A stretch of 64,000 bases of DNA from Flavobacterium sp. SLB02 (GTDB lineage Bacteria; Bacteroidota; Bacteroidia; Flavobacteriales; Flavobacteriaceae). A model generated the notes under the pieces. It had not been told where the DNA came from and made no database searches. It was given only the letters and a program-made list of their open reading frames with translations. Both the position numbers and the translations under genes were made by a program. The stretch spans positions 248,001-312,000 of the forward strand of contig NZ_CP045928.1 of the NCBI RefSeq assembly GCF_009664855.1. Reading direction: 5' to 3'. Positions 1 to 64,000 of the stretch are shown in pieces (the stretch's first letter is position 1; each line of letters begins with the position of its first letter).

Positions 1-275
1 ACATTGATATTCCCAAAAACCGAATCGCCATCAATATTTATTCCTTTTACATCGTAATTATATTCGTATTGTCCCGGATCTCCTGTTCTGTATTTGTATT
101 GGTAAGTGTCGTTTACATGATACGTTTTTGCTTCTTCAGCTGTAATTGTTTTTCGGTCATCGGGCGTAATTACTTGTTTTAAAAACGAATTAATTTGCGG
201 TGGAGGAGGAGCGGAAGCTTTTCTACACGAAAGCGTAACAAGTAATAGAAATAAAATAAGGTAGTTTTTTTGCAT
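1..275 (-). CDS. Secreted lipoprotein, N-terminal part (runs off window)
   Basis: The reading frame starts at the ATG at 275 and stays open to the window edge, so only the first 91 or so residues are visible. It begins MQKNYLILFLLLVTLSCRK, a signal peptide with lipobox LSC, followed by a proline run (APPPPQ). It should be lipid-anchored in the envelope. The visible mature part is polar, with repeated Tyr/Asp patches (YQYKYRTGDPGQYEYNYD) that look like a small beta-rich domain. I do not recognise the family. It is a separate unit from the DUF3892 gene upstream; a weak half-site of the palindrome shared by neighbouring promoters lies about 35 bases upstream. Confidence 0.75.
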   Translation of the reverse strand, partial: MQKNYLILFLLLVTLSCRKASAPPPPQINSFLKQVITPDDRKTITAEEAKTYHVNDTYQYKYRTGDPGQYEYNYDVKGINIDGDSVFGNIN

Positions 276-307
276 AGGCGTTTTAGATAAAAAATTAAAT
301 ATATAAC

Positions 308-324
308 CAATATTTTCCGTATCT
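308..324 (-). promoter_or_regulatory. Weak half-site resembling the local TACGG palindrome
   Basis: On the minus strand this reads GATACGGAAAATATTGG. It has one TACGG half and the AAAATAyTGG extension that also follows the palindromes at 942-955 and 4463-4476, but the second half-site is missing and no good TAnnTTTG box follows at the expected spacing. The rest of the 276-571 gap shows only a repeated ATACTTTGT (near 341 and 371) and no convincing gene. Confidence 0.25.
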
Positions 325-571
325 GAAATCTAAAAATAGCAGATACTTTGTGGTGCTAAATCTAGTTAGAAATACTTTGTTTAAAATGCGTATTAGTACT
401 TGATTTTTAGCCTTTATCAGTTTCGTAAAGTGCAACTGTTTCCAGGAGTTCTTTTTCGAATTGATAAATGTTGTCGATGGTTTAAATTAGAAGGGATTTT
501 ATATTTATTAATAGTAAAATCCAAAATTCCTCAAAGCTTGATTATTTTTGAAATCAAAAGCCGTTTGTTTA

Positions 572-862
572 TTAATTACATTCAGGCAATTCTAATAAAT
601 TATTTTTCTCAGTAGTATCTGCTTCAGTCCTGAGGTATTTATTACCAGCTGCAGTTTTTGAAATTATCACATTTACCTTTTGGCCATAAGAATTGTTGAC
701 ATAAAATGCCCACTTATTATTTTCTATGCCCACAATTGCATCAGTTAAAGATAATTTCCATCTTGTTCCATTAAAATTTATTCCTCCAATGCTTAAAATA
801 CGTTCATGTATATTATATCTATCTGATTTATTTATACACTTTATTTCATGTAAATCTGCCAT
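572..862 (-). CDS. DUF3892-like small protein
   Basis: This 96-residue protein has the pattern I associate with DUF3892: an N-terminal beta strand HEIKCINKSDR, an IGG turn (ILSIGGINFNG), a conserved RWKLSLTDAIVGIE segment, a WAFYV strand, and near the C-terminus YLRTEADTTEKNNLLELPEC. There is no signal peptide or membrane segment, so it should be cytoplasmic. The biochemical function of the family is unknown. It is a single gene with its own promoter; the vWA operon upstream ends at the terminator at 1000-1028. That promoter carries the palindrome also found before the cassette at 1052-4392 and before the gene at 7508, which suggests common control. Confidence 0.7.
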   Translation of the reverse strand: MADLHEIKCINKSDRYNIHERILSIGGINFNGTRWKLSLTDAIVGIENNKWAFYVNNSYGQKVNVIISKTAAGNKYLRTEADTTEKNNLLELPECN

Positions 863-911
863 TTTTTCTTAATTTTAATTAGTTAATTTATTTATGTATC
901 AAACTTTTATA

Positions 912-955
912 CAAATGTAAAACCAATAAAAACCAGTATTTTATGGAAATCCGTA
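912..955 (-). promoter_or_regulatory. Promoter with TAyGG-N4-CCrTA palindrome, before DUF3892
   Basis: On the minus strand the palindrome TACGG-ATTT-CCATA (942-955) is followed after 22 bases by TACATTTG (912-919), which matches the Bacteroidota -7 consensus TAnnTTTG. The bases after the palindrome, AAAATACTG, are the same as in the site at 4463-4476. The palindrome lies where a -33 element or an activator site would be. Confidence 0.6.
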
Positions 956-999
956 ATCAGATAAGATTTGGAAATAATTTTTGAAGATTTTATAAATAG

Positions 1000-1028
1000 A
1001 AAAAAGAGGACAATAAAATTCCTCTTTC
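1000..1028 (-). terminator. Terminator of the vWA/TerB cassette
   Basis: On the minus strand AAAGAGGA and TCCTCTTT form an 8-bp stem with a 9-base loop followed by a T-rich tract. It lies 24 bases beyond the stop codon of the vWA lipoprotein gene. Confidence 0.75.
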
Positions 1029-1051
1029 AATTCGTTAGTTTTGGGTAGCGC

Positions 1052-1957
1052 TTATTCTTTATTTAGAATAAAATCTTTAATAATTTTCTCCATATTGGAT
1101 GGCAAATCAGCATTTTTAATTTCAAAATTGGTTATTTTCATTTCAGTAAACCATTTCGACCAATACGCTCTGATTACTTTTTCTTCGTATGGATTTTTTT
1201 TGTCCGGATTTATTCCTAAAACTAAAACTTCGAGATTCGATAAATCATCATTGGCTTTAATAAAACCAAAATCCTGCTCATCAAATTTTTTATCCCAATC
1301 TTTTGTATTTAAGCCGTTTTTTCGAATAAGTTCAGGAGTAATATAAGTGGTTCGGTTTCCTTCTTTCATTACAGTAGTCTCATAAAACATATAACCATCA
1401 GTCAATATGATAAGAATATTTCTGTATTTGTTTTCAATACATTGATCCTTTACTTTACTGTCAAAAAAACTCCAAATGTCTGATCCTACATATTTATTAT
1501 CTTTTATGGCCGACTCATAAATTTTGGATGTCTGCGAAGCATAATCTGAATTTATAGAATTTAATAATTCTTTTGAAGCATTATTTTTATCGATACTAAT
1601 TCTCAAATTCTGTGCAATTGTATTAATTGCGGCATCAAGAGGTTCCGGGTTAAAAAACAATTGCATCTTATCATTGATCTGTCGGATTCTTTTTGATTTT
1701 AGATGTTGGGTAAAAGCTTCAGAAACTGATTTTATATAGCCTAAATCCCTTTGGTAATATTCCATAGTGGGGTTCGGATTTTTTTCAAGGCTAATTCGAT
1801 CCGACAAATCAAGGAGTATACTAATGTTATAATCTTCAGAAACAGTACTTTTTACAGGAACTTCTGTTTCTTCTTTATAAGATTCTTTCTTGCATGAAAA
1901 AGTAGAGACGACTAAGAAAAACATCGCCATTATGGTAAAAATATTTTTCATAGCCAT
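1052..1957 (-). CDS. vWA-like domain lipoprotein
   Basis: About 300 residues with a lipoprotein signal ending FSC (Cys22 or 20 depending on start). The mature part looks like a von Willebrand A domain: the first strand ISILLDLSDRI carries a MIDAS-like DLSDR in which the usual second Ser is replaced by Arg, and a later strand is NILIILTDGYMF with the expected TDG. Between them is a long helical insertion and a GSDIWSFFDSK segment. It should sit on the periplasmic face of a membrane. The ATG at 1957 overlaps the upstream stop by one base (TAATG); a second ATG at 1951 is equally possible. Last gene of the six-gene cassette. vWA proteins paired with TerB-like proteins are known from Ter-type stress systems; that this is such a system is inference. 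Confidence 0.7.
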   Translation of the reverse strand: MAMKNIFTIMAMFFLVVSTFSCKKESYKEETEVPVKSTVSEDYNISILLDLSDRISLEKNPNPTMEYYQRDLGYIKSVSEAFTQHLKSKRIRQINDKMQLFFNPEPLDAAINTIAQNLRISIDKNNASKELLNSINSDYASQTSKIYESAIKDNKYVGSDIWSFFDSKVKDQCIENKYRNILIILTDGYMFYETTVMKEGNRTTYITPELIRKNGLNTKDWDKKFDEQDFGFIKANDDLSNLEVLVLGINPDKKNPYEEKVIRAYWSKWFTEMKITNFEIKNADLPSNMEKIIKDFILNKE

Positions 1958-3225
1958 TAATTTTTAGAATATACTAAATGTTGAAAATCAGGATCAACCA
2001 GGTTTAATTTACTTAAATGTTCTTCTGACGAAAGATCACAACTTTCCAGTAATTCGGTTTTTTCTGTGTAGGGCAGAGCGATTTCTGTATTAATAGCCTG
2101 AAACCATCCTTCTTTATATTGATGATGATAATGCAGATATTCTTTTACAGGAAATACAAAACCATCAATTTTAGACTGAAGCTCAGAGATCTTTCCGTTT
2201 ATGGTAACTATTTGTTGTTTGAAATCATTGACTTTATTTACATAATCTGTTTTTAGTTTTTCTAAATCGATGAGGTTTTCTCTTTTGCCTCTTATAAATG
2301 CTCTTATTTTATCGATGTTTTCAAACTCTTTCATCACAAAATCAAAAACAAGTCCCCAAATAATATAGACTACAAATCCGGCGAAAATAATCATCCAAAA
2401 TTCAGCTTCGCCTAAAGCAATATTTAAGTTGTAAGGTGCAGAATCTGTAGTTTTATTAAACTCATATATTTTCTTTTCGATTTGATAGGCCAATAAAGCA
2501 TCGAATAAAAAGGTGGTTACAAAAAGAGCAATCATCCTGAAAACATTTTTAACTCCTTTTCCTTTTTGCACCATATGAATGACATAACCTAGTCCCATAA
2601 ATACAAACGGAATCGTCGTTACCAAAACGCCTTCAAGCCAGCTTGCCTTAAAAGAATTCGTTAATGCATTGGCATCAAAAATGGCAGCAGTTAAACTGTC
2701 ATTCGCAAACTCTTTGAAAAATGCTGAATAAGATGCTGAAATATAAAACACTAAGACATAAAGCGTTATTGGTAATAATAAGAACAAACCAATATAAAAC
2801 TGCGCTTTTAAACCTTTACCATCTTCGATGCCGTACTTATCAGGATTGCGTTTTACTTCGATGATTTCGTTTTTAATCTCGTCGATTTCAGTATTAATAT
2901 CCTGTTCTTTCTTTTCATAAATACCTATGGCAGCTTCAGATTTTTTAAGTTCAGTTCTGTTTTTTTCCTGCTCTTCTTTATAAGGTTGTTTGAGTCGGTC
3001 TTGCTCTAACTTTTGTTTTCGGCATTGATCTTCAAAACTCATGTATAAATTTTGCAGACAGGCTTTTAAAACAATAGGTTTTCCGGTTGCTTTTATCGAT
3101 GCAGCAAAACCGCTTTGATAATAGGTTATTCTGATTTGTTCTCTGTCATCTTCATTCTCGTCTAAAGTTTTGATGTGAGAATCCTCCGTTTTCTTTAAAC
3201 TAAATAGATGTGCTAGTGGTTTCAT
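1957..3225 (-). CDS. Four-TM coiled-coil membrane protein, unknown function
   Basis: 422 residues. An N-terminal cytoplasmic part (1-70) is followed by a long charged coiled coil (about 75-135, rich in Lys/Glu), four predicted membrane segments (about 143-165, 198-217, 228-248 and 275-298), a second coiled coil (about 305-355) and an acidic C-terminal tail. There is no signal peptide, so both coiled coils and the tail are probably cytoplasmic. I recognise no family. It starts 3 bases after the TerB-like gene and its stop overlaps the start of the vWA gene, so all three are probably translationally coupled and may act together at the inner membrane. Confidence 0.75.
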   Translation of the reverse strand: MKPLAHLFSLKKTEDSHIKTLDENEDDREQIRITYYQSGFAASIKATGKPIVLKACLQNLYMSFEDQCRKQKLEQDRLKQPYKEEQEKNRTELKKSEAAIGIYEKKEQDINTEIDEIKNEIIEVKRNPDKYGIEDGKGLKAQFYIGLFLLLPITLYVLVFYISASYSAFFKEFANDSLTAAIFDANALTNSFKASWLEGVLVTTIPFVFMGLGYVIHMVQKGKGVKNVFRMIALFVTTFLFDALLAYQIEKKIYEFNKTTDSAPYNLNIALGEAEFWMIIFAGFVVYIIWGLVFDFVMKEFENIDKIRAFIRGKRENLIDLEKLKTDYVNKVNDFKQQIVTINGKISELQSKIDGFVFPVKEYLHYHHQYKEGWFQAINTEIALPYTEKTELLESCDLSSEEHLSKLNLVDPDFQHLVYSKN

Positions 3226-3228
3226 AAC

Positions 3229-3624
3229 TTAGGAATTTAATTGACTAATAATTTCTTCTTTCTGAACATTTTTCTGAACGCAATCAATAAGATAACTGGA
3301 TAAATCATTGATGTTTTCATCCAGAAAATTAAATTTCCTGCAATACTTTTTCAGCATATTTTCTTCGTCATCGGTAATTTTACCATCTGCCCAAATAATT
3401 CTTGTAAAATCGTACAGGTATTCGATTTTGATAGTTAAGTTTTCCGGTATAATCAATTCCGTATTTATAGGATTCAGAAAAAGTTTATCGAGTTCCTCTC
3501 TCGGAATTCCGCGCTCATCTGCAAAGTGATACAGCATTTGAAGTTCTAAAACATCAAATTGATCATCAGATAATGCCATTTGATATAATCTTAAAAAATG
3601 GCTTTTTAGTTCTAGTGTTATCAT
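3229..3624 (-). CDS. TerB-like helical protein
   Basis: 131 residues, all alpha by eye, with two similar half-motifs as in the TerB fold: SDDQFDVLELQMLYHFADERGI near the N-terminus and IIWADGKITDDEENMLKKYCRKF near residues 72-95. The second has the ADG-x-I-x-x-x-E signature that binds metal in TerB proteins; the first keeps only acidic residues. It is shorter than classical TerB (about 150). There is no signal, so it is cytoplasmic. Its ATG overlaps the stop of the Excalibur gene by four bases (ATGA), and the coiled-coil membrane protein gene begins 3 bases after its stop. A role in membrane-linked stress sensing is inferred from the family. Confidence 0.65.
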   Translation of the reverse strand: MITLELKSHFLRLYQMALSDDQFDVLELQMLYHFADERGIPREELDKLFLNPINTELIIPENLTIKIEYLYDFTRIIWADGKITDDEENMLKKYCRKFNFLDENINDLSSYLIDCVQKNVQKEEIISQLNS

Positions 3625-3947
3625 TGGTTTTGGTTATTTTTAGGTAAATTTTCGCATGCGATTCCGTCATTATCATTGTCCAGATTTTTGTAACAGCTTC
3701 TATTACTGTCAAACGTTGACTGAGCTTGTCCCTGTGTTTTAAAATCGCCACAAGTTTTAGTTGGACAATTTGAATTGGATGAATCTGATGAGTCTGAGCA
3801 GGAAATAGCGAAACCGATTGTCATTGTTATTAGTATCAGTACCAAGCATCCGTTATTCTTGCCTGAATACGATTTAGATCCGGTTTTGGTAAAATGTGGT
3901 TGAACATATGTTCCGTCTTTTTTAAAGTATCCTTTTCTGTATCCCAT
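3621..3947 (-). CDS. Membrane-anchored Excalibur-domain protein
   Basis: 108 residues. The N-terminal part is basic and aromatic (MGYRKGYFKKDGTYV), followed by one hydrophobic segment (about 33-49, CLVLILITMTIGFAISC), a Ser/Asp linker, and a C-terminal Excalibur calcium-binding domain: CGDFKTQGQAQ, then the signature DNDNDGIACE, in which the D-x-D-x-DG loop and Cys-Glu are intact. The paired cysteines suggest an oxidising extracytoplasmic location for that domain. It lies 2 bases after the DUF4236 gene and overlaps the TerB-like gene by 4 bases. Excalibur domains are calcium-binding and usually sit in surface proteins; here the domain may give the cassette a Ca2+-sensing or envelope-facing part. 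Confidence 0.75.
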   Translation of the reverse strand: MGYRKGYFKKDGTYVQPHFTKTGSKSYSGKNNGCLVLILITMTIGFAISCSDSSDSSNSNCPTKTCGDFKTQGQAQSTFDSNRSCYKNLDNDNDGIACENLPKNNQNQ

Positions 3948-3949
3948 GA

Positions 3950-4180
3950 TTATAAATGTTTTATTGTAAAGATTAAGAATGCGGTGATTCCTATAAATCC
4001 AAATAGTACAAGACAGCCGCTATTTTGATATCGTACTCCTGATATACCAGTTTTTACAGAATAGCCGTTTTTACTAAATGAACCCATCTTTGTTCGTAAA
4101 CTCGGAGAAATCCCTGATTTACTGATATTAAATCCAAGTCCTCCTCCGAGTTTTATTCTTTTTTGAAATCGAAAGCCCAT
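3950..4180 (-). CDS. DUF4236-domain membrane protein
   Basis: 76 residues. The N-terminal half (MGFRFQKRIKLGGGLGFNISKSG) matches the start of DUF4236 as I know it: a basic FRFxKRIKLG motif, then a Gly-rich strand and SKSG. The C-terminal half has a hydrophobic segment (about 54-73) suitable as a membrane anchor. The function of the family is unknown. Second gene of the cassette, 5 bases after the Cys-rich protein gene and 2 bases before the Excalibur gene. Confidence 0.7.
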   Translation of the reverse strand: MGFRFQKRIKLGGGLGFNISKSGISPSLRTKMGSFSKNGYSVKTGISGVRYQNSGCLVLFGFIGITAFLIFTIKHL

Positions 4181-4185
4181 TAATT

Positions 4186-4392
4186 TTAGCTTTTATGGCA
4201 TTCGTTGCAACAATTTTTGCAACCATCTGATTTAGAGTATGTTTTTTTTGCTTCTTCGACTGCAGGTTCACAGCTTGCAAAACTCCCTAAGAATTTCTTA
4301 CTTATGATGCTTTGAAAATATTGGCATACATCAGTATGAACTTCATGATCTCCACTTGATTGTGCAGTGTTGTTTACATAATAATTTTTCAT
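4186..4392 (-). CDS. Small Cys/His-rich protein, probable metal binder
   Basis: 68 residues with no signal peptide. Six cysteines and several histidines are arranged as C24, C41 and a C-terminal cluster GCKNCCNECHKS, which suggests zinc or another metal. The start MKNYYVNN and the SGDHEVHTDVC segment look like a conserved small-protein family, but I cannot name it. It is the first gene of the cassette; its ATG lies about 40 bases downstream of a TAnnTTTG promoter with the shared palindrome. Confidence 0.6.
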   Translation of the reverse strand: MKNYYVNNTAQSSGDHEVHTDVCQYFQSIISKKFLGSFASCEPAVEEAKKTYSKSDGCKNCCNECHKS

Positions 4393-4432
4393 GATTTTAA
4401 GTTTTAATGTTACATTATGATTTTTAACAATT

Positions 4433-4476
4433 CAAACTTAAACCTATTTGAAATCAGTATTTTACGGAAATCCATA
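4433..4476 (-). promoter_or_regulatory. Promoter with TAyGG-N4-CCGTA palindrome, before the vWA/TerB cassette
   Basis: On the minus strand TATGG-ATTT-CCGTA (4463-4476) is followed after 22 bases by TAAGTTTG (4433-4440), a match to TAnnTTTG. Spacing, palindrome and the downstream AAAATACTG agree with the site before DUF3892. It lies just past the terminator of the response regulator operon, so the cassette has its own promoter. Confidence 0.65.
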
Positions 4477-4501
4477 ATCACCTTTTTTTAATTTTAAGCC
4501 A

Positions 4502-4526
4502 TAAAAAAAGCCCCCGAAGGAGCTTT
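4502..4526 (-). terminator. Terminator of the kinase/regulator operon (UUCG loop)
   Basis: On the minus strand AAAGCTCC-TTCG-GGGGCTTT is followed by a run of T. The 8-bp stem has one G-U pair and a stable UUCG tetraloop. It lies 29 bases past the stop of the response regulator. Confidence 0.9.
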
Positions 4527-4554
4527 ATAGAATTAATAATATTATAACGAAACT

Positions 4555-5223
4555 TTAAATAATACCCATATCTTTTGCAATAGAAACGAGATGAACAGTA
4601 TTGTTTGCTTTAAAAAAATCTTTTAGTTTAGAAAGTCTTTTTTCCATTGCACTTTTGCTGTTGGCTTTGACATCGGAGTTTTTAAAAATCTCTACAATCT
4701 CATCCTGCGAAGTACCGTCAGACAAATGTTTTAAGATTTTAATATCGATATCGTCAATCTCGTAATTGTTTTTTTCCTGCAATGCCGAAGCAACTTCAGG
4801 AGAAATATATTTTCCTTCAGAGGTCGAAATAAGATGTATTGCTTTTTTTAATTCTTCAATGCTGGTCAAACCTTTTAATACAAAACCATCAATATCAGCA
4901 TTATCAAAAAGAGATTTTATGCGGTAACTTTTATCTTCTACAGAATACGCTATAATTTTAATATCAGGCTGTAATTCTCTAACTTTTTGAACCAGCTCAT
5001 CACCACTGGCAATTTTTACTTCCCGATGATCTGTTTTGAATGAGAGATCACTAATTAATAAATCATACGGTTCATTTTTATGAATAGCAGCACGTATTTT
5101 TAAAAACGCATCATCACAATATTTTGAATGTTGAAAATCGACAATATTTAAATCTTTTAAAACTTGTTCAATTCCTAAACTGATAGCATCAAGATCTTCG
5201 GCTATTATTACTTTTTTAAACAT
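4555..5223 (-). CDS. Response regulator with C-terminal HTH
   Basis: 222 residues. The N-terminal receiver domain (1-125) has the acidic pocket near D10, the phospho-acceptor D59 in LLISDLS, and a Lys in FVLKGL (switch region). After a linker, the C-terminal part (about 150-222) looks like a divergent LuxR/NarL-type helix-turn-helix: DIKILKHLSDGTSQDEIVEIF, then SAMEKRLSKLKDFFKANN. The partner kinase gene ends 6 bases upstream, so the two form a standard pair. A dimeric NarL-type regulator would suit the palindrome TACGG-N4-CCGTA found before three neighbouring transcription units; that link is inference. Confidence 0.85.
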   Translation of the reverse strand: MFKKVIIAEDLDAISLGIEQVLKDLNIVDFQHSKYCDDAFLKIRAAIHKNEPYDLLISDLSFKTDHREVKIASGDELVQKVRELQPDIKIIAYSVEDKSYRIKSLFDNADIDGFVLKGLTSIEELKKAIHLISTSEGKYISPEVASALQEKNNYEIDDIDIKILKHLSDGTSQDEIVEIFKNSDVKANSKSAMEKRLSKLKDFFKANNTVHLVSIAKDMGII

Positions 5224-5229
5224 AGGCTT

Positions 5230-6933
5230 TTATTTAGGCAGCGTTATTTTTACTTTGAAACTTTTTTCCGGTTCAGAGTCAAAAGTAATAGTTCCTTTTA
5301 TAGATAAAATACGGTTTTCCATACTTTGCAAGCCATTTTTTACAATTTGATCTATTTTACATCCTTTTCCGTTATCTGAATAATTGATTATGATAGTATT
5401 TGTGGTACTTTCGAACTTTAAAACCACTACGTGTGCACTACTGTGTTTTTTCATGTTGACCATTAATTCCTGTAATACTCTCTGGATAGTCACTTTTTTA
5501 ATTTCGTCGATGCTTTCCCAATTTACTTTATCGATGTTGGTAATACTAACATTGGTTTCATTACTATTATAGGTCGAAAGCATTTCCTTTAGATTAGCGG
5601 CATAATTTATTCCGGTATCGATACTATTGTTTTCTCTCGAAATTCCGCGAACTCGGGTATAAATATGATTCAGTTTTTGTAATAAATTTTCTTTTACCTC
5701 TTCTTTAGTCAAAGATTGCGTTTGTGTATAAGTTATGGCATAAAAAACGTCATTTGCCAGTTCATCATGAATGTCTTTGGCAATTCTGGTTTCGGTATCG
5801 TAGGCAGTTTTTATTTTTTCGATCCGATTTCTATTTTGATAAAACTTTCTCAAATACAGTAATAAAAGAAACAATGAAACGATACCAATTATAAAAAATA
5901 ACCTTTGATATCTTGCTTCCTGCAGCGATAATTCATTCTCCGCTTTTTGTAAACGCAGTTTTTGGTTTTCGTCTTTTTCTTTTTTAGAATCGTATTTAAT
6001 TTTGGCAAACTTGTTTTTAAAGTTGTTGCGAACCTTTATAATACTATCATTTATAGTAATATACTTTTGAGCATATTGTACATTCTTATTTCCCGAATCA
6101 TTCGAAATTAAAAATGACAAAGCTTTCAAGCGTTCATCAACACTATTAAATCTTGTAGCGATTTCATAGGCTGATTGTGCATATTGATTCGATTTTTTAG
6201 AATCGGTTTTTAAAAAATATTCTGCGAGGTGTAAATTGCTTTCGATGCTTCCGTAAAAATCATCTATTTGTTTTCTTAATTGATAACCTTCGTTCATTAA
6301 TGAAAGTCCCTTTTCAATCTGTCCCTTTTTAAAATAAGCAAAACCTAGGTTGTCAAATATCCCCGCTTTTTTTTGCAGGTCTTTATCAAGAAGTTTTTTA
6401 TCAAGTATAGATTCTAAAATTTGAATGGCTTCATCGTATTTTTTTTGATGAATAAAAACAGTTGCAATGTTATTTAAAGGAGATTGTTTTGATACTTCAT
6501 CGGTACAATCTGCGATAGCTTCGTTGTAATAATAGATCGCATCATTATACAGAGAAAGTTCTTTATCCGCAATTCCAAAGAAGTTATTTATAGCAGCGCT
6601 GTATATATCTTTCTTTTTAAGATAAGGCAAAGCTTCTGTTAGTGTTTCTTTACTTCCATAATAATCGCCGTTTATTTGCTGAATAGAGGCCATTTGAATA
6701 AGATTGTATACAATATTACTGCTGTCTTTTGTGAACTCAAATGCTATTTTGGATTTGTTAAAGTAGTAAAAAGCACTATTAAAGTTTTTTGATTGAAAGT
6801 GGTTTATTCCTTTAGATCTCAAAACACCAGCTTCATTTGAAGTCGATTTAGACTTTATAGAAGGAGTTGTTGTTTCTTTACACGAAACAAAAAAAAGGAA
6901 TATAATAAATAAAAAAAACGGGGACCGTAACAT
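5230..6933 (-). CDS. TPR-containing sensor histidine kinase
   Basis: 567 residues. It starts with a hydrophobic signal ending FVSCKE (Cys18, possible lipoprotein processing), followed by a TPR-like helical region (about 35-290) with repeats such as AFYYFNKSKIAF, AIYYYNEAIADC and AIQILESILD. A coiled coil (about 300-340) leads to one TM segment (about 343-362). The cytoplasmic kinase has an HisKA_3-type H-box, KDIHDELAND with His near 388, and a HATPase with SDNGKGC and NGLQSMENRI. This is the periplasmic-TPR kinase type common in Bacteroidota. It lies 50 bases after a small lipoprotein gene and 6 before the regulator. The signal sensed is unknown. Confidence 0.9.
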   Translation of the reverse strand: MLRSPFFLFIIFLFFVSCKETTTPSIKSKSTSNEAGVLRSKGINHFQSKNFNSAFYYFNKSKIAFEFTKDSSNIVYNLIQMASIQQINGDYYGSKETLTEALPYLKKKDIYSAAINNFFGIADKELSLYNDAIYYYNEAIADCTDEVSKQSPLNNIATVFIHQKKYDEAIQILESILDKKLLDKDLQKKAGIFDNLGFAYFKKGQIEKGLSLMNEGYQLRKQIDDFYGSIESNLHLAEYFLKTDSKKSNQYAQSAYEIATRFNSVDERLKALSFLISNDSGNKNVQYAQKYITINDSIIKVRNNFKNKFAKIKYDSKKEKDENQKLRLQKAENELSLQEARYQRLFFIIGIVSLFLLLLYLRKFYQNRNRIEKIKTAYDTETRIAKDIHDELANDVFYAITYTQTQSLTKEEVKENLLQKLNHIYTRVRGISRENNSIDTGINYAANLKEMLSTYNSNETNVSITNIDKVNWESIDEIKKVTIQRVLQELMVNMKKHSSAHVVVLKFESTTNTIIINYSDNGKGCKIDQIVKNGLQSMENRILSIKGTITFDSEPEKSFKVKITLPK

Positions 6934-6983
6934 AAAAGATACTTTCCCCGAATTTACTAATTAATTATAGATATTTACTAGAA

Positions 6984-7157
6984 TTAATTTTTTATTGGTG
7001 GTGGTGGAACTGTTATTGGTAGATCTCCAGGACCTTCAGCGTACGCTGGTACTTCGGGTTTAATATTTGCTTTAGTATCTTCGAAATCGTCAGAAGTGCA
7101 AGAAATTACAGTCGTTGTCAATAGTGCAAACGCACCCAAAATAAATATTTTTTTCAT
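6984..7157 (-). CDS. 57-residue lipoprotein upstream of the kinase
   Basis: This short gene has an ATG at 7157 and a stop at 6984-6986. The product begins MKKIFILGAFALLTTTVISC, a clear signal peptide with lipobox and Cys20, followed by an acidic stretch (TSDDFED) and a proline-rich end (PITVPPPPIKN). After processing only about 37 residues remain. It lies 50 bases upstream of the sensor kinase on the same strand with no terminator between, so it is probably the first gene of the operon. A role as accessory or signal protein for the kinase is possible but not shown. Confidence 0.7.
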   Translation of the reverse strand: MKKIFILGAFALLTTTVISCTSDDFEDTKANIKPEVPAYAEGPGDLPITVPPPPIKN

Positions 7158-7194
7158 GATTTTATGAATTAAAAATTGGACATGGGTATTGCTG

Positions 7195-7211
7195 TCCGGA
7201 ACTTTTCCGGA
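7195..7211. promoter_or_regulatory. Palindrome upstream of the lipoprotein/kinase operon
   Basis: TCCGGAA-CTT-TTCCGGA is a perfect 7-bp inverted repeat with a 3-base centre, 38 bases upstream of the lipoprotein start codon. It could be an operator or a leader hairpin. It differs from the TACGG-N4-CCGTA sites in half-site and spacing. A longer imperfect repeat, GGGAAGT ... ACTTCCC, spans about 7237-7290. Confidence 0.4.
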
Positions 7212-7305
7212 GGTTGATTTAATGCAATACCAAATTGTTTTTTTGGGAAGTGAAGTGCGTAGAACTGTAAGAGGTTGATTTATACTTCCCGGATAAATCT
7301 TGTCT

Positions 7306-7348
7306 TACGGTTTTCCGTACTTTTAATTGAACTAGTTTTGTATTTTTG
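7306..7348 (+). promoter_or_regulatory. Promoter with perfect TACGG-N4-CCGTA palindrome
   Basis: TACGG-TTTT-CCGTA (7306-7319) is a perfect inverted repeat. After 21 bases comes TATTTTTG (7341-7348), and an overlapping TAGTTTTG lies at 7333-7340; both fit TAnnTTTG. The 21-base spacing matches the 22 bases at the two minus-strand sites. The start codon of the next gene is 160 bases downstream, so the leader is long; it contains doubled short repeats (AATTCCGGG-AATTCCG, and CCTTGAAATT twice). Confidence 0.6.
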
Positions 7349-7507
7349 TTTTAATCCGATATCGAATAAGAACTAATTCTGAGGCAAAGTAACAACGGCT
7401 TTGAGCCTGAATAGAGAGGGAATTCCGGGAATTCCGATTTAGTTTTTTACAATCCTTAGTATTCCTTTGATGTCCTTGAAATTCCTTGAAATTCCAAAAA
7501 AAAAAAT

Positions 7508-8542
7508 ATGCCTATGTGTAACAATACTGTAGAAGATTATTATAAAAAAGCTGTTAGAAAAAAATATGAAGAAGTTAAAAATGGGGTGAATTTTAATTTT
7601 TTGAATTCTCCTACTAGAGGAAAACTCCGCACTTTGTGTTGGGAGTTATTTGAAACACAAAATATGCGTTCTGATGATTTGATTGTTTTTAATTCTTTAC
7701 TTGGATTTCCTTTTGATATTAATGCAAAAAATAATTTTAAAAAGCATAGTAATGAATTTAGACCAATTGAAACTTTTTTAAAAGGAGAGACAGAACCATT
7801 AAGTATTGAAGTAGTAGATATGGCTGCAATTTTAGTAGGTTTTGAATCACGACCTTTTAATAAATTTAGAATTCACAATTTATACCCCGATCAAATTAAA
7901 AGTGATGATGACATAATCTTAGAAAATCAACCAAGAAGACAAAGTGAAAGTTCAGGAGATTTAGGGGGTTTTTTGGATGAAAAGGAAAGAGAAAAAGGAA
8001 TAGAAAAAGGAAGTTTTACAACGCAGACAGCAAATTTGGATGAAGGAGAAAAAGGAAAAACATTCGGTAATTCTGAAATAACACCTGACATCCCAGAGCA
8101 ACAGCGATTGAGCTTATTTAAAAAAATTAAAGAAAAAGTTTTACACAATTTTCTAAATAGATTAAAAAATACTGTAATTGCTACTGTATTTGTTTTTGGG
8201 TTAATTAGTGCAGTAATCTATTTTGCCTTTTTTAAGAATCATTGTATGCAGTGGTCACAAGATCATTATGAAGTAGTAGATTGTTCTTCAGAAAATGGAA
8301 ACACAAATGACATTATCCCATTAGATAAAAATCTTCTTGATTTTAAAAAGTTGAATGCTTGTGATACAACTACTTGTTTTAAGAAAAATGGAGAGGCTTT
8401 TGTTTGGTATGCCAAAACGTCTAACGGAATAGATTTTTTTAATGATAATGGAAATGGAAGACATCCAGAATGTAAAAAATCGCTGCGACCAGTTAGTCAA
8501 TATATTTTTAAAAGATATTTAAAAGGTAAATCTTGTGAGTAG
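7508..8542 (+). CDS. Unknown single-TM protein, cytoplasmic N-domain and Cys-containing outer domain
   Basis: 344 residues. I do not recognise the family. The first 120 residues form a soluble, mostly helical domain (YYKKAVRKKYEEVKNG, then DMAAILVGFESRPFNKF). A charged, low-complexity linker (about 140-200, rich in Glu/Lys/Gly) follows, then one membrane segment (about 221-243, NTVIATVFVFGLISAVIYFAFF), and a C-terminal domain of about 100 residues with five cysteines, including CDTTTC and a final CE. With no N-terminal signal, it should sit N-in/C-out. The layout recalls anti-sigma or transmembrane signalling proteins but shows no known motif. It is divergent from the lipoprotein/kinase operon and its promoter carries the shared palindrome. 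Confidence 0.75.
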   Translation: MPMCNNTVEDYYKKAVRKKYEEVKNGVNFNFLNSPTRGKLRTLCWELFETQNMRSDDLIVFNSLLGFPFDINAKNNFKKHSNEFRPIETFLKGETEPLSIEVVDMAAILVGFESRPFNKFRIHNLYPDQIKSDDDIILENQPRRQSESSGDLGGFLDEKEREKGIEKGSFTTQTANLDEGEKGKTFGNSEITPDIPEQQRLSLFKKIKEKVLHNFLNRLKNTVIATVFVFGLISAVIYFAFFKNHCMQWSQDHYEVVDCSSENGNTNDIIPLDKNLLDFKKLNACDTTTCFKKNGEAFVWYAKTSNGIDFFNDNGNGRHPECKKSLRPVSQYIFKRYLKGKSCE

Positions 8543-8759
8543 TACATAGTAAAGATAATTAGCTATATATGTATCGTTAAAAATAGTTTGTATGATGTTT
8601 TTATAAGATAAATACTGCTGTATTTGTTTCGAAAATAATATCCCGTAAATAAATTCTTTAAACTGAAATGAAATTATGTAAATCAAACCGAAAATTATAG
8701 AACATGGTTGGAGGACTTTAAAACTAATTTAGCATAAAATAATTTTAAAGAAATCAAAC

Positions 8760-9176
8760 ATGAAAACTAAAAGAATATTATTCGGATTATTATTGAGCAT
8801 CGGTTTATTTGCAGCATCTTGTAGCAGCGATGACAATGATGGGGAAACAATCGTTCCTATCCAAGGTAAATACAATTTAAGCCAAACAGGATCAATTGTT
8901 GATGGGAAAGAGGTCTTATTTGATGCTCCACAAAACCAAGCTGGATGCAGTAGAGATTATTTAGATCTAAGATTAAGTAATACAGCAGTTATTGGGGATT
9001 ATGATGGAAGTGATTGTGCCTTAGTAGAAACTACAGGAACTTACGTAAGATCTCATAATGATTTAACGCTTACTATTGGTGCTTTAAGTTCAACTAGTGA
9101 TATCATGAATCTTACTAATAAAGAGTTGAAAATTAAAAACAAAACTACTGGTATTATTACTGTTTATACAAGATAA
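8760..9176 (+). CDS. Lipocalin-like lipoprotein
   Basis: 138 residues: a signal peptide with lipobox FAASC (Cys21), a Ser/Asp spacer (SSDDNDGE), then a beta-rich domain beginning IQGKYNLSQTG and ending in short strands (LTLTIGAL, LKIKNKTTGIITVYTR). This looks like the small lipocalin-like domain common in Flavobacteriia surface lipoproteins. Two Cys in the mature part (in AGCSRDY and SDCALV) could form a disulphide. It is a single gene with a strong terminator downstream. Ligand and role are unknown. Confidence 0.7.
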   Translation: MKTKRILFGLLLSIGLFAASCSSDDNDGETIVPIQGKYNLSQTGSIVDGKEVLFDAPQNQAGCSRDYLDLRLSNTAVIGDYDGSDCALVETTGTYVRSHNDLTLTIGALSSTSDIMNLTNKELKIKNKTTGIITVYTR

Positions 9177-9221
9177 TCAATCAGAAGTAAATTTTTTAAT
9201 TCCTTAAACGGATTAAAAACG

Positions 9222-9262
9222 AAAACGGAAATGACTTTCTAAAAGTTATTTCCGTTTTTTAT
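9222..9262 (+). terminator. Bidirectional terminator between convergent genes
   Basis: A long stem pairs AAAACGGAAAT with ATTTCCGTTTT and extends inward with ACTT/AAGT. T-tracts flank it on both strands. It separates the lipoprotein gene (plus) from the multi-PAS kinase gene (minus). Confidence 0.85.
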
Positions 9263-9278
9263 TGTTTTAGATTTAAAC

Positions 9279-12200
9279 TTAAACTACCGGGATATAAATA
9301 TCAAAAGTAGCTCCCTTATTTTTTTCGCCTTTTGCGGTAATCGTTCCGTTGTGGTTTTCTACAATTTTTTTCACGATCGCAAGTCCAATTCCTGTTCCGG
9401 TGTATTCGAGTTTTCCGTGTAAACGCTGAAAAACTTCGAATATCTTTTTGCTGTACTGTGGTTCAAAACCAATACCGTTATCAGATATACTAATGTGGCA
9501 ATAATTTGCTTCTTTAGCCAAAGACTCATTATTTAAATTTTCGCCTTTGGTAAATTCACAGTTTATTTTTATGATAGTAGGAATATCCGGATTGGCAAAT
9601 TTTAGTGAATTACTAGCCAGATTATACAATAATTGTCTGAACTGAAACGGAATAATACTCGCTTCGCAGGTATTGTCAATTTCTATTATGGCTCCTTTTT
9701 GCTCCAGTTCTTCCTTCAGGTCTTCTTTTACCTCATCGATAATTTTAGAAAGATTAATTTTTTCAAATTTTCTTTCCTGAATATTCGTTCTAGAGTAAGA
9801 GAGCAGATCATTGATAAGCGTTTGCATGCGCTGTGCTGCATTTTGCATGCGCTGAAATTTATCTTTTCCGGAATCTGATAAATTCTCAGATTCTTTCTCG
9901 ATAATCTGCGTTGCAAAAGTTTGAATTTTTCGCAGCGGTTCCTGCAAATCATGGCTCGAAATATAAGCAAACGACTGAAGCTCTTTGTTCATTTGCTCCA
10001 GCTCTACATTTTTTTGCTCCAGTTCTTTGGTACGTGCTGTAACCTGTTTCTCTAATTCCTGGGTAAAAGCTTTTTCTGTCTGGATATCGGTAAAAGCACC
10101 TACCCATTTAATGATTTTATTGTCTTTATTCAAAACGGGTTCACCAATAACAGAATGCCATCTATAGGTTCCGTCTTTTCTTAAAACCCTCACATCGGCT
10201 TTGTATATTGTGCCGGTTGTCAGGCTTTTGTTCCATATTCTGGAGTTTTCATCAAAATCGTCAGGATGAATCATGGCTTTCCAAGCTGCTTCGCCGTTAG
10301 GAACTACTCCAGTATATTCGAACCATTTGCCTGAGGTAAACAATGCATTGCCTTTATCGTCTGTTTCCCAAATAAGCTGCGGAATACTTTCGGTCAGGGA
10401 ACGAAATCTTTTTTCGCTTTCTTCTATTTTTTTTCTTGCTTCTACTTTTTCGGTAACATCAATCATGGTGATTTTTATTCCTGAAATAGTATCGTCTAAC
10501 TCACGTTGAGGTGCAAATTCAAAATCAATATACATTTTATGCTCGATACTATTGATCATGATATAAAATAAAGATTCAGATTCTGAATGTACGTTTCCGG
10601 TGCTGTAGACTTCATTTAAAAGTCTGGCATATTTTTGTTTTTTAAGCTCCGGGAATACTTCTAGTATACTTTTACCCTGAACATCACTTTCATTTTTTCT
10701 CCATATATTTTTTAACATGGCAGCATTGACCATTTCAATCACCATGTCTTTGCCTTTTAGAATCGCTTTAGGAACAGGAGATTCCATCACTAGTTTACGG
10801 AATCTTTTTTCGCTTGCTTCAAGTTCCTGCTGGTGATTTTTTTCGTCGGTAATATCTCTTACAGTTCCTAACAATCTTTCAGGATTGTTTTCTGAATCGT
10901 AAAATACTTTTCCTTTGGCTTCGACCCAATGAATCGACTGATCGTCCCATATTACCCTGGCCTCATAATGAATGTTTCCTAAAGAAATTGCTTCTTTAAA
11001 GGCTTTTTCGCGAATGTGCAGGTCATCAGGATGAACATGGCTAAGAAGCTGGGCATGCGTTAAATGTTCTGCATCTTTATAACCTGTAACAATTTCCAGA
11101 TATCGGTTAGAATATTGAAGATCTTTTGCCTTTACATACAATTCCCAGGTACCCAATTCACTCGCTTCGACTATAATATTAAGCCTTTCTTCGTTGAGTT
11201 CTGTTTTCTTTCTGGCTTCCACTTTTTCAGTAACTTCAGTTACGGTGACAATAATACCTGAAATTTCTCCATTTTCTTCTTTTAAAGGATGGTATAAGAA
11301 ATCAAAATAGAAGATTTCCGGATTTCCAAATCTATTTATGGGTACAGGCAATTCGTTTCCGTGATACGCAACACCGGTGGAGTAAACAGTATCCAAAAGT
11401 TCGCCAACTGTTCCTCTTACTTCAGGCAAAGAATCGAACAAAGGTTTACCAATAAAGGTACTTTCTTCTCTGCCTACCAATTTTAAATAAGCTTCATTGG
11501 CCATTTCTGCTACATGGTTAGGTCCACGCAAAATAGTAATTCCAACAGGAGCTTGTTTCACTGTGTTTCTGAAACGTTTATCGGCCTCCTCAATTTTTCG
11601 TCTTGCATTTACCTGCGGTGTATTGTCCAGCACCCAAATAGCAATTTTGGTTACTTTTCCTTCTATATTTTTTAGCGGAGCATAAACAAAAGTCACATAA
11701 ATTGTTTCTTTTTTTCCGTGTCTGATGAGCGGCATTTCGACCTCATTAGCATAAAACGGATTTCCTTCGGAGATTACTCTTTGCAGCGGAACTTCGTAAG
11801 CAGATCGTACCTCGGCAAAAGCATCCCAATAGTTTTTTCCTGCAATTTCCTCATATTTTTTTCCTGCAACTTCAATAAAACTGTCATTTACGATTTCCGT
11901 TATTAAAGTTTCTGCATCCAATACGCAAATACCAATGGGAGATTGCGATACCATACTGCGCAAATTCTGTTCGCTTTCCTCTATTTTTTTCTTGGCTAAA
12001 TTCAGATCAGTCAAATCGACTCCTGTATTCATTACACCATATATATTACCGTTTATGTCATATATTGGAGTTAGGCTGTAATTAAAATAATACGTGCCTA
12101 ATTTTCCATTAACAGTAAGATCAAGAGGCGTATTTTGGGTATGAAAAGATTTTCCGCTGTTTAAGACTTCACTAATTTGCTCAAAAACCAATTGGTTATC

Positions 12201-13259
12201 GAGCTCCGGAACGACATCTTTGAATGATTTTCCGATAACATCATTACCTTTTCCCCATATTTTTATAATAGAATCATTGGCCAGTTCAACGATCATTTCC
12301 TTTCCGGCATACAATGCAATCGGGAAAGGCGCATTTTCGACCAACTCTCTTACTTTTTGCTCACTTTCTACCACTTTCGAACGCGAAAGTACCTGTGAAG
12401 TTACTTCTATAGCAATTCCTACCACTCCTGAAATAGTACCATCAGTTTCTCTCAGGGCTTCGTAAACAAAATTTAAATACGTATCTTCTATTTTACCGTT
12501 ACGAGGCAGCTTAACCAGCTGTTCGTTGGCAACAAACTTTATACCCGTTTTGTATACATTATTGAGTACATCTTCAAGATATTGATTTCTTGTTTCCGGT
12601 AAAGCATCAAAAACGGGTTTATTAAGAATTTCGCTGGCTTCGACTCCCCATAACTGAATCATTTGATCGTTGGCAATTTCTACAACATGATCTTTTCCTC
12701 TCATAACGCACATCGCCACAGGAGCCTGCATGATGTTATTTCTAAATCTTAGATTACTTTCTTTTAGCGCTGCAGTTGCCCGCACTTTTTCTGTGGTTTC
12801 GATCACCGTAACCAAAAGCCCGCCAACTACGCCATCTTCTTTTTTTATGTGGCTGTACGAGAAATCGAAATAACAATCCTCATCATATCCATTTCGGTCT
12901 AATGTTAATTTAAAATCCGGAAAACTCACTGAGCTTCCTTTCATAACATCATGAAACATAGGAGCAAGGATATCCCAAACTTCTGAAAATGTAATTTGAG
13001 AACTAATTCCTAAGGCTTTAGGATGTTTGGAACCCAGAATCTGGCTGTAAGTATCGTTGTATATTTGCGTATAATCGTTACCCCATACCACTAACATTCC
13101 AAAGGGGTTGTTGAGCATTAGGGCAACAATGGTTTTAAGACTTTGAGGCCAGTTGTCAGGATCGCCTAAAGGTGTTTTACTCCAATCTTTTGAGCGTATC
13201 AATTTGCCCATTTCGCCACCATCGGATAGAAAATAATGTTTATGATCTGTAAAGCTCAT
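9279..13259 (-). CDS. Multi-PAS sensor histidine kinase (about eight PAS domains)
   Basis: 1326 residues without a signal peptide or TM segment, so cytoplasmic. It is a chain of about eight PAS domains of 120-130 residues (starting near 40, 170, 300, 430, 560, 690, 820 and 945), joined by repeated linkers of the type TEKVEARKKIEESEKRFR. The sixth and eighth look like PAS_3 (HVHPDDL, MIHPDDF). A coiled coil (about 1070-1095) leads to the HisKA domain with SSHDLQEPLRKIQ (His near 1102), then a HATPase with N-box LASNSLKFAN and G-boxes SDNGIGF and GTGIGLAIVKKI. There is no receiver domain, but a single-domain receiver gene lies 12 bases upstream. Several PAS copies are very similar, which points to internal duplication. 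The signal is unknown. Confidence 0.9.
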   Translation of the reverse strand: MSFTDHKHYFLSDGGEMGKLIRSKDWSKTPLGDPDNWPQSLKTIVALMLNNPFGMLVVWGNDYTQIYNDTYSQILGSKHPKALGISSQITFSEVWDILAPMFHDVMKGSSVSFPDFKLTLDRNGYDEDCYFDFSYSHIKKEDGVVGGLLVTVIETTEKVRATAALKESNLRFRNNIMQAPVAMCVMRGKDHVVEIANDQMIQLWGVEASEILNKPVFDALPETRNQYLEDVLNNVYKTGIKFVANEQLVKLPRNGKIEDTYLNFVYEALRETDGTISGVVGIAIEVTSQVLSRSKVVESEQKVRELVENAPFPIALYAGKEMIVELANDSIIKIWGKGNDVIGKSFKDVVPELDNQLVFEQISEVLNSGKSFHTQNTPLDLTVNGKLGTYYFNYSLTPIYDINGNIYGVMNTGVDLTDLNLAKKKIEESEQNLRSMVSQSPIGICVLDAETLITEIVNDSFIEVAGKKYEEIAGKNYWDAFAEVRSAYEVPLQRVISEGNPFYANEVEMPLIRHGKKETIYVTFVYAPLKNIEGKVTKIAIWVLDNTPQVNARRKIEEADKRFRNTVKQAPVGITILRGPNHVAEMANEAYLKLVGREESTFIGKPLFDSLPEVRGTVGELLDTVYSTGVAYHGNELPVPINRFGNPEIFYFDFLYHPLKEENGEISGIIVTVTEVTEKVEARKKTELNEERLNIIVEASELGTWELYVKAKDLQYSNRYLEIVTGYKDAEHLTHAQLLSHVHPDDLHIREKAFKEAISLGNIHYEARVIWDDQSIHWVEAKGKVFYDSENNPERLLGTVRDITDEKNHQQELEASEKRFRKLVMESPVPKAILKGKDMVIEMVNAAMLKNIWRKNESDVQGKSILEVFPELKKQKYARLLNEVYSTGNVHSESESLFYIMINSIEHKMYIDFEFAPQRELDDTISGIKITMIDVTEKVEARKKIEESEKRFRSLTESIPQLIWETDDKGNALFTSGKWFEYTGVVPNGEAAWKAMIHPDDFDENSRIWNKSLTTGTIYKADVRVLRKDGTYRWHSVIGEPVLNKDNKIIKWVGAFTDIQTEKAFTQELEKQVTARTKELEQKNVELEQMNKELQSFAYISSHDLQEPLRKIQTFATQIIEKESENLSDSGKDKFQRMQNAAQRMQTLINDLLSYSRTNIQERKFEKINLSKIIDEVKEDLKEELEQKGAIIEIDNTCEASIIPFQFRQLLYNLASNSLKFANPDIPTIIKINCEFTKGENLNNESLAKEANYCHISISDNGIGFEPQYSKKIFEVFQRLHGKLEYTGTGIGLAIVKKIVENHNGTITAKGEKNKGATFDIYIPVV

Positions 13260-13271
13260 TCTGGAAACGAA

Positions 13272-13721
13272 TTAGGGTTGGAGGATAAATTGCGCTCTTA
13301 TAGGTTGCTTAAAATTATTTTCGGATACTGCTGTAAGAGCATTTTCGATTACTTTTTTTAATTTAGAAAATTCGCCCGGTTTACGAATATAATACGTTGC
13401 CCCTTTTGCATACATCAGGTCAACAATCTCATTGTCGAGCGAAGTCGAAAAAATAATAACAGGAAGGTTTTTGAGTGCTTCGCTTTCTTTTATTTCTTTC
13501 AGGCATTCAGAACCATTTTTGCGGGGCATATTAAGATCCAGAAAAAGCAGGTCCGGTAAATTGTCTCCGGAATGATCTGCTAAAAAATCCATAAGCTGTA
13601 CGCCATCATTAACAGTCACAAGAGATACGGGAAGCGATAATTCATCCAGTACTTCTTTAAAAAAATCGCAATCATCTTCATCGTCATCTGCCAGCAATAA
13701 ATTGTAATTCTGTTTAATCAT
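13272..13721 (-). CDS. Stand-alone receiver (Rcp/CheY-like)
   Basis: 149 residues, a receiver domain only. Acidic residues ADDDEDD (11-17) and the phospho-acceptor D62 in LFLDLNMPRKNG are present, followed by STS (switch Thr/Ser) and KPGEF (conserved Lys). The DDDEDDCDFFKEVL start is typical of Rcp-type receivers that work with phytochrome-like or multi-PAS kinases. There is no output domain, so phosphate would be passed on, or the protein would act by binding partners. It is co-transcribed with the kinase gene (12-base gap). Confidence 0.88.
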   Translation of the reverse strand: MIKQNYNLLLADDDEDDCDFFKEVLDELSLPVSLVTVNDGVQLMDFLADHSGDNLPDLLFLDLNMPRKNGSECLKEIKESEALKNLPVIIFSTSLDNEIVDLMYAKGATYYIRKPGEFSKLKKVIENALTAVSENNFKQPIRAQFILQP

Positions 13722-14071
13722 TTTGAGTATTATAAATTTTTTACTTTTTTAGCAATTAAATTCGCCTTTAGATTTCCTAATTGTATCTGTTTTGAATTGA
13801 TTTTCTCTTTATTAAAGTTGATATTTAATTCAAAATCGATTTGATTCTGCTAAGATAGAACTAATTTTATTACTATTAATCAGTAATATACGGATAAATT
13901 TAACGCTTTAGATTCTAATTCAATAATTTGTAATTTGGAGTTATTGTTTTTAAAATTAACGGTTTAGAGTTTTTTAAAGGGTTCTTTTTTAATGAATTTT
14001 AAAAATAAAAAATTGGTTTCGCTTTCTAGAACAATTGTTAATGTCTTTTTTATTTCTGAAATCAACTTCAA
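13722..14071. other. Intergenic stretch without a recognisable gene
   Basis: About 350 very AT-rich bases between the receiver gene and the terminator of the MscS gene. I see no coding frame, RNA gene or clear TAnnTTTG promoter; a near match (TATCTTAG on the minus strand, about 13850) could serve the receiver/kinase operon. Confidence 0.4.
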
Positions 14072-14106
14072 AAAAAAATCCGCCAAAACTTGATTTGACG
14101 GATTTT
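14072..14106 (-). terminator. Terminator of the MscS-type channel gene
   Basis: On the minus strand AAAATCCGTCAAA pairs with TTTGGCGGATTTT (one G-U pair) around a 5-base loop and is followed by a long T run. It lies 21 bases past the stop codon. Confidence 0.88.
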
Positions 14107-14127
14107 AAGATATAATCTAATATTTTT

Positions 14128-16518
14128 TTATGTTGATAAGGTTAAACCCTTCGCTTTAAAATTACTAAAAAGTACCTGACGCGCACTACTAATGGTTTCT
14201 TCGGTACGGTAAATACTGCACCAGAATTTTATTTGCAGTTTGAATTTTCCATCGGCAATTGCAGTGTAATAGATTTGTGGAGGTTTAGTGTTATTGACTA
14301 AATCCATGCTTTCAAGAGATTCTAAGATTAAGGTATTAATCTCGTCGGGCATGATATCTCCGCTAACTTCTACAGCAGTTTCTACCAGTTTATAATTGTC
14401 TGTATAGGTCCAGTTGGTAATGTTTTGCGATAATAAATTACCATTTGGTATAATGATTTCGGCACCGTTTGCCGAGTTGATTTTCGTCGTACGCAATCCC
14501 ATCGATTTTACACGACCAGATTCTGAAGCAATATTGATTACGTCCCCAATTTGTATCGGTTTATCAAAAATCAGGATAATACCCGAAACGAAATTGTTCA
14601 CCACACTCTGAAGACCAAGTCCAACACCAACACCCAACGCTCCTAATAAAATGCTTAGTTTATCCAATGGCATTCCGGATGCGGCAACGGCCAAAAGGTA
14701 ACCACAAATTAAAACCACCAATCTTGTGATCAGTAATTTAGAATGTTGTTTTTTGTTGATGTTTTCTTCGTTTTCATCATCAACTTCACCAAAGAAATAT
14801 GCCACATAATTCTGTAATAAATGCGCAAGCCAGATAATGATAAAAAACAGAACGATGTTTCCTAACGTAAAAGTGATGCTTCCTATGGTATTAGGATGAC
14901 TTAATAATGAATTTAAACTGGTACGCAAAGATTCCCATATGTTTAAATTGGCGGCGATTACCACAATCCACATATAACTAATTACGATGATGAAAGGTTT
15001 TTTGAGTGTTTCAGACAGGCTTTCGTAATCAAAAATCTTTTCGATACCGCGCTTTACACGAGTGGTATAAATTTGTAAAAGAATAATCTCTAAAATTATT
15101 TTTAAAAGAACGCTTAAGGCAACAATTTGTGTAAGCGATATAAAAGCAGTTATACTTAACATGTTGGCCAGCGACACCCTTCCGAAGAGATTATTAAGAA
15201 TCGCCAGAACATTCAGACCAATAAAAATGATCGTAGCCCATTTAAAAAAACCTTTGTAGTAAAGCTGGTCTTTCAGGGTTTTAATCTGAACAAATCCATA
15301 ACGAACGCCCAAAATATTGATGATAATAAAGGCGCAGCGTTGTATAAAACCAACGGCAATAAATAAGTCAAGGAAACACAATACAAAAAATAAAACTAAA
15401 AGAAGCAGCCAGTTGCGCATCGCCACTTTTGACCAATTATTTTTGAACAGTAGAGTAATAAGTCCCAAAAGAGCCAGCTGAATCAGTTCTATAAACATCG
15501 CCGGAGCATATAAATTACTCACCACGGCAATGTTAAGGCCCACTACAGCTACCGGAACGATAATGCCGCGATTTAAATATTTAAAGTTAAACTCAGATAA
15601 ATGTTCTTCATGACCATTATTTTTAAGGTATTTTAAATTGCGTAAAATGTACCAGCCCAATAATCCCATTAATAACACCAAAAAGATTAATGCGCCTGCT
15701 TTATAACTCAAATAGTAGGAAGCCACATTTTCCTCGATGATGATTTTGGCCTTGATATTTTTTCCGACTATTTTTTTAGCCGTAGAATCGCTGGTGCTCC
15801 ATAAAGCCGGATATTCTTTTTTCAGCATGCTTATTCCGGACTGTTCTAGTTTACTTTCTACAGTAATTAAAGCATTCGAAACGGCAATTTTTCGTTCTAC
15901 GGTTAGTCTTTTATTTGTATTTAAAATCCCCTGATTTTTGGTCATTAAACTGTCCGTACTCAGGTATCTGTTTTTTAGGTTGGCAAATTCTTTTTTAAAT
16001 TGTTTGCGTTTAATGGTATCTGTCAAAAGACCCATTAGGGTTTTGTCCTTGCGCAGCTCAATTACCCTGCCTTTGATTTTTTCAAGCTCCAGATTTCGGG
16101 AATTAATGGCCGTGTTTTGTTCATCCAGTTCCTGTTCGATTTCTTTCAGGACAATACGATACATTTGCTGGTTGCGCACATTAGGATTCGCCCCTTTTAA
16201 ACTCGCCAGAATAAGATCGAGTTTGCCTTGCGTTCGTTTAATTTCTCCAAACAAATGATGGCTGTTTCCATCAAACTCAGTGTCATTATGAGCAGATTCC
16301 AAAACCTCACCCGCTTTTTCGATAGCCATCAAATAATCGCTGTCGGTAGCACTTTCTTCAAAAAGTTTTGATTTGGTTTGGGTTTTAGGCGGAGTAGTAT
16401 CAGCTTTAACCGGTGCAGTTTCAGTTGTAGCTGCTTTGGTTTGTGAATAGGTTAACGGCGCGTAAAAAAAGACGGCTAATAAGGTCAGTAAACCAATAAA
16501 ATTTCTTTTCTGAATCAT
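14128..16518 (-). CDS. Large MscS-family mechanosensitive channel
   Basis: 796 residues from the ATG at 16518 (MIQKRNFIGLL); a TTG four codons upstream is less likely. A signal peptide (to about 26, ending TYSQ) is followed by a Thr/Pro-rich spacer, a periplasmic helical domain (about 60-270, heptad-like) and about 10-11 membrane segments (about 275-620). The MscS core is near 625-700: LGALGVGVGLGLQSVVNNFVSG is the pore-lining helix and FDKPIQIGDVI starts the beta domain, with TTKINSANGAEIIIPNG after it. The size and extra periplasmic domain resemble MscK/YbdG-like long members. It acts in the inner membrane as a tension-gated safety valve for osmotic downshock. Single gene with its own terminator. 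Confidence 0.9.
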   Translation of the reverse strand: MIQKRNFIGLLTLLAVFFYAPLTYSQTKAATTETAPVKADTTPPKTQTKSKLFEESATDSDYLMAIEKAGEVLESAHNDTEFDGNSHHLFGEIKRTQGKLDLILASLKGANPNVRNQQMYRIVLKEIEQELDEQNTAINSRNLELEKIKGRVIELRKDKTLMGLLTDTIKRKQFKKEFANLKNRYLSTDSLMTKNQGILNTNKRLTVERKIAVSNALITVESKLEQSGISMLKKEYPALWSTSDSTAKKIVGKNIKAKIIIEENVASYYLSYKAGALIFLVLLMGLLGWYILRNLKYLKNNGHEEHLSEFNFKYLNRGIIVPVAVVGLNIAVVSNLYAPAMFIELIQLALLGLITLLFKNNWSKVAMRNWLLLLVLFFVLCFLDLFIAVGFIQRCAFIIINILGVRYGFVQIKTLKDQLYYKGFFKWATIIFIGLNVLAILNNLFGRVSLANMLSITAFISLTQIVALSVLLKIILEIILLQIYTTRVKRGIEKIFDYESLSETLKKPFIIVISYMWIVVIAANLNIWESLRTSLNSLLSHPNTIGSITFTLGNIVLFFIIIWLAHLLQNYVAYFFGEVDDENEENINKKQHSKLLITRLVVLICGYLLAVAASGMPLDKLSILLGALGVGVGLGLQSVVNNFVSGIILIFDKPIQIGDVINIASESGRVKSMGLRTTKINSANGAEIIIPNGNLLSQNITNWTYTDNYKLVETAVEVSGDIMPDEINTLILESLESMDLVNNTKPPQIYYTAIADGKFKLQIKFWCSIYRTEETISSARQVLFSNFKAKGLTLST

Positions 16519-16713
16519 AATGTAAGGCAATGAATTTACGGGTCAAATGTAATTTTTTTTAGGCTATTTATGATGGAAAGTATGATAAAATTTGGTTAAA
16601 AGAGGTTTTGCGGGCTTGAGTTTAATTGTGTTATGTGTGTAATTTTTTTTGCCAATGATTAAAAGGATTAGAATGATTATGATTTTTGGGTAAAATGATA
16701 AAACTAAGTTTCT

Positions 16714-16800
16714 TTAGGAGCTAATCCCGCACCCGAGCCTGAAAGTGCGAACTGGCGAACCCCACCACAAAAGGATTTCCACTTCTATCGGGGCTAGGGC
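16714..16800. repeat. Dispersed intergenic repeat, family A, copy 1
   Basis: This segment, from TTAGGAGCTA through CCCGCACCCGAGCCTGAAAG to TATCGGGGCTAGGGC, recurs at 20901-21017. Copy 1 lacks an internal stretch of about 28 bases present in copy 2. The rest of the gap 16519-17079 holds AT-rich DNA and a short GATTAAAAGGATTAGAATGAT motif related to repeats elsewhere in the window; no gene is seen. Confidence 0.8.
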
Positions 16801-17079
16801 AATTGTTTTTATAATAGTATTTTTGTCTAGTTTGTCGTTTTCGAATGAGAACATCAGCACTTTGCCTAATATTTGCGTTCAACGATTATGCTGATTTTTG
16901 TCATCCCTTGTGAATGACAATGATCTTGGTTACTTTGTGTTAAAACATTTACTTCAAATCTTTTTTAATACTTTTAATCAGTGTCAAAAAAAAGAACACA
17001 TAAAAAGCATAGCTACAAGAAAGTTTAAAAACTATTATATTCGTACTTTAAATACCAGAATTACAAAAACAATCATAAA

Positions 17080-18681
17080 ATGGAAAATATTACAGTAATT
17101 ATCATGTTACTTTTCGGGGTTGCTTTTTTGAGCCTTATCAGTAAAAAGTACAATTTCCCCATTCCGATTGTGCTGGTGCTTTGCGGAGTCATTATTAGTG
17201 TAATTCCGGGGCTTCCGGTTATTGCGTTAAGTCCCGAAGTGGTATTTATTGTCTTCTTGCCGCCACTTTTATATCACGCGGCGTGGTATACCAGCTGGTC
17301 AGATTTTAAACAGACTATAAGACCAATTACTTTGGCCGCTGTAGGTTTGGTACTTTTTACCACCGTGGCCGTAGCTGTTGCCGCACATATGCTGATAGAT
17401 GATATCTCCTGGCCGTTAGCTTTTTTACTGGGCGCGATTGTTTCGCCGCCTGATGCGGTTTCGGCAACTTCTATTACAAAAGGTTTGGGGTTGCACCCAA
17501 GGTTAATTGCGATTCTCGAAGGCGAAAGTCTGGTAAATGATGCCAGTGGTCTGGTCGCTTACAAATATGCTTTGACTGCCATTACCGCAGGAAATTTTGT
17601 CCTCTGGCAAGCCGGACTGAACTTTGTTATCATGTCGGTTTTAGGAATCGCCATTGGTTTAGGAGTAGGATATATCATGAGTTTTATTCATAAAAAGTTT
17701 GTCTGCGATGAGGTGATTGAAGCGACCTTAACTTTACTAACGCCTTTTGCTTCGTACTTAATTGCCGAACATTTTGAAGCTTCGGGAGTTTTGGCCGTAG
17801 TGGCAACCGGACTTTTTCTTTCGGCAAGGTCAGGAACGATTTTCACCCACGAAAGCCGAATCATGACGGGAACCATCTGGAGTGTTCTGACCAATATCCT
17901 AAACGGATTGATCTTTATCTTAATCGGATTGCAGTTGCGACAAATTATCGAAGGAATTGGGGATTACTCGGGTTGGTCTTTGTTTATTTGGGGCGCTTCG
18001 GTAAGTATTGTCGTGATTCTGGTGCGTTTTTTATGGGTGATTCCCGCGACTTTACTGCCAAGATATATCAGTAAAAAAATCCGTTTGCAGGAAGAATTCG
18101 ATTTCCGAAACATGATTGTTTTCGGCTGGTCCGGAATGCGTGGCGTAGTGTCGATGGCTGCGGCTCTGGCGCTTCCGCTAATGATGAACGAAACAGAGGC
18201 TTTTCCGTTACGAAACCTCATCATTTACCTCGTATTTTGCGTAATTCTTTCGACTTTGGTCATTCAGGGATTGACATTACCATGGTTAATCAAAAAACTA
18301 AAAATAGAAAAATATTCGATCCTGGCCGAAGAATACGAAATAAGAAACGTAATTGTTTCGCAAACCATTACCCACATCGAAGATAATTTCTCGTTACTCA
18401 ACGACGACTTACTTCATAACATAAAGAGCAAGTATGAAGTAAAATTCAATCGCCTCCAAAAAACCGAACTCCCGGCCAACTTCTTTGGAAAAGGAAATCT
18501 AATGGGCGGCGAGATCTTCAACGACTTCACCAAACTTCAAATCGATCTCCTAAACGTAGAACGCGCAAAACTAGAATCGATGCATAAATCCGGTTCTGTC
18601 AATGAAGAGATTTTCAGGAAGATTGAGAAAGAACTGGATTTGGAGGAGACCAGGTTGTGGATGGAGATGTATGAGGAGTAA
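17080..18681 (+). CDS. CPA1-type Na+/H+ antiporter
   Basis: 533 residues with 11-13 membrane segments (about 5-410) and a cytoplasmic C-terminal tail of about 120 residues. Key motifs of the NhaP/NHE family are present: VFLPPLLYHAAW, GAIVSPPDAVSATS with D125, and EGESLVNDASGLV with N153-D154, the cation-binding pair. It would exchange Na+ (or K+) for protons across the inner membrane for pH and salt homeostasis. The tail (EYEIRNVIVSQTITHIEDNF onwards) is charged and helical, as in bacterial TIGR00831-type antiporters. Single gene. Confidence 0.9.
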   Translation: MENITVIIMLLFGVAFLSLISKKYNFPIPIVLVLCGVIISVIPGLPVIALSPEVVFIVFLPPLLYHAAWYTSWSDFKQTIRPITLAAVGLVLFTTVAVAVAAHMLIDDISWPLAFLLGAIVSPPDAVSATSITKGLGLHPRLIAILEGESLVNDASGLVAYKYALTAITAGNFVLWQAGLNFVIMSVLGIAIGLGVGYIMSFIHKKFVCDEVIEATLTLLTPFASYLIAEHFEASGVLAVVATGLFLSARSGTIFTHESRIMTGTIWSVLTNILNGLIFILIGLQLRQIIEGIGDYSGWSLFIWGASVSIVVILVRFLWVIPATLLPRYISKKIRLQEEFDFRNMIVFGWSGMRGVVSMAAALALPLMMNETEAFPLRNLIIYLVFCVILSTLVIQGLTLPWLIKKLKIEKYSILAEEYEIRNVIVSQTITHIEDNFSLLNDDLLHNIKSKYEVKFNRLQKTELPANFFGKGNLMGGEIFNDFTKLQIDLLNVERAKLESMHKSGSVNEEIFRKIEKELDLEETRLWMEMYEE

Positions 18682-18700
18682 TTAAGTTGTTTGTATTTAA

Positions 18701-18724
18701 CATCGCATATTGCGATATGCGATG
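18701..18724. repeat. Perfect 10-bp hairpin after the antiporter gene
   Basis: CATCGCATAT and ATATGCGATG flank a TGCG loop, starting 20 bases after the antiporter stop. There is no T run, so it is not a classical terminator; it may stabilise the 3' end or be a protein-binding site. The remaining 18725-19130 stretch holds only an implausible 60-codon frame and AT-rich DNA. Confidence 0.55.
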
Positions 18725-19133
18725 ATGATGTCATATGAGAGATACAAAGGAATTTAGAAATTGCGGTTTATTTTTCAATAAATTAGGAAGAGCTAATTTT
18801 AATTGGGAAATGATCTGTTTTCTAATTAAAAAAACATCAATTTCGCTACTACCCGTGTCGGAATTAGAATCGGACAGCAGGAAAGAGTTCCTGAAAATTA
18901 AAATCCAAAATTTTTAAAATTCAAAAATTCCGACTTCTCTCAGCATAACAATAATAAATTCCAAAAAGCGTTTTATTAAACTTCGTCATCTTCAAAGATC
19001 ACAAAACCTCAACTCAAAAAACCTCCCAAAACCGCTGTAAAACTGTATACTGTATCCTAAAACCGTATAATAATTACACACGTCAAAAGCAATGAAAACA
19101 CCTAAACAACTCAAAACCAGTAAAAACTGATAA

Positions 19134-19150
19134 TGGCACAACGCTTGCAA
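19134..19150 (+). promoter_or_regulatory. Sigma-54 (RpoN) promoter before the glycosyltransferase
   Basis: TGGCACAACGCTTGCAA matches the RpoN consensus TGGCACr-N4-TTGCw: GG and GC are separated by exactly 10 bases. Transcription would start near 19160, leaving a leader of about 90 bases before the ATG at 19251. No enhancer-binding site was identified. Confidence 0.65.
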
Positions 19151-19250
19151 AATGGGATAATGTAAATTCCTGTCGATAAATGAAAATAACGAATCGGGAG
19201 GAAAGTAAATAAAATAAAAGCCATATAAAGCAAATCAAAAGTAGTGTCAT

Positions 19251-20705
19251 ATGAAAAGTGAAACCTTAACAACAGAACGATTTTATACCTCGAACCCGGA
19301 TCTTAACAACGAACAAGCTTTAAACAGTTCCATTTTTCGTATTAACAATTCAAATGCAGCAACAAAAAAAGTAAGCGAGCGCACCAAAAGTAAGTTTGGG
19401 TTATTTGTGCTAGTGAGTACTTTTATCTTAATGTTTGTGGGAGCGTATTCTGTATATCATTTGCAGGACGACTTCGATCAGTTTCAAATTGAGCGATTAA
19501 ACTCTTCCTGGGGATTACCATTCCTGATTGTTGCCGGATTATTATTTTTCTTTCAGACAGGAGTTTTCCTGTACAATTTATACTTGTTTTTTAAATACAA
19601 GCCAATCGAATCCGTTTCGGATGAAATGTTGCCAACCGTTACTGTAATCGTTCCTGCGTATAACGAAGGAAAACTGGTTTGGGATACTTTATTAAGTTTA
19701 GCCGACAGTGATTTCCCGGCACATAAACTTGAAATACTAGCCGTAGATGACGGAAGTAAAGATGATACCTGGTACTGGATGCAACAAGCCAAAATAAAAT
19801 TAGGAGATCGTTTAACAATTTTTCAGCAACCGGCAAACGCAGGAAAACGTCACGCCTTATACCGCGGATTTGAATTAGGAACCGGAGAAATTTTTGTAAC
19901 GGTAGATAGTGATTCGATCGTGAAAAAAGATACCCTTCGTAATTTAGTGAGCCCGTTTGTGGTAAACGAAAAATGTGGAGCAGTGGCAGGTAACGTTCAT
20001 GTTCTAAACAGCAAAAAAGCAATTTTACCAAAAATGCTTAACGTAAGTTTCGTAATGAGTTTTGAATTCATGCGTTCTGCCGAAAGTCAGTTGGGTTCTG
20101 TACTTTGTACTCCGGGAGCAGCTGCGGCATATCGTAAAACAGCCGTTTTTGCCTGTCTTGACGAATGGATCAACCAGACTTTTATGGGACAACCATCAGA
20201 TATTGGTGAAGATCGCGCCATGACTAATATGATCCTAAAACAAGGACAGCAAGTATTGTTTCAGAGAAATGCCTATGTACTAACCAACGTTCCTGAAGAA
20301 TACACGGGATTGTACAAAATGTTTATCAGATGGAGCAGAAGTAATGTGCGTGAAAACATCGCAATGGCCAAATATGTTTTCACCGATTTTAGAAAAGAAT
20401 CTAAATTTGGTTCAAGACTTTTATGGCTCAACCAGGCTTTAAGAATTGTTATGGCGTATCCGTTTATGCTTTTCATGTTCTTTTTTATTGCCATTCATCC
20501 GTTATTGTTTTTAAGTTCAACACTATTAGGAATCTTAATCGTATCGAGCTTCCCGGTTTTATTTTACGCTAAAAGATATAATTTTTCCGATTCGCTTTGG
20601 GCCTATTCATACAGTGTTTTTTACACCTTTAGCTTATTCTGGATTACACCATACGCCATCGTTACAGCCAACAAAAGAGGCTGGTTAACACGTGGTTTAG
20701 CATAA
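19251..20705 (+). CDS. Processive family 2 glycosyltransferase (HasA/NodC-like)
   Basis: 484 residues. A Ser/Asn-rich cytoplasmic start (1-48) is followed by two TM segments (about 49-70 and 88-115), a GT2 catalytic domain (about 125-370) and three or four TM segments (about 395-475). Catalytic motifs: VDDGSKDD (D166/D167), VDSDS (D219/D221, metal-binding DxD), GEDRA (E310/D311, general base region) and IRWSRS (R350/W351) in place of the full QxxRW. This layout fits membrane synthases that extend and export a polysaccharide such as a hyaluronan- or poly-GlcNAc-like chain; the product is unknown. It is a single gene behind a sigma-54 promoter and followed by a terminator, so it is probably switched on by an RpoN activator. 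Confidence 0.87.
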   Translation: MKSETLTTERFYTSNPDLNNEQALNSSIFRINNSNAATKKVSERTKSKFGLFVLVSTFILMFVGAYSVYHLQDDFDQFQIERLNSSWGLPFLIVAGLLFFFQTGVFLYNLYLFFKYKPIESVSDEMLPTVTVIVPAYNEGKLVWDTLLSLADSDFPAHKLEILAVDDGSKDDTWYWMQQAKIKLGDRLTIFQQPANAGKRHALYRGFELGTGEIFVTVDSDSIVKKDTLRNLVSPFVVNEKCGAVAGNVHVLNSKKAILPKMLNVSFVMSFEFMRSAESQLGSVLCTPGAAAAYRKTAVFACLDEWINQTFMGQPSDIGEDRAMTNMILKQGQQVLFQRNAYVLTNVPEEYTGLYKMFIRWSRSNVRENIAMAKYVFTDFRKESKFGSRLLWLNQALRIVMAYPFMLFMFFFIAIHPLLFLSSTLLGILIVSSFPVLFYAKRYNFSDSLWAYSYSVFYTFSLFWITPYAIVTANKRGWLTRGLA

Positions 20706-20752
20706 ATTAAATATTAGAATTAGATTAGAAATTGAAATTAGATTTGTTTTTG

Positions 20753-20785
20753 AAACTCCTGTTCATCTGAGCAGGAGTTTTTTTA
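20753..20785 (+). terminator. Terminator of the glycosyltransferase gene
   Basis: AAACTCCTG and CAGGAGTTT form a 9-bp stem with a 10-base loop followed by a T run, 47 bases past the stop codon. A short element related to GCCACAGATTAAA repeats follows at about 20809-20838. Confidence 0.9.
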
Positions 20786-20900
20786 TGGAATAAAGTCTGT
20801 TATTTTTTATAGCCACTGATTAAAAGCATTAAAAAGTATTTTTTATTTTAGGTGTATTTCTAACTTATATCTTGAAAAAAGGAATTTGATTTATAATTTT

Positions 20901-21017
20901 TTTAGGAGCTATTTCCCGCACCCGAGCCTGAAAGAGCGAACTGGCGAAGCAATCCGTTCTAATCTTTTGTGGCGAACCCCGCCCTAAAAGGATTTCCACT
21001 TCTATCGGGGCTAGGGC
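20901..21017. repeat. Dispersed intergenic repeat, family A, copy 2
   Basis: Nearly identical to 16714-16800 at both ends (TTTAGGAGCTA at the left, TATCGGGGCTAGGGC at the right) but with an internal stretch, GCAATCCGTTCTAATCTTTT and a few bases more, that copy 1 lacks. It does not code for a protein. Confidence 0.8.
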
Positions 21018-21050
21018 ACTCATTTTCATAATACTATTTTCGTTTATTTT

Positions 21051-21160
21051 GTTATCTCGACCGAAGGAGAAATCAGACTCGAAAATCGGCAAAGATTGAT
21101 GATTTTCTTTACGTCCCGAAGCTTCGGGATAGTGTGATTTTTCCTGCGTCAGGATGACAA
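21051..21160. repeat. Dispersed inverted-repeat element, family B, rearranged copy
   Basis: The left part CTCGACCGAAGGAGAAATCA and the right part AGTGTGATTTTTCCTG...ATGACA resemble the arms of the element at 23881-23979. A perfect small palindrome CCCGAAGCTTCGGG lies before the right arm. Two more perfect palindromes follow in the same gap: CCCGTGGTT-TC-AACCACGGG (21274-21293) and CCCGATAGCTATCGGG (21419-21434). No gene is seen in 20786-21495. Confidence 0.7.
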
Positions 21161-21495
21161 GATTACTAAAATCCTGAACAAAGATAAATGCATACTCAAT
21201 TGCCCTCCTCCGTCGAAATGAAACTTTGGCGATATACTTTCTTGAAATTTTAACTTACCGTATTTCAACATTGCCCGTGGTTTCAACCACGGGGAACGTA
21301 CTGTAATTAACATATCGTAAATAACGTACTGTAATAATTTATTTTTAAAATATCTTATGTCCAAACGGTTGAAGTCCTTTGCTATGTTTTTACATCATAA
21401 TCATTTAAATCCTTTTATCCCGATAGCTATCGGGAGTGGCAAAATAAGACCGAAGTAAGTTCGAAAAAATAAATTAAAAAAAATAATTAATAAAA

Positions 21496-21526
21496 GAATG
21501 TTCATTCATTTATTGTTTTATCTTTG
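21496..21526 (+). promoter_or_regulatory. TetR operator overlapping the operon promoter
   Basis: GAATG-TT-CATTC (21496-21507) is a palindrome of the TetR-operator kind. It is followed by TATCTTTG (21519-21526), a match to TAnnTTTG, 14 bases before the start codon at 21540. The operator covers the -33 region, which suggests autorepression of the TetR-MFS operon. Confidence 0.65.
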
Positions 21527-21539
21527 TCAAAAAAATATC

Positions 21540-22136
21540 ATGAGAATTCGGGATGTTGACAAAGAGAAGCTGGTTATTGCAACTGCAATTGATCAAATCG
21601 TACGCGACGGATTTCAGGGTTTCAGCATGAATAAACTGGCGAAAGCCTGTTCGATTTCTGTTGGGACTTTATATATATACTACAAAGACAAAGATGATTT
21701 AATACAAAAAATAGGTGCTATAACAGCATTAGAATATTTTACCAGCACGGTAAAGAATTTTTCACCTGAAATGTCGTTTGAAGAAGGATTATGGAAGCAA
21801 TGGGAAAACCGCGCGGCGTTTACCATGAAATATCCCAAGGAAGTTGCTTTCTTTGAAATCATCAAACATTCACCTCACTCAGAAATCATTCTGGATTCTA
21901 TTAAAGAGTTTGCAGATTTTAGAAAGATTATGACTGAGTTTATGGATAACGGACTCCGTAATAGAGAACTGGTTCCCATGACATTTGAAGCTTTTTGGTC
22001 TGTCGCCTACGGACCATTATACACGCTGTTGAACATGCATACTGAGGGTAAGAGTATGGGAGGAAGGCCATTTAAACTTACCAGAGAAATTATGAAAGAA
22101 GCTTTTAGCCGAACCATAAAAGCTTTAACACCATGA
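21540..22136 (+). CDS. TetR family transcriptional regulator
   Basis: 198 residues from the ATG at 21540 (MRIRDVDKEKL). An in-frame ATG at 21498 lies inside the operator and upstream of the -7 box, so it is rejected. The N-terminal HTH is typical: IVRDGFQGFSMNKLAKACSI, then SVGTLYIYYKDKDDLI, the recognition helix and the start of helix 4. The C-terminal ligand/dimer domain is aromatic and alpha-helical. It is the first gene of an operon with a small protein (6-base gap) and an MFS transporter. It probably represses the operon until the transported compound binds. Confidence 0.9.
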   Translation: MRIRDVDKEKLVIATAIDQIVRDGFQGFSMNKLAKACSISVGTLYIYYKDKDDLIQKIGAITALEYFTSTVKNFSPEMSFEEGLWKQWENRAAFTMKYPKEVAFFEIIKHSPHSEIILDSIKEFADFRKIMTEFMDNGLRNRELVPMTFEAFWSVAYGPLYTLLNMHTEGKSMGGRPFKLTREIMKEAFSRTIKALTP

Positions 22137-22142
22137 AAAATT

Positions 22143-22373
22143 ATGGATACAGATTTAAATACAATACACGTTTTTAAAACAAATATTGCTACTGTAGATC
22201 CGGCTTGCCAGCTGCGTAAAACGCTCGACCAACACCAGGATATACAGCAATGGAGTATCGATCACGAAGATGTCGATTGTGTTCTCCGCGTTGTTTCATC
22301 GGTACTAAAACCCGAAACAATCATTGGTATGATCAACGGATTTGGTCATGAATGCCAGGAATTAAATGAATAA
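22143..22373 (+). CDS. Small ferredoxin-fold-like protein
   Basis: 76 residues with no signal. The pattern IHVFKTNIATVDPACQLRKTLDQHQDIQQWSIDHEDVDCVLRVVSS reads as beta-alpha-beta-beta, as in HMA/ACT-like small domains, but the CxxC of metal-binding HMA domains is absent. Short proteins of this kind occur beside regulators and transporters in Bacteroidota. It lies 6 bases after the TetR gene and 16 before the MFS gene. A sensing or ligand-binding role is possible; the function is unknown. Confidence 0.6.
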   Translation: MDTDLNTIHVFKTNIATVDPACQLRKTLDQHQDIQQWSIDHEDVDCVLRVVSSVLKPETIIGMINGFGHECQELNE

Positions 22374-22389
22374 AAAATAACCAGTTTAT

Positions 22390-23643
22390 ATGGAAAAAAC
22401 ATCAGGGGACAGCCCCGCTTTTACTTTTAACCAAAAAATCATCATCGCCATTCTGGCACTTTTGCAGTTTACTGTAATTCTTGATTTTATGGTCATTTCT
22501 CCGATGGGAGATATCTTAATGAAAACACTCGATATGACCACTGCAAACTTTGGTTTTGCCGTTTCTGCTTATGCATTTAGTGCCGGAATCTCCGGATTAT
22601 TAGCAGCAGGTTTTGCAGATAAATTCGACCGAAAAAAATTGCTGATTTTCTTTTACACAGGATTCATTATTGGTACCGTTTTCTGCGCACTTTCATCGAG
22701 TTATATCATGCTGCTTATGGCAAGAATTGTTACTGGACTTTTTGGTGGTGTAATAGGTTCTGTATCATTGGCCATCGTAACCGATTTATTTGTCATTCAT
22801 CAAAGAGGTCGTGTGATGGGCTTTATACAAATGGCTTTTGCCACCAGTCAGATTCTGGGAATTCCCGTTGGTTTGTATTTTGCCAACAACTGGGGATGGC
22901 ATTCGGCATTTATCATGATCGCCGTTTTAGGAGTCCTGATTCTGATTGCTATCATTACTCAAATGCAGCCTATTATCAAACACCTTGAAGTACAATCAGA
23001 TAAAAGTCCGTTTTTGCATCTTTGGCATACGTTAAGCAATAAACAATACCAAATAGGATTTGCTTCTATTGCATTTCTTTCGGTTGGAGGATTTATGTTA
23101 CAACCTTTTGGGAGTGCGTTTTTGGTCAACAATATTAAAATTAGCCAATTAGAATTGCCAATGGTATTTTTCTTTACCGGACTTTCAGTACTTTTTATCA
23201 TGCCTTTGGTGGGGAAGTTAAGTGATAAAATAAGTAAGTTTAAATTGTTTGCAGCGGGTTCTGTACTCTCTATCATTATGATTTTGATTTATACCAACCT
23301 GAATCCTATTCCGCTATGGGAAATCGTAGTTATCAATATGATTTTGTTTATGGGAATCATGAGCCGAATGATCCCTGCTACAACCCTAAATACAGCTATT
23401 CCTGGATTAGAAGATCGTGGCGCTTATATGTCGATATCTTCCTCACTGCAGCAAATTGCAGGCGGAATTGCAGCGGTTTGTGCCGGATATATCGTGCATC
23501 AGAAAACCAAAACAGCTCCATTGGAAAATTATGATATTTTAGGATACGTAATTGCAATTATTACACTTTGTTCCATATTTTTTATTTGGAGAGTAAATCA
23601 GTTAGTAAAATCGAAAGATGCTGCAAAAGAAGTAAAGATCTAA
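22390..23643 (+). CDS. MFS transporter, 12-TM (DHA1-like)
   Basis: 417 residues with 12 hydrophobic segments. The loop between TM2 and TM3 carries GFADKFDRKKLLI, a form of the MFS signature GxxxDrxGRkk, and TM4-5 has RIVTGLFGGVIGSVSLAIVTDLF with an antiporter-like GxxGG. The second half has the matching GKLSDKISKFKLF. It resembles drug- or sugar-efflux proteins of the AraJ type. It ends a TetR-controlled operon, so export of the TetR ligand is likely. The substrate is not known. Confidence 0.88.
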   Translation: MEKTSGDSPAFTFNQKIIIAILALLQFTVILDFMVISPMGDILMKTLDMTTANFGFAVSAYAFSAGISGLLAAGFADKFDRKKLLIFFYTGFIIGTVFCALSSSYIMLLMARIVTGLFGGVIGSVSLAIVTDLFVIHQRGRVMGFIQMAFATSQILGIPVGLYFANNWGWHSAFIMIAVLGVLILIAIITQMQPIIKHLEVQSDKSPFLHLWHTLSNKQYQIGFASIAFLSVGGFMLQPFGSAFLVNNIKISQLELPMVFFFTGLSVLFIMPLVGKLSDKISKFKLFAAGSVLSIIMILIYTNLNPIPLWEIVVINMILFMGIMSRMIPATTLNTAIPGLEDRGAYMSISSSLQQIAGGIAAVCAGYIVHQKTKTAPLENYDILGYVIAIITLCSIFFIWRVNQLVKSKDAAKEVKI

Positions 23644-23665
23644 TACATTAGTATTTTAAGAATAT

Positions 23666-23696
23666 AAAGACTGTCTGAAAAGGCAGTCTTTTTTTG
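23666..23696 (+). terminator. Terminator of the TetR-MFS operon
   Basis: AGACTGTC and GGCAGTCT pair (one G-U) around TGAAAA, followed by seven T, 23 bases past the MFS stop. Confidence 0.88.
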
Positions 23697-23880
23697 GTTT
23701 ATGCTGTGAATGAAAATATCGTGGTGACTTAGTTTTTAATGGCCCCCGGATTGTGCGGATTAAACGGATTTACTCGGAATTTTTTTCGGGGGAGTTCCAT
23801 GGGAACAAAACATAGTGTAGGGATGGATTTTAATCTATTCCCATTGTCAGGCTGAGCTGAGTCGAAGCCTCCCAATGTTT

Positions 23881-23979
23881 TCATTTCGACCCTAGGGAGA
23901 AATCACACTAGAAATTCCGCAAAGTAAAGGACAATCTTTGGCGAGTTACGAGTGTGATTTCTCCCTCGGGTCGAAGTGA
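23881..23979. repeat. MITE-like inverted-repeat element, family B
   Basis: Arms of 29 bases (23881-23909 and 23951-23979) are inverted copies with two mismatches; they begin TCATTTCGACCCTAGGGAGA. The 41-base centre is unrelated to any gene. The surrounding gap 23697-24042 also holds GAGCTGAGTCGAAGCC and a loose CCCCCG/CGGGGG pair, but no gene. Elements like this are common between Flavobacterium genes. Confidence 0.8.
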
Positions 23980-24042
23980 CAAAAAATGACAAAAAATCCG
24001 TTTAAATCTGAGTCCAACATTCACAAACAACAAAAGAAAGTA

Positions 24043-24870
24043 TCAAACATTCCAAATCCCAGTTGTCGCTGTTTCTTTCGCGTAAGCGGAAAAATCTTTT
24101 GCTTTTCTGCCCAGAACTTTTTCGATATCAGAAGTAATACTCGAATTTCGACCATCCAGCACCTGTTCGAAAAGATAGTTGATCAACCAAATATAATCTT
24201 CTGGAACCTGATATTCTCTTAACATCCCGATATATTCTGCTAAAGATAATCCCTGAAAAGTGATGTTTCTGCCCGAAGCAATGGCAATTTCGTTTATGGC
24301 CTGTTCAAAAGTTAACAATCTCGGACCCGTCAATTCGTATGTTTGTCCGTTATGTTTGTCATCCAGAAGAGAAGCCGTAACCACCTCAGCAATATCATCG
24401 GCATCTATAAAAGGTTCTAAAGCTTCAGATCTTGGCAATGCTACAATTCCAGCCAAAACAGGATCGAGGAAAAAGCTTTCGCTAAAGTTTTGATTGAACC
24501 AGCTGGCACGAACAATCGTCCAGTTTTTGGCATTTTTTTTTACGATTTCCTCACAAACCTGGGCTTCTTTTTCGCCCCTTCCAGATAATAAAATGATTTT
24601 CTGAACGCCTGATTTTGTGGCAAGACGAGTAAAATTTTCGATAGAATATGCTGCCGCAGGAACAGCTAAATCAGGCTGAAAAGTGATGTAAACCGCATCG
24701 ACATCTTCCAGAATTTTTTGCCAGGTTTCCGGTTTTTCCCAATCAAAAGGGATTTTATCGTTTCGCGAACCCAAACGAATTTCGACATTTTTGATTTTTT
24801 CTAATCTTTCGGCTACTCTGCGTCCTGTTTTTCCGTTGGAACCCAGAACTAAAATGGTGGTATTTTTCAT
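24043..24870 (-). CDS. NmrA-like NAD(P)-binding protein
   Basis: 275 residues. It starts with a Rossmann strand and glycine motif TTILVLGSNGKTGRRVAERL (GxxGxxG), then RLGSRND, where the Arg could bind the NADP phosphate. VDAVYITFQPD, then VQKIILLSGRGEKEAQVCEE, VRASWFNQNF and PFIDADDIAEVV follow the order of atypical SDR/NmrA proteins; the catalytic Tyr-x-x-x-Lys of true SDRs is absent. It may be a quinone or NAD(P)H-binding redox sensor or reductase. It lies 72 bases downstream of an AraC regulator on the same strand, so co-expression is likely. Confidence 0.8.
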   Translation of the reverse strand: MKNTTILVLGSNGKTGRRVAERLEKIKNVEIRLGSRNDKIPFDWEKPETWQKILEDVDAVYITFQPDLAVPAAAYSIENFTRLATKSGVQKIILLSGRGEKEAQVCEEIVKKNAKNWTIVRASWFNQNFSESFFLDPVLAGIVALPRSEALEPFIDADDIAEVVTASLLDDKHNGQTYELTGPRLLTFEQAINEIAIASGRNITFQGLSLAEYIGMLREYQVPEDYIWLINYLFEQVLDGRNSSITSDIEKVLGRKAKDFSAYAKETATTGIWNV

Positions 24871-24942
24871 ATCAGTTTTTTTTTTGATGATTACTGATAC
24901 AAAGATGTTGAGATTAAAAAAGAATCATTTGTCGTAAAAGAA

Positions 24943-25821
24943 TTAAGATTTGTTTGAAAGGAATTGTTGGCGAACATCATTAGGACGCATGCCGAATTTT
25001 TTATGAAAGGCATTCGAGAACGAGCTTAAACTTTCGTACCCTACTTCCCAAGCCGATTCCTGTACTGTTTTTTCACTTTCGCGAAGTAATTCATAGGCTT
25101 TATGCAATCGTTCTTCCTGAACAAATTTGAAAACCGGAACGCCAAAAAGCTCCTTAAAATTCTTTTTGAGTTTGTTACTGTTAAGGCCTACCATTTGGGA
25201 TAATTGCGTAATCGAAGGTGGTTTTGAATAACTGTTGGTCACAATTTCTTTCGCTTTATACAATTTATTTTTGTCTATTTCCGAAAAGTCAATTTTATGG
25301 CCAGTTGCTAAAAGTCCATAAAAATGGGCCAGTAATTCATTGACCTGACTTTTTAAAAACAGCAATCTTGTATTGCCGGTATACGTGGTGTTGAAGATTT
25401 TCTGAACCGCCAGTTGCATATCCAATGTCATATAAAAAGAAGGGCCTTTTACAAAATGTTCTTTCGGATTTAGTAATTCGGGAAGATAGTTTTCGAAGAT
25501 CTCTTTTTCTGCCTGAGGCAAAGAATGAAGGTGTTTGGGTTTGGTAAAAATACTGATCGACTGCAAAGGTTTATCGGGTTCTATTTTATGCGAGAAAGCT
25601 ACTTTTTGATTCCCAAAAAAGCAAATCGCCAAACCGGTCGTATTCATTAAATACTTGGTTTGATCGTTGTGTTTGATTTCCAGTTCAACATTCCCCGAAC
25701 CATAAAAAGCAAATCCCACAGCATCGCCATCGATCTCACATTGCTGAACAAATGTTTTATCGGTATTGGATTGTTCGATTAAAACAATAAAATCATTTAA
25801 TTCGATGATATCTGTTGTCAT
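24943..25821 (-). CDS. AraC family transcriptional regulator
   Basis: 292 residues from the ATG at 25821 (MTTDIIELNDF); a TTG further upstream is less likely. The N-terminal part (1-185) is a ligand domain with beta strands. The C-terminal part is the double HTH: KAKEIVTNSYSKPPSITQLSQMVGLNSNKLKKNFKELFG, then HKAYELLRESEKTVQESAWEVGYESLSSFSNAFHKKFGMRPND, where SSFSNAFHKKFGMRP is the AraC signature. It precedes the NmrA-like gene by 72 bases and probably controls it. The effector is unknown. Confidence 0.88.
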   Translation of the reverse strand: MTTDIIELNDFIVLIEQSNTDKTFVQQCEIDGDAVGFAFYGSGNVELEIKHNDQTKYLMNTTGLAICFFGNQKVAFSHKIEPDKPLQSISIFTKPKHLHSLPQAEKEIFENYLPELLNPKEHFVKGPSFYMTLDMQLAVQKIFNTTYTGNTRLLFLKSQVNELLAHFYGLLATGHKIDFSEIDKNKLYKAKEIVTNSYSKPPSITQLSQMVGLNSNKLKKNFKELFGVPVFKFVQEERLHKAYELLRESEKTVQESAWEVGYESLSSFSNAFHKKFGMRPNDVRQQFLSNKS

Positions 25822-25932
25822 GGATTTTTTTGTTATTGGTATCAAAAAAGCATGAAAAGTTACGATTTATCTAGTAGCAAATTCCAAATTTTTAAAATCC
25901 CAAATTCCAATCTACAAAAGTAAAACTCCAAA

Positions 25933-25973
25933 ATAAAAAAAATCCCAAATTCCAATGAAGGAATTTGAGATTT
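25933..25973 (-). terminator. Terminator of the metzincin/propeller lipoprotein operon
   Basis: On the minus strand a 14-base stem (25960-25973 with 25940-25953, one mismatch) is followed by eight T. A second small hairpin, GAAATT-TGG-AATTTC, lies at 25984-25998, closer to the stop codon. Confidence 0.75.
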
Positions 25974-26013
25974 CAGCTTTTTTGAAATTTGGAATTTCAA
26001 AAATTGGAATTTT

Positions 26014-27018
26014 TTAATTCTGTTCCTTAATCACAGATTGATTAAGCTTAAGAATTCTTATTTTTTTATTGGTATTATCCGATAAAAATATACGATCGTT
26101 AAGTTGCGCCACACTTACAATACTACCAAATGGATTTTGTCCTAAAACATCAGAAATATTTACACTTGCGTTATAATTACGTGCCATAAAATCTGCTTTA
26201 GGATAAAGGCGTAAAAAATTGACACTTCCAACATTTTCAGATGTAACAGCCCAATCCTGGGTAAAACTAACTGCAATTGGTTTAGCCACTATGGTAGAAG
26301 TAATCGGTTTTATAGCTTCAGTAAGCGAACTTGCAGCATTGGTTTTTATTGCTGCAATATTATAATACAAATAACTTTTTGCATCTCTTCCGGCAACTAC
26401 TAAATTTCCAGCTTCAACATCTAATGAGTATACCTGATCAAAACCGTTTAATGTATTCAGTTTGGCAATAGGTTTTAGATTCCACTCGCTGGTTGTTGTG
26501 ATCTGAGAAGTTTCAAAAACTTTGATCGAAGTTTCTTTTTCTTTCACGAAAACCAATCCGTCTTTTACCACAACACCAAAAACGTGTACAAAAGTTTGCC
26601 ACCATTGACCATTTCCAACAATGCTGATTCCGGCATTTGTATTTTCATCTATTACAAAAAGTCTTGATTCACGGCTTCCTATATAAATTCGGCCTTTATC
26701 AACAGCAACAGAAGTAATTTCGGTCAACGCAGTCGTGGTAGTTCCTTTTTTATATTCGGTAATGGTTTTGATATGTGCCAAAGTTACCGCGTTGAAAACC
26801 TCAAGTACATTGCCATTAGCAACATATAATTTTTCGTTGGCAATCGCGATTCCTTTAGGATCTAAAGTTCCGGTTCCGTCCCCAATTTGAGCCGCTGTTA
26901 TCGAAGCCTCATCAGTAGGGTAGAAGTAGTTATAAGTAGTTGGATCATCGCCATTAGAATCTTTGCTGCAATTGGTAAAAAGGCAAAGTACTAGTAGTAA
27001 AAATGGTATTTTGTTCAT
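26014..27018 (-). CDS. Beta-propeller-like surface lipoprotein
   Basis: 334 residues from the ATG at 27018 (MNKIPFLLLVLCLFTNCSKD, lipobox TNC). An in-frame ATG at 27042 would overlap the upstream gene by 10 bases and put a polar stretch before the signal, so it is less likely. The mature protein has repeated strands of the kind PKGIAIANEKLYVANGNVLEVF, ITSVAVDKGRIYIGSRESRLFVID, VFGVVVKDGLVFVKEKETSIKVF, YSLDVEAGNLVVAGRD and SVAQLNDRIFLSDNTNKKIRIL, which fit a six- or seven-bladed NHL/WD-type propeller. It is translated just after the metzincin-like lipoprotein, and the two probably act as a surface pair, perhaps with the propeller binding the substrate. Confidence 0.72.
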   Translation of the reverse strand: MNKIPFLLLVLCLFTNCSKDSNGDDPTTYNYFYPTDEASITAAQIGDGTGTLDPKGIAIANEKLYVANGNVLEVFNAVTLAHIKTITEYKKGTTTTALTEITSVAVDKGRIYIGSRESRLFVIDENTNAGISIVGNGQWWQTFVHVFGVVVKDGLVFVKEKETSIKVFETSQITTTSEWNLKPIAKLNTLNGFDQVYSLDVEAGNLVVAGRDAKSYLYYNIAAIKTNAASSLTEAIKPITSTIVAKPIAVSFTQDWAVTSENVGSVNFLRLYPKADFMARNYNASVNISDVLGQNPFGSIVSVAQLNDRIFLSDNTNKKIRILKLNQSVIKEQN

Positions 27019-27032
27019 GATAGTTTTGTAGG

Positions 27033-28274
27033 TTAGTTCCATTTTCCTTCTCCTTTATATTTTAGTAAAAATGGATTTTTCGGATTAATCTTAAAGACAG
27101 GTTTTTTGTAAGTACCATTTAAATAAGCTGTCTTCGTATATCCTTTTAAAATATCCGGATCTGTAAACGGAAGATCGTTTAAAGAAATCAGATATTTATA
27201 AAAATCGGTTAACATTTCCTGCTGACCGCCGCCCTGGCCGCTATTGGCCAAATTACTGCTGTGGCTGTAACCACTATGATGTGAGTATTCGTGTGACCAA
27301 ACCGACATTTCTCCATTCCAGTGTCCAGTTACATAACCTGATTCCCATTGCGATGCCAAAGCACCTCCGCCCCAGGCAGAACCTCCGCCCACCATGGCCA
27401 TATTCAAAGTTCTGCTGTCTATATAGGTATTATACGCTTGTTCGATTTGAGCTTTGGTCAGATAATCGTAAACTCCGTCTACATCATCAGCGTTTCCGTG
27501 CCAGTTCAATGCGCCATTAACGGTTGCGGTTCCTGCTGTTGCAGCCTGTTCTCTTTTGTATCGGTCAAAATTCATGAATGTATCATAATACAAAGGATGA
27601 CTAATGGCATACGAGAAATTGATGATCATTGTAATGGCTTCTTTGGCCAAAACAGGATTCATCGGTAAATATTTATTAGGATCATCAGCAGGATTATTAA
27701 GGTGGTACTGCGTGCTGAATTGTACTAGTCGATTTGATTTAATTTTCTTGAATTTGGCAAATAAAGGATCTGATGATTCTACAGAAAATTCGATCGCTCC
27801 CGAAGAAAACCCGCCAATTTTATCAATTGTAACTGTTTTACCGTTTTCTAACTGATAATCGTGTTTACCTTCGACCAAGGGAAGCTGGTGAAAAGAACGG
27901 TGAAAAGCAGGAACTTTAGAAAATTCGTAAATTAAAAAGCGCTTGTCGTAGTTGGCTATTTTGGCATAGACTTTTACATCGCTCAGACCAACAGGAGAAT
28001 AAAGAGAAACCTGTACAGAATCTTTTCCTTTTTGGATGATCTGCAAGGGTTGATTAACACGGAAAAAACGATCCTTGTTGTCATACATTTTCGACGAGTT
28101 CTCATCGTCTTGGAACATGGTCATTGGTCTGTTTTCTTTGGGTAAAGCAGTAGCATCAATGACGGCCAGATAATTGGGGTTGTAATTGTCGCCTTTTGAG
28201 TCATCATCGCTGCAGCTAAAAAGCACACCTGCGAATAATGCCAATGGCAAAAAATAAGAAATGGTTTTTCTCAT
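27033..28274 (-). CDS. Metzincin-motif lipoprotein (putative zinc protease)
   Basis: 413 residues with a lipoprotein signal (MRKTISYFLPLALFAGVLFSC, Cys21). The N-terminal half is beta-rich. At 328-338 lies HEYSHHSGYSH, an exact HExxHxxGxxH metzincin zinc site with three His ligands and the catalytic Glu; it is followed by Gly-rich SGQGGGQQEMLTDFY, whose Met could be the Met-turn. A Gly-rich stretch (MVGGGSAWGGGALASQWESG) precedes the site. I do not recognise the exact family. It should act at the cell surface or in the periplasm on proteins or peptides. First gene of a two-gene operon with the propeller lipoprotein. Confidence 0.72.
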   Translation of the reverse strand: MRKTISYFLPLALFAGVLFSCSDDDSKGDNYNPNYLAVIDATALPKENRPMTMFQDDENSSKMYDNKDRFFRVNQPLQIIQKGKDSVQVSLYSPVGLSDVKVYAKIANYDKRFLIYEFSKVPAFHRSFHQLPLVEGKHDYQLENGKTVTIDKIGGFSSGAIEFSVESSDPLFAKFKKIKSNRLVQFSTQYHLNNPADDPNKYLPMNPVLAKEAITMIINFSYAISHPLYYDTFMNFDRYKREQAATAGTATVNGALNWHGNADDVDGVYDYLTKAQIEQAYNTYIDSRTLNMAMVGGGSAWGGGALASQWESGYVTGHWNGEMSVWSHEYSHHSGYSHSSNLANSGQGGGQQEMLTDFYKYLISLNDLPFTDPDILKGYTKTAYLNGTYKKPVFKINPKNPFLLKYKGEGKWN

Positions 28275-28589
28275 AAGGTTTGTAGGTTAAATTTGGGGTT
28301 TATTTATAAAACGCAAAACTATCAATATACTTGTGTAAAACAAGAATATTGAGAGAAAAACGTGTATTTAATTTGTAATAATAATAAGTTTTTTTAGATT
28401 TTTCTTCGTTAAATTGTTTGTCTTCCTTTTAATTTGGTACCAAACGAAGATAGTACCTTATTGAAACATACATTTTCGATTTTGATTAAAAATATTTCGA
28501 TTTTGTCTAAAATGGAATGTTATTATCGAATGTTAAAATTTTTGGGTAGCCGAAGTCTTTTTGCCTTAATCCTTTTATGAAGTTTTAGT
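28275..28589. other. Intergenic stretch with promoter of the metzincin operon
   Basis: This 315-base gap between two minus-strand units holds no coding frame. TTTCGATTTTG occurs twice (about 28469 and 28497). No clear terminator for nagA was found inside its 3' side of the gap, and no TAnnTTTG box could be assigned with confidence. Confidence 0.35.
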
Positions 28590-29708
28590 TTAAGAAAAAT
28601 TCAGGGTTTCTATTTCGGATAAATCATCGTTGAACTGAACAAAAGCAGCCGGAAATCCTGCTTTTATTTTTCCGAATAGGTCTTCTAAACCAATCGCACT
28701 TGCAACGCGTGAAGTGGCCATTTTGATCGCTTCGTCTGCTGAAACCTCTAAATGATTATAAGCATTTTGAACCGCTTCGAGCATTGAGATCGTGGCTCCG
28801 GCCAAATTTCCGTCGTCATTTCGATAAAAACCATTGTCCAGATGCGCATCAAAATTATCCCATTTAAAATTTGCTACTTTTCGACCTAAAAAAGTGGCAT
28901 CACTAATCAAAAAGAATTTATCCTGTTTAAGTTTATACGCTAGTTTTGCCGCAGCATAATCGCAATGAGCACCATCAAGAATTACGGGGGCATATACATT
29001 TTCGTTTTCGAAAGTAGCTCCAACCAAACCCGGTTCACGATGACCGAATTGCGTCATGGCATTAAATAAATGGGTTACGAGTTTTATCCCTTTCGAAAAA
29101 TAAACCTGCGCTTCTTTATGCGTAATAGTAGAATGCCCAATTGAAATTTGAATATCACTTTCCAGCAACATATTCAGCTGTTTGTCTGTGAAACATTCCG
29201 GAGCAATGGTAATGACTTTTATAACATCTTTTCCAAGTCTGATAATTTCTTCAAGCTCTGCATTGGTGGGTTTACGAACCTGATCAATACTATGTGCGCC
29301 ACGTTTTAGCGGATTCAAAAACGGCCCTTCTAAATGCATTCCGATTACACCATTATTGTGTTTCTTCATGTAATTGCGAACAGCTTCAATTCCCTGAAGA
29401 ATGGTTTCATGCGAGGAAGATATCAAACAAGGAAGTACATGAGTGGTTCCGTATTTTAAACTGGCATCATAAATATCCTGAATCGTTTCTTCGGTAGGAG
29501 TCTGGCTAAAATATAGCTTTTCTCCGCCGTTAATCTGAATATCGATAAATCCCGCAGCAATATGTTTTCCTTTTAAATCAATCGTTTCAATATTATTCTG
29601 AATGTCATTCTGAACCGATACTATTTTTCCGTTTTCTATAATAATAACTCCGTTAGTAATAATTTCATCACCAGTATGAATGATCGTATTGATAATCGCT
29701 TGTTTCAT
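28590..29708 (-). CDS. nagA: N-acetylglucosamine-6-phosphate deacetylase
   Basis: 372 residues, the usual NagA length. It hydrolyses GlcNAc-6-phosphate to glucosamine-6-phosphate and acetate in the cytoplasm. Amidohydrolase motifs: AGFIDIQINGG (in place of the usual PGFID-H), HLEGPFLNPLKRGAHS (metal Glu and substrate loop), ISIGHSTITHKEA, VTHLFNAMTQFGHREPGLVG, VILDGAHCDY and LISDATFLG, which carries the catalytic Asp. The gene stands alone, but its product is the step after MurQ, encoded at the end of this window. A perfect palindrome lies upstream at 29781-29795. Confidence 0.92.
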   Translation of the reverse strand: MKQAIINTIIHTGDEIITNGVIIIENGKIVSVQNDIQNNIETIDLKGKHIAAGFIDIQINGGEKLYFSQTPTEETIQDIYDASLKYGTTHVLPCLISSSHETILQGIEAVRNYMKKHNNGVIGMHLEGPFLNPLKRGAHSIDQVRKPTNAELEEIIRLGKDVIKVITIAPECFTDKQLNMLLESDIQISIGHSTITHKEAQVYFSKGIKLVTHLFNAMTQFGHREPGLVGATFENENVYAPVILDGAHCDYAAAKLAYKLKQDKFFLISDATFLGRKVANFKWDNFDAHLDNGFYRNDDGNLAGATISMLEAVQNAYNHLEVSADEAIKMATSRVASAIGLEDLFGKIKAGFPAAFVQFNDDLSEIETLNFS

Positions 29709-29780
29709 TTTAATGCTACTCTTTATTATTTTAAACGTATTGATTTCGAAATTTGTTCACAAGATAGAATAATTTCCCTA

Positions 29781-29795
29781 TTCTAAATTTTAGAA
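29781..29795. promoter_or_regulatory. Palindrome upstream of nagA
   Basis: TTCTAAA-T-TTTAGAA is a perfect 7-bp inverted repeat 73 bases upstream of the nagA start. It may be an operator for an amino-sugar regulator, but no matching site was found before murQ or anmK. Confidence 0.4.
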
Positions 29796-29902
29796 AATTA
29801 TACATTTTAACTATACCATCAAAAAAAAACGACAGCGATGCTAAGAAGGGAATAAATTTTTAAAAAAGCTTAAGGCATAATTTTATTAGTGCAGGTAAAT
29901 TT

Positions 29903-29939
29903 AAAAGGGAATAGTTTTTTAACTGTTCCTTTTTTTTAT
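29903..29939 (+). terminator. Plus-strand terminator with no upstream plus-strand gene
   Basis: AAAGGGAATAGTT and AACTGTTCCTTT pair around TTTT, with one G-U pair and one bulge, followed by eight T. nagA lies on the other strand and the next plus-strand gene begins at 30208, so this may end a small RNA from about 29800-29900. No ORF or promoter was identified there. Confidence 0.5.
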
Positions 29940-30040
29940 GAAGTTAATAAGCGATATCATACAAATATCTGGTGCATAACATCTAAGAGACGAAATGTTA
30001 ATACAATGTTTTATAACGGGACATTTTTATTAATGTAAAC

Positions 30041-30075
30041 GTAACCTTGCAGACCTACCCTCATTTCTAATTTTG
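30041..30075 (+). promoter_or_regulatory. Promoter of the ECF sigma factor gene
   Basis: TTG (30047-30049), 18 bases, then TAATTTTG (30068-30075) is a good match to the Bacteroidota TTG / TAnnTTTG promoter. It overlaps GTAACCTT-N5-CCTACC (30041-30059), a motif repeated upstream of the anti-sigma gene, which may be the sigma factor's own recognition or control site. Confidence 0.65.
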
Positions 30076-30207
30076 GAGACATATTATAAACAACACAATT
30101 GTAGTATATGTCATTTTTTAAATTAAGAATACATCGCAAAAAAATAATCGAAACTGGTGTTTTAGCCAGCACCGTTCATTCGCCAAATAATCCAAAAGTG
30201 ATGCGTC

Positions 30208-30765
30208 ATGTATAAAGGATTTACAGATGAGCAGCTTGTTGAATTACTGAAACAAGGAAAAGACAAAGCGTTTAATGAATTGTATTTTCGGTATCGGGAT
30301 GTATTGGTTCGCTTTGTTTATGTGCGAATGAAATCGGTTTCCGTTGCTGAAGAAATTGTTCAGGAAGTTTTTACTACTATTTGGGAACGTCGGAAGACCC
30401 TGGTGATTCAAAAGAAATTTTCGGCTTATATCTACACTTCAGTTCGTTATGTGACTTTAGATTATATCAAATCGCACACCATTACCGACCAATATATAAA
30501 AGAGGTTACCGACAGAAATACAAATGATCACAATAGTACCAATGCCACCGAAGATTCCATCTACTACGAAGAACTTCAGGAAGCGGTTGACAAAGCTACT
30601 TTGTTACTTCCTAAAAAATCAAAAGAAGTTTTTATTCTAAGCCGCATCAAACATTACACCAACAAAGAGATTGCCGAAGAACTGAATGTATCGCACGAAA
30701 CCGTAAAGTATCATATTGCCTACGCGCTAAAATTTATGCGAAACTATTTGGGCGAATTCAATTGA
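30208..30765 (+). CDS. ECF sigma factor (FecI/RpoE-like, Sus-type)
   Basis: 185 residues. Sigma2 region: DKAFNELYFRYRDVLVRFVYVRM, then VAEEIVQEVFTTIWERR. Sigma4 region: ATLLLPKKSKEVFILSRIKHYTNKEIAEELNVSHETVKYHIAYALKFMR, with the HTH clearly visible. It fits the Bacteroidota RNA polymerase sigma-70 family that controls SusCD loci. The anti-sigma factor gene follows 115 bases downstream, then susC/susD. It should direct transcription of this locus when released from FecR. Confidence 0.92.
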   Translation: MYKGFTDEQLVELLKQGKDKAFNELYFRYRDVLVRFVYVRMKSVSVAEEIVQEVFTTIWERRKTLVIQKKFSAYIYTSVRYVTLDYIKSHTITDQYIKEVTDRNTNDHNSTNATEDSIYYEELQEAVDKATLLLPKKSKEVFILSRIKHYTNKEIAEELNVSHETVKYHIAYALKFMRNYLGEFN

Positions 30766-30812
30766 TATTGTTTGCTAAAAATTAAGAGTCAACGTTTTTT
30801 CTTAACAAAAGC

Positions 30813-30831
30813 GTAACCTTAAGCGCCTACC
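30813..30831 (+). promoter_or_regulatory. GTAACCTT-N5-CCTACC motif before the anti-sigma gene
   Basis: GTAACCTT-AAGCG-CCTACC repeats the motif at 30041-30059 upstream of the sigma gene with the same 5-base spacing. It starts 68 bases before the FecR start codon. It is a candidate ECF-sigma promoter element. Confidence 0.5.
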
Positions 30832-30880
30832 TAAAAGTAACAATCCCAAGACATACTATTAAAGAGATAAAAAAATTATA

Positions 30881-31801
30881 ATGCCTGAAAAATTACATCA
30901 AGACGTACAACTTTTTTTAGAAGGAAAGCCTTCTTTAAAAGCAGAAGAATTATGGAATAACTGGTACGATCACCCGGAAGAAATTTTAGATCCTGCTTTA
31001 CTAATACAATCTGATCGTTCGAAACTAAAAAAAGAAATCAGACAGATAAAGAAAACGAATAAAGTTATTTTTCTTCATGCCAGAAAATGGGTTATGGCAG
31101 CTTCACTCATTTTTTTAATGGGATTGTCCTGTTTCTTTTATCTGTCATTTGTAAAAACAATTTCGAAAGAATATGCCACCAAATTGGGCGAACACGCAAA
31201 AATAACCTTGAGCGACGGAAGCCAGATTTGGCTCAATGCCGGAAGTCATTTAAAATATCCTATAAAATTTAAAGGCGGAACACGTGAAGTATACCTTACC
31301 GGAGAAGCTTTTTTTGATGTAGCCAAAGATAAAAAACATCCTTTTATCATTCATACCGATAAAATGGATACCAAAGTATTAGGGACCAGTTTTAATGTTC
31401 AGGCCTATCCGGATCACGCCACACAGGAAGTTTCGGTTTTAACCGGAAGAGTAAATGTAAAATCGACTGTTACCGAAGAGAATGTGTATGTAACGCCGGG
31501 ACAAAAAGTAGTTTTTAAATCTAAAAATAATAAACTGCAAGCCTTTACAGATATTCCGGTGAATTCTATTTCGCTATGGCGCAAAAACATCATCGTTTTT
31601 GAAGATGCGCCATTGCCGGAAGTTATTGCCACAATCAATCGCAATTATAATGTGGCGATCCAGATCGAAAACAAAAAACTAAACAATCTAAAAATTAGTG
31701 CCTATTTCAAAGAATTACCTGTTAATCAGGTCGTGGCTTTGCTATGCAATATCATCAATGCCAATTATAAAATCGAAGCAGGAACATATATAATTCAATA
31801 A
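30881..31801 (+). CDS. FecR-type anti-sigma factor
   Basis: 306 residues. A cytoplasmic N-terminal part (1-70) precedes one TM segment (about 71-91, VMAASLIFLMGLSCFFYLSF). The periplasmic FecR domain (about 100-200) reads LSDGSQIWLNAGSHLKYPIKFKG, REVYLTGEAFFDVAKDKKHPF and VLGTSFNVQAYP, and the C-terminal domain (about 230-306) has LPEVIATINRNYNVAIQIENKKL, like the secretin/STN-type fold that contacts the transducer. It should hold the sigma factor inactive until SusC with bound substrate signals through its N-terminal STN domain. Confidence 0.92.
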   Translation: MPEKLHQDVQLFLEGKPSLKAEELWNNWYDHPEEILDPALLIQSDRSKLKKEIRQIKKTNKVIFLHARKWVMAASLIFLMGLSCFFYLSFVKTISKEYATKLGEHAKITLSDGSQIWLNAGSHLKYPIKFKGGTREVYLTGEAFFDVAKDKKHPFIIHTDKMDTKVLGTSFNVQAYPDHATQEVSVLTGRVNVKSTVTEENVYVTPGQKVVFKSKNNKLQAFTDIPVNSISLWRKNIIVFEDAPLPEVIATINRNYNVAIQIENKKLNNLKISAYFKELPVNQVVALLCNIINANYKIEAGTYIIQ

Positions 31802-32047
31802 GATAAATGTTGAAAATCTTTAATACAGAATAAAAGAATTAATCAAATCGAAGAATTAAAAATTAAAAATCTGCTTGATCCGCTAAATCTGCGTGCAAAA
31901 AAATAAACACAGACATTAATTTGAAAATCAGATTAGAATCAAAACATTAAAAAAAATATAGAAATACAAATTATAGCATTTAAAACGAATCAATCATCTA
32001 GGTAGAAACCAAGCAATAATCCAAACACAAATTAAAACTCCAAAAAC

Positions 32048-35000
32048 ATGACTAAAAAACAAATGCGGTACGTCGTAAACTGTCAGAGCATTAAAAAATC
32101 CGTACTAACCAAAGCACTCTTTTTTTTGGCTTTATTTTTTATCGGATCAACAATGAAAGCAGCAAGAGTTGACACTAGCAAGAGGGTAACTTTAAAAGTA
32201 GAAAACGAAAGTATAAAAAGTGTTTTTCAGAAAATAGAAAAACAGGCTGATGTGCATTTTATGTACGAAACCAATCAGGTCAATACCAATCAGAAGATTA
32301 GTTTGAAACTGAATAACGTAACCTTAGAACAAGCATTAGATAAAATATGCAGCAATTTTTTTCTGAAATACGAAATTGTAAGCAACAATATTGTCATCAA
32401 AAAAAATCAAAAACTGGCAGATGCAGGACAAGGCAAAATAAGCATTTCAGGAACTGTTTTTGGAGGCGATGACGGAATGCCGTTACCAGGTGTTGGAATC
32501 AAAGACAAAAATTCTGATGCAAGCGCAACGACAGATTTCGACGGAACTTTCAAAATGGAAATCAATTCATCAGAAGCTGTACTTGTTTTTTCATACGTAG
32601 GGTATGTTACGCAGGAAGTAAAAGTTACGAGTTCGGATGAAAACATAAGCGTAAAACTATTAGCCGATATGAAACAGCTTCAGGAAGTTGTGGTTATGGG
32701 ATATGGTTCGGTAAAAAAGAATGAGGTTTTGGGAGCTGTTGGAACGGTTTCTATGAAAGAAACTTCAAGCAGAACCTACAACAGTGCAGCTGAATTATTG
32801 CAAGGTACAGTTGCAGGTGTTACCGTAATAAATAATGGTGGAGATCCTACGGCAGAACCAACCATCAACATTCGTGGTATTGGTTCTTTGAATGCCGAAA
32901 CGCCTTTGATCGTTTTAGACGGAATTATCTACAGCGGATCTTTAAATACATTAAACCCAAATGATATTGCATCGATAAGTGTGCTAAAAGATGCGGCTTC
33001 GGCAGCAATTTATGGGGCAAGGGCTTCTGGTGGAGTAATTTTAATTACATCAAAAAAAGGAATTTCAGATCATATTAATGTCAATGTAAATTATCAGGGA
33101 GGTTTTCAGAGTGTGGCCAAAAAACTGGATGTTCTGGATGCTGCAGGATATGCTGATGCTATGAACACGGCCAGAGATAATGCCGGTCTGCCTAGAATTC
33201 CTGCTTTTGATCCTGCATTTGAGCCAACAGCAAGAACAACCAAAACAAACTGGATGGATGAAATTTTCCGTACAGGTGAAATACAAGATTTGTCTATTTC
33301 GGTAAACGGAAAAACAGAAAAATCAAATTTCTTTTTGTCAGGAAGTTATAGAAAAAATGAAGGGATTTTATTGAATACTTTCGGAACGAGATATACCGCA
33401 AGAGCCAATTCTTCTTTTAAACTGGCGCCAAATTTTACATTAGGAGAAAACATGTCGTATTCCTTAACAGATGGACAGGCGGCAAATACAAATAGTGGTT
33501 ATACCGGTGCAATTTTAGCAGCGATTTTTTATCCGCCAAATGCAACTATTTACAGAGAAGACGGTTCAGGACAATTTGGTGGAGTTCCTGAAAAATATAT
33601 TGGTTCTTACGGAGACGTAATTAATCCTGTAGCTTATCTAAAAAGACTGGACAACAGAAATCCTGTTTCCACAATTTTGATCAATCCTTATGCCGAATGG
33701 GAAATTATTTCAGGATTAAAAGTAAAATCAAATTGGGGGTATACCAGAATTCAAAACAACTCAACCGATTTTGCGGTTAAAATTACAGAACCGGGTAAAG
33801 TGTTTGATTTTAATAGATTAACCTTAACCAACTCAACAACAACAGATTTGTTAAGTGAGCAGACTCTTTCTTACGAAAAATCGTTAGGCAAACATAATTT
33901 CAAAGCTTTAGCAGGATATACGTACCAACAAACCAAAAGAAATTTTTATACCATACAAGGTACAGGTTTCGATAACGAAGATCCCTCACAACGTTATTTA
34001 TTGAATGCTAAATTGGTACAGCAAATAAATGCTGGTTTGTCTGAAGAAATTATTTCTTCTTATGTTGGAAGATTGAATTACGACTTTAATCAAAAATATT
34101 TAATATCAGGAATTGTGCGTCGTGACGGAACTTCAAAACTAACATCTGAAAACCGATGGAAAGTTTATCCGTCTGTTTCTGCAGGTTGGTTGATCTCTGA
34201 AGAAGGCTTCATGAAAGGTATTAATCCGATAATCAGTACATTAAAATTACGTGGAAGTTGGGGACAAATAGGAAACCTTGGAAACCTTGGACCATACCAG
34301 TTTAGTGTACCATTGACTCAAACTCAAGGTTTAATCGGGTCAACTCCGGTAATCAATTATGGATACGCAGAAAGCGAATTATCAAACCCTAATTTAAGAT
34401 GGGAAAGCTCTGAGCAAACCAACGTGGGATTAGATTTCACGATGTTCAACAGCGCTTTGTCAGGATCTTTGGATGCTTATGTAAAAACAAACAAAGACAT
34501 GTTGGTTCGTGATCAGCTTCCGGGTGTTTCAGGAACTCCACTGGGCCGAATTGTAAACTCAGGAAATGTAGAAAACAAAGGAATCGAAGCAAGTTTGACC
34601 TACCAAAAAACACGTGGTGATTTTAAATTTGATGTAACAGCAAACGCGGCCTTTTTGAGTAATAAAATTGTTTCGATAAAAGATGATTTAACCTCTCTTG
34701 AGCCATTGAACTTAAGTCGTGTTCGTAGTTTGCCTTTGGCCAATATCTATCAGGTAGGAAGTCCGGTTGGTGCTTTTTACGGCTATTCTACAGACGGATT
34801 GTTTCAAAGTAATGCAGAGGCAAAAGGGTATGTAAATACCAAAGGCGAAGTCTATCAGCCCAACGCTGTTGCGGGAGATATTAAATTTAAAGATGTAAAC
34901 GGAGATGGTGTCATCAACAACAGCGATAGAGTTGTGTTGGGAAGTCCTTTTCCTAAAACCACTTTTAGTTTGAATATGAACTTTAAGTACAAAGGTTTTG

Positions 35001-35437
35001 ATATGAATGTATTTTTTAGCGGAGCAGCAGGAAATAGCGTTTTTAATGCTGTAAGACATACTGGATTAAATGCTTCTTTCCCTGGATACAACTTATTGGC
35101 CGAGTCTAAAAATGCCTGGTCGCCAAGCAATACTAATACTAATATTCCGGTACTCTCATCAACAGATAACAACAATAACTTTGGTAGAATCTCTGATTTT
35201 TATATCGAAGATGCTTCTTTCGTAAGATTAAGAAACCTTTCGATTGGATATACGGTTAAAGACCAATGGCTAAACGGAAAAGCAAAATTGAGATTCTTTA
35301 TCTCAGGACAAAACCTTTTCACGATCACCAAATATTCAGGAATGGATCCTGAGGTTGGACTGAACAACTTTGGTATGGACTTAGGAAAATATCCACTTTC
35401 CCGTATTTATATGACGGGTGTAAATGCAACTTTTTAA
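32048..35437 (+). CDS. SusC/RagA TonB-linked outer-membrane transporter with STN domain
   Basis: 1129 residues. A long signal peptide (to about 40, ending MKAARVD) is followed by an STN signalling domain (about 45-120, SIKSVFQKIEKQADVHFMYE), a carboxypeptidase-like regulatory domain (about 128-215, SGTVFGGDDGMPLPGVGIKD ... DGTFKM), a TonB plug with QEVVVMGYGSVKKNEVLGAV and the SusC signature LKDAASAAIYGARASGGVILI, then the beta-barrel. It imports a substrate caught by SusD, using TonB energy. The STN domain explains the sigma/FecR pair upstream. SusD follows 19 bases later. The 246 bases upstream hold only AT-rich DNA and an AAATCTGCG-type repeat. Confidence 0.95.
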   Translation: MTKKQMRYVVNCQSIKKSVLTKALFFLALFFIGSTMKAARVDTSKRVTLKVENESIKSVFQKIEKQADVHFMYETNQVNTNQKISLKLNNVTLEQALDKICSNFFLKYEIVSNNIVIKKNQKLADAGQGKISISGTVFGGDDGMPLPGVGIKDKNSDASATTDFDGTFKMEINSSEAVLVFSYVGYVTQEVKVTSSDENISVKLLADMKQLQEVVVMGYGSVKKNEVLGAVGTVSMKETSSRTYNSAAELLQGTVAGVTVINNGGDPTAEPTINIRGIGSLNAETPLIVLDGIIYSGSLNTLNPNDIASISVLKDAASAAIYGARASGGVILITSKKGISDHINVNVNYQGGFQSVAKKLDVLDAAGYADAMNTARDNAGLPRIPAFDPAFEPTARTTKTNWMDEIFRTGEIQDLSISVNGKTEKSNFFLSGSYRKNEGILLNTFGTRYTARANSSFKLAPNFTLGENMSYSLTDGQAANTNSGYTGAILAAIFYPPNATIYREDGSGQFGGVPEKYIGSYGDVINPVAYLKRLDNRNPVSTILINPYAEWEIISGLKVKSNWGYTRIQNNSTDFAVKITEPGKVFDFNRLTLTNSTTTDLLSEQTLSYEKSLGKHNFKALAGYTYQQTKRNFYTIQGTGFDNEDPSQRYLLNAKLVQQINAGLSEEIISSYVGRLNYDFNQKYLISGIVRRDGTSKLTSENRWKVYPSVSAGWLISEEGFMKGINPIISTLKLRGSWGQIGNLGNLGPYQFSVPLTQTQGLIGSTPVINYGYAESELSNPNLRWESSEQTNVGLDFTMFNSALSGSLDAYVKTNKDMLVRDQLPGVSGTPLGRIVNSGNVENKGIEASLTYQKTRGDFKFDVTANAAFLSNKIVSIKDDLTSLEPLNLSRVRSLPLANIYQVGSPVGAFYGYSTDGLFQSNAEAKGYVNTKGEVYQPNAVAGDIKFKDVNGDGVINNSDRVVLGSPFPKTTFSLNMNFKYKGFDMNVFFSGAAGNSVFNAVRHTGLNASFPGYNLLAESKNAWSPSNTNTNIPVLSSTDNNNNFGRISDFYIEDASFVRLRNLSIGYTVKDQWLNGKAKLRFFISGQNLFTITKYSGMDPEVGLNNFGMDLGKYPLSRIYMTGVNATF

Positions 35438-35456
35438 AAAACATAAAACAAATAAA

Positions 35457-36992
35457 ATGAAAAATTTAAGTCTTTTAGTATTGAGTTTTTTGCTTTTACT
35501 AGGCGCGACAGCTTGCGAAAGCGAACTTGATTTGGTTCCGCAAGGAGCACCTTCAAGCGGAAATTTCTGGAAAACCCCTGCAGATGCAAAAGCAGGAGTA
35601 AACGCGATTTATGCTTTATATTCTGATGATAATATGTACGGTCGCGGATTTTTCTGGCTGAACAATGCAAGTGATGATATTGGAACAAAACCAAGACAAA
35701 ATGCAGAACGTATCAAGAATTTTATTGTTGATGGTGCAGAATCTGATACCAAAGATATCTGGAGAATTCACTACGAAATCATGAAACGCTGCAACGATGT
35801 GATTCGTAACATTCCCAAGATAAATCTAGATGAAAAAACTAAAAACACCATGTTGGGCGAAGCTTATTTTAACCACGCCGTGATGCATTTAGAATTGGCG
35901 TACCATTATGGTGACGATCGCGCCGGAATCCCAATTCAGGATCGTGAAAATCCTACCAATGTGTATGTGCCAAGAGCTAAAAATGTAGCTGAAAACTATG
36001 CCTATATCGCAGCAGATTTAGTAAAAGCAGCTGAGTTATTGCCTTATTTTAATGAACTAACTCCAGACAATTACGGGCGTGCTCATAAAACAGCAGCCTG
36101 GGGATATTTGGTTCGTACGTATTTGTATGCCAAAGACTGGGACAATGCCATTAAGTATGCCAATATGATTGTTGCCAGCGGAAAACACAAGCTGTTGGAT
36201 AATTTTGAAGATGTATTTAAAATTAAAAATAATTGGTCTTCAGAATATATTTGGTCTGTAACTTCAAGTGCCGAAAATACTTCTTTAGGTTCTATTTTTC
36301 CTGGAGTTTGTCTGGAGGATAAAGGTTGGGGAGCTTACAATGGTTGGGGAAATTTTTATCCTACCAAAGAATTGTTTGATACTTATGATCCAACAGATAA
36401 AAGACGCAGCGCGACTATTTTGCAAAAGGGAGATAAGTTCCTGTATTTTGGAGAATTAGTGACTTTCAACGAGGGGAAATACATAGTAAGTTCCAGTAAC
36501 AGAACCGGATATCAGTTCAATAAATATATGGAGCCATTTGGTTACCCAAAAACAACTTCTGGCGGAATCGACATTCGTTATGTAAATGCCAACGGAGACA
36601 AACCTTCGACAGCTTTAAACGTACCGCTTTTGCGTTATGCCGATGTGATTTTAATGTTGGCCGAAGCCAAATTAATGAAAGGTCTAAACGCCGATACCGA
36701 AATCAATATGATTCGTCACCGTGCAGGTCTTGGCGATCTTGCCGGAGCAACACTAACCGATTTAAAAAGAGAAAGACGTTGCGAATTGGCCGGAGAATGG
36801 ACAGACCGTCATTTCGATCTTGTGCGTTGGGGCGATGCTCAGTCAACATACGCAAAACCTTTACACCATTATAACGGAACCGTGATTTATCCGGCCCGTA
36901 ATTTCAACCCTGCCATTCACCATGTTTGGCCAATACCACCAGACGAAATAGCAGTAAGCAAAGGAGCACTTACGCAAAATAAAGGCTGGTAA
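35457..36992 (+). CDS. SusD/RagB substrate-binding lipoprotein
   Basis: 511 residues from the ATG at 35457 (MKNLSLLVLSFLLLLGATAC, lipobox TAC); an upstream in-frame ATG lies inside susC. The N-terminal part shows the SusD pattern (ESELDLVPQGAPSSGNFWKTPADAKAGVNAIYALY), TPR-like helices (YAYIAADLVKAAELLP, YGRAHKTAAWGYLVRTYLYAKDWDNAIKYAN), and the C-terminal RagB domain ends VPLLRYADVILMLAEA, INMIRHRAGLGDL, LKRERRCELAGEWTDRHFDLVRWG. It binds the ligand at the cell surface and closes over SusC. The ligand is not evident from sequence. Confidence 0.95.
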   Translation: MKNLSLLVLSFLLLLGATACESELDLVPQGAPSSGNFWKTPADAKAGVNAIYALYSDDNMYGRGFFWLNNASDDIGTKPRQNAERIKNFIVDGAESDTKDIWRIHYEIMKRCNDVIRNIPKINLDEKTKNTMLGEAYFNHAVMHLELAYHYGDDRAGIPIQDRENPTNVYVPRAKNVAENYAYIAADLVKAAELLPYFNELTPDNYGRAHKTAAWGYLVRTYLYAKDWDNAIKYANMIVASGKHKLLDNFEDVFKIKNNWSSEYIWSVTSSAENTSLGSIFPGVCLEDKGWGAYNGWGNFYPTKELFDTYDPTDKRRSATILQKGDKFLYFGELVTFNEGKYIVSSSNRTGYQFNKYMEPFGYPKTTSGGIDIRYVNANGDKPSTALNVPLLRYADVILMLAEAKLMKGLNADTEINMIRHRAGLGDLAGATLTDLKRERRCELAGEWTDRHFDLVRWGDAQSTYAKPLHHYNGTVIYPARNFNPAIHHVWPIPPDEIAVSKGALTQNKGW

Positions 36993-37024
36993 TTTGTAGT
37001 TTCAGTTTGTTTGTTTTTTCTACG

Positions 37025-37048
37025 CTGCAAGCTTGTCGGAGCTTGCAG
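37025..37048. repeat. Hairpin after susD
   Basis: CTGCAAGCT and AGCTTGCAG flank TGTCGG, 33 bases past the susD stop. There is no T run; it may be a processing or repeat hairpin. Confidence 0.5.
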
Positions 37049-37082
37049 TCGTAAGAAAAAATAAATGAATTTTTAGATATAA

Positions 37083-37132
37083 AAACAAGCCAGTCTTTTT
37101 TTTTAGAAAAATGCTGGTTTGTTTGATTTTTT
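37083..37132 (+). terminator. Terminator of the susCD operon
   Basis: AAACAAGCCAG pairs with CTGGTTTGTTT (one G-U) around a 20-base loop and is followed by GATTTTTTG. Confidence 0.7.
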
Positions 37133-37341
37133 GCCACAGATTAAAGGATTAAAAATGATTTTAATTGTAAGTTATTAATAAAAAAAAGTCCCAGCAGGAC
37201 CTCATATTTATAGAAATTTAATCGATAAAAAGAATTTGAACCCCATCAGGGTGACATATATATCGCTCCAATGGAGCTTTACAACATACAATGAGAAAAA
37301 ACTTTGCGACTCCTGCGGCTTTGCGAGATTAAAACTCACAA
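37131..37341. repeat. Cluster of dispersed palindromic repeats
   Basis: Four kinds of short repeat lie together: a TTGCCACAGATTAAAGGATT unit (37131-37163), three small imperfect palindromes GTCCCAGCAGGAC (37188-37200), ACCCCATCAGGGT (37240-37252) and GCTCCAATGGAGC (37265-37277) set in TATATTTATAG-like spacers, and CTTTGCGACTCCTGCGGCTT (near 37305). The first and last recur at 50480-50677. Nothing in the gap appears to code. Confidence 0.7.
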
Positions 37342-37433
37342 AGATTGGCAATTCTCATTGCGGACTTAAATGAACCTTAACAACTTAAAAATCTCCAAAA
37401 ACTTTAAAAAAATAAACAAACCCCATTTTTCCA

Positions 37434-39257
37434 ATGAAAAAATTAATCACCCTTTTTTGCCTCCAATTCTTTGTGTTTGCACAAGGGCAGGAATACAGTT
37501 CATCCAACATTCATTCGCATAATGATTATGCGAGTAAACTTCCTTTTTACGAAGCTTATTCTAATGAAACCGGTGTTATCGAAGCCGATGTTTTTCTTGT
37601 AAATAATGAACTTTTTGTGGCGCATACCTCAAAAGAAATTACACCACAGAATACCCTTAAAAATCAATATCTGGATCCGCTTTCTAATAAATTAAAAAGT
37701 CTGGGCGCAAAAGCATATCCAAGTAATAAACCATTGATTTTAATGATCGATATCAAAACAGAAGCCGATGCATCTTTAAAATTAATTACCCAACAAATTA
37801 AAACCTATCCTGATTTAATTTCGAACAAAAATCTAAAAGTCGTAATTTCAGGAAACCGACCTTCGCCAACAACCTGGAAAGACTATCCTGATTTTATTTA
37901 TTTTGACGGAAGACTGAACGAGAATTATTCTCCCGAACAATTATCCCGTGTTGAAATGATCAGCGAGGATCTAAAAGAAATTACGATATGGAACGGGAAA
38001 GGTGTCATGACTCAGGCTGATGCTGAAAAAGTACAAGCCATCATTAAAAAAGTACACGATCAAAATAAAAAAGTTCGTTTTTGGGCCACTCAGGATAATG
38101 TAAATACATGGATGACGCTGATGAACCTAAAAGTTGATTTTATTGGTACCGATAATGTTCCGGAACTGACGCATTTCATCAACAATATCAAATCTACATT
38201 TTATCAAAATACCGAATTTCATCAGGCGTATGTTCCTAAAAATGCTTCGGCTTTAGCCAAAAAGAAACCCAAAAATGTCATTCTTTTAATTGGTGACGGA
38301 ATGGGGTTAACGCAGATTTATTCAGGCTACACAGCAAATAAAGGGCAATTGAGTTTGTTTAATATTCCAACTCAGGGATTTTCGATCACCAAATCTTCAG
38401 ACAGTTATATTACCGATTCGGCTGCGGGAGCAACTGCAATGGCAACGGGACATAAAACCAATAATCGTTTTATAAGCGTAGATGAAAACGGAAAACCATT
38501 GGAATTAATCACCCAGCAATTGGCCAATAAAAATTATAAAACGGCCATTATCTCCGCCGGAAATATTACCGATGCTACTCCGTCGTGTTTTTACGCACAT
38601 CAGCCAGAGAGAAGTTACAGCCAGCCAATTGCCGAAGATTTTTTAGCAAATCCGTCCGATATTTTGATAGGAGGAGGGCCAAAAGAATTTACATCAAGAA
38701 AAGATGGTAAAGATCTTTCGAAGCTATTGATACAAAAAGGCTACACTTATTCGGATAAATTCAGCTCTTTGGATACCATCAAAAACTTCAAATTTATTGT
38801 TTTGGATGACGCTTCGGTAGTGTCTATGAAAAACGGAAGAGGGGATTTTTTATCTAAATCTTTAGCCAAAGCAACCTCAACTTTTGCCAAAACAAAAAAT
38901 CCGTTTTTTATCATGGCTGAAGGCGCACAAATCGATTATGGCGGACATCAGAATAACGTAGAATATGTAGTTCGCGAGATGCTTGACTTTGATAAAGTAG
39001 TAGGACAGGCAATGGAATTTGTAGATAAAAATCCAGAAACTTTATTAATCGTTACGGCAGATCACGAAACTGGCGGACTTTCGTTAATCGACGGAAGTAT
39101 AGAAAAAGGATATGTACACGGAAGTTTTAGTACAAACGATCATACCGCAGTTCCGGTTCCGCTTTTTGCTTATGGTCCGGGTGCAGAGAATTTTATGGGC
39201 GTGTATCAAAACACCGAAATTTATACTAAGATTATGGAGGTTTTATCTAAAAAATAG
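37434..39257 (+). CDS. GDPD-like phosphodiesterase fused to alkaline phosphatase
   Basis: 607 residues with a signal peptide (to about 19, FAQGQ). Residues 22-255 look like a PI-PLC/GDPD-type TIM barrel: IHSHNDY (catalytic His), VIEADVFLVNNELFVAH, LILMIDIKT, and FIGTDNVPEL at the end. Residues 275-605 are an alkaline phosphatase: ILLIGDGMGLTQ (metal Asp), TDSAAGATAMATGHKT (nucleophile Ser in DSAAGA), EGAQIDYGGHQNN, TADHETGGLS and NDHTAVPVPLFAYGPGA. The two parts could act in sequence, cutting a phosphodiester and then removing the phosphate, in the periplasm or outside. It follows the SusCD genes, which suggests a phosphate-bearing substrate; that link is inference. Confidence 0.88.
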   Translation: MKKLITLFCLQFFVFAQGQEYSSSNIHSHNDYASKLPFYEAYSNETGVIEADVFLVNNELFVAHTSKEITPQNTLKNQYLDPLSNKLKSLGAKAYPSNKPLILMIDIKTEADASLKLITQQIKTYPDLISNKNLKVVISGNRPSPTTWKDYPDFIYFDGRLNENYSPEQLSRVEMISEDLKEITIWNGKGVMTQADAEKVQAIIKKVHDQNKKVRFWATQDNVNTWMTLMNLKVDFIGTDNVPELTHFINNIKSTFYQNTEFHQAYVPKNASALAKKKPKNVILLIGDGMGLTQIYSGYTANKGQLSLFNIPTQGFSITKSSDSYITDSAAGATAMATGHKTNNRFISVDENGKPLELITQQLANKNYKTAIISAGNITDATPSCFYAHQPERSYSQPIAEDFLANPSDILIGGGPKEFTSRKDGKDLSKLLIQKGYTYSDKFSSLDTIKNFKFIVLDDASVVSMKNGRGDFLSKSLAKATSTFAKTKNPFFIMAEGAQIDYGGHQNNVEYVVREMLDFDKVVGQAMEFVDKNPETLLIVTADHETGGLSLIDGSIEKGYVHGSFSTNDHTAVPVPLFAYGPGAENFMGVYQNTEIYTKIMEVLSKK

Positions 39258-39281
39258 TGTTGGTTTTGTTTTAAAAATTTC

Positions 39282-39320
39282 AAGAGACAGTTTGTAATAA
39301 AACTGTCTCTTTTTTTTTAT
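39282..39320 (+). terminator. Terminator of the phosphatase gene
   Basis: AGAGACAGTTT and AAACTGTCTCT form an 11-bp stem around a short loop and are followed by eight or more T. Confidence 0.9.
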
Positions 39321-39497
39321 AAATAAATGAATCTTCAAAAAAAGTAAAGGAATAAATAAAGCGATTGTTTTTTAAACGTTTCTAAGTCAGTGGTTTATGG
39401 GTGAGGTCTGAAATTCTAATGTTATTCTAATGTAGCAGCGAAAATTTAGATTTAAATTGCGCCCTTGTACTTTTTTTGAGAAAAAATAACTTTAAAC

Positions 39498-39546
39498 AGG
39501 GCTATTTTCTGAAGATAATAATTGATTTGAAATAGCCCTTTTTTAA
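39498..39546 (+). terminator. Second terminator hairpin, 35 bases before the next gene
   Basis: AGGGCTATTT and AAATAGCCCT form a perfect 10-bp stem with a 22-base loop and a T run. Between the phosphatase terminator and this one lie 180 bases without a gene (39321-39497), so it may end a small RNA or act as an attenuator in the leader of the gene at 39579. Confidence 0.55.
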
Positions 39547-39578
39547 TGTGATTGCTGCAAATAATATAACTTTTAGAA

Positions 39579-39983
39579 ATGTTGAATAAAATCAAAAATA
39601 GTTTTTTATGCAAATGCCTTCAGGCGTTGCTGATCGGCTATTTTTTAATGAGCAGTATCAATTTGTCTAACAGTTTCAGCCAAATTATAAATGATAATGC
39701 TGAGGTAAATTCCGTAAAGGGAATGACCTGCAATTTCCTGAAAAAAATATTCAAATGCGACGGAATTGCTGAAGAACTGGATGATTATGAAACCAAAGAT
39801 GCTAAAACCACCAAGCTTGCAAAAGGCATTGTTTTATTAGATTATCTGGTTCCTCACAATGCAGCTATAGCGGGTTTATATTTCAAAAACGGATCTAAGA
39901 GAAAAAACTACATAGACAATCCACTTTTTTTATTTGCATTTCATGGCAAGATTTATTTGCCTCCACCTGAGATGATTGTATAA
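39579..39983 (+). CDS. Small secreted hypothetical protein
   Basis: 134 residues. The N-terminal part has a Lys-rich start and a hydrophobic core (CLQALLIGYFLMSSINLSNSFS) that looks like a signal peptide or anchor ending near 34. The rest is polar with two Cys (MTCNFLKKIFKCDG) and ends in a short LFAFHGKIYLPPPEMIV. I do not recognise the family. It lies 107 bases before the ABC/HlyD/TolC genes and on the same strand. It could be a substrate or accessory of that exporter, but only position supports this. Confidence 0.55.
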   Translation: MLNKIKNSFLCKCLQALLIGYFLMSSINLSNSFSQIINDNAEVNSVKGMTCNFLKKIFKCDGIAEELDDYETKDAKTTKLAKGIVLLDYLVPHNAAIAGLYFKNGSKRKNYIDNPLFLFAFHGKIYLPPPEMIV

Positions 39984-40032
39984 ATATTTCACTTTTTTTT
40001 TGTAGATTTAAATGAAAATCTACCAACCTTAA

Positions 40033-40048
40033 TATGGTATTTACCGTA
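40033..40048 (+). promoter_or_regulatory. Palindrome upstream of the ABC-HlyD-TolC operon
   Basis: TATGGTA-TT-TACCGTA is an inverted repeat with one mismatch, 42 bases before the ABC gene. TAATCTTG (40066-40073), a one-off match to TAnnTTTG, follows 17 bases later. A separate 8-bp hairpin, GTAGATTT/AAATCTAC, precedes it (about 40000-40022). Confidence 0.4.
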
Positions 40049-40090
40049 TGTTAATGTCTATCTATTAATCTTGTATTTATATATAAATTC

Positions 40091-41746
40091 ATGACACCAT
40101 TAAAACGTTTTTATAATTTACTCGCACTTGATAAGCGCGACGTATATCAAATTATATTTTACGCCGCTTTTGCCGGTCTTGTAAATCTTTCACTGCCTTT
40201 AGGAATTCAGGCTATTATTAATTTTATTCAGAGCGGGCAGCTCAGTGTTTCCTGGGTAGTACTTGTATTTTTGGTCACCGTTGGAGTTGGTTTTGGCGGG
40301 GTTCTGATCATATTACAACTCCGAATAGTAGAAAACCTCCAGCAGCGAATTTTTGTCCGATCTTCATTTGAATTTGCTTACAGAATGCCATTAATTAAAT
40401 TTAAAGAAATGTATTCTGAATATGCACCCGAAAAAGCCAATCGTTTTTTTGATACCCTGATGGTTCAAAAAGGAACTGCAAAACTTTTACTGGATTTTTG
40501 TGCCGCCTTTCTGCAGGTAGGTTTTGGTATTATATTATTGGTTTTGTACCATTCCTTTTTTACCGTAATTGGGCTTTTGTTTATTGTTATTCTTTATATC
40601 ATTTTTAAGTTTTCGTACAAAGATGGTTTAGAAACAAGTCTCAATGAATCTAAGTTTAAATATAAAGTAGCAGCCTGGATTCAGGAAATTGCGCGCAATC
40701 GTGAAAGTTTTCGAAGAAAAGGCGGTTTCGAATATGCATTAAACCGAAACGACGGTTATGTGAGCGAATATATCAATTATCGCGAGAAGCATTTTCAGGT
40801 CATGAAAAAACAATACATTCAGCTGACTATTTTTAAAGTTATTGTTACGGCTGCCCTTTTGTCGATTGGTGGTTTTCTGGTAATTCACCATCAAATGAAT
40901 ATTGGGCAGTTTGTGGCAGCTGAAATCGTGATTGTATTGCTGATCAATTCTGTCGAAAAAATCATCTTTGGGTTAGAATCATTTTATGATGTACTGACTT
41001 CTGTTGAAAAAATTGGTCAGGTGACCGATATGGAGATTTCGGGTATTCCGCAAACCTCAGCGGTAAGCGATACCGGCATCAATATTGAAACAGAAAGTGT
41101 TGCTTACAACTATCCCGATCATAACAAAAAATCGCTTAAAAACATCAACCTGAAAATATCTCAGGGAGAAAAAATTATTTTAAGAGGACCAAACGGAGCC
41201 GGAAAAAGTACTTTATTACGCTTACTTTCAGGTTTACTAGAACCCGAAAGCGGTGCGATGTACATCACAGACAATTATATGAACCGTCTGGATGAAAACA
41301 CCTACAGAGCGCAGGCAGGTACATTTTTGCAGGGCGATACACTTTTTGCGGGAACCATTAGGGAGAATATTCTTTTTGGTAACGAAACCATTGATAATGA
41401 TGAGCTAAAATGGGCTTTAGACAATGTCTGCCTTACACCATATATTAAAACTTTTCCTAACGGACTCGAAAATCAAATTCATCCGGGCGGGCGCGAACTT
41501 TCGGCTTCAGATGTTCAAAAAATTCTTTTGGCACGAAGCATTGTAAACAAACCGAATATATTGTTTCTGGAAGATCCTGTTGATAAAATGGACGAATTGA
41601 CTTCGGGTAAAATAGTTGATTTTTTACTTTCTGAAGAAAATAACTGGACGGTAATTTTAACTTCTAAAAATGATATTTGGAAGAATAAATGCGACCGTAT
41701 GATTACGATTGATGATGGAAAAATTATTAACGACATAAAGCTTTAA
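40091..41746 (+). CDS. ABC exporter (type I secretion-like) with altered NBD motifs
   Basis: 551 residues. Six membrane segments (about 15-310) form an ABC exporter domain, and an ATPase domain (about 325-551) follows. Walker A GPNGAGKST and the Q-loop TFLQGDTLFAGTIRENILFG are intact. The signature is LSASD in place of LSGGQ, the Walker B end reads LFLED in place of LLDE (Asp and catalytic Glu exchanged), and the switch His is Ser (VILTSKND). ATP binding should be kept, but hydrolysis may be weak or unusual. HlyD- and TolC-like genes follow, 2 bases later and overlapping, so it is the inner-membrane part of a tripartite exporter. Confidence 0.87.
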   Translation: MTPLKRFYNLLALDKRDVYQIIFYAAFAGLVNLSLPLGIQAIINFIQSGQLSVSWVVLVFLVTVGVGFGGVLIILQLRIVENLQQRIFVRSSFEFAYRMPLIKFKEMYSEYAPEKANRFFDTLMVQKGTAKLLLDFCAAFLQVGFGIILLVLYHSFFTVIGLLFIVILYIIFKFSYKDGLETSLNESKFKYKVAAWIQEIARNRESFRRKGGFEYALNRNDGYVSEYINYREKHFQVMKKQYIQLTIFKVIVTAALLSIGGFLVIHHQMNIGQFVAAEIVIVLLINSVEKIIFGLESFYDVLTSVEKIGQVTDMEISGIPQTSAVSDTGINIETESVAYNYPDHNKKSLKNINLKISQGEKIILRGPNGAGKSTLLRLLSGLLEPESGAMYITDNYMNRLDENTYRAQAGTFLQGDTLFAGTIRENILFGNETIDNDELKWALDNVCLTPYIKTFPNGLENQIHPGGRELSASDVQKILLARSIVNKPNILFLEDPVDKMDELTSGKIVDFLLSEENNWTVILTSKNDIWKNKCDRMITIDDGKIINDIKL

Positions 41747-41748
41747 TC

Positions 41749-43104
41749 ATGCTCAATTTATCTAAAGATAATAACGTACTTATTACTCCGGGAAAATACG
41801 CTTCGATAACCAGCGTTGCCCGCAGGCCCCATTATAAAATTTTAAACAGAGTCATCATAGGATTTTTATTGTTCGGACTGGCGTGTTTGTTCCTTCCCTG
41901 GACACAAAACATTTCAGGAAGCGGATCCGTAACCACATTAAAACCGGATCAAAGACCACAAACTGTTCATAATGCCATTGCCGGTAGAGTAGAGAAATGG
42001 TTTGTAAAAGAGGGCGATTATGTCAAAAAAGGAGATACGATTCTTTTTATTTCAGAAACCAAAGAAGATTACCTGGATCCAAATTTAGTGGGAAATACCA
42101 AAGAGCAGGTCGATGCTAAAAAAATGGCGGTAGAATCGTATGGTGATAAAGTGACTTCGCTTAACGATCAGGCAAAATCGCTTAATACCGAAAGAGAACT
42201 AAAACTGCAACAGGCAGAGAATAAAATAAAACAGTCACTGCTGAAAATAAAAAGTGACAGCATGGATCTTGAAGCGGTAAAAACACAGTTAAGAATTGCT
42301 CAAACACAGTTTAATCGTTCTACTGCCCTTAATAAAGAAGGTTTAAAACCAATGACTGATGTAGAGCAAAAACGACTAAAACTACAGGAATCTGAAGCTT
42401 ATATTATCACGCAGCAAAATAAATTGCTAAGCAGTAAAAATGAGTTTATAAATGCTCAAGTGGAGATTAATAGAATTAAGGCTGAATATGCTGAAAAAAT
42501 ATCAAAATCAAGAAGTGATAAGTTTACCGCTTTAAGTACACAATATGATACAGAAGCTCAGGTAAATAAGCTGGAGAATCAATATGCAAATTATAGCATC
42601 AGAAACGGAATGTATTATATCACGGCTCCTCAAAGCGGATATGTAAACCGTGCTTTACTAACCGGTCTTGGAGAAACCATAAAAGAAGGAACACCAATTG
42701 TAAGTATAATGCCTGCAAGTTATGATATCGCAGTAGAAACGTATGTAGATCCTATCGATCTTCCGCTGGTACATCGTGGTGCCGAAGTACGTGTTTGGTT
42801 TGACGGTTGGCCAAGAATTGTATTTTCAGGATGGCCGGGATTGTCTTACGGAACCTTTGGAGGTAAAATTGTGGCTATCGAAAACTTTATAAGCGCCAAT
42901 GGAAAGTACCGGGTACTAATTGCTCCCGATGGAAATAAAGAAGAGAAATGGCCTAAAGAACTTAGTATTGGCGCCGGTGCACAAAGTATAGCATTGTTAG
43001 AAACCGTTTCGGTATGGTACGAAATATGGCGTAACCTGAATGGTTTTCCGCCAAATTATTATAAGTCAGATGAAAAAGCAGCAAATGGAAAGGACAAAAA
43101 ATAA
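41749..43104 (+). CDS. HlyD-type membrane fusion protein
   Basis: 451 residues. One TM segment (about 33-51, VIIGFLLFGLACLFLPW) is followed by a lipoyl-like half domain (HNAIAGRVEKWFVKEGDYVKKGDTILFI), a long coiled-coil hairpin (about 120-275) and the second lipoyl half with a beta barrel (YYITAPQSGYVNRALLTGLGETIKEGTPIVSI). This is the adaptor between the ABC protein and the TolC protein. It begins 2 bases after the ABC stop and overlaps the TolC-like start. Confidence 0.9.
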   Translation: MLNLSKDNNVLITPGKYASITSVARRPHYKILNRVIIGFLLFGLACLFLPWTQNISGSGSVTTLKPDQRPQTVHNAIAGRVEKWFVKEGDYVKKGDTILFISETKEDYLDPNLVGNTKEQVDAKKMAVESYGDKVTSLNDQAKSLNTERELKLQQAENKIKQSLLKIKSDSMDLEAVKTQLRIAQTQFNRSTALNKEGLKPMTDVEQKRLKLQESEAYIITQQNKLLSSKNEFINAQVEINRIKAEYAEKISKSRSDKFTALSTQYDTEAQVNKLENQYANYSIRNGMYYITAPQSGYVNRALLTGLGETIKEGTPIVSIMPASYDIAVETYVDPIDLPLVHRGAEVRVWFDGWPRIVFSGWPGLSYGTFGGKIVAIENFISANGKYRVLIAPDGNKEEKWPKELSIGAGAQSIALLETVSVWYEIWRNLNGFPPNYYKSDEKAANGKDKK

Positions 43105-44503
43105 GAGGAGAACTGCTATAAAATTGTTTTCTTTTTTATTCTTATTGGGCATTGTTACCGGTTACGGTCAGGATTTTAACAAAGAAGAATTAAGTTATAG
43201 CGAGTTTTTAGGATATGTAAAAAAATACCATCCGCTGGTAAAACAAGCCAACCTTGAAGTGAGCAGCGCTCAGGCCATGCTTATGGTGGCGCGCGGCGGA
43301 TTTGATCCAAAAATTGAAGTAGATTACAATAAAAAAGAATTTAAAGGAACCGAATATTATTCGTTATTAAACAGTAGTTTCAAAATCCCAACCTGGTACG
43401 GTGTCGAAATCAAAGCCGGTTTTGATGATACAGACGGACAATATTACAATCCACAAAACCGTACGCCCGAAGCCGGATTAACCTCATTAGGAATTAGCGT
43501 AGCTTTGGGTCAGGGAATGTTTATCAACCAAAGAATGGCCGATGTTCGCGAAGGAAAATTGCAATTAAAATTAAGCGACGCACAAAGAAAACTGCGGGCA
43601 ATCGAGGTTTTATATAAAGCCAGTGAAGCGTATTTTGAATGGAGAAAAAGTTATAATGAGGCCGAACTTTATAAAAGTTATCTGGGTTTTGCCAGTACTC
43701 GTTTTAATGGCGTAAAAAAACTGATTGAACTTGGAGATTCTCCTGCTATAGACAGTGTCGAAGCTGGAATTACAGTCAGAAACAGGGAACTGAATGTAGA
43801 AAACGGGAACCTGAAACTGGCCAAAGCCAAACTGAATCTGTCTAATTATTTATGGATCGAAAATGTTCCGGTGGAGTTAGAAGAGAATGTAAAACCAGAG
43901 CAGAATTTAATTCAGACACTCGAGGAAACATTGAAAACCTCAGCGATGATGGTCAATTCAGAAACATTTGAAGCGCATCCTAAAATTCAGGCTCTGGAAA
44001 CTAAAATGTCGATGCTGGAAATCAACAGACAACTCAAAGCAAATTCATTATTGCCAAAACTAAATGTGGGGTACAATTATATTTCTGAACCCTCTTATTT
44101 TAATTCTTTTAATGCCGATGATTATAAGTTTAATATCGACTTTAGTATCCCGATTTTTCTGCGAAAAGAAAGAGGAGGTCTAAAACTCGCCAAACTTAAA
44201 ATTCAGGATTTAAAGTTTGATATCGATCAGCAAAGACTCGAATTAAAGAATAAAATCAAAGCACAGCAAACAGAAATTGCTTCGTTAAAAAGACAAAAAA
44301 ATGTTATAGATAATCTGGTCAAAGATTACATGACCATGCTCAACTCAGAGGAGAAACTGTTTTCCTTTGGCGAAAGCTCGATATTCCTTATCAATTCAAG
44401 AGAAAATAATCTGGTAAGTGCAAAACTGTCCCAAATTAGTATCGAGAATCAGTATTATATTTCGAATGCTGAGTTGTATAAAATACTAGCAAACCCAGAT
44501 TGA
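43085..44503 (+). CDS. TolC-like outer-membrane channel protein
   Basis: 472 residues from the ATG at 43085 (MERTKNKRRTAIKLFSFLFLLGIVTGYGQ); ATG codons at 43070 and 43040 are possible, all overlapping the HlyD gene. After a signal peptide, two long helical repeats fit the TolC/OEP fold: EFLGYVKKYHPLVKQANLEVSSAQ and SMLEINRQLKANSLLPKLNVGYNY, with beta-barrel strands (FNIDFSIPIFLRKERGGLKLA). It is the exit channel of the tripartite exporter. The operon ends at the terminator at 44545. Confidence 0.87.
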   Translation: MERTKNKRRTAIKLFSFLFLLGIVTGYGQDFNKEELSYSEFLGYVKKYHPLVKQANLEVSSAQAMLMVARGGFDPKIEVDYNKKEFKGTEYYSLLNSSFKIPTWYGVEIKAGFDDTDGQYYNPQNRTPEAGLTSLGISVALGQGMFINQRMADVREGKLQLKLSDAQRKLRAIEVLYKASEAYFEWRKSYNEAELYKSYLGFASTRFNGVKKLIELGDSPAIDSVEAGITVRNRELNVENGNLKLAKAKLNLSNYLWIENVPVELEENVKPEQNLIQTLEETLKTSAMMVNSETFEAHPKIQALETKMSMLEINRQLKANSLLPKLNVGYNYISEPSYFNSFNADDYKFNIDFSIPIFLRKERGGLKLAKLKIQDLKFDIDQQRLELKNKIKAQQTEIASLKRQKNVIDNLVKDYMTMLNSEEKLFSFGESSIFLINSRENNLVSAKLSQISIENQYYISNAELYKILANPD

Positions 44504-44544
44504 TTTTTAATACTTTAGAGTTTAATTATATTTATTCGTTGACT

Positions 44545-44581
44545 GAAAAAACCTGTAAAATTAATGTTTTACAGGTTTTTT
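44545..44581. terminator. Bidirectional terminator
   Basis: AAAAAACCTGTAAAA and its exact complement TTTTACAGGTTTTTT flank TTAATG. It serves the TolC-like gene (plus) and the regulator gene (minus), which converge here. Confidence 0.92.
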
Positions 44582-44613
44582 CTATTTAATGTCTTTTCTA
44601 TTTAAAAGCGAAA

Positions 44614-45225
44614 TTAATTCAAGGTAATTTGATACGCACATCTTCTTTCGCCGGCAATAATATGGCTAATACGATTGATCATAACGTCGTTGCCTAATAC
44701 AGACCTGAAAGTATTTAATTCAGACGAACAAAAACCCTGACAAATAGTAGCAGCTGCACAAATAGGGCAGTGGTTTTCGACCAAAAGATATCCTTCATCA
44801 TTCTTAGCGTATTCGGCCATATAACCTTCTCGGGTTCTTATTTCGACAAGTTTCTCTATTTTTTGTTCCAGATTAGGGATAATATCAATTTCTTCGTGAT
44901 ACTTCTTTTTCCCGACTTCTTCATAAACATTAATAACTTCATCGAGCGTATTTTTGCCCATCGAACTAATAATATTAATTAGTTTTAAGGTTAGTTCAGC
45001 ATGAGTATCGGGGAATTTAGCATTTCCGTTTGCTGTAAGGCTAAACATTTTTTGGGGTCTGCCCACACCTTTAGATTCTTCCTGAGGATGAATAAGTTCT
45101 TCTTCGACAAGTTTAACTAACTGTTGCCGAACACCTTCCTTGGTTATTTTAAGCTCATGAGCAATCTCAAGAGCCGTAAGAGAACCTCGCATTTTGAGCA
45201 ACATTAAAATCTTATTTGTAGTCAT
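44614..45225 (-). CDS. SufR-like HTH regulator with Cys cluster
   Basis: 203 residues. The N-terminal winged HTH reads LKMRGSLTALEIAHELKITKEGVRQQLVKLVEEELIHP, with the wing VGRPQKMFSLT. The C-terminal domain has five Cys: C153 and C156 in NHCPICAAA, C162 and C166 in TICQGFCSSEL, and C196 in ERRCAYQI. This order matches the Fe-S regulator SufR and its relatives, so an Fe-S cluster or other redox-sensitive metal site is likely. The gene is divergent from the DUF2480-RND operon, and a perfect inverted repeat lies 5 bases before its start codon. It probably represses both units and is released by metal, oxidative or redox-active drug stress; the trigger is inference. Confidence 0.8.
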   Translation of the reverse strand: MTTNKILMLLKMRGSLTALEIAHELKITKEGVRQQLVKLVEEELIHPQEESKGVGRPQKMFSLTANGNAKFPDTHAELTLKLINIISSMGKNTLDEVINVYEEVGKKKYHEEIDIIPNLEQKIEKLVEIRTREGYMAEYAKNDEGYLLVENHCPICAAATICQGFCSSELNTFRSVLGNDVMINRISHIIAGERRCAYQITLN

Positions 45226-45230
45226 AAATT

Positions 45231-45279
45231 AATAAAACAAGTATTTAGTTGTTTTATTATGCAAAATTATTAATTTTGT
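45231..45279 (+). promoter_or_regulatory. Operator and promoter of the RND operon
   Basis: AATAAAACAA (45231-45240) and TTGTTTTATT (45249-45258) are a perfect inverted repeat with an 8-base centre. TTG at 45249 and TAATTTTG (45271-45278), 19 bases apart, form a good Bacteroidota promoter on the plus strand. The operator covers its -33 element and lies next to the regulator's start codon, so one bound dimer could block both directions. Confidence 0.75.
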
Positions 45280-45370
45280 CTTACTTATCAAAGCTCATTG
45301 CGAGATATTATTATCCTAAAAGCAATCCAACTTGTGAGTTACAGCATTTATTAATACAAACTGTAAAATT

Positions 45371-45475
45371 ATGGTACTAGAATTACGATCACCTCCCCTT
45401 AGTTCATATGATAGGATTATTTTACCTGTTTATATCGTTCCGTACTGGAATGTGCTGATGAAAACTTTTAAATAG
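45371..45475 (+). CDS. Possible 34-residue leader ORF
   Basis: An ATG at 45371 opens a 34-codon frame (MVLELRSPPLSSYDRIILPV...) ending TAG at 45473-45475. It lies in the 360-base leader between the RND-operon promoter and the DUF2480 gene. I recognise no family. It may be chance, a leader peptide, or a remnant. The rest of the leader shows no other feature. Confidence 0.25.
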   Translation: MVLELRSPPLSSYDRIILPVYIVPYWNVLMKTFK

Positions 45476-45644
45476 TCTATCCTCTAGATTTTAAAAATCT
45501 CAAATACTTTAATTAAAAATTTACTTACTCAACTTACTATCAAAAAATAGTATTCAGATTGAGCAGGGGATATCTATGTCTAAAAATCAGCCAAATTCAA
45601 AAATTTAAAACGCAATAATATCTCAATTTTTTAATCATCCAGAT

Positions 45645-46142
45645 ATGGAAATAATAAATAAAATAGATGCTTCAGGCATACAAACCCTTGATTTACGGTC
45701 ATACAAACCCAGTGAAAATGATTTTATAGTATTCGATATTGTGCCTTTTCTAATAGAAGATTTTCTATTGCAGGAAAAAGCCTTTCGATCTGAAATGGCC
45801 AATATCAACTGGACGCAGTTTACAGGAAAAGACGTAGTAATCACTTGTTCAAATGATGCCATTGTTCCACTTTGGGCTTATGTATTAATTAGTTCATTGC
45901 TAGCGCCTCATGGATCAATAGTTTTGTATTCTGTAACAGAAAACCACATCAATCTTTTATGGATTGAAAGAGTACGGAAAATAGAGTTTTCGGCTTTTAT
46001 CAATCAAAAAGTAGTACTAAAAGCCAATTCATCTCTGCCCGAAGAAATCCTTGTATTGGCCACAAGCCAGTTAATTAAATATGTAAAAACCCTAATGTGG
46101 GGAGAAGCAGGTTCTCCTTTAATGATTTATAAAAGAAAATAA
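45645..46142 (+). CDS. DUF2480 family protein
   Basis: 165 residues with no signal. It follows the DUF2480 pattern known from Bacteroidota: IDASGIQTLDLRSYKP, FDIVPFLIEDFLLQEKAFRSEM, a central DVVITCSNDAIVPLWAYVLISSLLAPHG and a C-terminal SQLIKYVKTLMWGEAGSPLMIYKR. The CSNDAIVPLWAY segment is the most conserved part; its Cys and Asp could bind metal. Function unknown; related proteins are often met near Fe-S assembly genes. Its stop overlaps the start of the RND adaptor by one base (TAATG), which indicates coupling. Confidence 0.8.
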   Translation: MEIINKIDASGIQTLDLRSYKPSENDFIVFDIVPFLIEDFLLQEKAFRSEMANINWTQFTGKDVVITCSNDAIVPLWAYVLISSLLAPHGSIVLYSVTENHINLLWIERVRKIEFSAFINQKVVLKANSSLPEEILVLATSQLIKYVKTLMWGEAGSPLMIYKRK

Positions 46143-47263
46143 TGAAAAAAATAACAGCAATCCTGTTTATAGGAACACTTTTGATCGTTTCATGCCAGAC
46201 TAAAAAAACAGAGCAAACAGAAAGTCCGGTATCATATCCAACGCTTACGCTAAAGGCTCAAAAAGCCGATGTTTCGGTAGAATATCCCACCACTTTAGAA
46301 GGGGAGCAAACCGTCGAAATACGCTCAAAAGTAGACGGATATATAGAGCAGGTTTATGTCGAGGAAGGTTCGGCTGTAGCCAAAGGACAAGCGTTGTTTA
46401 AAATCGATGCCAATAGTTATTTGCAGGAAGTAAACAACAAGAAAGCCGCAGTTCTCGCCGCCGAAGCAAGTCTGGAAACAGCCGTTATTCAAACCAAACG
46501 AACATCGGCTTTAGCAGAAAAGAAAATTATAAACAACTACGAATTAACCTCAGCCAAAAATATAGAACGCATAAAAAGAGCCGAATTAAGCCAGGCAAAT
46601 GCTGATTTATCTTCGGCTAAATCTAAATTGGCGTTCACCAATATTGTGAGTCCAATTAACGGAGTTGTGGGCAGTTTACCGTTTAAAATAGGAAGTTTGG
46701 TCAGCAGTTCTGCGCCGGATCCTTTGACTACGGTTGCCAATACCAAAAATATTTATGCTTATTTCTCTTTAAGTCAACAGCAGTTAAACTCTTTTTTGGG
46801 ACAATTTTCAGGCAATCAATTAAAGGATAAATTCAGGAATATGCCCGAAGTTTCTCTGGTTACCGCCGATGGAGAAACCTATTGCTCAAAAGGAAAAATC
46901 CAGACTTTAAGCGGAGTTTTAAATGCAGGGACAGGATCAGCTAATTTTAAAGCCGTTTTTCCAAATCCGCAAGGAAAACTCTGGAGCGGAGCAAGTGCTA
47001 CAATTGTGATTCCAACACAGTTTACAGCGGCCATTTTGATTCCTAAAAAAGCAGTATTCGAATTGCAGAGCCGCTTTTTTGTCTTTACAGTAGATGCTCA
47101 AAATGTAGTGCATAACACCGAAATAAAAATAAGAAACGAATCAACCGAAAAAGAATATGTAGTAACCGAAGGGGTAAAAGCCGGAGATATCATCATTACA
47201 GAAGGAATAGGAAATTTAAGAGACGGAGTAAAAATCGCACCGATTTCTTCCTCAAAAAAATAA
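46142..47263 (+). CDS. RND efflux periplasmic adaptor (AcrA-like)
   Basis: 373 residues. Lipoprotein signal MKKITAILFIGTLLIVSC (Cys18). The lipoyl half EQTVEIRSKVDGYIEQVYVEEGSAVAKGQALFKID is followed by a coiled-coil hairpin (about 85-160), then LAFTNIVSPINGVVGSLPFKIGSLVSS, the beta barrel and membrane-proximal domains (AILIPKKAVFELQSRFFVFTVD, VTEGVKAGDIIITEGIGNLRDG). It links the RND pump to the outer-membrane channel. The pump gene starts 6 bases later. Confidence 0.92.
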   Translation: MKKITAILFIGTLLIVSCQTKKTEQTESPVSYPTLTLKAQKADVSVEYPTTLEGEQTVEIRSKVDGYIEQVYVEEGSAVAKGQALFKIDANSYLQEVNNKKAAVLAAEASLETAVIQTKRTSALAEKKIINNYELTSAKNIERIKRAELSQANADLSSAKSKLAFTNIVSPINGVVGSLPFKIGSLVSSSAPDPLTTVANTKNIYAYFSLSQQQLNSFLGQFSGNQLKDKFRNMPEVSLVTADGETYCSKGKIQTLSGVLNAGTGSANFKAVFPNPQGKLWSGASATIVIPTQFTAAILIPKKAVFELQSRFFVFTVDAQNVVHNTEIKIRNESTEKEYVVTEGVKAGDIIITEGIGNLRDGVKIAPISSSKK

Positions 47264-47269
47264 AAAATC

Positions 47270-50200
47270 ATGTTTAGAAAATTTATAGAAAATCCGGTAT
47301 TATCCACCGTAATATCGATCATCATAGTGATTTTGGGATTGCTGGGATTAGCCTCTCTGCCCATATCACAATATCCTGAAATTGCCCCTCCAACAGTGGT
47401 GGTAAACGCTTCGTATCAGGGAGCCAGCGCTAATGTGGTGATGAAAAGTGTAATTATACCTCTGGAAGAACAAATAAACGGAGTTGAGAATATGACTTAT
47501 ATGACCTCTACTGCCAGTAGTAATGGTAGTGCAGCGATAACCGTATTTTTTAAACAGGGAACAAATCCTGATATGGCTGCCGTAAATGTTCAGAACAGGG
47601 TTACAAAAGCGACAAGTTTATTGCCCAATGAAGTTATTAAAGCAGGTATTACGACCAGCAAACAGTTGAGTAGTACTGCCTTTAGTTTCTTGTTGTATAG
47701 CACAGACGGGAAATATGACGAAAAATTTCTTGATAATTATTTAAGAATCAATATTATTCCCGAAATGAAACGTGTTGAAGGAGTGGGAGGAACCCAAATT
47801 TATAGCGATCAGGAATATTCGATGCGTATTTGGTTAAAACCCGATGCAATGGCAAATCAAGGTTTGGTTCCGGATGATATTATTGCCGCATTGCAAGAAC
47901 AAAACATCGAAGCTGCTCCGGGGAAAATTGGAGAAAATAGTAAAGAATCGGTTCAATATGCCTTAAAATTTACAGGCCGACTTGAAAATCCGGCAGAGTT
48001 TGAAAACATTGTACTAAGAAGTGGTCAACAAGGAAGTTTATTGCGATTGAAAGATGTGGCCGATATTGAATTTGGAGCTTTAGATTATACTACATCATTG
48101 ATTACCCAAGGTAAAGTTTCTTCAGGAGGAGCAATCAGTCAGATTTCAGGATCGAATGCAAGGGAATTAATTATTGCCTGCGAGGATATCCTAAAAAAAG
48201 CATCCAAAGATTTTCCACCGGGAGTAGAATATCATACCTTCTTAAATGCCAATGATTTTCTGGATGCATCTATCGAAAAGGTAATTTATACCATTATCGA
48301 AGCTTTTATTCTGGTTTTTATTGTGGTATTTATCTTTTTACAGGATTTTAGATCCACACTAATACCGGCAATTGCAGTTCCGGTTTCGATTATTGGTACT
48401 TTCTTTTTCCTAAAGTTATTTGGGTTTACGATCAATTTATTGACCCTTTTTGCTTTGGTTTTAGCCATTGGTATTGTTGTCGATGATGCGATTGTGGTTG
48501 TCGAGGCCGTTCATGCTAAACTCGATCAGGGCGCAAAATCAGCTAAGAAAGCGACTATTCATGCCATGAGCGAGATTAGCGGAGCAATTATATCCATTAC
48601 CTTAATTATGTCGGCGGTGTTTGTTCCTGTTACTTTTATCACAGGTTCAGCAGGAGTATTTTACAAGCAATTCGGATTAACATTGGCTGTAGCCATCTTA
48701 ATTTCGGCTGTAAATGCCCTGACTTTAAGTCCTGCTCTTTGTGCTATTTTATTAAAACCACACGATCCTGAAAAATCATATCACGATAAAGGGTTTTTAC
48801 CAAAATTCTATGCTGGTTTTAATGTAGCTTTTGATGCTTTAACCCATAAATATATTGGAGCGGTTCGATTCCTGATTCGCAGAAAATGGATATCCTTACT
48901 GGCTATAGCAGTATTTGGGATGATATTTTATGCGTTAATCAAAACAACACCTACAGGTTTTGTGCCCAATGATGACGGAGGAGCAATTTTCGGAAATGTA
49001 GTTTTGCCAGCCTCCTCGACACTGGAACGCACCGAAGAAATTACAAAAGAAATAGATAGTATTGCCAGAAGTATTCCAGAGATAGAGCTTTCATCTACAT
49101 TGTCAGGAATGGATTTAATTCATGGAAATGGAGGTTCTTACGGCGCTTTGTTTATTAGACTGAAACCCTGGAACGAAAGAAAAGGGAAAACTCAGGATGT
49201 TAATTCGGTGGTAAGTCAGTTGTTTGCCAAAACAGCTCATATAAAAGGGGCAAGTATCATATTCTTTGCCGCGCCAACTCTGCAGGGATTTGGAAACAGT
49301 AACGGATTCGAAGTGCAATTGCAGGATCGAACCGGAGGAAGTTTTCAGAATTTTGATAAGAATATCGGCAAGTTTATGTTGGCCATCAATCAGCGGCCAG
49401 AGATTATGTATGCAACCAGTCCGTTTAATATTGGCTTTCCTGAAATGGAAGTGAATGTAAATGTGGCAAAATGTAAAGATGCCGGCGTTAGCGTAAAAAC
49501 CGTGCTGAATACGCTTCAGGGATATTTTGGAGGAATCTACGCCTCGGACATTAATAAATTCGGAAAACAATACAGAGTGATGCTGCAATCGCATGCGGAT
49601 TACAGAGCCAAAGAAAGTGATATTAATAAAGTTTTTGTTCGAACAGATAAAGGTGCAATGGCGCCAATTTCAGAATTTGTAACCTTGAAAAAAACGTATG
49701 GCCCGGAATTTATAAACCGTTTTAACCTCTTTACCTCAACTACGGTTACAGGATCGCCAAATGCCGGATACAGTTCAGGAGATGCCATAAAAGCAATCGA
49801 AGAAGTGGCAGCACAAACATTAGACCGAGGTTATACGTATGAATTTTCAGGTTTAACCAAAGAAGAATTGTCAAGCGGAAGCCAGACCACCTTAATCTTT
49901 GGACTTTGTTTAATCTTTATTTACTTCTTATTGAGCGCACAATACAAAAGTTATATCCTGCCATTCTCGGTGTTGTTATCCTTACCAATCGGGCTTGCAG
50001 GAGCTTTTATATTTGCGAATTTGTTTGGGGTTGATAATAATATTTTCCTTCAGATCAGTTTGATTATGCTGATTGGTCTTTTGGCAAAAAATGCGATTCT
50101 TATTGTAGAGTTCGCCCTGTTGCACCGCCTGAGCGGAAGAAGTTTAGTTCAGTCGGCTTTATTTGGTGCGAAAGCCAGATTACGTCCAATTTTAATGACC

Positions 50201-50419
50201 TCTTTCGCTTTTATCTTCGGATTGATTCCGTTGATGATTGCCACTGGAGCAGGAGCATTAAGCAATAGATCGATTGGTACAGCTGCCGTTGGAGGAATGT
50301 TGATTGGTACTTTATTCGGGGTTTTTGTTATTCCGGTTCTGTTTATCATTTTCCAGTCGTTGCAGGAAAAAGTGGGTGGAGTAAAAGAACCGTCTCATGA
50401 ACCGAGAATAATTGATTAG
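47270..50419 (+). CDS. RND efflux pump (AcrB/HAE1 family)
   Basis: 1049 residues, full length for HAE1. The start MFRKFIENPVLSTVISIIIVILGLLGLASLPISQYPEIAPPTV is typical. TM4 carries GIVVDDAIVVVEAV with the proton-relay Asp pair, and a second set of TMs includes LLAKNAILIVEFA with the relay Lys. The two porter domains and a docking domain fill the loops. It expels hydrophobic drugs, dyes or bile-like compounds from the inner membrane and periplasm using the proton gradient. Second main component of the SufR-like-controlled operon. Confidence 0.95.
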   Translation: MFRKFIENPVLSTVISIIIVILGLLGLASLPISQYPEIAPPTVVVNASYQGASANVVMKSVIIPLEEQINGVENMTYMTSTASSNGSAAITVFFKQGTNPDMAAVNVQNRVTKATSLLPNEVIKAGITTSKQLSSTAFSFLLYSTDGKYDEKFLDNYLRINIIPEMKRVEGVGGTQIYSDQEYSMRIWLKPDAMANQGLVPDDIIAALQEQNIEAAPGKIGENSKESVQYALKFTGRLENPAEFENIVLRSGQQGSLLRLKDVADIEFGALDYTTSLITQGKVSSGGAISQISGSNARELIIACEDILKKASKDFPPGVEYHTFLNANDFLDASIEKVIYTIIEAFILVFIVVFIFLQDFRSTLIPAIAVPVSIIGTFFFLKLFGFTINLLTLFALVLAIGIVVDDAIVVVEAVHAKLDQGAKSAKKATIHAMSEISGAIISITLIMSAVFVPVTFITGSAGVFYKQFGLTLAVAILISAVNALTLSPALCAILLKPHDPEKSYHDKGFLPKFYAGFNVAFDALTHKYIGAVRFLIRRKWISLLAIAVFGMIFYALIKTTPTGFVPNDDGGAIFGNVVLPASSTLERTEEITKEIDSIARSIPEIELSSTLSGMDLIHGNGGSYGALFIRLKPWNERKGKTQDVNSVVSQLFAKTAHIKGASIIFFAAPTLQGFGNSNGFEVQLQDRTGGSFQNFDKNIGKFMLAINQRPEIMYATSPFNIGFPEMEVNVNVAKCKDAGVSVKTVLNTLQGYFGGIYASDINKFGKQYRVMLQSHADYRAKESDINKVFVRTDKGAMAPISEFVTLKKTYGPEFINRFNLFTSTTVTGSPNAGYSSGDAIKAIEEVAAQTLDRGYTYEFSGLTKEELSSGSQTTLIFGLCLIFIYFLLSAQYKSYILPFSVLLSLPIGLAGAFIFANLFGVDNNIFLQISLIMLIGLLAKNAILIVEFALLHRLSGRSLVQSALFGAKARLRPILMTSFAFIFGLIPLMIATGAGALSNRSIGTAAVGGMLIGTLFGVFVIPVLFIIFQSLQEKVGGVKEPSHEPRIID

Positions 50420-50705
50420 TAGAGGTTCAAAGGTTCAGAGCTACAAAGGTTCAGAGGGAATAGCTTGCGGTTATTTTTTTGCTACAGATTAAAAAGATTA
50501 AAAGGATTTCACCTTAGCGGACTTTGCGTAAACCTTTGTGAACTTTGTGGTTAATTTTTTTTTGCCACACATTAAAAGATTTTAAAAATTTGATTCTCTC
50601 GCAAAGTCGCTAAGACGTCAAGTTTAAAAACTTAGAAAAGAAAAAAACTTAGCGACTCTGCGACTTTGCGAGATTATATCACTCTTATATTAAAAACATA
50701 CTAAA
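50420..50705. repeat. Repeat-rich spacer inside the RND operon
   Basis: The 286 bases between pump and outer-membrane factor contain two copies of a TTGCnACAGATTAAAAAG-type unit (about 50480-50509 and 50562-50590) and runs of CTTTGCG words such as CTTAGCGACTCTGCGACTTT (near 50648). The same units occur at 37131-37341. No gene or clear terminator is present, so read-through to the next gene is possible. Confidence 0.65.
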
Positions 50706-52091
50706 ATGAACAAATACAATCATAAATTAATCATCATTATACTGATTATTGCCAGTATATGGAGTTCGTGCAAGATCACGAAGCCCTATGCTAAACCCGA
50801 AACATCAGTAATGTATCGAGAAAAAGAAAGCATCGATACAACAACTATAGCCACTATGAAATGGTCGGAATTATTTACAGATCCTGCTTTACAACAACTT
50901 ATTTCGGATGGATTGGCGGCAAATCTGGATTTAAAGATTGCAGTAGAACGTATCAATCAATCGGCGGTGAATGTTAAGTTGAGTAAAGCCACTTTTCTGC
51001 CTTCGGTAAATGGGAATTTATCGGTTAAAGAATCCAGATTGGCTTTCCCGCAAGGGTTTGGACTTTTCGATCAGTCGACACAATACGATTTGGGAATTAC
51101 TGCCGGATGGGAAATTGATGTTTGGGGTAAATTAAAAAGTGCTAAGAAAAGTGCATTAGCAAATTTCTTGGCTACAGATGCTGCCAAACGCGCTGTTCAA
51201 ACTCAATTGATCGCCAATATTGCCAATTCGTATTATGAGTTATTAATTTTGGATGAGCAATTAAAAGTGCTTAAAAAGACAGCCAAAAACAGAGAAACCG
51301 ATGCTGAGACGATCAAAGTGCTTTTCGAAAATTCGATTATTAATGGAGTTGCCGTTGTTCAGAGCGAAGCCAACTTTTATGAAGCAGAATTAGCCATTCC
51401 GGATATCGAACAAAAAATAACCGAAACCGAACATACTTTATGTGTGCTTCTGGCAAAATCACCAACTAAAATCGAACGTAGTGCTCTCGAAAAGCAAAAA
51501 CTTACCTACGATCTTAAAATTGGAGTTCCGATGCAGCTTCTTTCCAATCGTCCGGATGTGCAACAAGCCGAATATAATTTTAGAGCGGCATTTGAAGAAA
51601 GCAATGTGGCAAGAGCTTATTTTTATCCTGCTTTGACCATCAGCGGAGCGGCTGGTTTTTCGAGTTTCGGACTAAAAGACTGGTTTACAAACGGAGGACT
51701 TTTTGCTAATATCGCCGGAGGACTTACGCAGCCCATCTTCAATAAAGGAATCAACAAAGGAAGATTAGCAACTGCACTATCTTTACAAAAAGAAGCGCTT
51801 TATAATTTTGAATTTTCGATGCTAAAAGCAAGTGAGGAAGTTTCGAATGCCTTGTCAAAATACGATAACGCCGCTTTAAAAGAAGAAAAAAGGAAAAAAC
51901 AATTAGAAGCTTTATTGAAAGCAGTTGAGTTTAATAAAGAATTACTGAACAATTCGACAACCAATTATACAGATGTATTGACGGCTGAACAAAACCTATT
52001 AAATGCACAATTAAGAGGAATTGAAGATCAAAGTCAAAAGCTGCATGCTGTTGTCAATTTATACCGCGCGCTTGGCGGAGGCTGGAACTAA
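50706..52091 (+). CDS. Outer-membrane efflux lipoprotein (NodT/OprM-like)
   Basis: 461 residues. Lipoprotein signal ending IWSSCK (Cys22). The mature part opens KITKPYAKPE and shows the two OEP repeats: LQQLISDGLAANLDLKIAVERINQSAVNVKLSKATFLPSVNG and VQQAEYNFRAAFEESNVARAYFYPALTISGAAGFSS, plus NRPDVQQAE, a signature of the NodT family. It provides the outer-membrane exit for the RND pump upstream. It lies after a repeat-filled gap of 286 bases but has no competing operator. Confidence 0.92.
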   Translation: MNKYNHKLIIIILIIASIWSSCKITKPYAKPETSVMYREKESIDTTTIATMKWSELFTDPALQQLISDGLAANLDLKIAVERINQSAVNVKLSKATFLPSVNGNLSVKESRLAFPQGFGLFDQSTQYDLGITAGWEIDVWGKLKSAKKSALANFLATDAAKRAVQTQLIANIANSYYELLILDEQLKVLKKTAKNRETDAETIKVLFENSIINGVAVVQSEANFYEAELAIPDIEQKITETEHTLCVLLAKSPTKIERSALEKQKLTYDLKIGVPMQLLSNRPDVQQAEYNFRAAFEESNVARAYFYPALTISGAAGFSSFGLKDWFTNGGLFANIAGGLTQPIFNKGINKGRLATALSLQKEALYNFEFSMLKASEEVSNALSKYDNAALKEEKRKKQLEALLKAVEFNKELLNNSTTNYTDVLTAEQNLLNAQLRGIEDQSQKLHAVVNLYRALGGGWN

Positions 52092-52117
52092 AAAGTTTAA
52101 AATTTCAGGAAATAATA

Positions 52118-52150
52118 AAGCCCAATCTGTTACGATTGGGCTTTGATTTT
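52118..52150. terminator. Bidirectional terminator after the RND operon
   Basis: AAAGCCCAATC and GATTGGGCTTT form an 11-bp stem with a TGTTAC loop; GATTTTTTT follows on the plus strand. The genes on both sides converge. Confidence 0.9.
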
Positions 52151-52154
52151 TTTA

Positions 52155-53564
52155 TTAATTAGCCGATTTTAAATTATCGCCATCTTTACCATGAAGTCTT
52201 CTAAAAACTAATCCGGACAGAATAGTCAAAAAACCTACGACAAGAAATGTATATCGAAAAGCATTGTGAATTTCGTTATGAATGAGCTTTGTGTCCCCCT
52301 GAAAAACTTTAAGTACCAAAAGTCCAAAAGCAATTCCGAAACCAATAGCCAGTTGCTGATTGACAGAAACTAACGAATTGCCGCTACTGGTATGATATAC
52401 CCTTAAATCGGCAATAGAAATAGAATTCATCGAGGTAAATTGTATCGAGTTAAAGAAACCCAATACCGCAATAATAGGGACATACCAATAAAAAGAAGTA
52501 TGAATGGACGGAATGGCCAATGCACAGATTAATACTCCAATAATAAAAGTATTCACCATTAAGGTTTTTCTATAACCGTAAGTATTTAAAATTTTAATTA
52601 CAGCCGATTTTCCAAACATCGCAGTAAGAGCCATGGGCGCCACAATCCATCCTGAAGTTACTGCCGATTGTCCGTAAGCAATCTGAATCATCATAGGCAA
52701 CAGCAACGGAATCGAACTAAAACCCAGACGCGTTGCCAGATTACCTACTATCCCTACGCGAAAAGTTCTTACCTGAAATAAATTTAAAGGAAAAAGAGGA
52801 TTGTTGTCTGTCACGGCATGTCTATAATACCAATACAACATTAAAAATCCGGACATTAATACCAATAAAACCGGTGTTACGCGAACGGTATTGCCAAATA
52901 ATTCTAAAGAAATAGACAAAAGGAGGGAAGCCGCAGCAAAAATCAGGAAACCTTTTAAGTCAAAATCGATAATGGGAGATTTATAGTCAGGCATATACTT
53001 TAGGCTTAACAGAATACCAATAATCCCAAACGGAATGTTGATAAGGAAAATCCAGTGCCAGGATAAATAATCGACCATATAACCACCAACCAAAGGACCT
53101 AATACAGGACCTATCAAGGCAGGGATAATGGCAAAATTCATTGCTTTTAATAATTCTTTTTTAGGAAATGTTCTAATGAGCGCCAATTTACCTACGGGTG
53201 TCATTAAACTTCCTCCAATTCCCTGAATAACACGCGAAAAAATCAAATGGCTTAAATTCTGCGAAAGCGAACAAAACAAAGACCCGATACTGAATAGCAA
53301 TAAAGCAAAAATAAATACTTTCTTCGTTCCAAATTTATCCGATAAAAAGCCGCTAACCGGCATAAAAAGCGCAAGAGTTAATACATAACTAATGATGGCA
53401 TTTTGCATATCAAGCGGCGATTCGTGCAGATCTTTGGCGATAGCCGTTATCGACGTATTTAAAATAGTTGAATCGAGCATTTGCATAAAGATCGAAGTCG
53501 CCAAAATAATGGGTAATACTTTTTTGGTGGTTTCAATGTTTAGTTCAGCAGGGTTTGCGTTCAT
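52155..53564 (-). CDS. MFS transporter, 14-TM DHA2 (EmrB-like)
   Basis: 469 residues with about 14 membrane segments. TM1 has LATSIFMQMLDSTILNTSITAIA, the DHA2 motif D1 (LDxTIxNxALP-like). The next loop is SGFLSDKFGTKKVFIF, and TM4-5 has RVIQGIGGSLMTPVGKLALIR with motif C residues GPVLGPLVGGYMVDYLSWHWIFLINIPFG. These fit proton-driven multidrug exporters of the EmrB/QacA type. It begins 89 bases after the aldehyde dehydrogenase gene on the same strand, so the two may be co-expressed. Confidence 0.9.
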   Translation of the reverse strand: MNANPAELNIETTKKVLPIILATSIFMQMLDSTILNTSITAIAKDLHESPLDMQNAIISYVLTLALFMPVSGFLSDKFGTKKVFIFALLLFSIGSLFCSLSQNLSHLIFSRVIQGIGGSLMTPVGKLALIRTFPKKELLKAMNFAIIPALIGPVLGPLVGGYMVDYLSWHWIFLINIPFGIIGILLSLKYMPDYKSPIIDFDLKGFLIFAAASLLLSISLELFGNTVRVTPVLLVLMSGFLMLYWYYRHAVTDNNPLFPLNLFQVRTFRVGIVGNLATRLGFSSIPLLLPMMIQIAYGQSAVTSGWIVAPMALTAMFGKSAVIKILNTYGYRKTLMVNTFIIGVLICALAIPSIHTSFYWYVPIIAVLGFFNSIQFTSMNSISIADLRVYHTSSGNSLVSVNQQLAIGFGIAFGLLVLKVFQGDTKLIHNEIHNAFRYTFLVVGFLTILSGLVFRRLHGKDGDNLKSAN

Positions 53565-53653
53565 ATTTTTAAAACTTTTTCTTTTTTGTATCCTTTTCTA
53601 CACATAAAATCCATGTTTCTATGTGTTTAAATTGTACTTAACGTAATTAATGA

Positions 53654-55048
53654 TTATAGAAATTTGCTTTTAAAAACGGTCAATTTTTCTCTTGTCATTT
53701 CGTTTATGGCATATGAAATTCCGCCCATGCCAATACCCGAAGAATCCCTTCCTCCAAATGGCATCCAATCGACTCTAAATGCCGTATGATCATTAACCAT
53801 AACTGCAGTCGCGTTTAATTTTTTTACAGTATCTAAAGCAATATCTATATTTTTTGTAAAAACGGCTGCCTGAAAATGAACATCAAGTGCATTGGCTCTT
53901 TCGATAGCTTCATCACGATCTGTATACGAATAAATACAAACAACCGGACCAAAGATTTCGGTAGTCGAAACTTTTGAATCCTCTGATGGATTAAACAAAA
54001 CTGTAGGCTCAAAGAAAGTGTCGGAAATTCTTTTTCCGCCGCTTATTAGTTTCGCTCCTTTTTCAATTGCTTCATTCACCCATTCTTCGACACGATCGAC
54101 TTCTTTTGGTGTAATAAGCGGACCTACATCTGTCTTTTGATCTAACGGATTTCCTGTAATTAGTTTATTGGTGGCCGCTGCAAATTCTTCAATAAAACGC
54201 TCAGCAATCTCCTGATTGACATATACTCGCTGAACCGAAACGCAAACTTGTCCGGCGTGATAAAAACCTCCTTTTACCAGAGTAGGAATCATTTCGCTAA
54301 AATCAGCATCACTTTCAACAATAACTGGAGCAGCTCCGCCATGTTCTAAAGCACATCTTGTTCCCGGAGATAATTTACTTTTTAAGTACCATCCTACTTT
54401 TGCCGAACCAATGAAAGAGAAAAAGTTAATTCTCGGATCTGTCACCAGTAACTCTGCAGCTTCATTATCACATAAAATGATTTGAAGCCATCCATCAGGC
54501 AATCCTGCTTCTTTTAAAATATGGGCAAGAGCCAAACTTGATAGAGGAGTTGCTGTTGCGGGTTTAAAAATTATGGGACAGCCGGCAGCAATTGCCGTAA
54601 CGATTTGGTGAACTGCTAAATTTAACGGATGATTAAAAGCACTAACGGCCGCGACAATTCCGATAGGTTCTTTTGATGTAAAAGCGATTCTGTTTAAAGA
54701 AGCCTCGGTAAGTCCCATTGGTATTTGTTCTCCTTTTATTTGAGAAATATGTTCTGCTGCTAATTTCACACCTTTAATTGCCCGAAGTACCTCAGCTTTA
54801 GAATCCTGATAGGGCTTTCCGCCTTCTCGTATGGCGGTATCTAATAATTCCTCGATTCGATCAGTCATTATTGAAGCTGTTTTTTCTAATATTTCGATTC
54901 TTTTATAAGCCGGAATCCACTTCGATTGATCTGTAAATAAGTTTTGGGCGGTATTAAGTATATTGTCAATCTCATTTTTACTGATCAAGGGTAATTCTTT
55001 AATAAAACTTTGATCATAAGGAGATGTTATTTCTGCAGTCATTTTCAT
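53654..55048 (-). CDS. NAD(P)-dependent aldehyde dehydrogenase
   Basis: 464 residues, usual length. Motifs: cofactor-binding PIGIVAAVSAFNHPLNLAVH with the Asn, IIFKPATATPLSS, FFSFIGSAKVGWYL (GSxxvG), the general base Glu in CALEHGGAAPVIV (usually LELGG, here LEHGG), the nucleophile Cys in AGQVCVSVQRV, and EIFGPVVCIYSY. It oxidises an aldehyde to the acid in the cytoplasm. LEHGG and the size recall lactaldehyde/glyceraldehyde-3-phosphate-type subfamilies, but the substrate cannot be fixed from sequence. The ATG at 55048 or two codons later would both serve. Confidence 0.9.
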   Translation of the reverse strand: MKMTAEITSPYDQSFIKELPLISKNEIDNILNTAQNLFTDQSKWIPAYKRIEILEKTASIMTDRIEELLDTAIREGGKPYQDSKAEVLRAIKGVKLAAEHISQIKGEQIPMGLTEASLNRIAFTSKEPIGIVAAVSAFNHPLNLAVHQIVTAIAAGCPIIFKPATATPLSSLALAHILKEAGLPDGWLQIILCDNEAAELLVTDPRINFFSFIGSAKVGWYLKSKLSPGTRCALEHGGAAPVIVESDADFSEMIPTLVKGGFYHAGQVCVSVQRVYVNQEIAERFIEEFAAATNKLITGNPLDQKTDVGPLITPKEVDRVEEWVNEAIEKGAKLISGGKRISDTFFEPTVLFNPSEDSKVSTTEIFGPVVCIYSYTDRDEAIERANALDVHFQAAVFTKNIDIALDTVKKLNATAVMVNDHTAFRVDWMPFGGRDSSGIGMGGISYAINEMTREKLTVFKSKFL

Positions 55049-55263
55049 AATATTTTATTTTAAACGACTCAGTATAAAACAAATTCAGGTTTGAAAGAAT
55101 TGCTTTTACAGAGCCATTGTAGTGTATTTAATCTAAAGTTAATTAAATTAATCCTCATAATTATGAAAAAAGCACAATAGGTTATTGAATTTAACTTGAT
55201 ATTAATGTTGTCTTTTAAAATATACAAAGAGTAATTACAAGTATTAATTTCAAGATAGAGCCT

Positions 55264-55295
55264 TTGTCAGAGCAATAGAAATTTCGTTAACTTTG
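55264..55295 (+). promoter_or_regulatory. Promoter of the SRPBCC gene
   Basis: TTG (55264-55266), 21 bases, then TAACTTTG (55288-55295) fits TTG / TAnnTTTG. The start codon is 22 bases downstream. Confidence 0.65.
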
Positions 55296-55317
55296 AATTT
55301 ACGAAAATAAAACATTC

Positions 55318-55752
55318 ATGAAAATGGAAAAAATTGAACACATCAATTACATCAAATCGCCTATTGCAGCTGTTTATAAAACACTTACCACACAACAAGG
55401 ACTTGGTGCTGTCTGGACAACAGAATTGATTGTAAAACCGGAGGTAGGTTTTGTCAATGAGTTTAATTTCGGTGATAATGATAACACAAAAATGAAAATA
55501 GTAGAATTATCTCCAAACAAAAGAATCCTATGGGAATGCACAGATTCTGACCCGGAATGGATTGGTACAAAAATTTCATTTGATCTTAAGGAAAAAGACG
55601 GAGTAACGTCAGTTGTTCTCAAACATTTTGATTGGCGTGAATTGACCGAGTTTTACCAATGGTGCAATTACAATTGGGCAATGTTTCTGTTAAGTCTTAA
55701 AAGTCATTGTGAAGATGGCGAAGGAACACCTTATCAAAAACGAAAGTTTTAG
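55318..55752 (+). CDS. SRPBCC/AHSA1-like protein
   Basis: 144 residues with no signal. The pattern of the START/AHSA1 superfamily is visible: an N-terminal strand IEHINYIKSPIAAVYKTLTTQQGLGAVWT, a middle beta sheet (FVNEFNFGDNDNTKMKIVELSPNKRILWEC, GTKISFDLKEKDGVTSVVLKHFDW) and the long C-terminal helix (YQWCNYNWAMFLLSLKSHCEDGEG). Members bind hydrophobic ligands or aid Hsp90. The role here is unknown. Single gene; another ATG two codons downstream is possible. Confidence 0.8.
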   Translation: MKMEKIEHINYIKSPIAAVYKTLTTQQGLGAVWTTELIVKPEVGFVNEFNFGDNDNTKMKIVELSPNKRILWECTDSDPEWIGTKISFDLKEKDGVTSVVLKHFDWRELTEFYQWCNYNWAMFLLSLKSHCEDGEGTPYQKRKF

Positions 55753-55813
55753 TTTTTTTAGATTGTGTTCCATCGTGCAATTTGTGGTAGAAAAACTCGC
55801 AAACTTTATTTTT

Positions 55814-57085
55814 TTACACCTTAAAAATCAATTTCTTTTTATAGAAAACCCATAATATGAAAGACCAAAAAACAGCATAAATAAGTGCGTAAGCCAATGA
55901 TGCACTCAAAGGATTTTCGAAACAAGGCGCAATCCCAAATTTGTAAATGGAGGTTTGAAGGCTGATTTGTTCCGAAGCTGCCTCAGGATTCTGAATCTTG
56001 ATCGAACCTAAAACTCTTGGGATTATTCCTGAAAAGAAAAACACAATCATAGGATTTACACCCCATATCAAAAATAGTTTTGTCCATTTTGTATAATTGG
56101 CAACATCTATTATATAATACAATATCGTCAAACATATTGTGGCGATTCCTGCGGTGTACAAAACATATGAACTTGTCCAAAGCGATTTATTGATTGGAAA
56201 AAAGGTATGCCAGAGTAAACCCAGAATCAATAAAGAAACTCCGGCGATGGCTAATTTTTTTACAATTTCGATTTTGGTGATTTGCAGGTTTAATATTTGA
56301 CCAATAAACATTCCTATGATTCCGGTTCCAATGGCTGGTAAAGTACTCAAAATTCCTTCAGGATCCCAGGTTTTACTAGAAGCCCATAAATGTCCGTTTA
56401 AAAGTAAATTGTCTAACCACGCAGCCAGATTGGTTCCTTTGTCGAAATTGGCAGGACCAAACCCCGGAACCGGAACAAAAGCCATCAAAAGCCAGTAAAT
56501 CAATAAAATCAAAGCGGCAACTATAAGTTGTGTTTTCAGGTTTGTTTTTAAATATAAAATAGAAGTAAAGAAATAAACAATTCCTATTCGTTGTAGCACT
56601 CCAGGAATTCTTACGTCTTCAAAAGCTTCGATTCCGCTATAGGCTAAGGATATTAAAATCGCAAAAATCCCTACTGCGAGATAGGTTTTCACTTTTAAAG
56701 TAAAGTTGCCTAAAAGGGCATAAGCCACTGCAAAAGTGATCAGTAATCTCAGGATTAATAACGGAATTCCTTCTAAACCAAATAATTGGAATCGGGTGAA
56801 AAAAGCCAGAAAAAATCCTAAACAGAAAATACGCAATGACCGAACTATAATTTTATTAAAAACAGCTGCATCAAAATGTTTTACAGGCATTGCAAACGGA
56901 ATAGCGGTTCCCATTATAAAAACAAAAAACGGAAATACTAAATCGGTAGGAGTACAGCCATGCCATTCTGCGTGTTCTAAAGGCGGATAAATAGAGGTCC
57001 AGCTTCCCGGGTTATTGACAATGGTCATCAATAAAATGGTAAATCCTCTAAATACATCTAGTGAAATTAAACGTTCTTTTGTCAT
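55814..57085 (-). CDS. HGSNAT-like membrane acyltransferase (DUF5009/YeiB type)
   Basis: 423 residues with 10-11 TM segments. The N-terminal signature LISLDVFRGFTILLMTIVNNPG and the loop HAEWHGCTPTDLVFPFFVFIMGTAIPFA are characteristic of bacterial relatives of heparan-alpha-glucosaminide N-acetyltransferase (HGSNAT). The human enzyme moves an acetyl group across the lysosomal membrane onto glucosamine. Here it ends a minus-strand cluster for cell-wall amino sugars (66 bases after anmK), so acetylation of glucosaminyl residues in the periplasm is a reasonable guess. Acceptor unproven. Confidence 0.82.
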   Translation of the reverse strand: MTKERLISLDVFRGFTILLMTIVNNPGSWTSIYPPLEHAEWHGCTPTDLVFPFFVFIMGTAIPFAMPVKHFDAAVFNKIIVRSLRIFCLGFFLAFFTRFQLFGLEGIPLLILRLLITFAVAYALLGNFTLKVKTYLAVGIFAILISLAYSGIEAFEDVRIPGVLQRIGIVYFFTSILYLKTNLKTQLIVAALILLIYWLLMAFVPVPGFGPANFDKGTNLAAWLDNLLLNGHLWASSKTWDPEGILSTLPAIGTGIIGMFIGQILNLQITKIEIVKKLAIAGVSLLILGLLWHTFFPINKSLWTSSYVLYTAGIATICLTILYYIIDVANYTKWTKLFLIWGVNPMIVFFFSGIIPRVLGSIKIQNPEAASEQISLQTSIYKFGIAPCFENPLSASLAYALIYAVFWSFILWVFYKKKLIFKV

Positions 57086-57151
57086 GGGTTGTGGTTGTTT
57101 TTGGTTTCGTTAATTTATCTGAATGAGAAATTTTTATGTTAGGTTTAATTT

Positions 57152-58360
57152 TTAATTCGGAAAAGAAATTTTACCCATCGATACGGATGGGATTCTCTTT
57201 CTTAGTCCAAAATCAGAAGTGCCTCCGGAAACGGTTTCATTGGCTAAAATGGCAAATAATATGGCTTCTTTTGCATCGCCTGAAATGCCTAGAACATCAG
57301 TATTTTCAAAAGTACAAGGCAATAATTCTTTTAGCCAACCCACTAATAATGGGTTATGCGCGCCTCCGCCTGACATATAAATGGTGAAAGTTTCAGGAGA
57401 ATAGGTTGTATTGTTGATGGACGAATGTATGGCTTCGGCAATGGTTTCAGCGCTGAATCGGGTTAAGGTGGCGAGCAAATCTTCGATAGTAATATTTTCG
57501 GTTTGGCTTTGGTTTTGCGCTTTTCGGACATATTCGATACTAAAAAGTTCCGGACCTGTAGTTTTAGGGAAAGGTTTAGCAAAGAATTCATCTCCTTTTA
57601 AAGCTTTTAAAAGAGCAGCATTTACGTTGCCTTGTTTGGCAATTTCGGCATCTTTATCATAAGCTTTCTCAGGAAAATGAAGTCTCGTAAACGCATCAAT
57701 TAAGGTATTTCCTGTTCCTGTATCGGTCACAAAAACTTCTTCGGGATTATGGCTTGATGATAAATATGTAAAATTAGCAATACCACCCATATTGAGCATA
57801 ATGCGGTTTTCATCTTTTTTACTAAACAAAAAATAATCTCCGTAAACGGCCAATGGTGCTCCTTCGCCGCCTGCAGCAAGGTGTTTTTGCCTGAAATCAG
57901 AAATGGTTATAATTCCGGTTTTTACGGCAATATGATCTCCGTCGCCAATTTGTAAAGTACCGTTTGGAAATTTTTCCTGCTGATGCAAAATCTTCGGCGC
58001 ATGAAAAACGGTTTGTCCGTGCGAAGCCACCAGATCAATTTTTTCAGCCGGAATTTTCCAATGGTTCAAACGATCTAAGATAATATTAGCATGAAGAATC
58101 CCGATCCATTCATTTAGTAAAACCAAATGCTGAAAATCGATTGTTGGTTTTGCAAATACATTTCGGATTTCTGATTTTACTCCTTCAGAATAATCAACGG
58201 TATCAAATTGAATTAACTGAACTTCGGTATTTTCGCCTGAACCTGAAATTTCGCATAAAGCCACGTCCAAACCATCCAATGAAGTACCGGACATTAATCC
58301 GATAATGGTTCGTGATGGTTTTTGGGCAATTTTATACAGTGATTCCAGATTTGCGTTCAT
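57152..58360 (-). CDS. anmK: Anhydro-N-acetylmuramic acid kinase
   Basis: 402 residues. Start region IGLMSGTSLDGLDVALCEI is the AnmK ATP/phosphate motif. Others: ASHGQTVFHAP (substrate His), LQIGDGDHIAVKTGIITISDFRQKHLAAGGEGAPLAVYGDYFLF (catalytic and binding region), MLNMGGIANFTYL, TDTGTGNTLIDAF and MSGGGAHNPLLVGWL. It opens 1,6-anhydroMurNAc and phosphorylates it to MurNAc-6-phosphate, the substrate of MurQ encoded in the same cluster. It lies 136 bases after the GH3-beta-lactamase gene, separated by an inverted-repeat element. Confidence 0.95.
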   Translation of the reverse strand: MNANLESLYKIAQKPSRTIIGLMSGTSLDGLDVALCEISGSGENTEVQLIQFDTVDYSEGVKSEIRNVFAKPTIDFQHLVLLNEWIGILHANIILDRLNHWKIPAEKIDLVASHGQTVFHAPKILHQQEKFPNGTLQIGDGDHIAVKTGIITISDFRQKHLAAGGEGAPLAVYGDYFLFSKKDENRIMLNMGGIANFTYLSSSHNPEEVFVTDTGTGNTLIDAFTRLHFPEKAYDKDAEIAKQGNVNAALLKALKGDEFFAKPFPKTTGPELFSIEYVRKAQNQSQTENITIEDLLATLTRFSAETIAEAIHSSINNTTYSPETFTIYMSGGGAHNPLLVGWLKELLPCTFENTDVLGISGDAKEAILFAILANETVSGGTSDFGLRKRIPSVSMGKISFPN

Positions 58361-58410
58361 GATATTGTTTTTTTATAAATAAAATTATTCTTCTTTGGCT
58401 ATAATTTTTT

Positions 58411-58485
58411 TAACCATATAAGGAATATAAGAACATATTAGTTTTGTTCAAACATTTAAATGAACTTACATTTCTTATATGGTTA
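58411..58485. repeat. Inverted-repeat element inside the muropeptide cluster
   Basis: TAACCATATAAG (58411-58422) and CTTATATGGTTA (58474-58485) are perfect 12-bp inverted arms around a 51-base centre that itself holds a GTTCA ... TGAAC pair. It lies between the GH3 gene and anmK. There is no T run on the minus strand. Confidence 0.7.
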
Positions 58486-58496
58486 ATTATAGTTTT

Positions 58497-61400
58497 TTAC
58501 TTCACCATAATAGCTTCCTGAATAATTTGCTGAATTTCTTCTCTAATTTTTCCTTTGGCTAATTTATTCTCGTCGCCATTTACTCCGGGATAGGTTCTGT
58601 TGGATAAAAATACATAAACAATTTCTGTTTCAGGATCTACCCAGGCGATGTTTCCTGTAAATCCGGTATGACCAAAACTAGACGGAGAAACACAAGCACA
58701 AGTTGGGCCATCTTTGCCTATTCTTTTATCAAAACCTAAACCTCTTTGAACGCCTTTATCGGCATAATAACAAGTATTGAAGGCATCAAATGTTTGTGGC
58801 GAAAAATACTCTTTATTACCGTAATTTCCTTTTTGCAAATACAATTGCATCATTTTGGCAACATCCATCGCATTAGAGAAAATTCCTGCGTGACCAGCAA
58901 CTCCGCCTTCCATAGCTGCTGCCATATCGTGTACATAACCCTGAATAACCTGATGTCTGAAATACGTATCAATTTCGGTAGGGGCAATGTTATTTTTGTC
59001 AAATTTATCTAACGGATTGTAAAGCGTATTGTTCATCCCTAGTGTGTTGTAAAAATTCTGCTTACTCAGGTCTTGCAGCTTTTTATGCGTTTTTCTTTCC
59101 AGATATTCTTTTAGGATGATAAAAGTGAAATCACTGTATTTGTATTCTTTTTTAAGGGATAACGGACTATCGGCAATGATTTTCATGATCGTATCGTGAT
59201 AATCATTTCGAATATAAAGATTGTCTGCCACTTTTGTGGTAAAACCAGTTTCGGCTATTTTTCGATAATATTTTTCAGAAGGATTATTATTGCTGTCTAA
59301 GGTTGCTTTGTAAAACGGAATCCAGGCCTGAAGTCCGGCATAATGCGTTAGTAAATCCTTGAAGATGATATTTTCCTTGTTTGTTTTGGCAAAAAACGGT
59401 ACCATATCTTTTAATTTGGTATCGAGATTCACTTTTTCTTTATCATACAATTGCATCACATTGGGCAATGTAGATATCATTTTCGAAATCGAAGCGACAT
59501 CATATAAATCTGTGTTGGTCACTTTTTTTCCGTTGTCATACGTTTGATTTCCATATGATTTCTGAAAAATAACACTTCCTTTTCGCGCTACTAAAACCTG
59601 CATTCCCGGTGCCATTTTTCCATCAATTGCTTTTTGTGCCACAGCATCGATTTTTGATAGAATAGCAGGATTCATATTCACATTTTCCGCAGCGGTAAAA
59701 GCAAGACGATTTAATTTTTCGGTCATCAGTCCATCATTTACGCTGAAAGAAGTATTGATGGATACTGGCAGTTTTCCTTTGGCTTCGATGGCTCCAAAAA
59801 GTAATTCGGCTGAAACTACCTGACTGATATCTGAATTTTGATATGAAACCACCAGACCTTCAATATCATCAAAATCGGTAATTGACAATAGGGAATAAGG
59901 TTTGGCAAAAATGTCTAGAATTACGTCGTTGTGCTTCGCAATTTCTTTTAGCCAAAGCAGTTCTGTTAATGTAAATTCTTGTTTTTCCCAGGGTTTATTT
60001 ACTTTATGAAAACTGATAATCACCTTGTCAAACTTTCTTAATTCCTTGTTCAGGCTGTCAAGATTGGTGTCTTTAACTTCTATTATTTCGGTATATTTTT
60101 TTAATGTAGAAATAAAAGTACTATTCGTATCATCGCCTAATTTTACGTAAGCAATTTTTTGATCGAGTTCTTTTATCGGAAGTATTTCCTTTTCATTTTT
60201 TAAAACAGTAACCGCGTTTTCATACAATTGATAATGCAGCGCATCATTTTGTGACGGGTTAAGATCAGGATAAATGTTCGCCATATCAATAGGCTTGTAC
60301 GTGTTTAATCCTGCTTTGAATTTATAATGCAATATTTTTTTTACCGAATGTGCAAGACGTTCTTCGGTAATCACATTTTCAGTATAAGCTGCTTCTAATT
60401 TTTGAACGGCTACGGGAACATTTTCCGGACAAAGTAAAACATCATTTCCGGCAAGAATTACCGCAATTTCTAAATCACCGGGACCTTTAAAATTACTGGC
60501 ACCTTTCATGGCTAAACCATCGGTAAAAATCAAACCTTGGAAACCTAATTCTTTCTGAAGCAGGTTCGTAACCACATTGTAAGAAGCCGAAGAAGGAAGA
60601 TTTGGGATTGGCTCTAAACTGGGAATATTAAGATGCCCCACCATAACGGATACTAAACCTTCATCAAATATTCTTTTGTACGGATATAATTCTATTTGCT
60701 CCAGTCTTTCTTTCGAAAAATTAACCAAAGGCAAAGCATGATGCGAATCTGTTGCGGTATCTCCGTGTCCCGGGAAATGTTTTCCGGTGCTGAAAACGCC
60801 CTGACTCTGAACGCCTCTCATTAAAGCAATGGCTTTGTTGGCTACATTGACTTTATCTTCGCCAAAAGAACGATTGCCAATAATTGGATTTTTAGGATTG
60901 GTATTAATGTCTAAAACCGGAGCAAAATTAAAATGGATTCCGATTCGCTTATTTTCATTGGCCATATTTCGACCCACTTTTTCAATTAAATTCAAATCCT
61001 GAATCGCGCCCAAAGTCATGTTCCAAGGATATCGGTAAGTAGAATCCAATCGCATTGCCAATCCCCATTCGGCATCAATTCCTACAAATAAAGGCACTTT
61101 TACTTTCGATTGGTAAAGATTGGTCAATTTGGCCTGACGAACCGGCCCGCCCTGAAAAAAAATTACTCCGCCTACTTTATATTCCTGAACTAATTTTTTG
61201 ACTTCGTTTACGTGAACCGAATCTTTATTAGAATAAGCCGAAATCATAAACAACTGACCTACTTTTTCACGGAGCGACATTTTGCTGTAAATGCTGTCGA
61301 CCCAGGCAGTTTCTTTGTCAGAGTCTTTAAAAAAAGTCTTTTTCTCGGATGTTTTTGGAGCGGTGTAAACGACTGTATCTTTGGTAACGGGATCTGTTTT

Positions 61401-61499
61401 TAAATCTTTAATTGTATTGTCTTTTTTAGAAACGCCACAATTGGTGATTAAAAATAAAAATGAAGCGCAAAGGCTGATTTTTATGATGTAATCTTTCAT
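58497..61499 (-). CDS. GH3 beta-N-acetylglucosaminidase fused to serine beta-lactamase-like domain
   Basis: 1000 residues with a lipoprotein signal (MKDYIIKISLCASFLFLITNC). Residues 65-400 are a GH3 domain like NagZ: NENKRIGIHFNFAPVLDIN, KHFPGHGDTATDSHHALPLV (near 250, the His/Asp dyad of NagZ) and LIFTDGLAMKG (nucleophile Asp near 327). A GH3 C-terminal region (420-600) follows. Residues 630-1000 are a beta-lactamase-like serine hydrolase: SISK (SxxK near 670), YSD (YxN position) and HTG (KTG position). The GH3 part removes GlcNAc from muropeptides outside the cytoplasm; the second domain may cleave peptide or ester bonds on them. This fusion is known in Bacteroidota. It sits between a symporter gene and anmK. 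Confidence 0.93.
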   Translation of the reverse strand: MKDYIIKISLCASFLFLITNCGVSKKDNTIKDLKTDPVTKDTVVYTAPKTSEKKTFFKDSDKETAWVDSIYSKMSLREKVGQLFMISAYSNKDSVHVNEVKKLVQEYKVGGVIFFQGGPVRQAKLTNLYQSKVKVPLFVGIDAEWGLAMRLDSTYRYPWNMTLGAIQDLNLIEKVGRNMANENKRIGIHFNFAPVLDINTNPKNPIIGNRSFGEDKVNVANKAIALMRGVQSQGVFSTGKHFPGHGDTATDSHHALPLVNFSKERLEQIELYPYKRIFDEGLVSVMVGHLNIPSLEPIPNLPSSASYNVVTNLLQKELGFQGLIFTDGLAMKGASNFKGPGDLEIAVILAGNDVLLCPENVPVAVQKLEAAYTENVITEERLAHSVKKILHYKFKAGLNTYKPIDMANIYPDLNPSQNDALHYQLYENAVTVLKNEKEILPIKELDQKIAYVKLGDDTNSTFISTLKKYTEIIEVKDTNLDSLNKELRKFDKVIISFHKVNKPWEKQEFTLTELLWLKEIAKHNDVILDIFAKPYSLLSITDFDDIEGLVVSYQNSDISQVVSAELLFGAIEAKGKLPVSINTSFSVNDGLMTEKLNRLAFTAAENVNMNPAILSKIDAVAQKAIDGKMAPGMQVLVARKGSVIFQKSYGNQTYDNGKKVTNTDLYDVASISKMISTLPNVMQLYDKEKVNLDTKLKDMVPFFAKTNKENIIFKDLLTHYAGLQAWIPFYKATLDSNNNPSEKYYRKIAETGFTTKVADNLYIRNDYHDTIMKIIADSPLSLKKEYKYSDFTFIILKEYLERKTHKKLQDLSKQNFYNTLGMNNTLYNPLDKFDKNNIAPTEIDTYFRHQVIQGYVHDMAAAMEGGVAGHAGIFSNAMDVAKMMQLYLQKGNYGNKEYFSPQTFDAFNTCYYADKGVQRGLGFDKRIGKDGPTCACVSPSSFGHTGFTGNIAWVDPETEIVYVFLSNRTYPGVNGDENKLAKGKIREEIQQIIQEAIMVK

Positions 61500-61580
61500 G
61501 TTTATTATTTTTTGTGCAATTGAAACCTATCTAAAAAGTTTCAATTGATTAATCAATAGGGTTGTGTTTTTAAGGTGGTT

Positions 61581-63086
61581 TTAAAAACTTATTTTTTCTG
61601 TGCTGCGGGAACTAGTCAGGTATAATCCTAAATAAGTGATAAGTCCGTTGAGTACGATTAATTCATTATCAAAAACATATCCTGCAAATAATGCTGCTGA
61701 ATTTTCATTTAGTAAATACGTAAAGAAAGGCGATAATAAGCAAATTACGGGAACAAATTTATCTTTTACATGTCTTGATTTCTGGAACAATCCAAAAGCG
61801 TATAATCCTAATAATGGACCGTAAGTATAAGAAGCCACTTTGAAGATCATACCCACTACTGAACTATCGTTGATCGAGTTGAAAATAAGGATCACAAAGA
61901 AAATCAGGGCAGAGAAACTAATGTGAACCAAATGTCTGGTACGAACGGTGTTTTTCTTGCTGTTTTCGGCTTTGTCCATTCCTAGAAAATCAACGCAAAA
62001 AGAGGTTGTTAAGGCTGTTAATGCCGAATCTGTTGTGGCAAATGTGGCTGCAATGATTCCTAATAAAAATACGATTGCCGGAATTGTAGCCAAATGGTTC
62101 AGTGCGATTTCCGGAAAAAGTAAATCGGTTCTTGGTTTGCCGGTAACTAGATCCGTTGGGATCGCGATGCCGTTTTTGTTGGCATAGATATAAAGTAAAG
62201 CTCCAACACTTAGAAAGAAAATGTTGATCACAACAAAGATTCCCGTAAAGGTGAACATGTTTTTTTGTGCTTCGCCAATGTTTTTACAGCTCAGGTTTTT
62301 TTGCATTAAATCCTGATCCAATCCTGTCATGGCAATGGTTACAAACATTCCTCCTAAAATTTGTTTTACAAAATGAAACTTACTTCCCAGAAAATCATCA
62401 AAGAAAAATATTTTAGAATAATTGCTGTTTTTTACTTCTTCGAAAGCGCCAATAGCACTTAAATCCATACGGTCGCAAATGAAATAAATGGTAAGAAAAA
62501 CAGATGTTACCAGGAAAAATGTTTGTAAAGTATCGGTTATGATAATCGTTTTTAGTCCGCCTCTGTAGGTATACGAAAAAATAAGTACCAAAGAAATCAG
62601 GACTGTAAAGGCAAACGGAATATGATAAAAATCAAATACAAAACGCTGCAATACAATAACCACTAAATAAAGCCTGAATGCAGAGCTAACGGTTCTGCTG
62701 ATCAGGAAAATAGAAGCAGCAGTTTTATAGCTGTAAAAGCCCATTCTTTGTTCGATATAACCATAAATCGAGGTTAAATTCATTCGGTAATACAACGGCA
62801 GTAATAATTTGGTAATTACTATAAATCCCATTGCATTACCCAAAACGAATTGAAAATATTTGAATTGTTCACCACTTGGCGCACCCACTTCTCCGGGAAC
62901 AGAGATAAAAGTTACTCCGGAAAGGGCAGTTCCTATCATTCCAAAAGCAACCAGATACCATTTTGAGTTTTTATTGGCGGTAAAAAAAGCGTCATTTCCG
63001 CCATCTTTTCTGCTCACTCTGTGCGAGATGTAGAATAATGTTCCGAAATAAATGATGATAAGGAGGAGTATGGTACTTGGTGTCAT
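61581..63086 (-). CDS. Sodium:solute symporter (SSS family)
   Basis: 501 residues from the ATG at 63086 (MTPSTILLLIIIYFGTLFYISHRVS); an upstream TTG start is less likely. About 13 TM segments. Typical SSS pieces: FTANKNSKWYLVAFGMIGTALSGVTFISVPGEVG near the start, YGYIEQRMGFYSYKTAASIFLISRTVSS, YTYRGGLKTIIITDTLQTFF, and ATFATTDSALTALTTSFCVDFLG with the Na2-site Ser/Thr residues. Its position between murQ and the GH3 gene suggests uptake of MurNAc, GlcNAc or anhydro-disaccharide with Na+. Substrate is inferred from context. Confidence 0.88.
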   Translation of the reverse strand: MTPSTILLLIIIYFGTLFYISHRVSRKDGGNDAFFTANKNSKWYLVAFGMIGTALSGVTFISVPGEVGAPSGEQFKYFQFVLGNAMGFIVITKLLLPLYYRMNLTSIYGYIEQRMGFYSYKTAASIFLISRTVSSAFRLYLVVIVLQRFVFDFYHIPFAFTVLISLVLIFSYTYRGGLKTIIITDTLQTFFLVTSVFLTIYFICDRMDLSAIGAFEEVKNSNYSKIFFFDDFLGSKFHFVKQILGGMFVTIAMTGLDQDLMQKNLSCKNIGEAQKNMFTFTGIFVVINIFFLSVGALLYIYANKNGIAIPTDLVTGKPRTDLLFPEIALNHLATIPAIVFLLGIIAATFATTDSALTALTTSFCVDFLGMDKAENSKKNTVRTRHLVHISFSALIFFVILIFNSINDSSVVGMIFKVASYTYGPLLGLYAFGLFQKSRHVKDKFVPVICLLSPFFTYLLNENSAALFAGYVFDNELIVLNGLITYLGLYLTSSRSTEKISF

Positions 63087-63163
63087 GGTATAGTTTTGGT
63101 GGTTGGTTCTTAATGAATTTTGGTGAATCAAAAGTGAATCAAAGATGAATAAAACGGTTGATT

Positions 63164-63197
63164 AAACCTAACAGGTTTTTAAAACCTGTTAGGTTTC
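63164..63197. repeat. Perfect palindrome between murQ and the symporter gene
   Basis: AAACCTAACAGGTTTT and AAAACCTGTTAGGTTT form a long perfect stem with a tiny loop. It lies 57 bases past the murQ stop. The minus strand lacks a good T run, so it may be a processing site, attenuator or dispersed palindrome. Confidence 0.65.
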
Positions 63198-63253
63198 TTT
63201 GATAAAAATCAAGCCTATAAATCTATTAAATATTTTTGATTCGTTGGCGGTTT

Positions 63254-64000
63254 TTAGTTTTCCTGATTTTTGCTTTGAGACAGTAAAACAGCTCTTACGC
63301 TTTTGTGTTTTTGCAGTAATTCTTCGGCTACGTCATATTCAATTCCAAGTTCTTCCATAATCATTTTGATGCCGCGTTTTACCAGTTTTTCGTTAGAAAG
63401 CTGCATATCGACCATTTTGTTGCCTTTTACTTTCCCTAGTTTAATCATTACTGATGTAGAGATCATGTTTAATGTTAGTTTTTGGGCTGTTCCGGCTTTC
63501 ATTCTGGTGCTTCCGGTAAGGAATTCAGGCCCTACGATTAATTCGATAGGATAATCTGCTTCCTGAGCAATAAGTCCGTTACTAATGCAGGAAATACTTC
63601 CTGTTTTGATATTGTGTTCTTTTGCTTTTTGCAAAGCGCCTAAAACATAAGGTGTATTTCCCGAAGCAGCAATTCCTATGATAAAATCTAAACTTGAAAT
63701 TTCAAATTTAGCCAGATCTTTCCATGCTTGCTCGGTGTTGTCTTCGGCATTTTCTACGGCTTTTCTAATGGCAGTATCTCCACCGGCAATAATTCCGATA
63801 ATCATATCATGCGGCACACCAAAAGTTGGCGGACATTCTGATGCATCCAGGATTCCAATTCGTCCGGAAGTTCCGGCTCCAATATAAAATAATCGACCGC
63901 CCAGCTGCATTTTTTTTACAATGGCCTTAACCAGTTTTTCGATTTTAGGAATCTGCTCGTCGATAATATGCGGTACTTTTTTGTCCTCTGTATTGATATT
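63254..64000 (-). CDS. murQ: N-acetylmuramic acid 6-phosphate etherase (5' end outside window)
   Basis: The frame stays open to the window edge, so the start is not visible; an internal ATG at 63910 is not the true start. The visible 248 residues include INTEDKKVPHIIDEQIPKIEKLVKAIV, GGRLFYIGAGTSGRIGILDASECPPTFGV (SIS-domain sugar-phosphate site), GIIAGGDTAIRKAVENAEDN, FIIGIAASGNTPYVLGAL, and EFLTGSTRMKAGTAQKLTLNMIST, the MurQ signature. It splits MurNAc-6-phosphate into GlcNAc-6-phosphate and D-lactate in the cytoplasm. First gene seen of the muropeptide cluster; NagA, encoded at 28.6 kb, takes the next step. Confidence 0.95.
   Translation of the reverse strand, partial: NINTEDKKVPHIIDEQIPKIEKLVKAIVKKMQLGGRLFYIGAGTSGRIGILDASECPPTFGVPHDMIIGIIAGGDTAIRKAVENAEDNTEQAWKDLAKFEISSLDFIIGIAASGNTPYVLGALQKAKEHNIKTGSISCISNGLIAQEADYPIELIVGPEFLTGSTRMKAGTAQKLTLNMISTSVMIKLGKVKGNKMVDMQLSNEKLVKRGIKMIMEELGIEYDVAEELLQKHKSVRAVLLSQSKNQEN

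Follow-up and report, generated by a model that had tools for sequence, protein, structure and literature searches.

A palindrome at a near-fixed distance from the -7 box accompanies a two-component regulator subfamily of Flavobacterium and recurs inside the adjacent kinase gene

Class II activators centre near position -41.5, and a -33 element has a role in promoters of the phylum Bacteroidota. According to the excerpted text of PMC9723704, the box TAnnTTTG covers positions -12 to -5 in sigma-A promoters of Flavobacterium. ComA of Bacillus subtilis (NarL family, ComP-ComA) is, like the regulator studied here, a response regulator with a four-helix HTH. Its canonical operator, in the excerpts of PMC4797271 two inverted copies of TTGCGG separated by 4 nt, is close to the palindrome TACGG-N4-CCGTA of our locus. 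In the promoter treated in these excerpts an inverted repeat occupies the class I and a direct repeat the class II position, and the inverted repeat functions badly when shifted to the class II position (PMC4797271). In contrast to ComA as presented there, a single inverted repeat itself is found at the class II position in our locus. The layout of an upstream inverted repeat plus a class II direct repeat does not apply here, as judged from the position of the inverted repeat. The Flavobacterium system further differs from ComA in belonging to another phylum, in its sigma-A boxes and in the sensor domain of its kinase.

The window, a stretch of 64,000 nucleotides of Flavobacterium sp. SLB02, contains the features listed in Table 1. 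An earlier note on this DNA had described TACGG-N4-CCGTA, exact or one base off, in front of three units around the two-component system. Our analysis reproduced these sites, with distances of 22, 22 and 21 bp to the TAnnTTTG box that follows, as well as the common continuation AAATACTG of the two minus-strand sites at 942-955 and 4463-4476. Only boxes matching the TAnnTTTG consensus (excerpts of PMC9723704) were counted. The palindrome with up to one mismatch occurs 4 times in the window versus 0.47 expected, and 4 matches were reached in 0 of 100 shuffles. A perfect TANNTTTG 21 or 22 bp away, present at all 3 promoter sites, is found at 0.10-0.14% of strand positions. The divergent promoter contains a further TANNTTTG match, TAGTTTTG at 7333-7340 (gap 13), in addition to the one at gap 21, which makes its -7 box ambiguous. 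The name "vWA" given earlier to the product of 1052-1957 was not confirmed, Pfam yielding just a weak sub-cutoff match to another family. The 344 aa protein had no match in Pfam, NCBIfam or PADLOC. It is possible that the small lipoprotein encoded directly 5' of the kinase gene is a ligand or an accessory of the kinase.

Table 1. Genes, operators and -7 boxes of the locus (positions within the window)
Feature	Positions	Strand	Evidence or context
DUF3892 protein, 96 aa, putative target	572-862	minus	Pfam PF13031, E 9.4e-17
-7 box TACATTTG of DUF3892 unit	912-919	minus	TAnnTTTG consensus
Putative operator TACGGATTTCCATA	942-955	minus	DUF3892 unit; 22 bp upstream of its box
Putative cassette target, 301 aa ("vWA" of the earlier note)	1052-1957	minus	Pfam: weak sub-cutoff match to other family
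Putative cassette target, 422 aa	1957-3225	minus	Pfam scan without match
TerB-like putative cassette target	3229-3624	minus	Pfam PF05099, E 1e-5
Excalibur domain putative cassette target	3621-3947	minus	Pfam PF05901, E 5.4e-7
DUF4236 putative cassette target	3950-4180	minus	Pfam PF14020, E 1.9e-8
68 aa protein, first putative target past regulator	4186-4392	minus	ORF; Pfam scan without match
-7 box TAAGTTTG of cassette after regulator	4433-4440	minus	TAnnTTTG consensus
Putative operator TATGGATTTCCGTA	4463-4476	minus	Just 3' of regulator gene; 22 bp upstream of box
Response regulator, 222 aa, receiver and predicted four-helix HTH domain	4555-5223	minus	Pfam, alignment, model, structure match
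Histidine kinase, 567 aa, lipoprotein-type N terminus and TPR repeats	5230-6933	minus	TPR_12, E 8e-13; HATPase_c, E 3e-5, just below Pfam cut-off
-7 box TACTTTTG	5280-5287	minus	Within kinase gene; perfect box, 22 bp from operator
Putative operator TATGGAAAACCGTA	5310-5323	minus	Within kinase gene, codons for MENR; ~100 bp before regulator start
Small lipoprotein, 57 aa	6985-7157	minus	
Putative operator TACGGTTTTCCGTA	7306-7319	plus	Divergent unit; 21 bp upstream of box
-7 box TATTTTTG of divergent unit	7341-7348	plus	Gap 21 from operator
Putative target of divergent unit, 344 aa	7508-8542	plus	ORF

The search of related genomes bore out the expectation that palindrome and box follow relatives of the regulator. 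Of 80 named Flavobacterium loci, 64 have both within 450 bp 3' of the regulator gene (palindrome with at most 2 mismatches, perfect box at gap 21-23), whereas none of 59 permuted palindromes gave a single such locus. The 80 loci are interrelated, mostly from one genus, and overlap the other locus set. With at most one mismatch and gaps of 8-44 considered, the gap in the 80 loci was 22 in 163 pairs, 21 in 25, 13 in 17 and 14 in 10, each other value occurring at most once. In sequence, the palindrome is thus kept at 22 bp (sometimes 21) from TAnnTTTG beside the regulator gene across species. Presence in relatives keeping the regulator is not general, however: under the thresholds used the downstream site is absent from 16 of the 80 loci and the internal site discussed below from 3, and in the first set, with 52 regulator loci, 5 (L073, L074, L088, L092, L097) are without any boxed site. 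A boxed site after the matching cassette gene, as at 942-955, was found in 7 of 10 close orthologous loci (L053-L062). The regulator also occurs in Flavobacterium johnsoniae CI04.

Exact palindromes amounted to 1.13 per Mb in 36 genomes of the genus with the regulator (match with E under 1e-40, our genome included), compared with 0.42 per Mb in the 25 that lack it (p 1.9e-6). This is a roughly 2.7-fold higher density, and the reversed control gave 0.23 and 0.25, respectively. Inspection of 130 distinct exact sites from genomes selected out of 100, regulator-adjacent sites included (G096: 4 of 8 sites), revealed a box at gap 22 in 33 of 93 sites of regulator genomes, as against 3 of 37 sites where the regulator is lacking (p 0.001). 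A box at gap 21-23 accompanied 40 of the 93, over half being without one. Two genomes classed as lacking the regulator carried boxed sites, namely G058 with three at gap 22 and G056 with one at gap 21.

In the genome of our strain, the claim that the motif is non-random held for the exact palindrome (5 sites versus 0 for the reversed control) and for its Y/R form (18 versus 9), but not for the one-mismatch form (63 versus 81). The latter alone was therefore rejected as a regulon marker; the useful marker is the exact or Y/R palindrome, best in combination with the box. Nine of the 18 relaxed sites have a box, 5 of these 9 being far from the locus, and 1 of the 5 adjoins a paralogous regulator. 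The fourth site within the kinase gene and the five box-bearing sites elsewhere do not support the idea that the regulon is small, self-contained and limited to three flanking units. The paralogue is 51% identical to our regulator and has an exact palindrome 15 bp past its stop codon, 22 bp from TAAGTTTG. Use of the same operator at the locus of the paralogous regulator and its kinase or kinases suggests that the two systems probably share targets.

The regulator itself combines a receiver with a predicted four-helix HTH domain. D10, D59 and K117 are invariant in 54 aligned regulators, as in a receiver with a phospho-acceptor Asp; the Pfam Response_reg match (E 9e-7) is just below the cut-off (29.5 versus 30.2 bits), and the receiver aligned with the RcsB REC domain with Z 19.5 and rmsd 1.9 over 137 residues. 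The model (mean pLDDT 90.7) matched both domains of RcsB 6eo3_B (Z 19.3, rmsd 4.3, 196 aligned). Full-length RcsB chains align as far as model residue 216-221, and the sequence-profile alignment reaches query residue 190 with RcsB and 206 with NarL. Helices predicted at 158-168, 173-182, 190-204 and 209-219 would form the four-helix HTH. A Pfam scan of this domain at E up to 0.1 gave no LuxR-type HTH family, only a weak DUF5932 match. RcsB, VraR, LiaR and spr1814, all of NarL/LuxR type, rank among the top matches by sequence profile or by full-length structure, at about 20% identity. The regulator is most likely NarL/RcsB-like.

The palindrome is very probably the landing site by which this neighbouring regulator switches genes on. 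The link proposed earlier is supported by relatives: the palindrome recurs beside their regulator genes, beside the paralogue of our genome and in a second family of the order, and regulator genomes are enriched in the motif. A different DNA-binding protein encoded elsewhere might instead read the palindrome, the kinase-regulator pair being merely one of its targets. Operators flanking the pair, with one inside it, are what would be expected of a target, and G058 carries boxed sites without a close regulator. This explanation nevertheless seems very improbable, given the site at two diverged regulator loci of one genome, the enrichment in regulator genomes with genomes lacking the regulator lying much nearer the control, the persistence of the association in another family, and the conservation of the predicted recognition helix (E194 and K195 do not vary, and R196 is kept in 50 of 54 sequences).

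With TAnnTTTG at -12 to -5 (PMC9723704, as excerpted), a gap of 22 bp centres the palindrome at -41.5, a placement derived from the box consensus and not from start sites mapped here. The near-constant distance to the box is that expected of a class II activator, and the position agrees with the activator site suggested by the earlier note. Compared with ordinary Flavobacterium sigma-A promoters as excerpted, TAnnTTTG is alike and the palindrome takes the place of the -33 TTG. No TTG was conserved at -33 in a profile built from 149 unique gap-22 sites outside coding sequence, some of them related, and a weak basal promoter is consequently expected. This bears on the possibility that the regulator acts as a repressor that, from its site at -48 to -35, obstructs RNA polymerase until released by a signal. 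The site does abut the promoter, and sequence alone does not give the direction of control. Repression of an already weak promoter lacking its -33 element is unlikely, as the near-fixed 22 bp spacing is needed more by an activator contacting the polymerase than by a repressor. With position as its basis, activation is thus the most likely reading.

The earlier note did not mention the match at 5310-5323. The kinase-internal site is present in 39 of 44 regulator-adjacent kinases versus 1 of 32 other kinases, the latter being the upstream kinase of L067, whose regulator-adjacent kinase matches only in fragments. For the 54 aligned regulators 44 adjacent kinases were recovered, two as short ORFs (L093, L100); those left out had no ORF fitting the motif expression, owing to a broken or cut ORF or a variant motif. 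Adjacent kinases use AAC in 36 of 36 cases versus 31% and CGT in 38 of 44 versus 12%. Among 21 kinases less than 50% identical, the site is present in 16, with AAC in all 16. A coding coincidence was rejected in view of the fixed synonymous choice and the near-absence of the match from non-adjacent kinases.

Conserved protein sequence without any DNA role could still be considered, because MENR is part of a conserved kinase box in the catalytic domain, and residue changes weaken the palindrome in L088 and L098 and coincide with loss of palindrome and box in L100. It is very unlikely: the 228 codon columns include five that are fully invariant, four of which fall within the site and its box or at their edge, non-adjacent kinases use other codons for similar residues, and the palindrome remains exact despite changed residues in L096, L101 and L103 (TENR, TDSR, TVSR). 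The promoter within the kinase gene is apparently kept through codon choice. Internal operator and box probably drive a positive loop that raises the level of the regulator, not of the kinase.

In the mechanism that we propose, the TPR lipoprotein kinase would receive signals and phosphorylate the regulator. A regulator dimer would then bind the palindrome at the class II position and recruit sigma-A RNA polymerase to promoters without a -33 element. Targets would comprise the gene block that follows the regulator, the units of DUF3892 and of the divergent membrane protein, and accessory genes at a distance. The fourth operator, placed in the catalytic-domain codons some 100 bp ahead of the regulator start, would provide self-boosting. 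The palindrome would serve as operator for the regulator of 4555-5223 and, in Flavobacterium and a related family, for the other members of its subfamily. We are confident of this explanation as a whole, including the subfamily operator, class II activation, the kinase-internal loop and targets shared with the paralogue. Only tentatively do we suggest a positive-feedback switch conserved across diverged Flavobacteria, in which the regulator promoter lies in codons of the partner kinase and raises regulator but not kinase, one or several TPR lipoprotein kinases, many after a small and possibly ligand lipoprotein, give the input, and changing accessory, partly defence-like targets form the output.

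Target proteins are rarely matched elsewhere. The DUF3892 protein has matches in only 3 of 100 genomes and a 325 aa distal target in only 2 of 60, our genome included in both counts. Operator conservation at a distal site could be followed for the gene pair at 4052692, matched in 2 of 100 genomes, again including our own. Its first gene has its only other match in G064, a member of another family, directly behind the G064 regulator and together with the same operator. Of the target representatives 49 were located (one more was not found) and 30 of these Pfam-scanned; DUF4177, Dam and nucleotide-sugar dehydrogenase are names which we take to apply. Some of the putative regulon targets would be defence-like (AbiD, HSDR_N nuclease, HsdM, AAA ATPase). 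PADLOC searches with ten proteins gave mixed matches, several of them broad kinase or ATPase ones, and no defence function is therefore claimed for the regulon. Among four window targets, the TerB-like protein matched PDC-S48 (E 4.8e-5) and the 422 aa protein LmuB (E 7.5e-4), both weakly, and two had no PADLOC match.

Among the papers listed by word match from openly licensed literature, none describes the motif or system, or promoters inside kinase genes, by title or abstract. For a two-component family widespread in Flavobacterium, a genus of an understudied phylum, the present analysis offers an operator and a regulon specific enough to be tested. It proposes a regulation for many small domains, such as DUF3892, DUF4236, DUF1508, KTSC and TerB-like. 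A promoter apparently held by codon choice in a kinase gene would represent overlapping coding and regulatory information.

Our search recovered in place all three palindrome/box pairs that the earlier note had reported around the two-component system, with gaps of 22, 22 and 21 bp between the palindrome TACGG-N4-CCGTA and the sigma-A box TAnnTTTG. A fourth palindrome with a perfect box lies within the kinase gene, approximately 100 bp before the start of the regulator gene. Palindromes with at most one mismatch occur four times in the 64 kb window, where 0.47 would be expected, and a count of four was reached in 0 of 100 shuffles. The background for a perfect TANNTTTG at a gap of 21 or 22 bp is 0.10-0.14% of strand positions. 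Behind the window sites lie, among others, the gene for a DUF3892 protein, a gene block whose products include DUF4236, Excalibur and TerB-like proteins, and the gene for a 344 aa protein without assigned family. The divergent promoter (7333-7348) carries two neighboring TANNTTTG boxes at gaps of 13 and 21 bp, and several close relatives are similar in this respect.

Probable operators, boxes and genes of the two-component locus (window coordinates)
Feature	Position	Strand	Box and gap, or location
Operator before the DUF3892 unit	942-955	minus	TACATTTG at 22 bp
Operator downstream of the regulator	4463-4476	minus	TAAGTTTG at 22 bp
Response regulator	4555-5223	minus	between the sites
Histidine kinase, TPR-bearing, lipoprotein-type N terminus	5230-6933	minus	between the sites
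Fourth palindrome, within the kinase gene	5310-5323		TACTTTTG at 22 bp (box 5280-5287)
Lipoprotein, 57 aa	6985-7157	minus	directly upstream of the TPR kinase
Operator of the divergent unit	7306-7319	plus	TATTTTTG at 21 bp

The closest named relative of the regulator is found in Flavobacterium frigidimaris (96% identical). The genome itself encodes one close paralogue (51% identical), with an exact palindrome 15 bp beyond its stop codon and 22 bp from TAAGTTTG. Among 52 loci (933 kb), comprising the regulator loci of relatives and this paralogue, most have a palindrome with a perfect box downstream of the regulator, an arrangement that is seen in another family within the order too. In some the sole boxed site is the kinase-internal one, and in 5 (L073, L074, L088, L092, and L097) no boxed site was found at all. 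The complete set contained 115 boxed sites for the palindrome and 0 for five control palindromes. The earlier note had suggested checking whether motif and box accompany orthologues of the kinase/regulator pair. A downstream boxed site, defined as a palindrome with at most two mismatches, a perfect box at a gap of 21-23 bp and a distance of no more than 450 bp from the stop codon of the regulator, was present in 64 of 80 named loci, which are related, partly derive from the same genomes as the first set and are not 80 independent events; 0 were found for each of 59 half-site-permuted palindromes. In the named loci, palindromes with at most one mismatch were combined with a perfect box 163 times at gap 22, 25 times at 21, 17 times at 13, and 10 times at 14, with at most one case at each remaining gap between 8 and 44. 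The counts at 13 and 14 are probably explained by the divergent promoter, because one of its two TANNTTTG boxes lies at gap 13 and because its homologues among the gap-21 cases resemble this two-box arrangement. Within ten close orthologous loci (L053-L062), one off-consensus base is kept in 9 of 10, both in the post-regulator site and in the last site, and may tune affinity.

For the site inside the kinase gene, 44 kinases whose gene ends beside a regulator were compared to 32 other kinases of the same loci. A palindrome with at most two mismatches and a perfect box at 22 bp was present in 39 of the former and 1 of the latter (p 5.6e-15), and with at most one mismatch in 23 and 0, respectively. 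In adjacent kinases the Asn of the site is encoded by AAC in 36 of 36 cases and the Arg by CGT in 38 of 44; over the rest of these genes the shares are 31% and 12%. The other kinases showed AAC in 4 of 13 (28% elsewhere) and CGT in 8 of 32 (10%). Restricting the set to 21 kinases less than 50% identical left the site in 16, AAC in 16 of 16, and CGT in 15 of 21. Only 5 of 228 conserved codon columns are fully invariant, of which four (residues 537, 540, 549, and 551 of the window kinase) lie in or edge the site or its box. Across the named loci the site (at most two mismatches) is found in 77 of 80. The diverged loci L096, L101, and L103 encode other residues at this place and have an exact palindrome; the palindrome is weakened in L088 and L098 and lost in L100. 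We read these patterns as selection acting on the DNA sequence itself, the simplest reason being that it serves as a promoter for the regulator gene.

Exact palindromes amount to 1.13 per Mb in 36 genomes of the genus with the regulator (match below 1e-40, own genome included) versus 0.42 in 25 without it (p 1.9e-6); the reversed control gave 0.23 and 0.25. Four regulator-bearing genomes of another family (f5) contain 15, 13, 12, and 8 exact palindromes, with control counts of 0, 0, 5, and 0, and the order's remaining 35 genomes contain 27 in total versus 53 controls. At inspected exact sites the gap-22 box was found in 33 of 93 cases in regulator genomes, regulator-adjacent sites included, versus 3 of 37 in genomes without (p 0.001). 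All three exceptions stem from one genome with a weak regulator match, G058, whose exact palindromes L296, L304, and L305 each have TATGTTTG at gap 22. In G056, where a close regulator is likewise lacking, a fourth site carries its box at gap 21. In G034, classed as regulator-less, an exact palindrome (L287) lies approximately 20 bp beyond a distant regulator relative (30% identity), and no perfect box was found at gaps of 20-24; the operator may thus predate this regulator subfamily. An exact palindrome with a gap-23 box is common to three genomes (L149 2757, L155 2824, and L179 2865) and is followed by genes which from their sequence we take to be nucleotide-sugar dehydrogenase-like and sugar nucleotidyltransferase-like.

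Class II activators are usually centered near -41.5. In a profile of the palindrome promoters, built from 149 unique non-coding sites, no TTG is conserved at -33. With the TAnnTTTG box of Flavobacterium psychrophilum spanning -12 to -5, as given in PMC9723704, a palindrome at 22 bp occupies -48 to -35 with its center at -41.5. The system would work like a NarL-type activator. ComA recognition elements are inverted repeats of TTGCGG with a 4-nt spacer, and the promoter studied in PMC4797271 has its inverted repeat in the class I position, with a direct repeat occupying the class II position; the present promoters, which have the inverted repeat at the class II position, are not of the ComA type. 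Among the papers listed by word-match searches of an open-licence library, none describes this system in its title or abstract. The regulator model (mean pLDDT 90.7) predicts four helices at the C-terminal end and superposes in both domains on RcsB (6eo3_B; Z 19.3, rmsd 4.3, 196 aligned), and the sequence profile indicates the same family. In the predicted recognition helix E194 and K195 are invariant and R196 occurs in 50 of 54 sequences. The phosphorylated regulator would bind the palindrome and activate its targets.

A lipobox ORF of 55-93 aa lies within 60 bp upstream of 17 of the 44 regulator-adjacent kinases, and of 21 if the upstream limit for pattern matches is extended to 450 bp. Many of these small lipoproteins have C-terminal tails resembling DGPGDDPxxxPPP or GGQNGQTPIPPP, and they are candidates for a ligand or accessory. 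A second kinase unit preceded by a small lipoprotein was observed approximately 4-7 kb from the regulator in L056, L058, L060, and L061, with no regulator match of its own within the stretch fetched. In paralogous loci (L049, L082-L086, L089-L092, and L094), two or three tandem TPR kinases precede a single regulator, on which several inputs would converge. Most of these loci have proteins of 76-84 aa and 267-273 aa behind the operator; the larger one of L049, the only pair scanned, matched Exo_endo_phos (Pfam).

Targets were defined as the first to fourth ORF behind the sites, and 30 chosen representatives were scanned with Pfam. The families found were KTSC, DUF1508, YidD, an HSDR_N nuclease, an Abi protein (AbiD in PADLOC), exo/endonuclease, HsdM, protein kinase, AAA ATPase, D-Tyr-tRNA deacylase, and outer-membrane barrels; many of the scanned representatives had no family match. 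Target genes traced singly are present in few genomes. Some targets are defence-like, a label meant here for those individual genes only.

The genome contains 18 TAYGG-N4-CCRTA sites as compared to 9 for the reversed control, and in half of the 18 a perfect box follows at a gap of 21 or 22 bp. These nine comprise the four window sites, one behind the paralogue (6327162), and those at genome positions 858190, 3731025, 3897525, and 4052692. The first gene behind 4052692 was matched in a single other genome of 100, belonging to another family, where it directly follows the regulator and the same operator and precedes a similar second gene. Given these distant boxed sites, including 4052692 and the paralogue site, the regulon is not the self-contained one that the earlier note had proposed, and the two regulators, judged from their sites, probably share operators.
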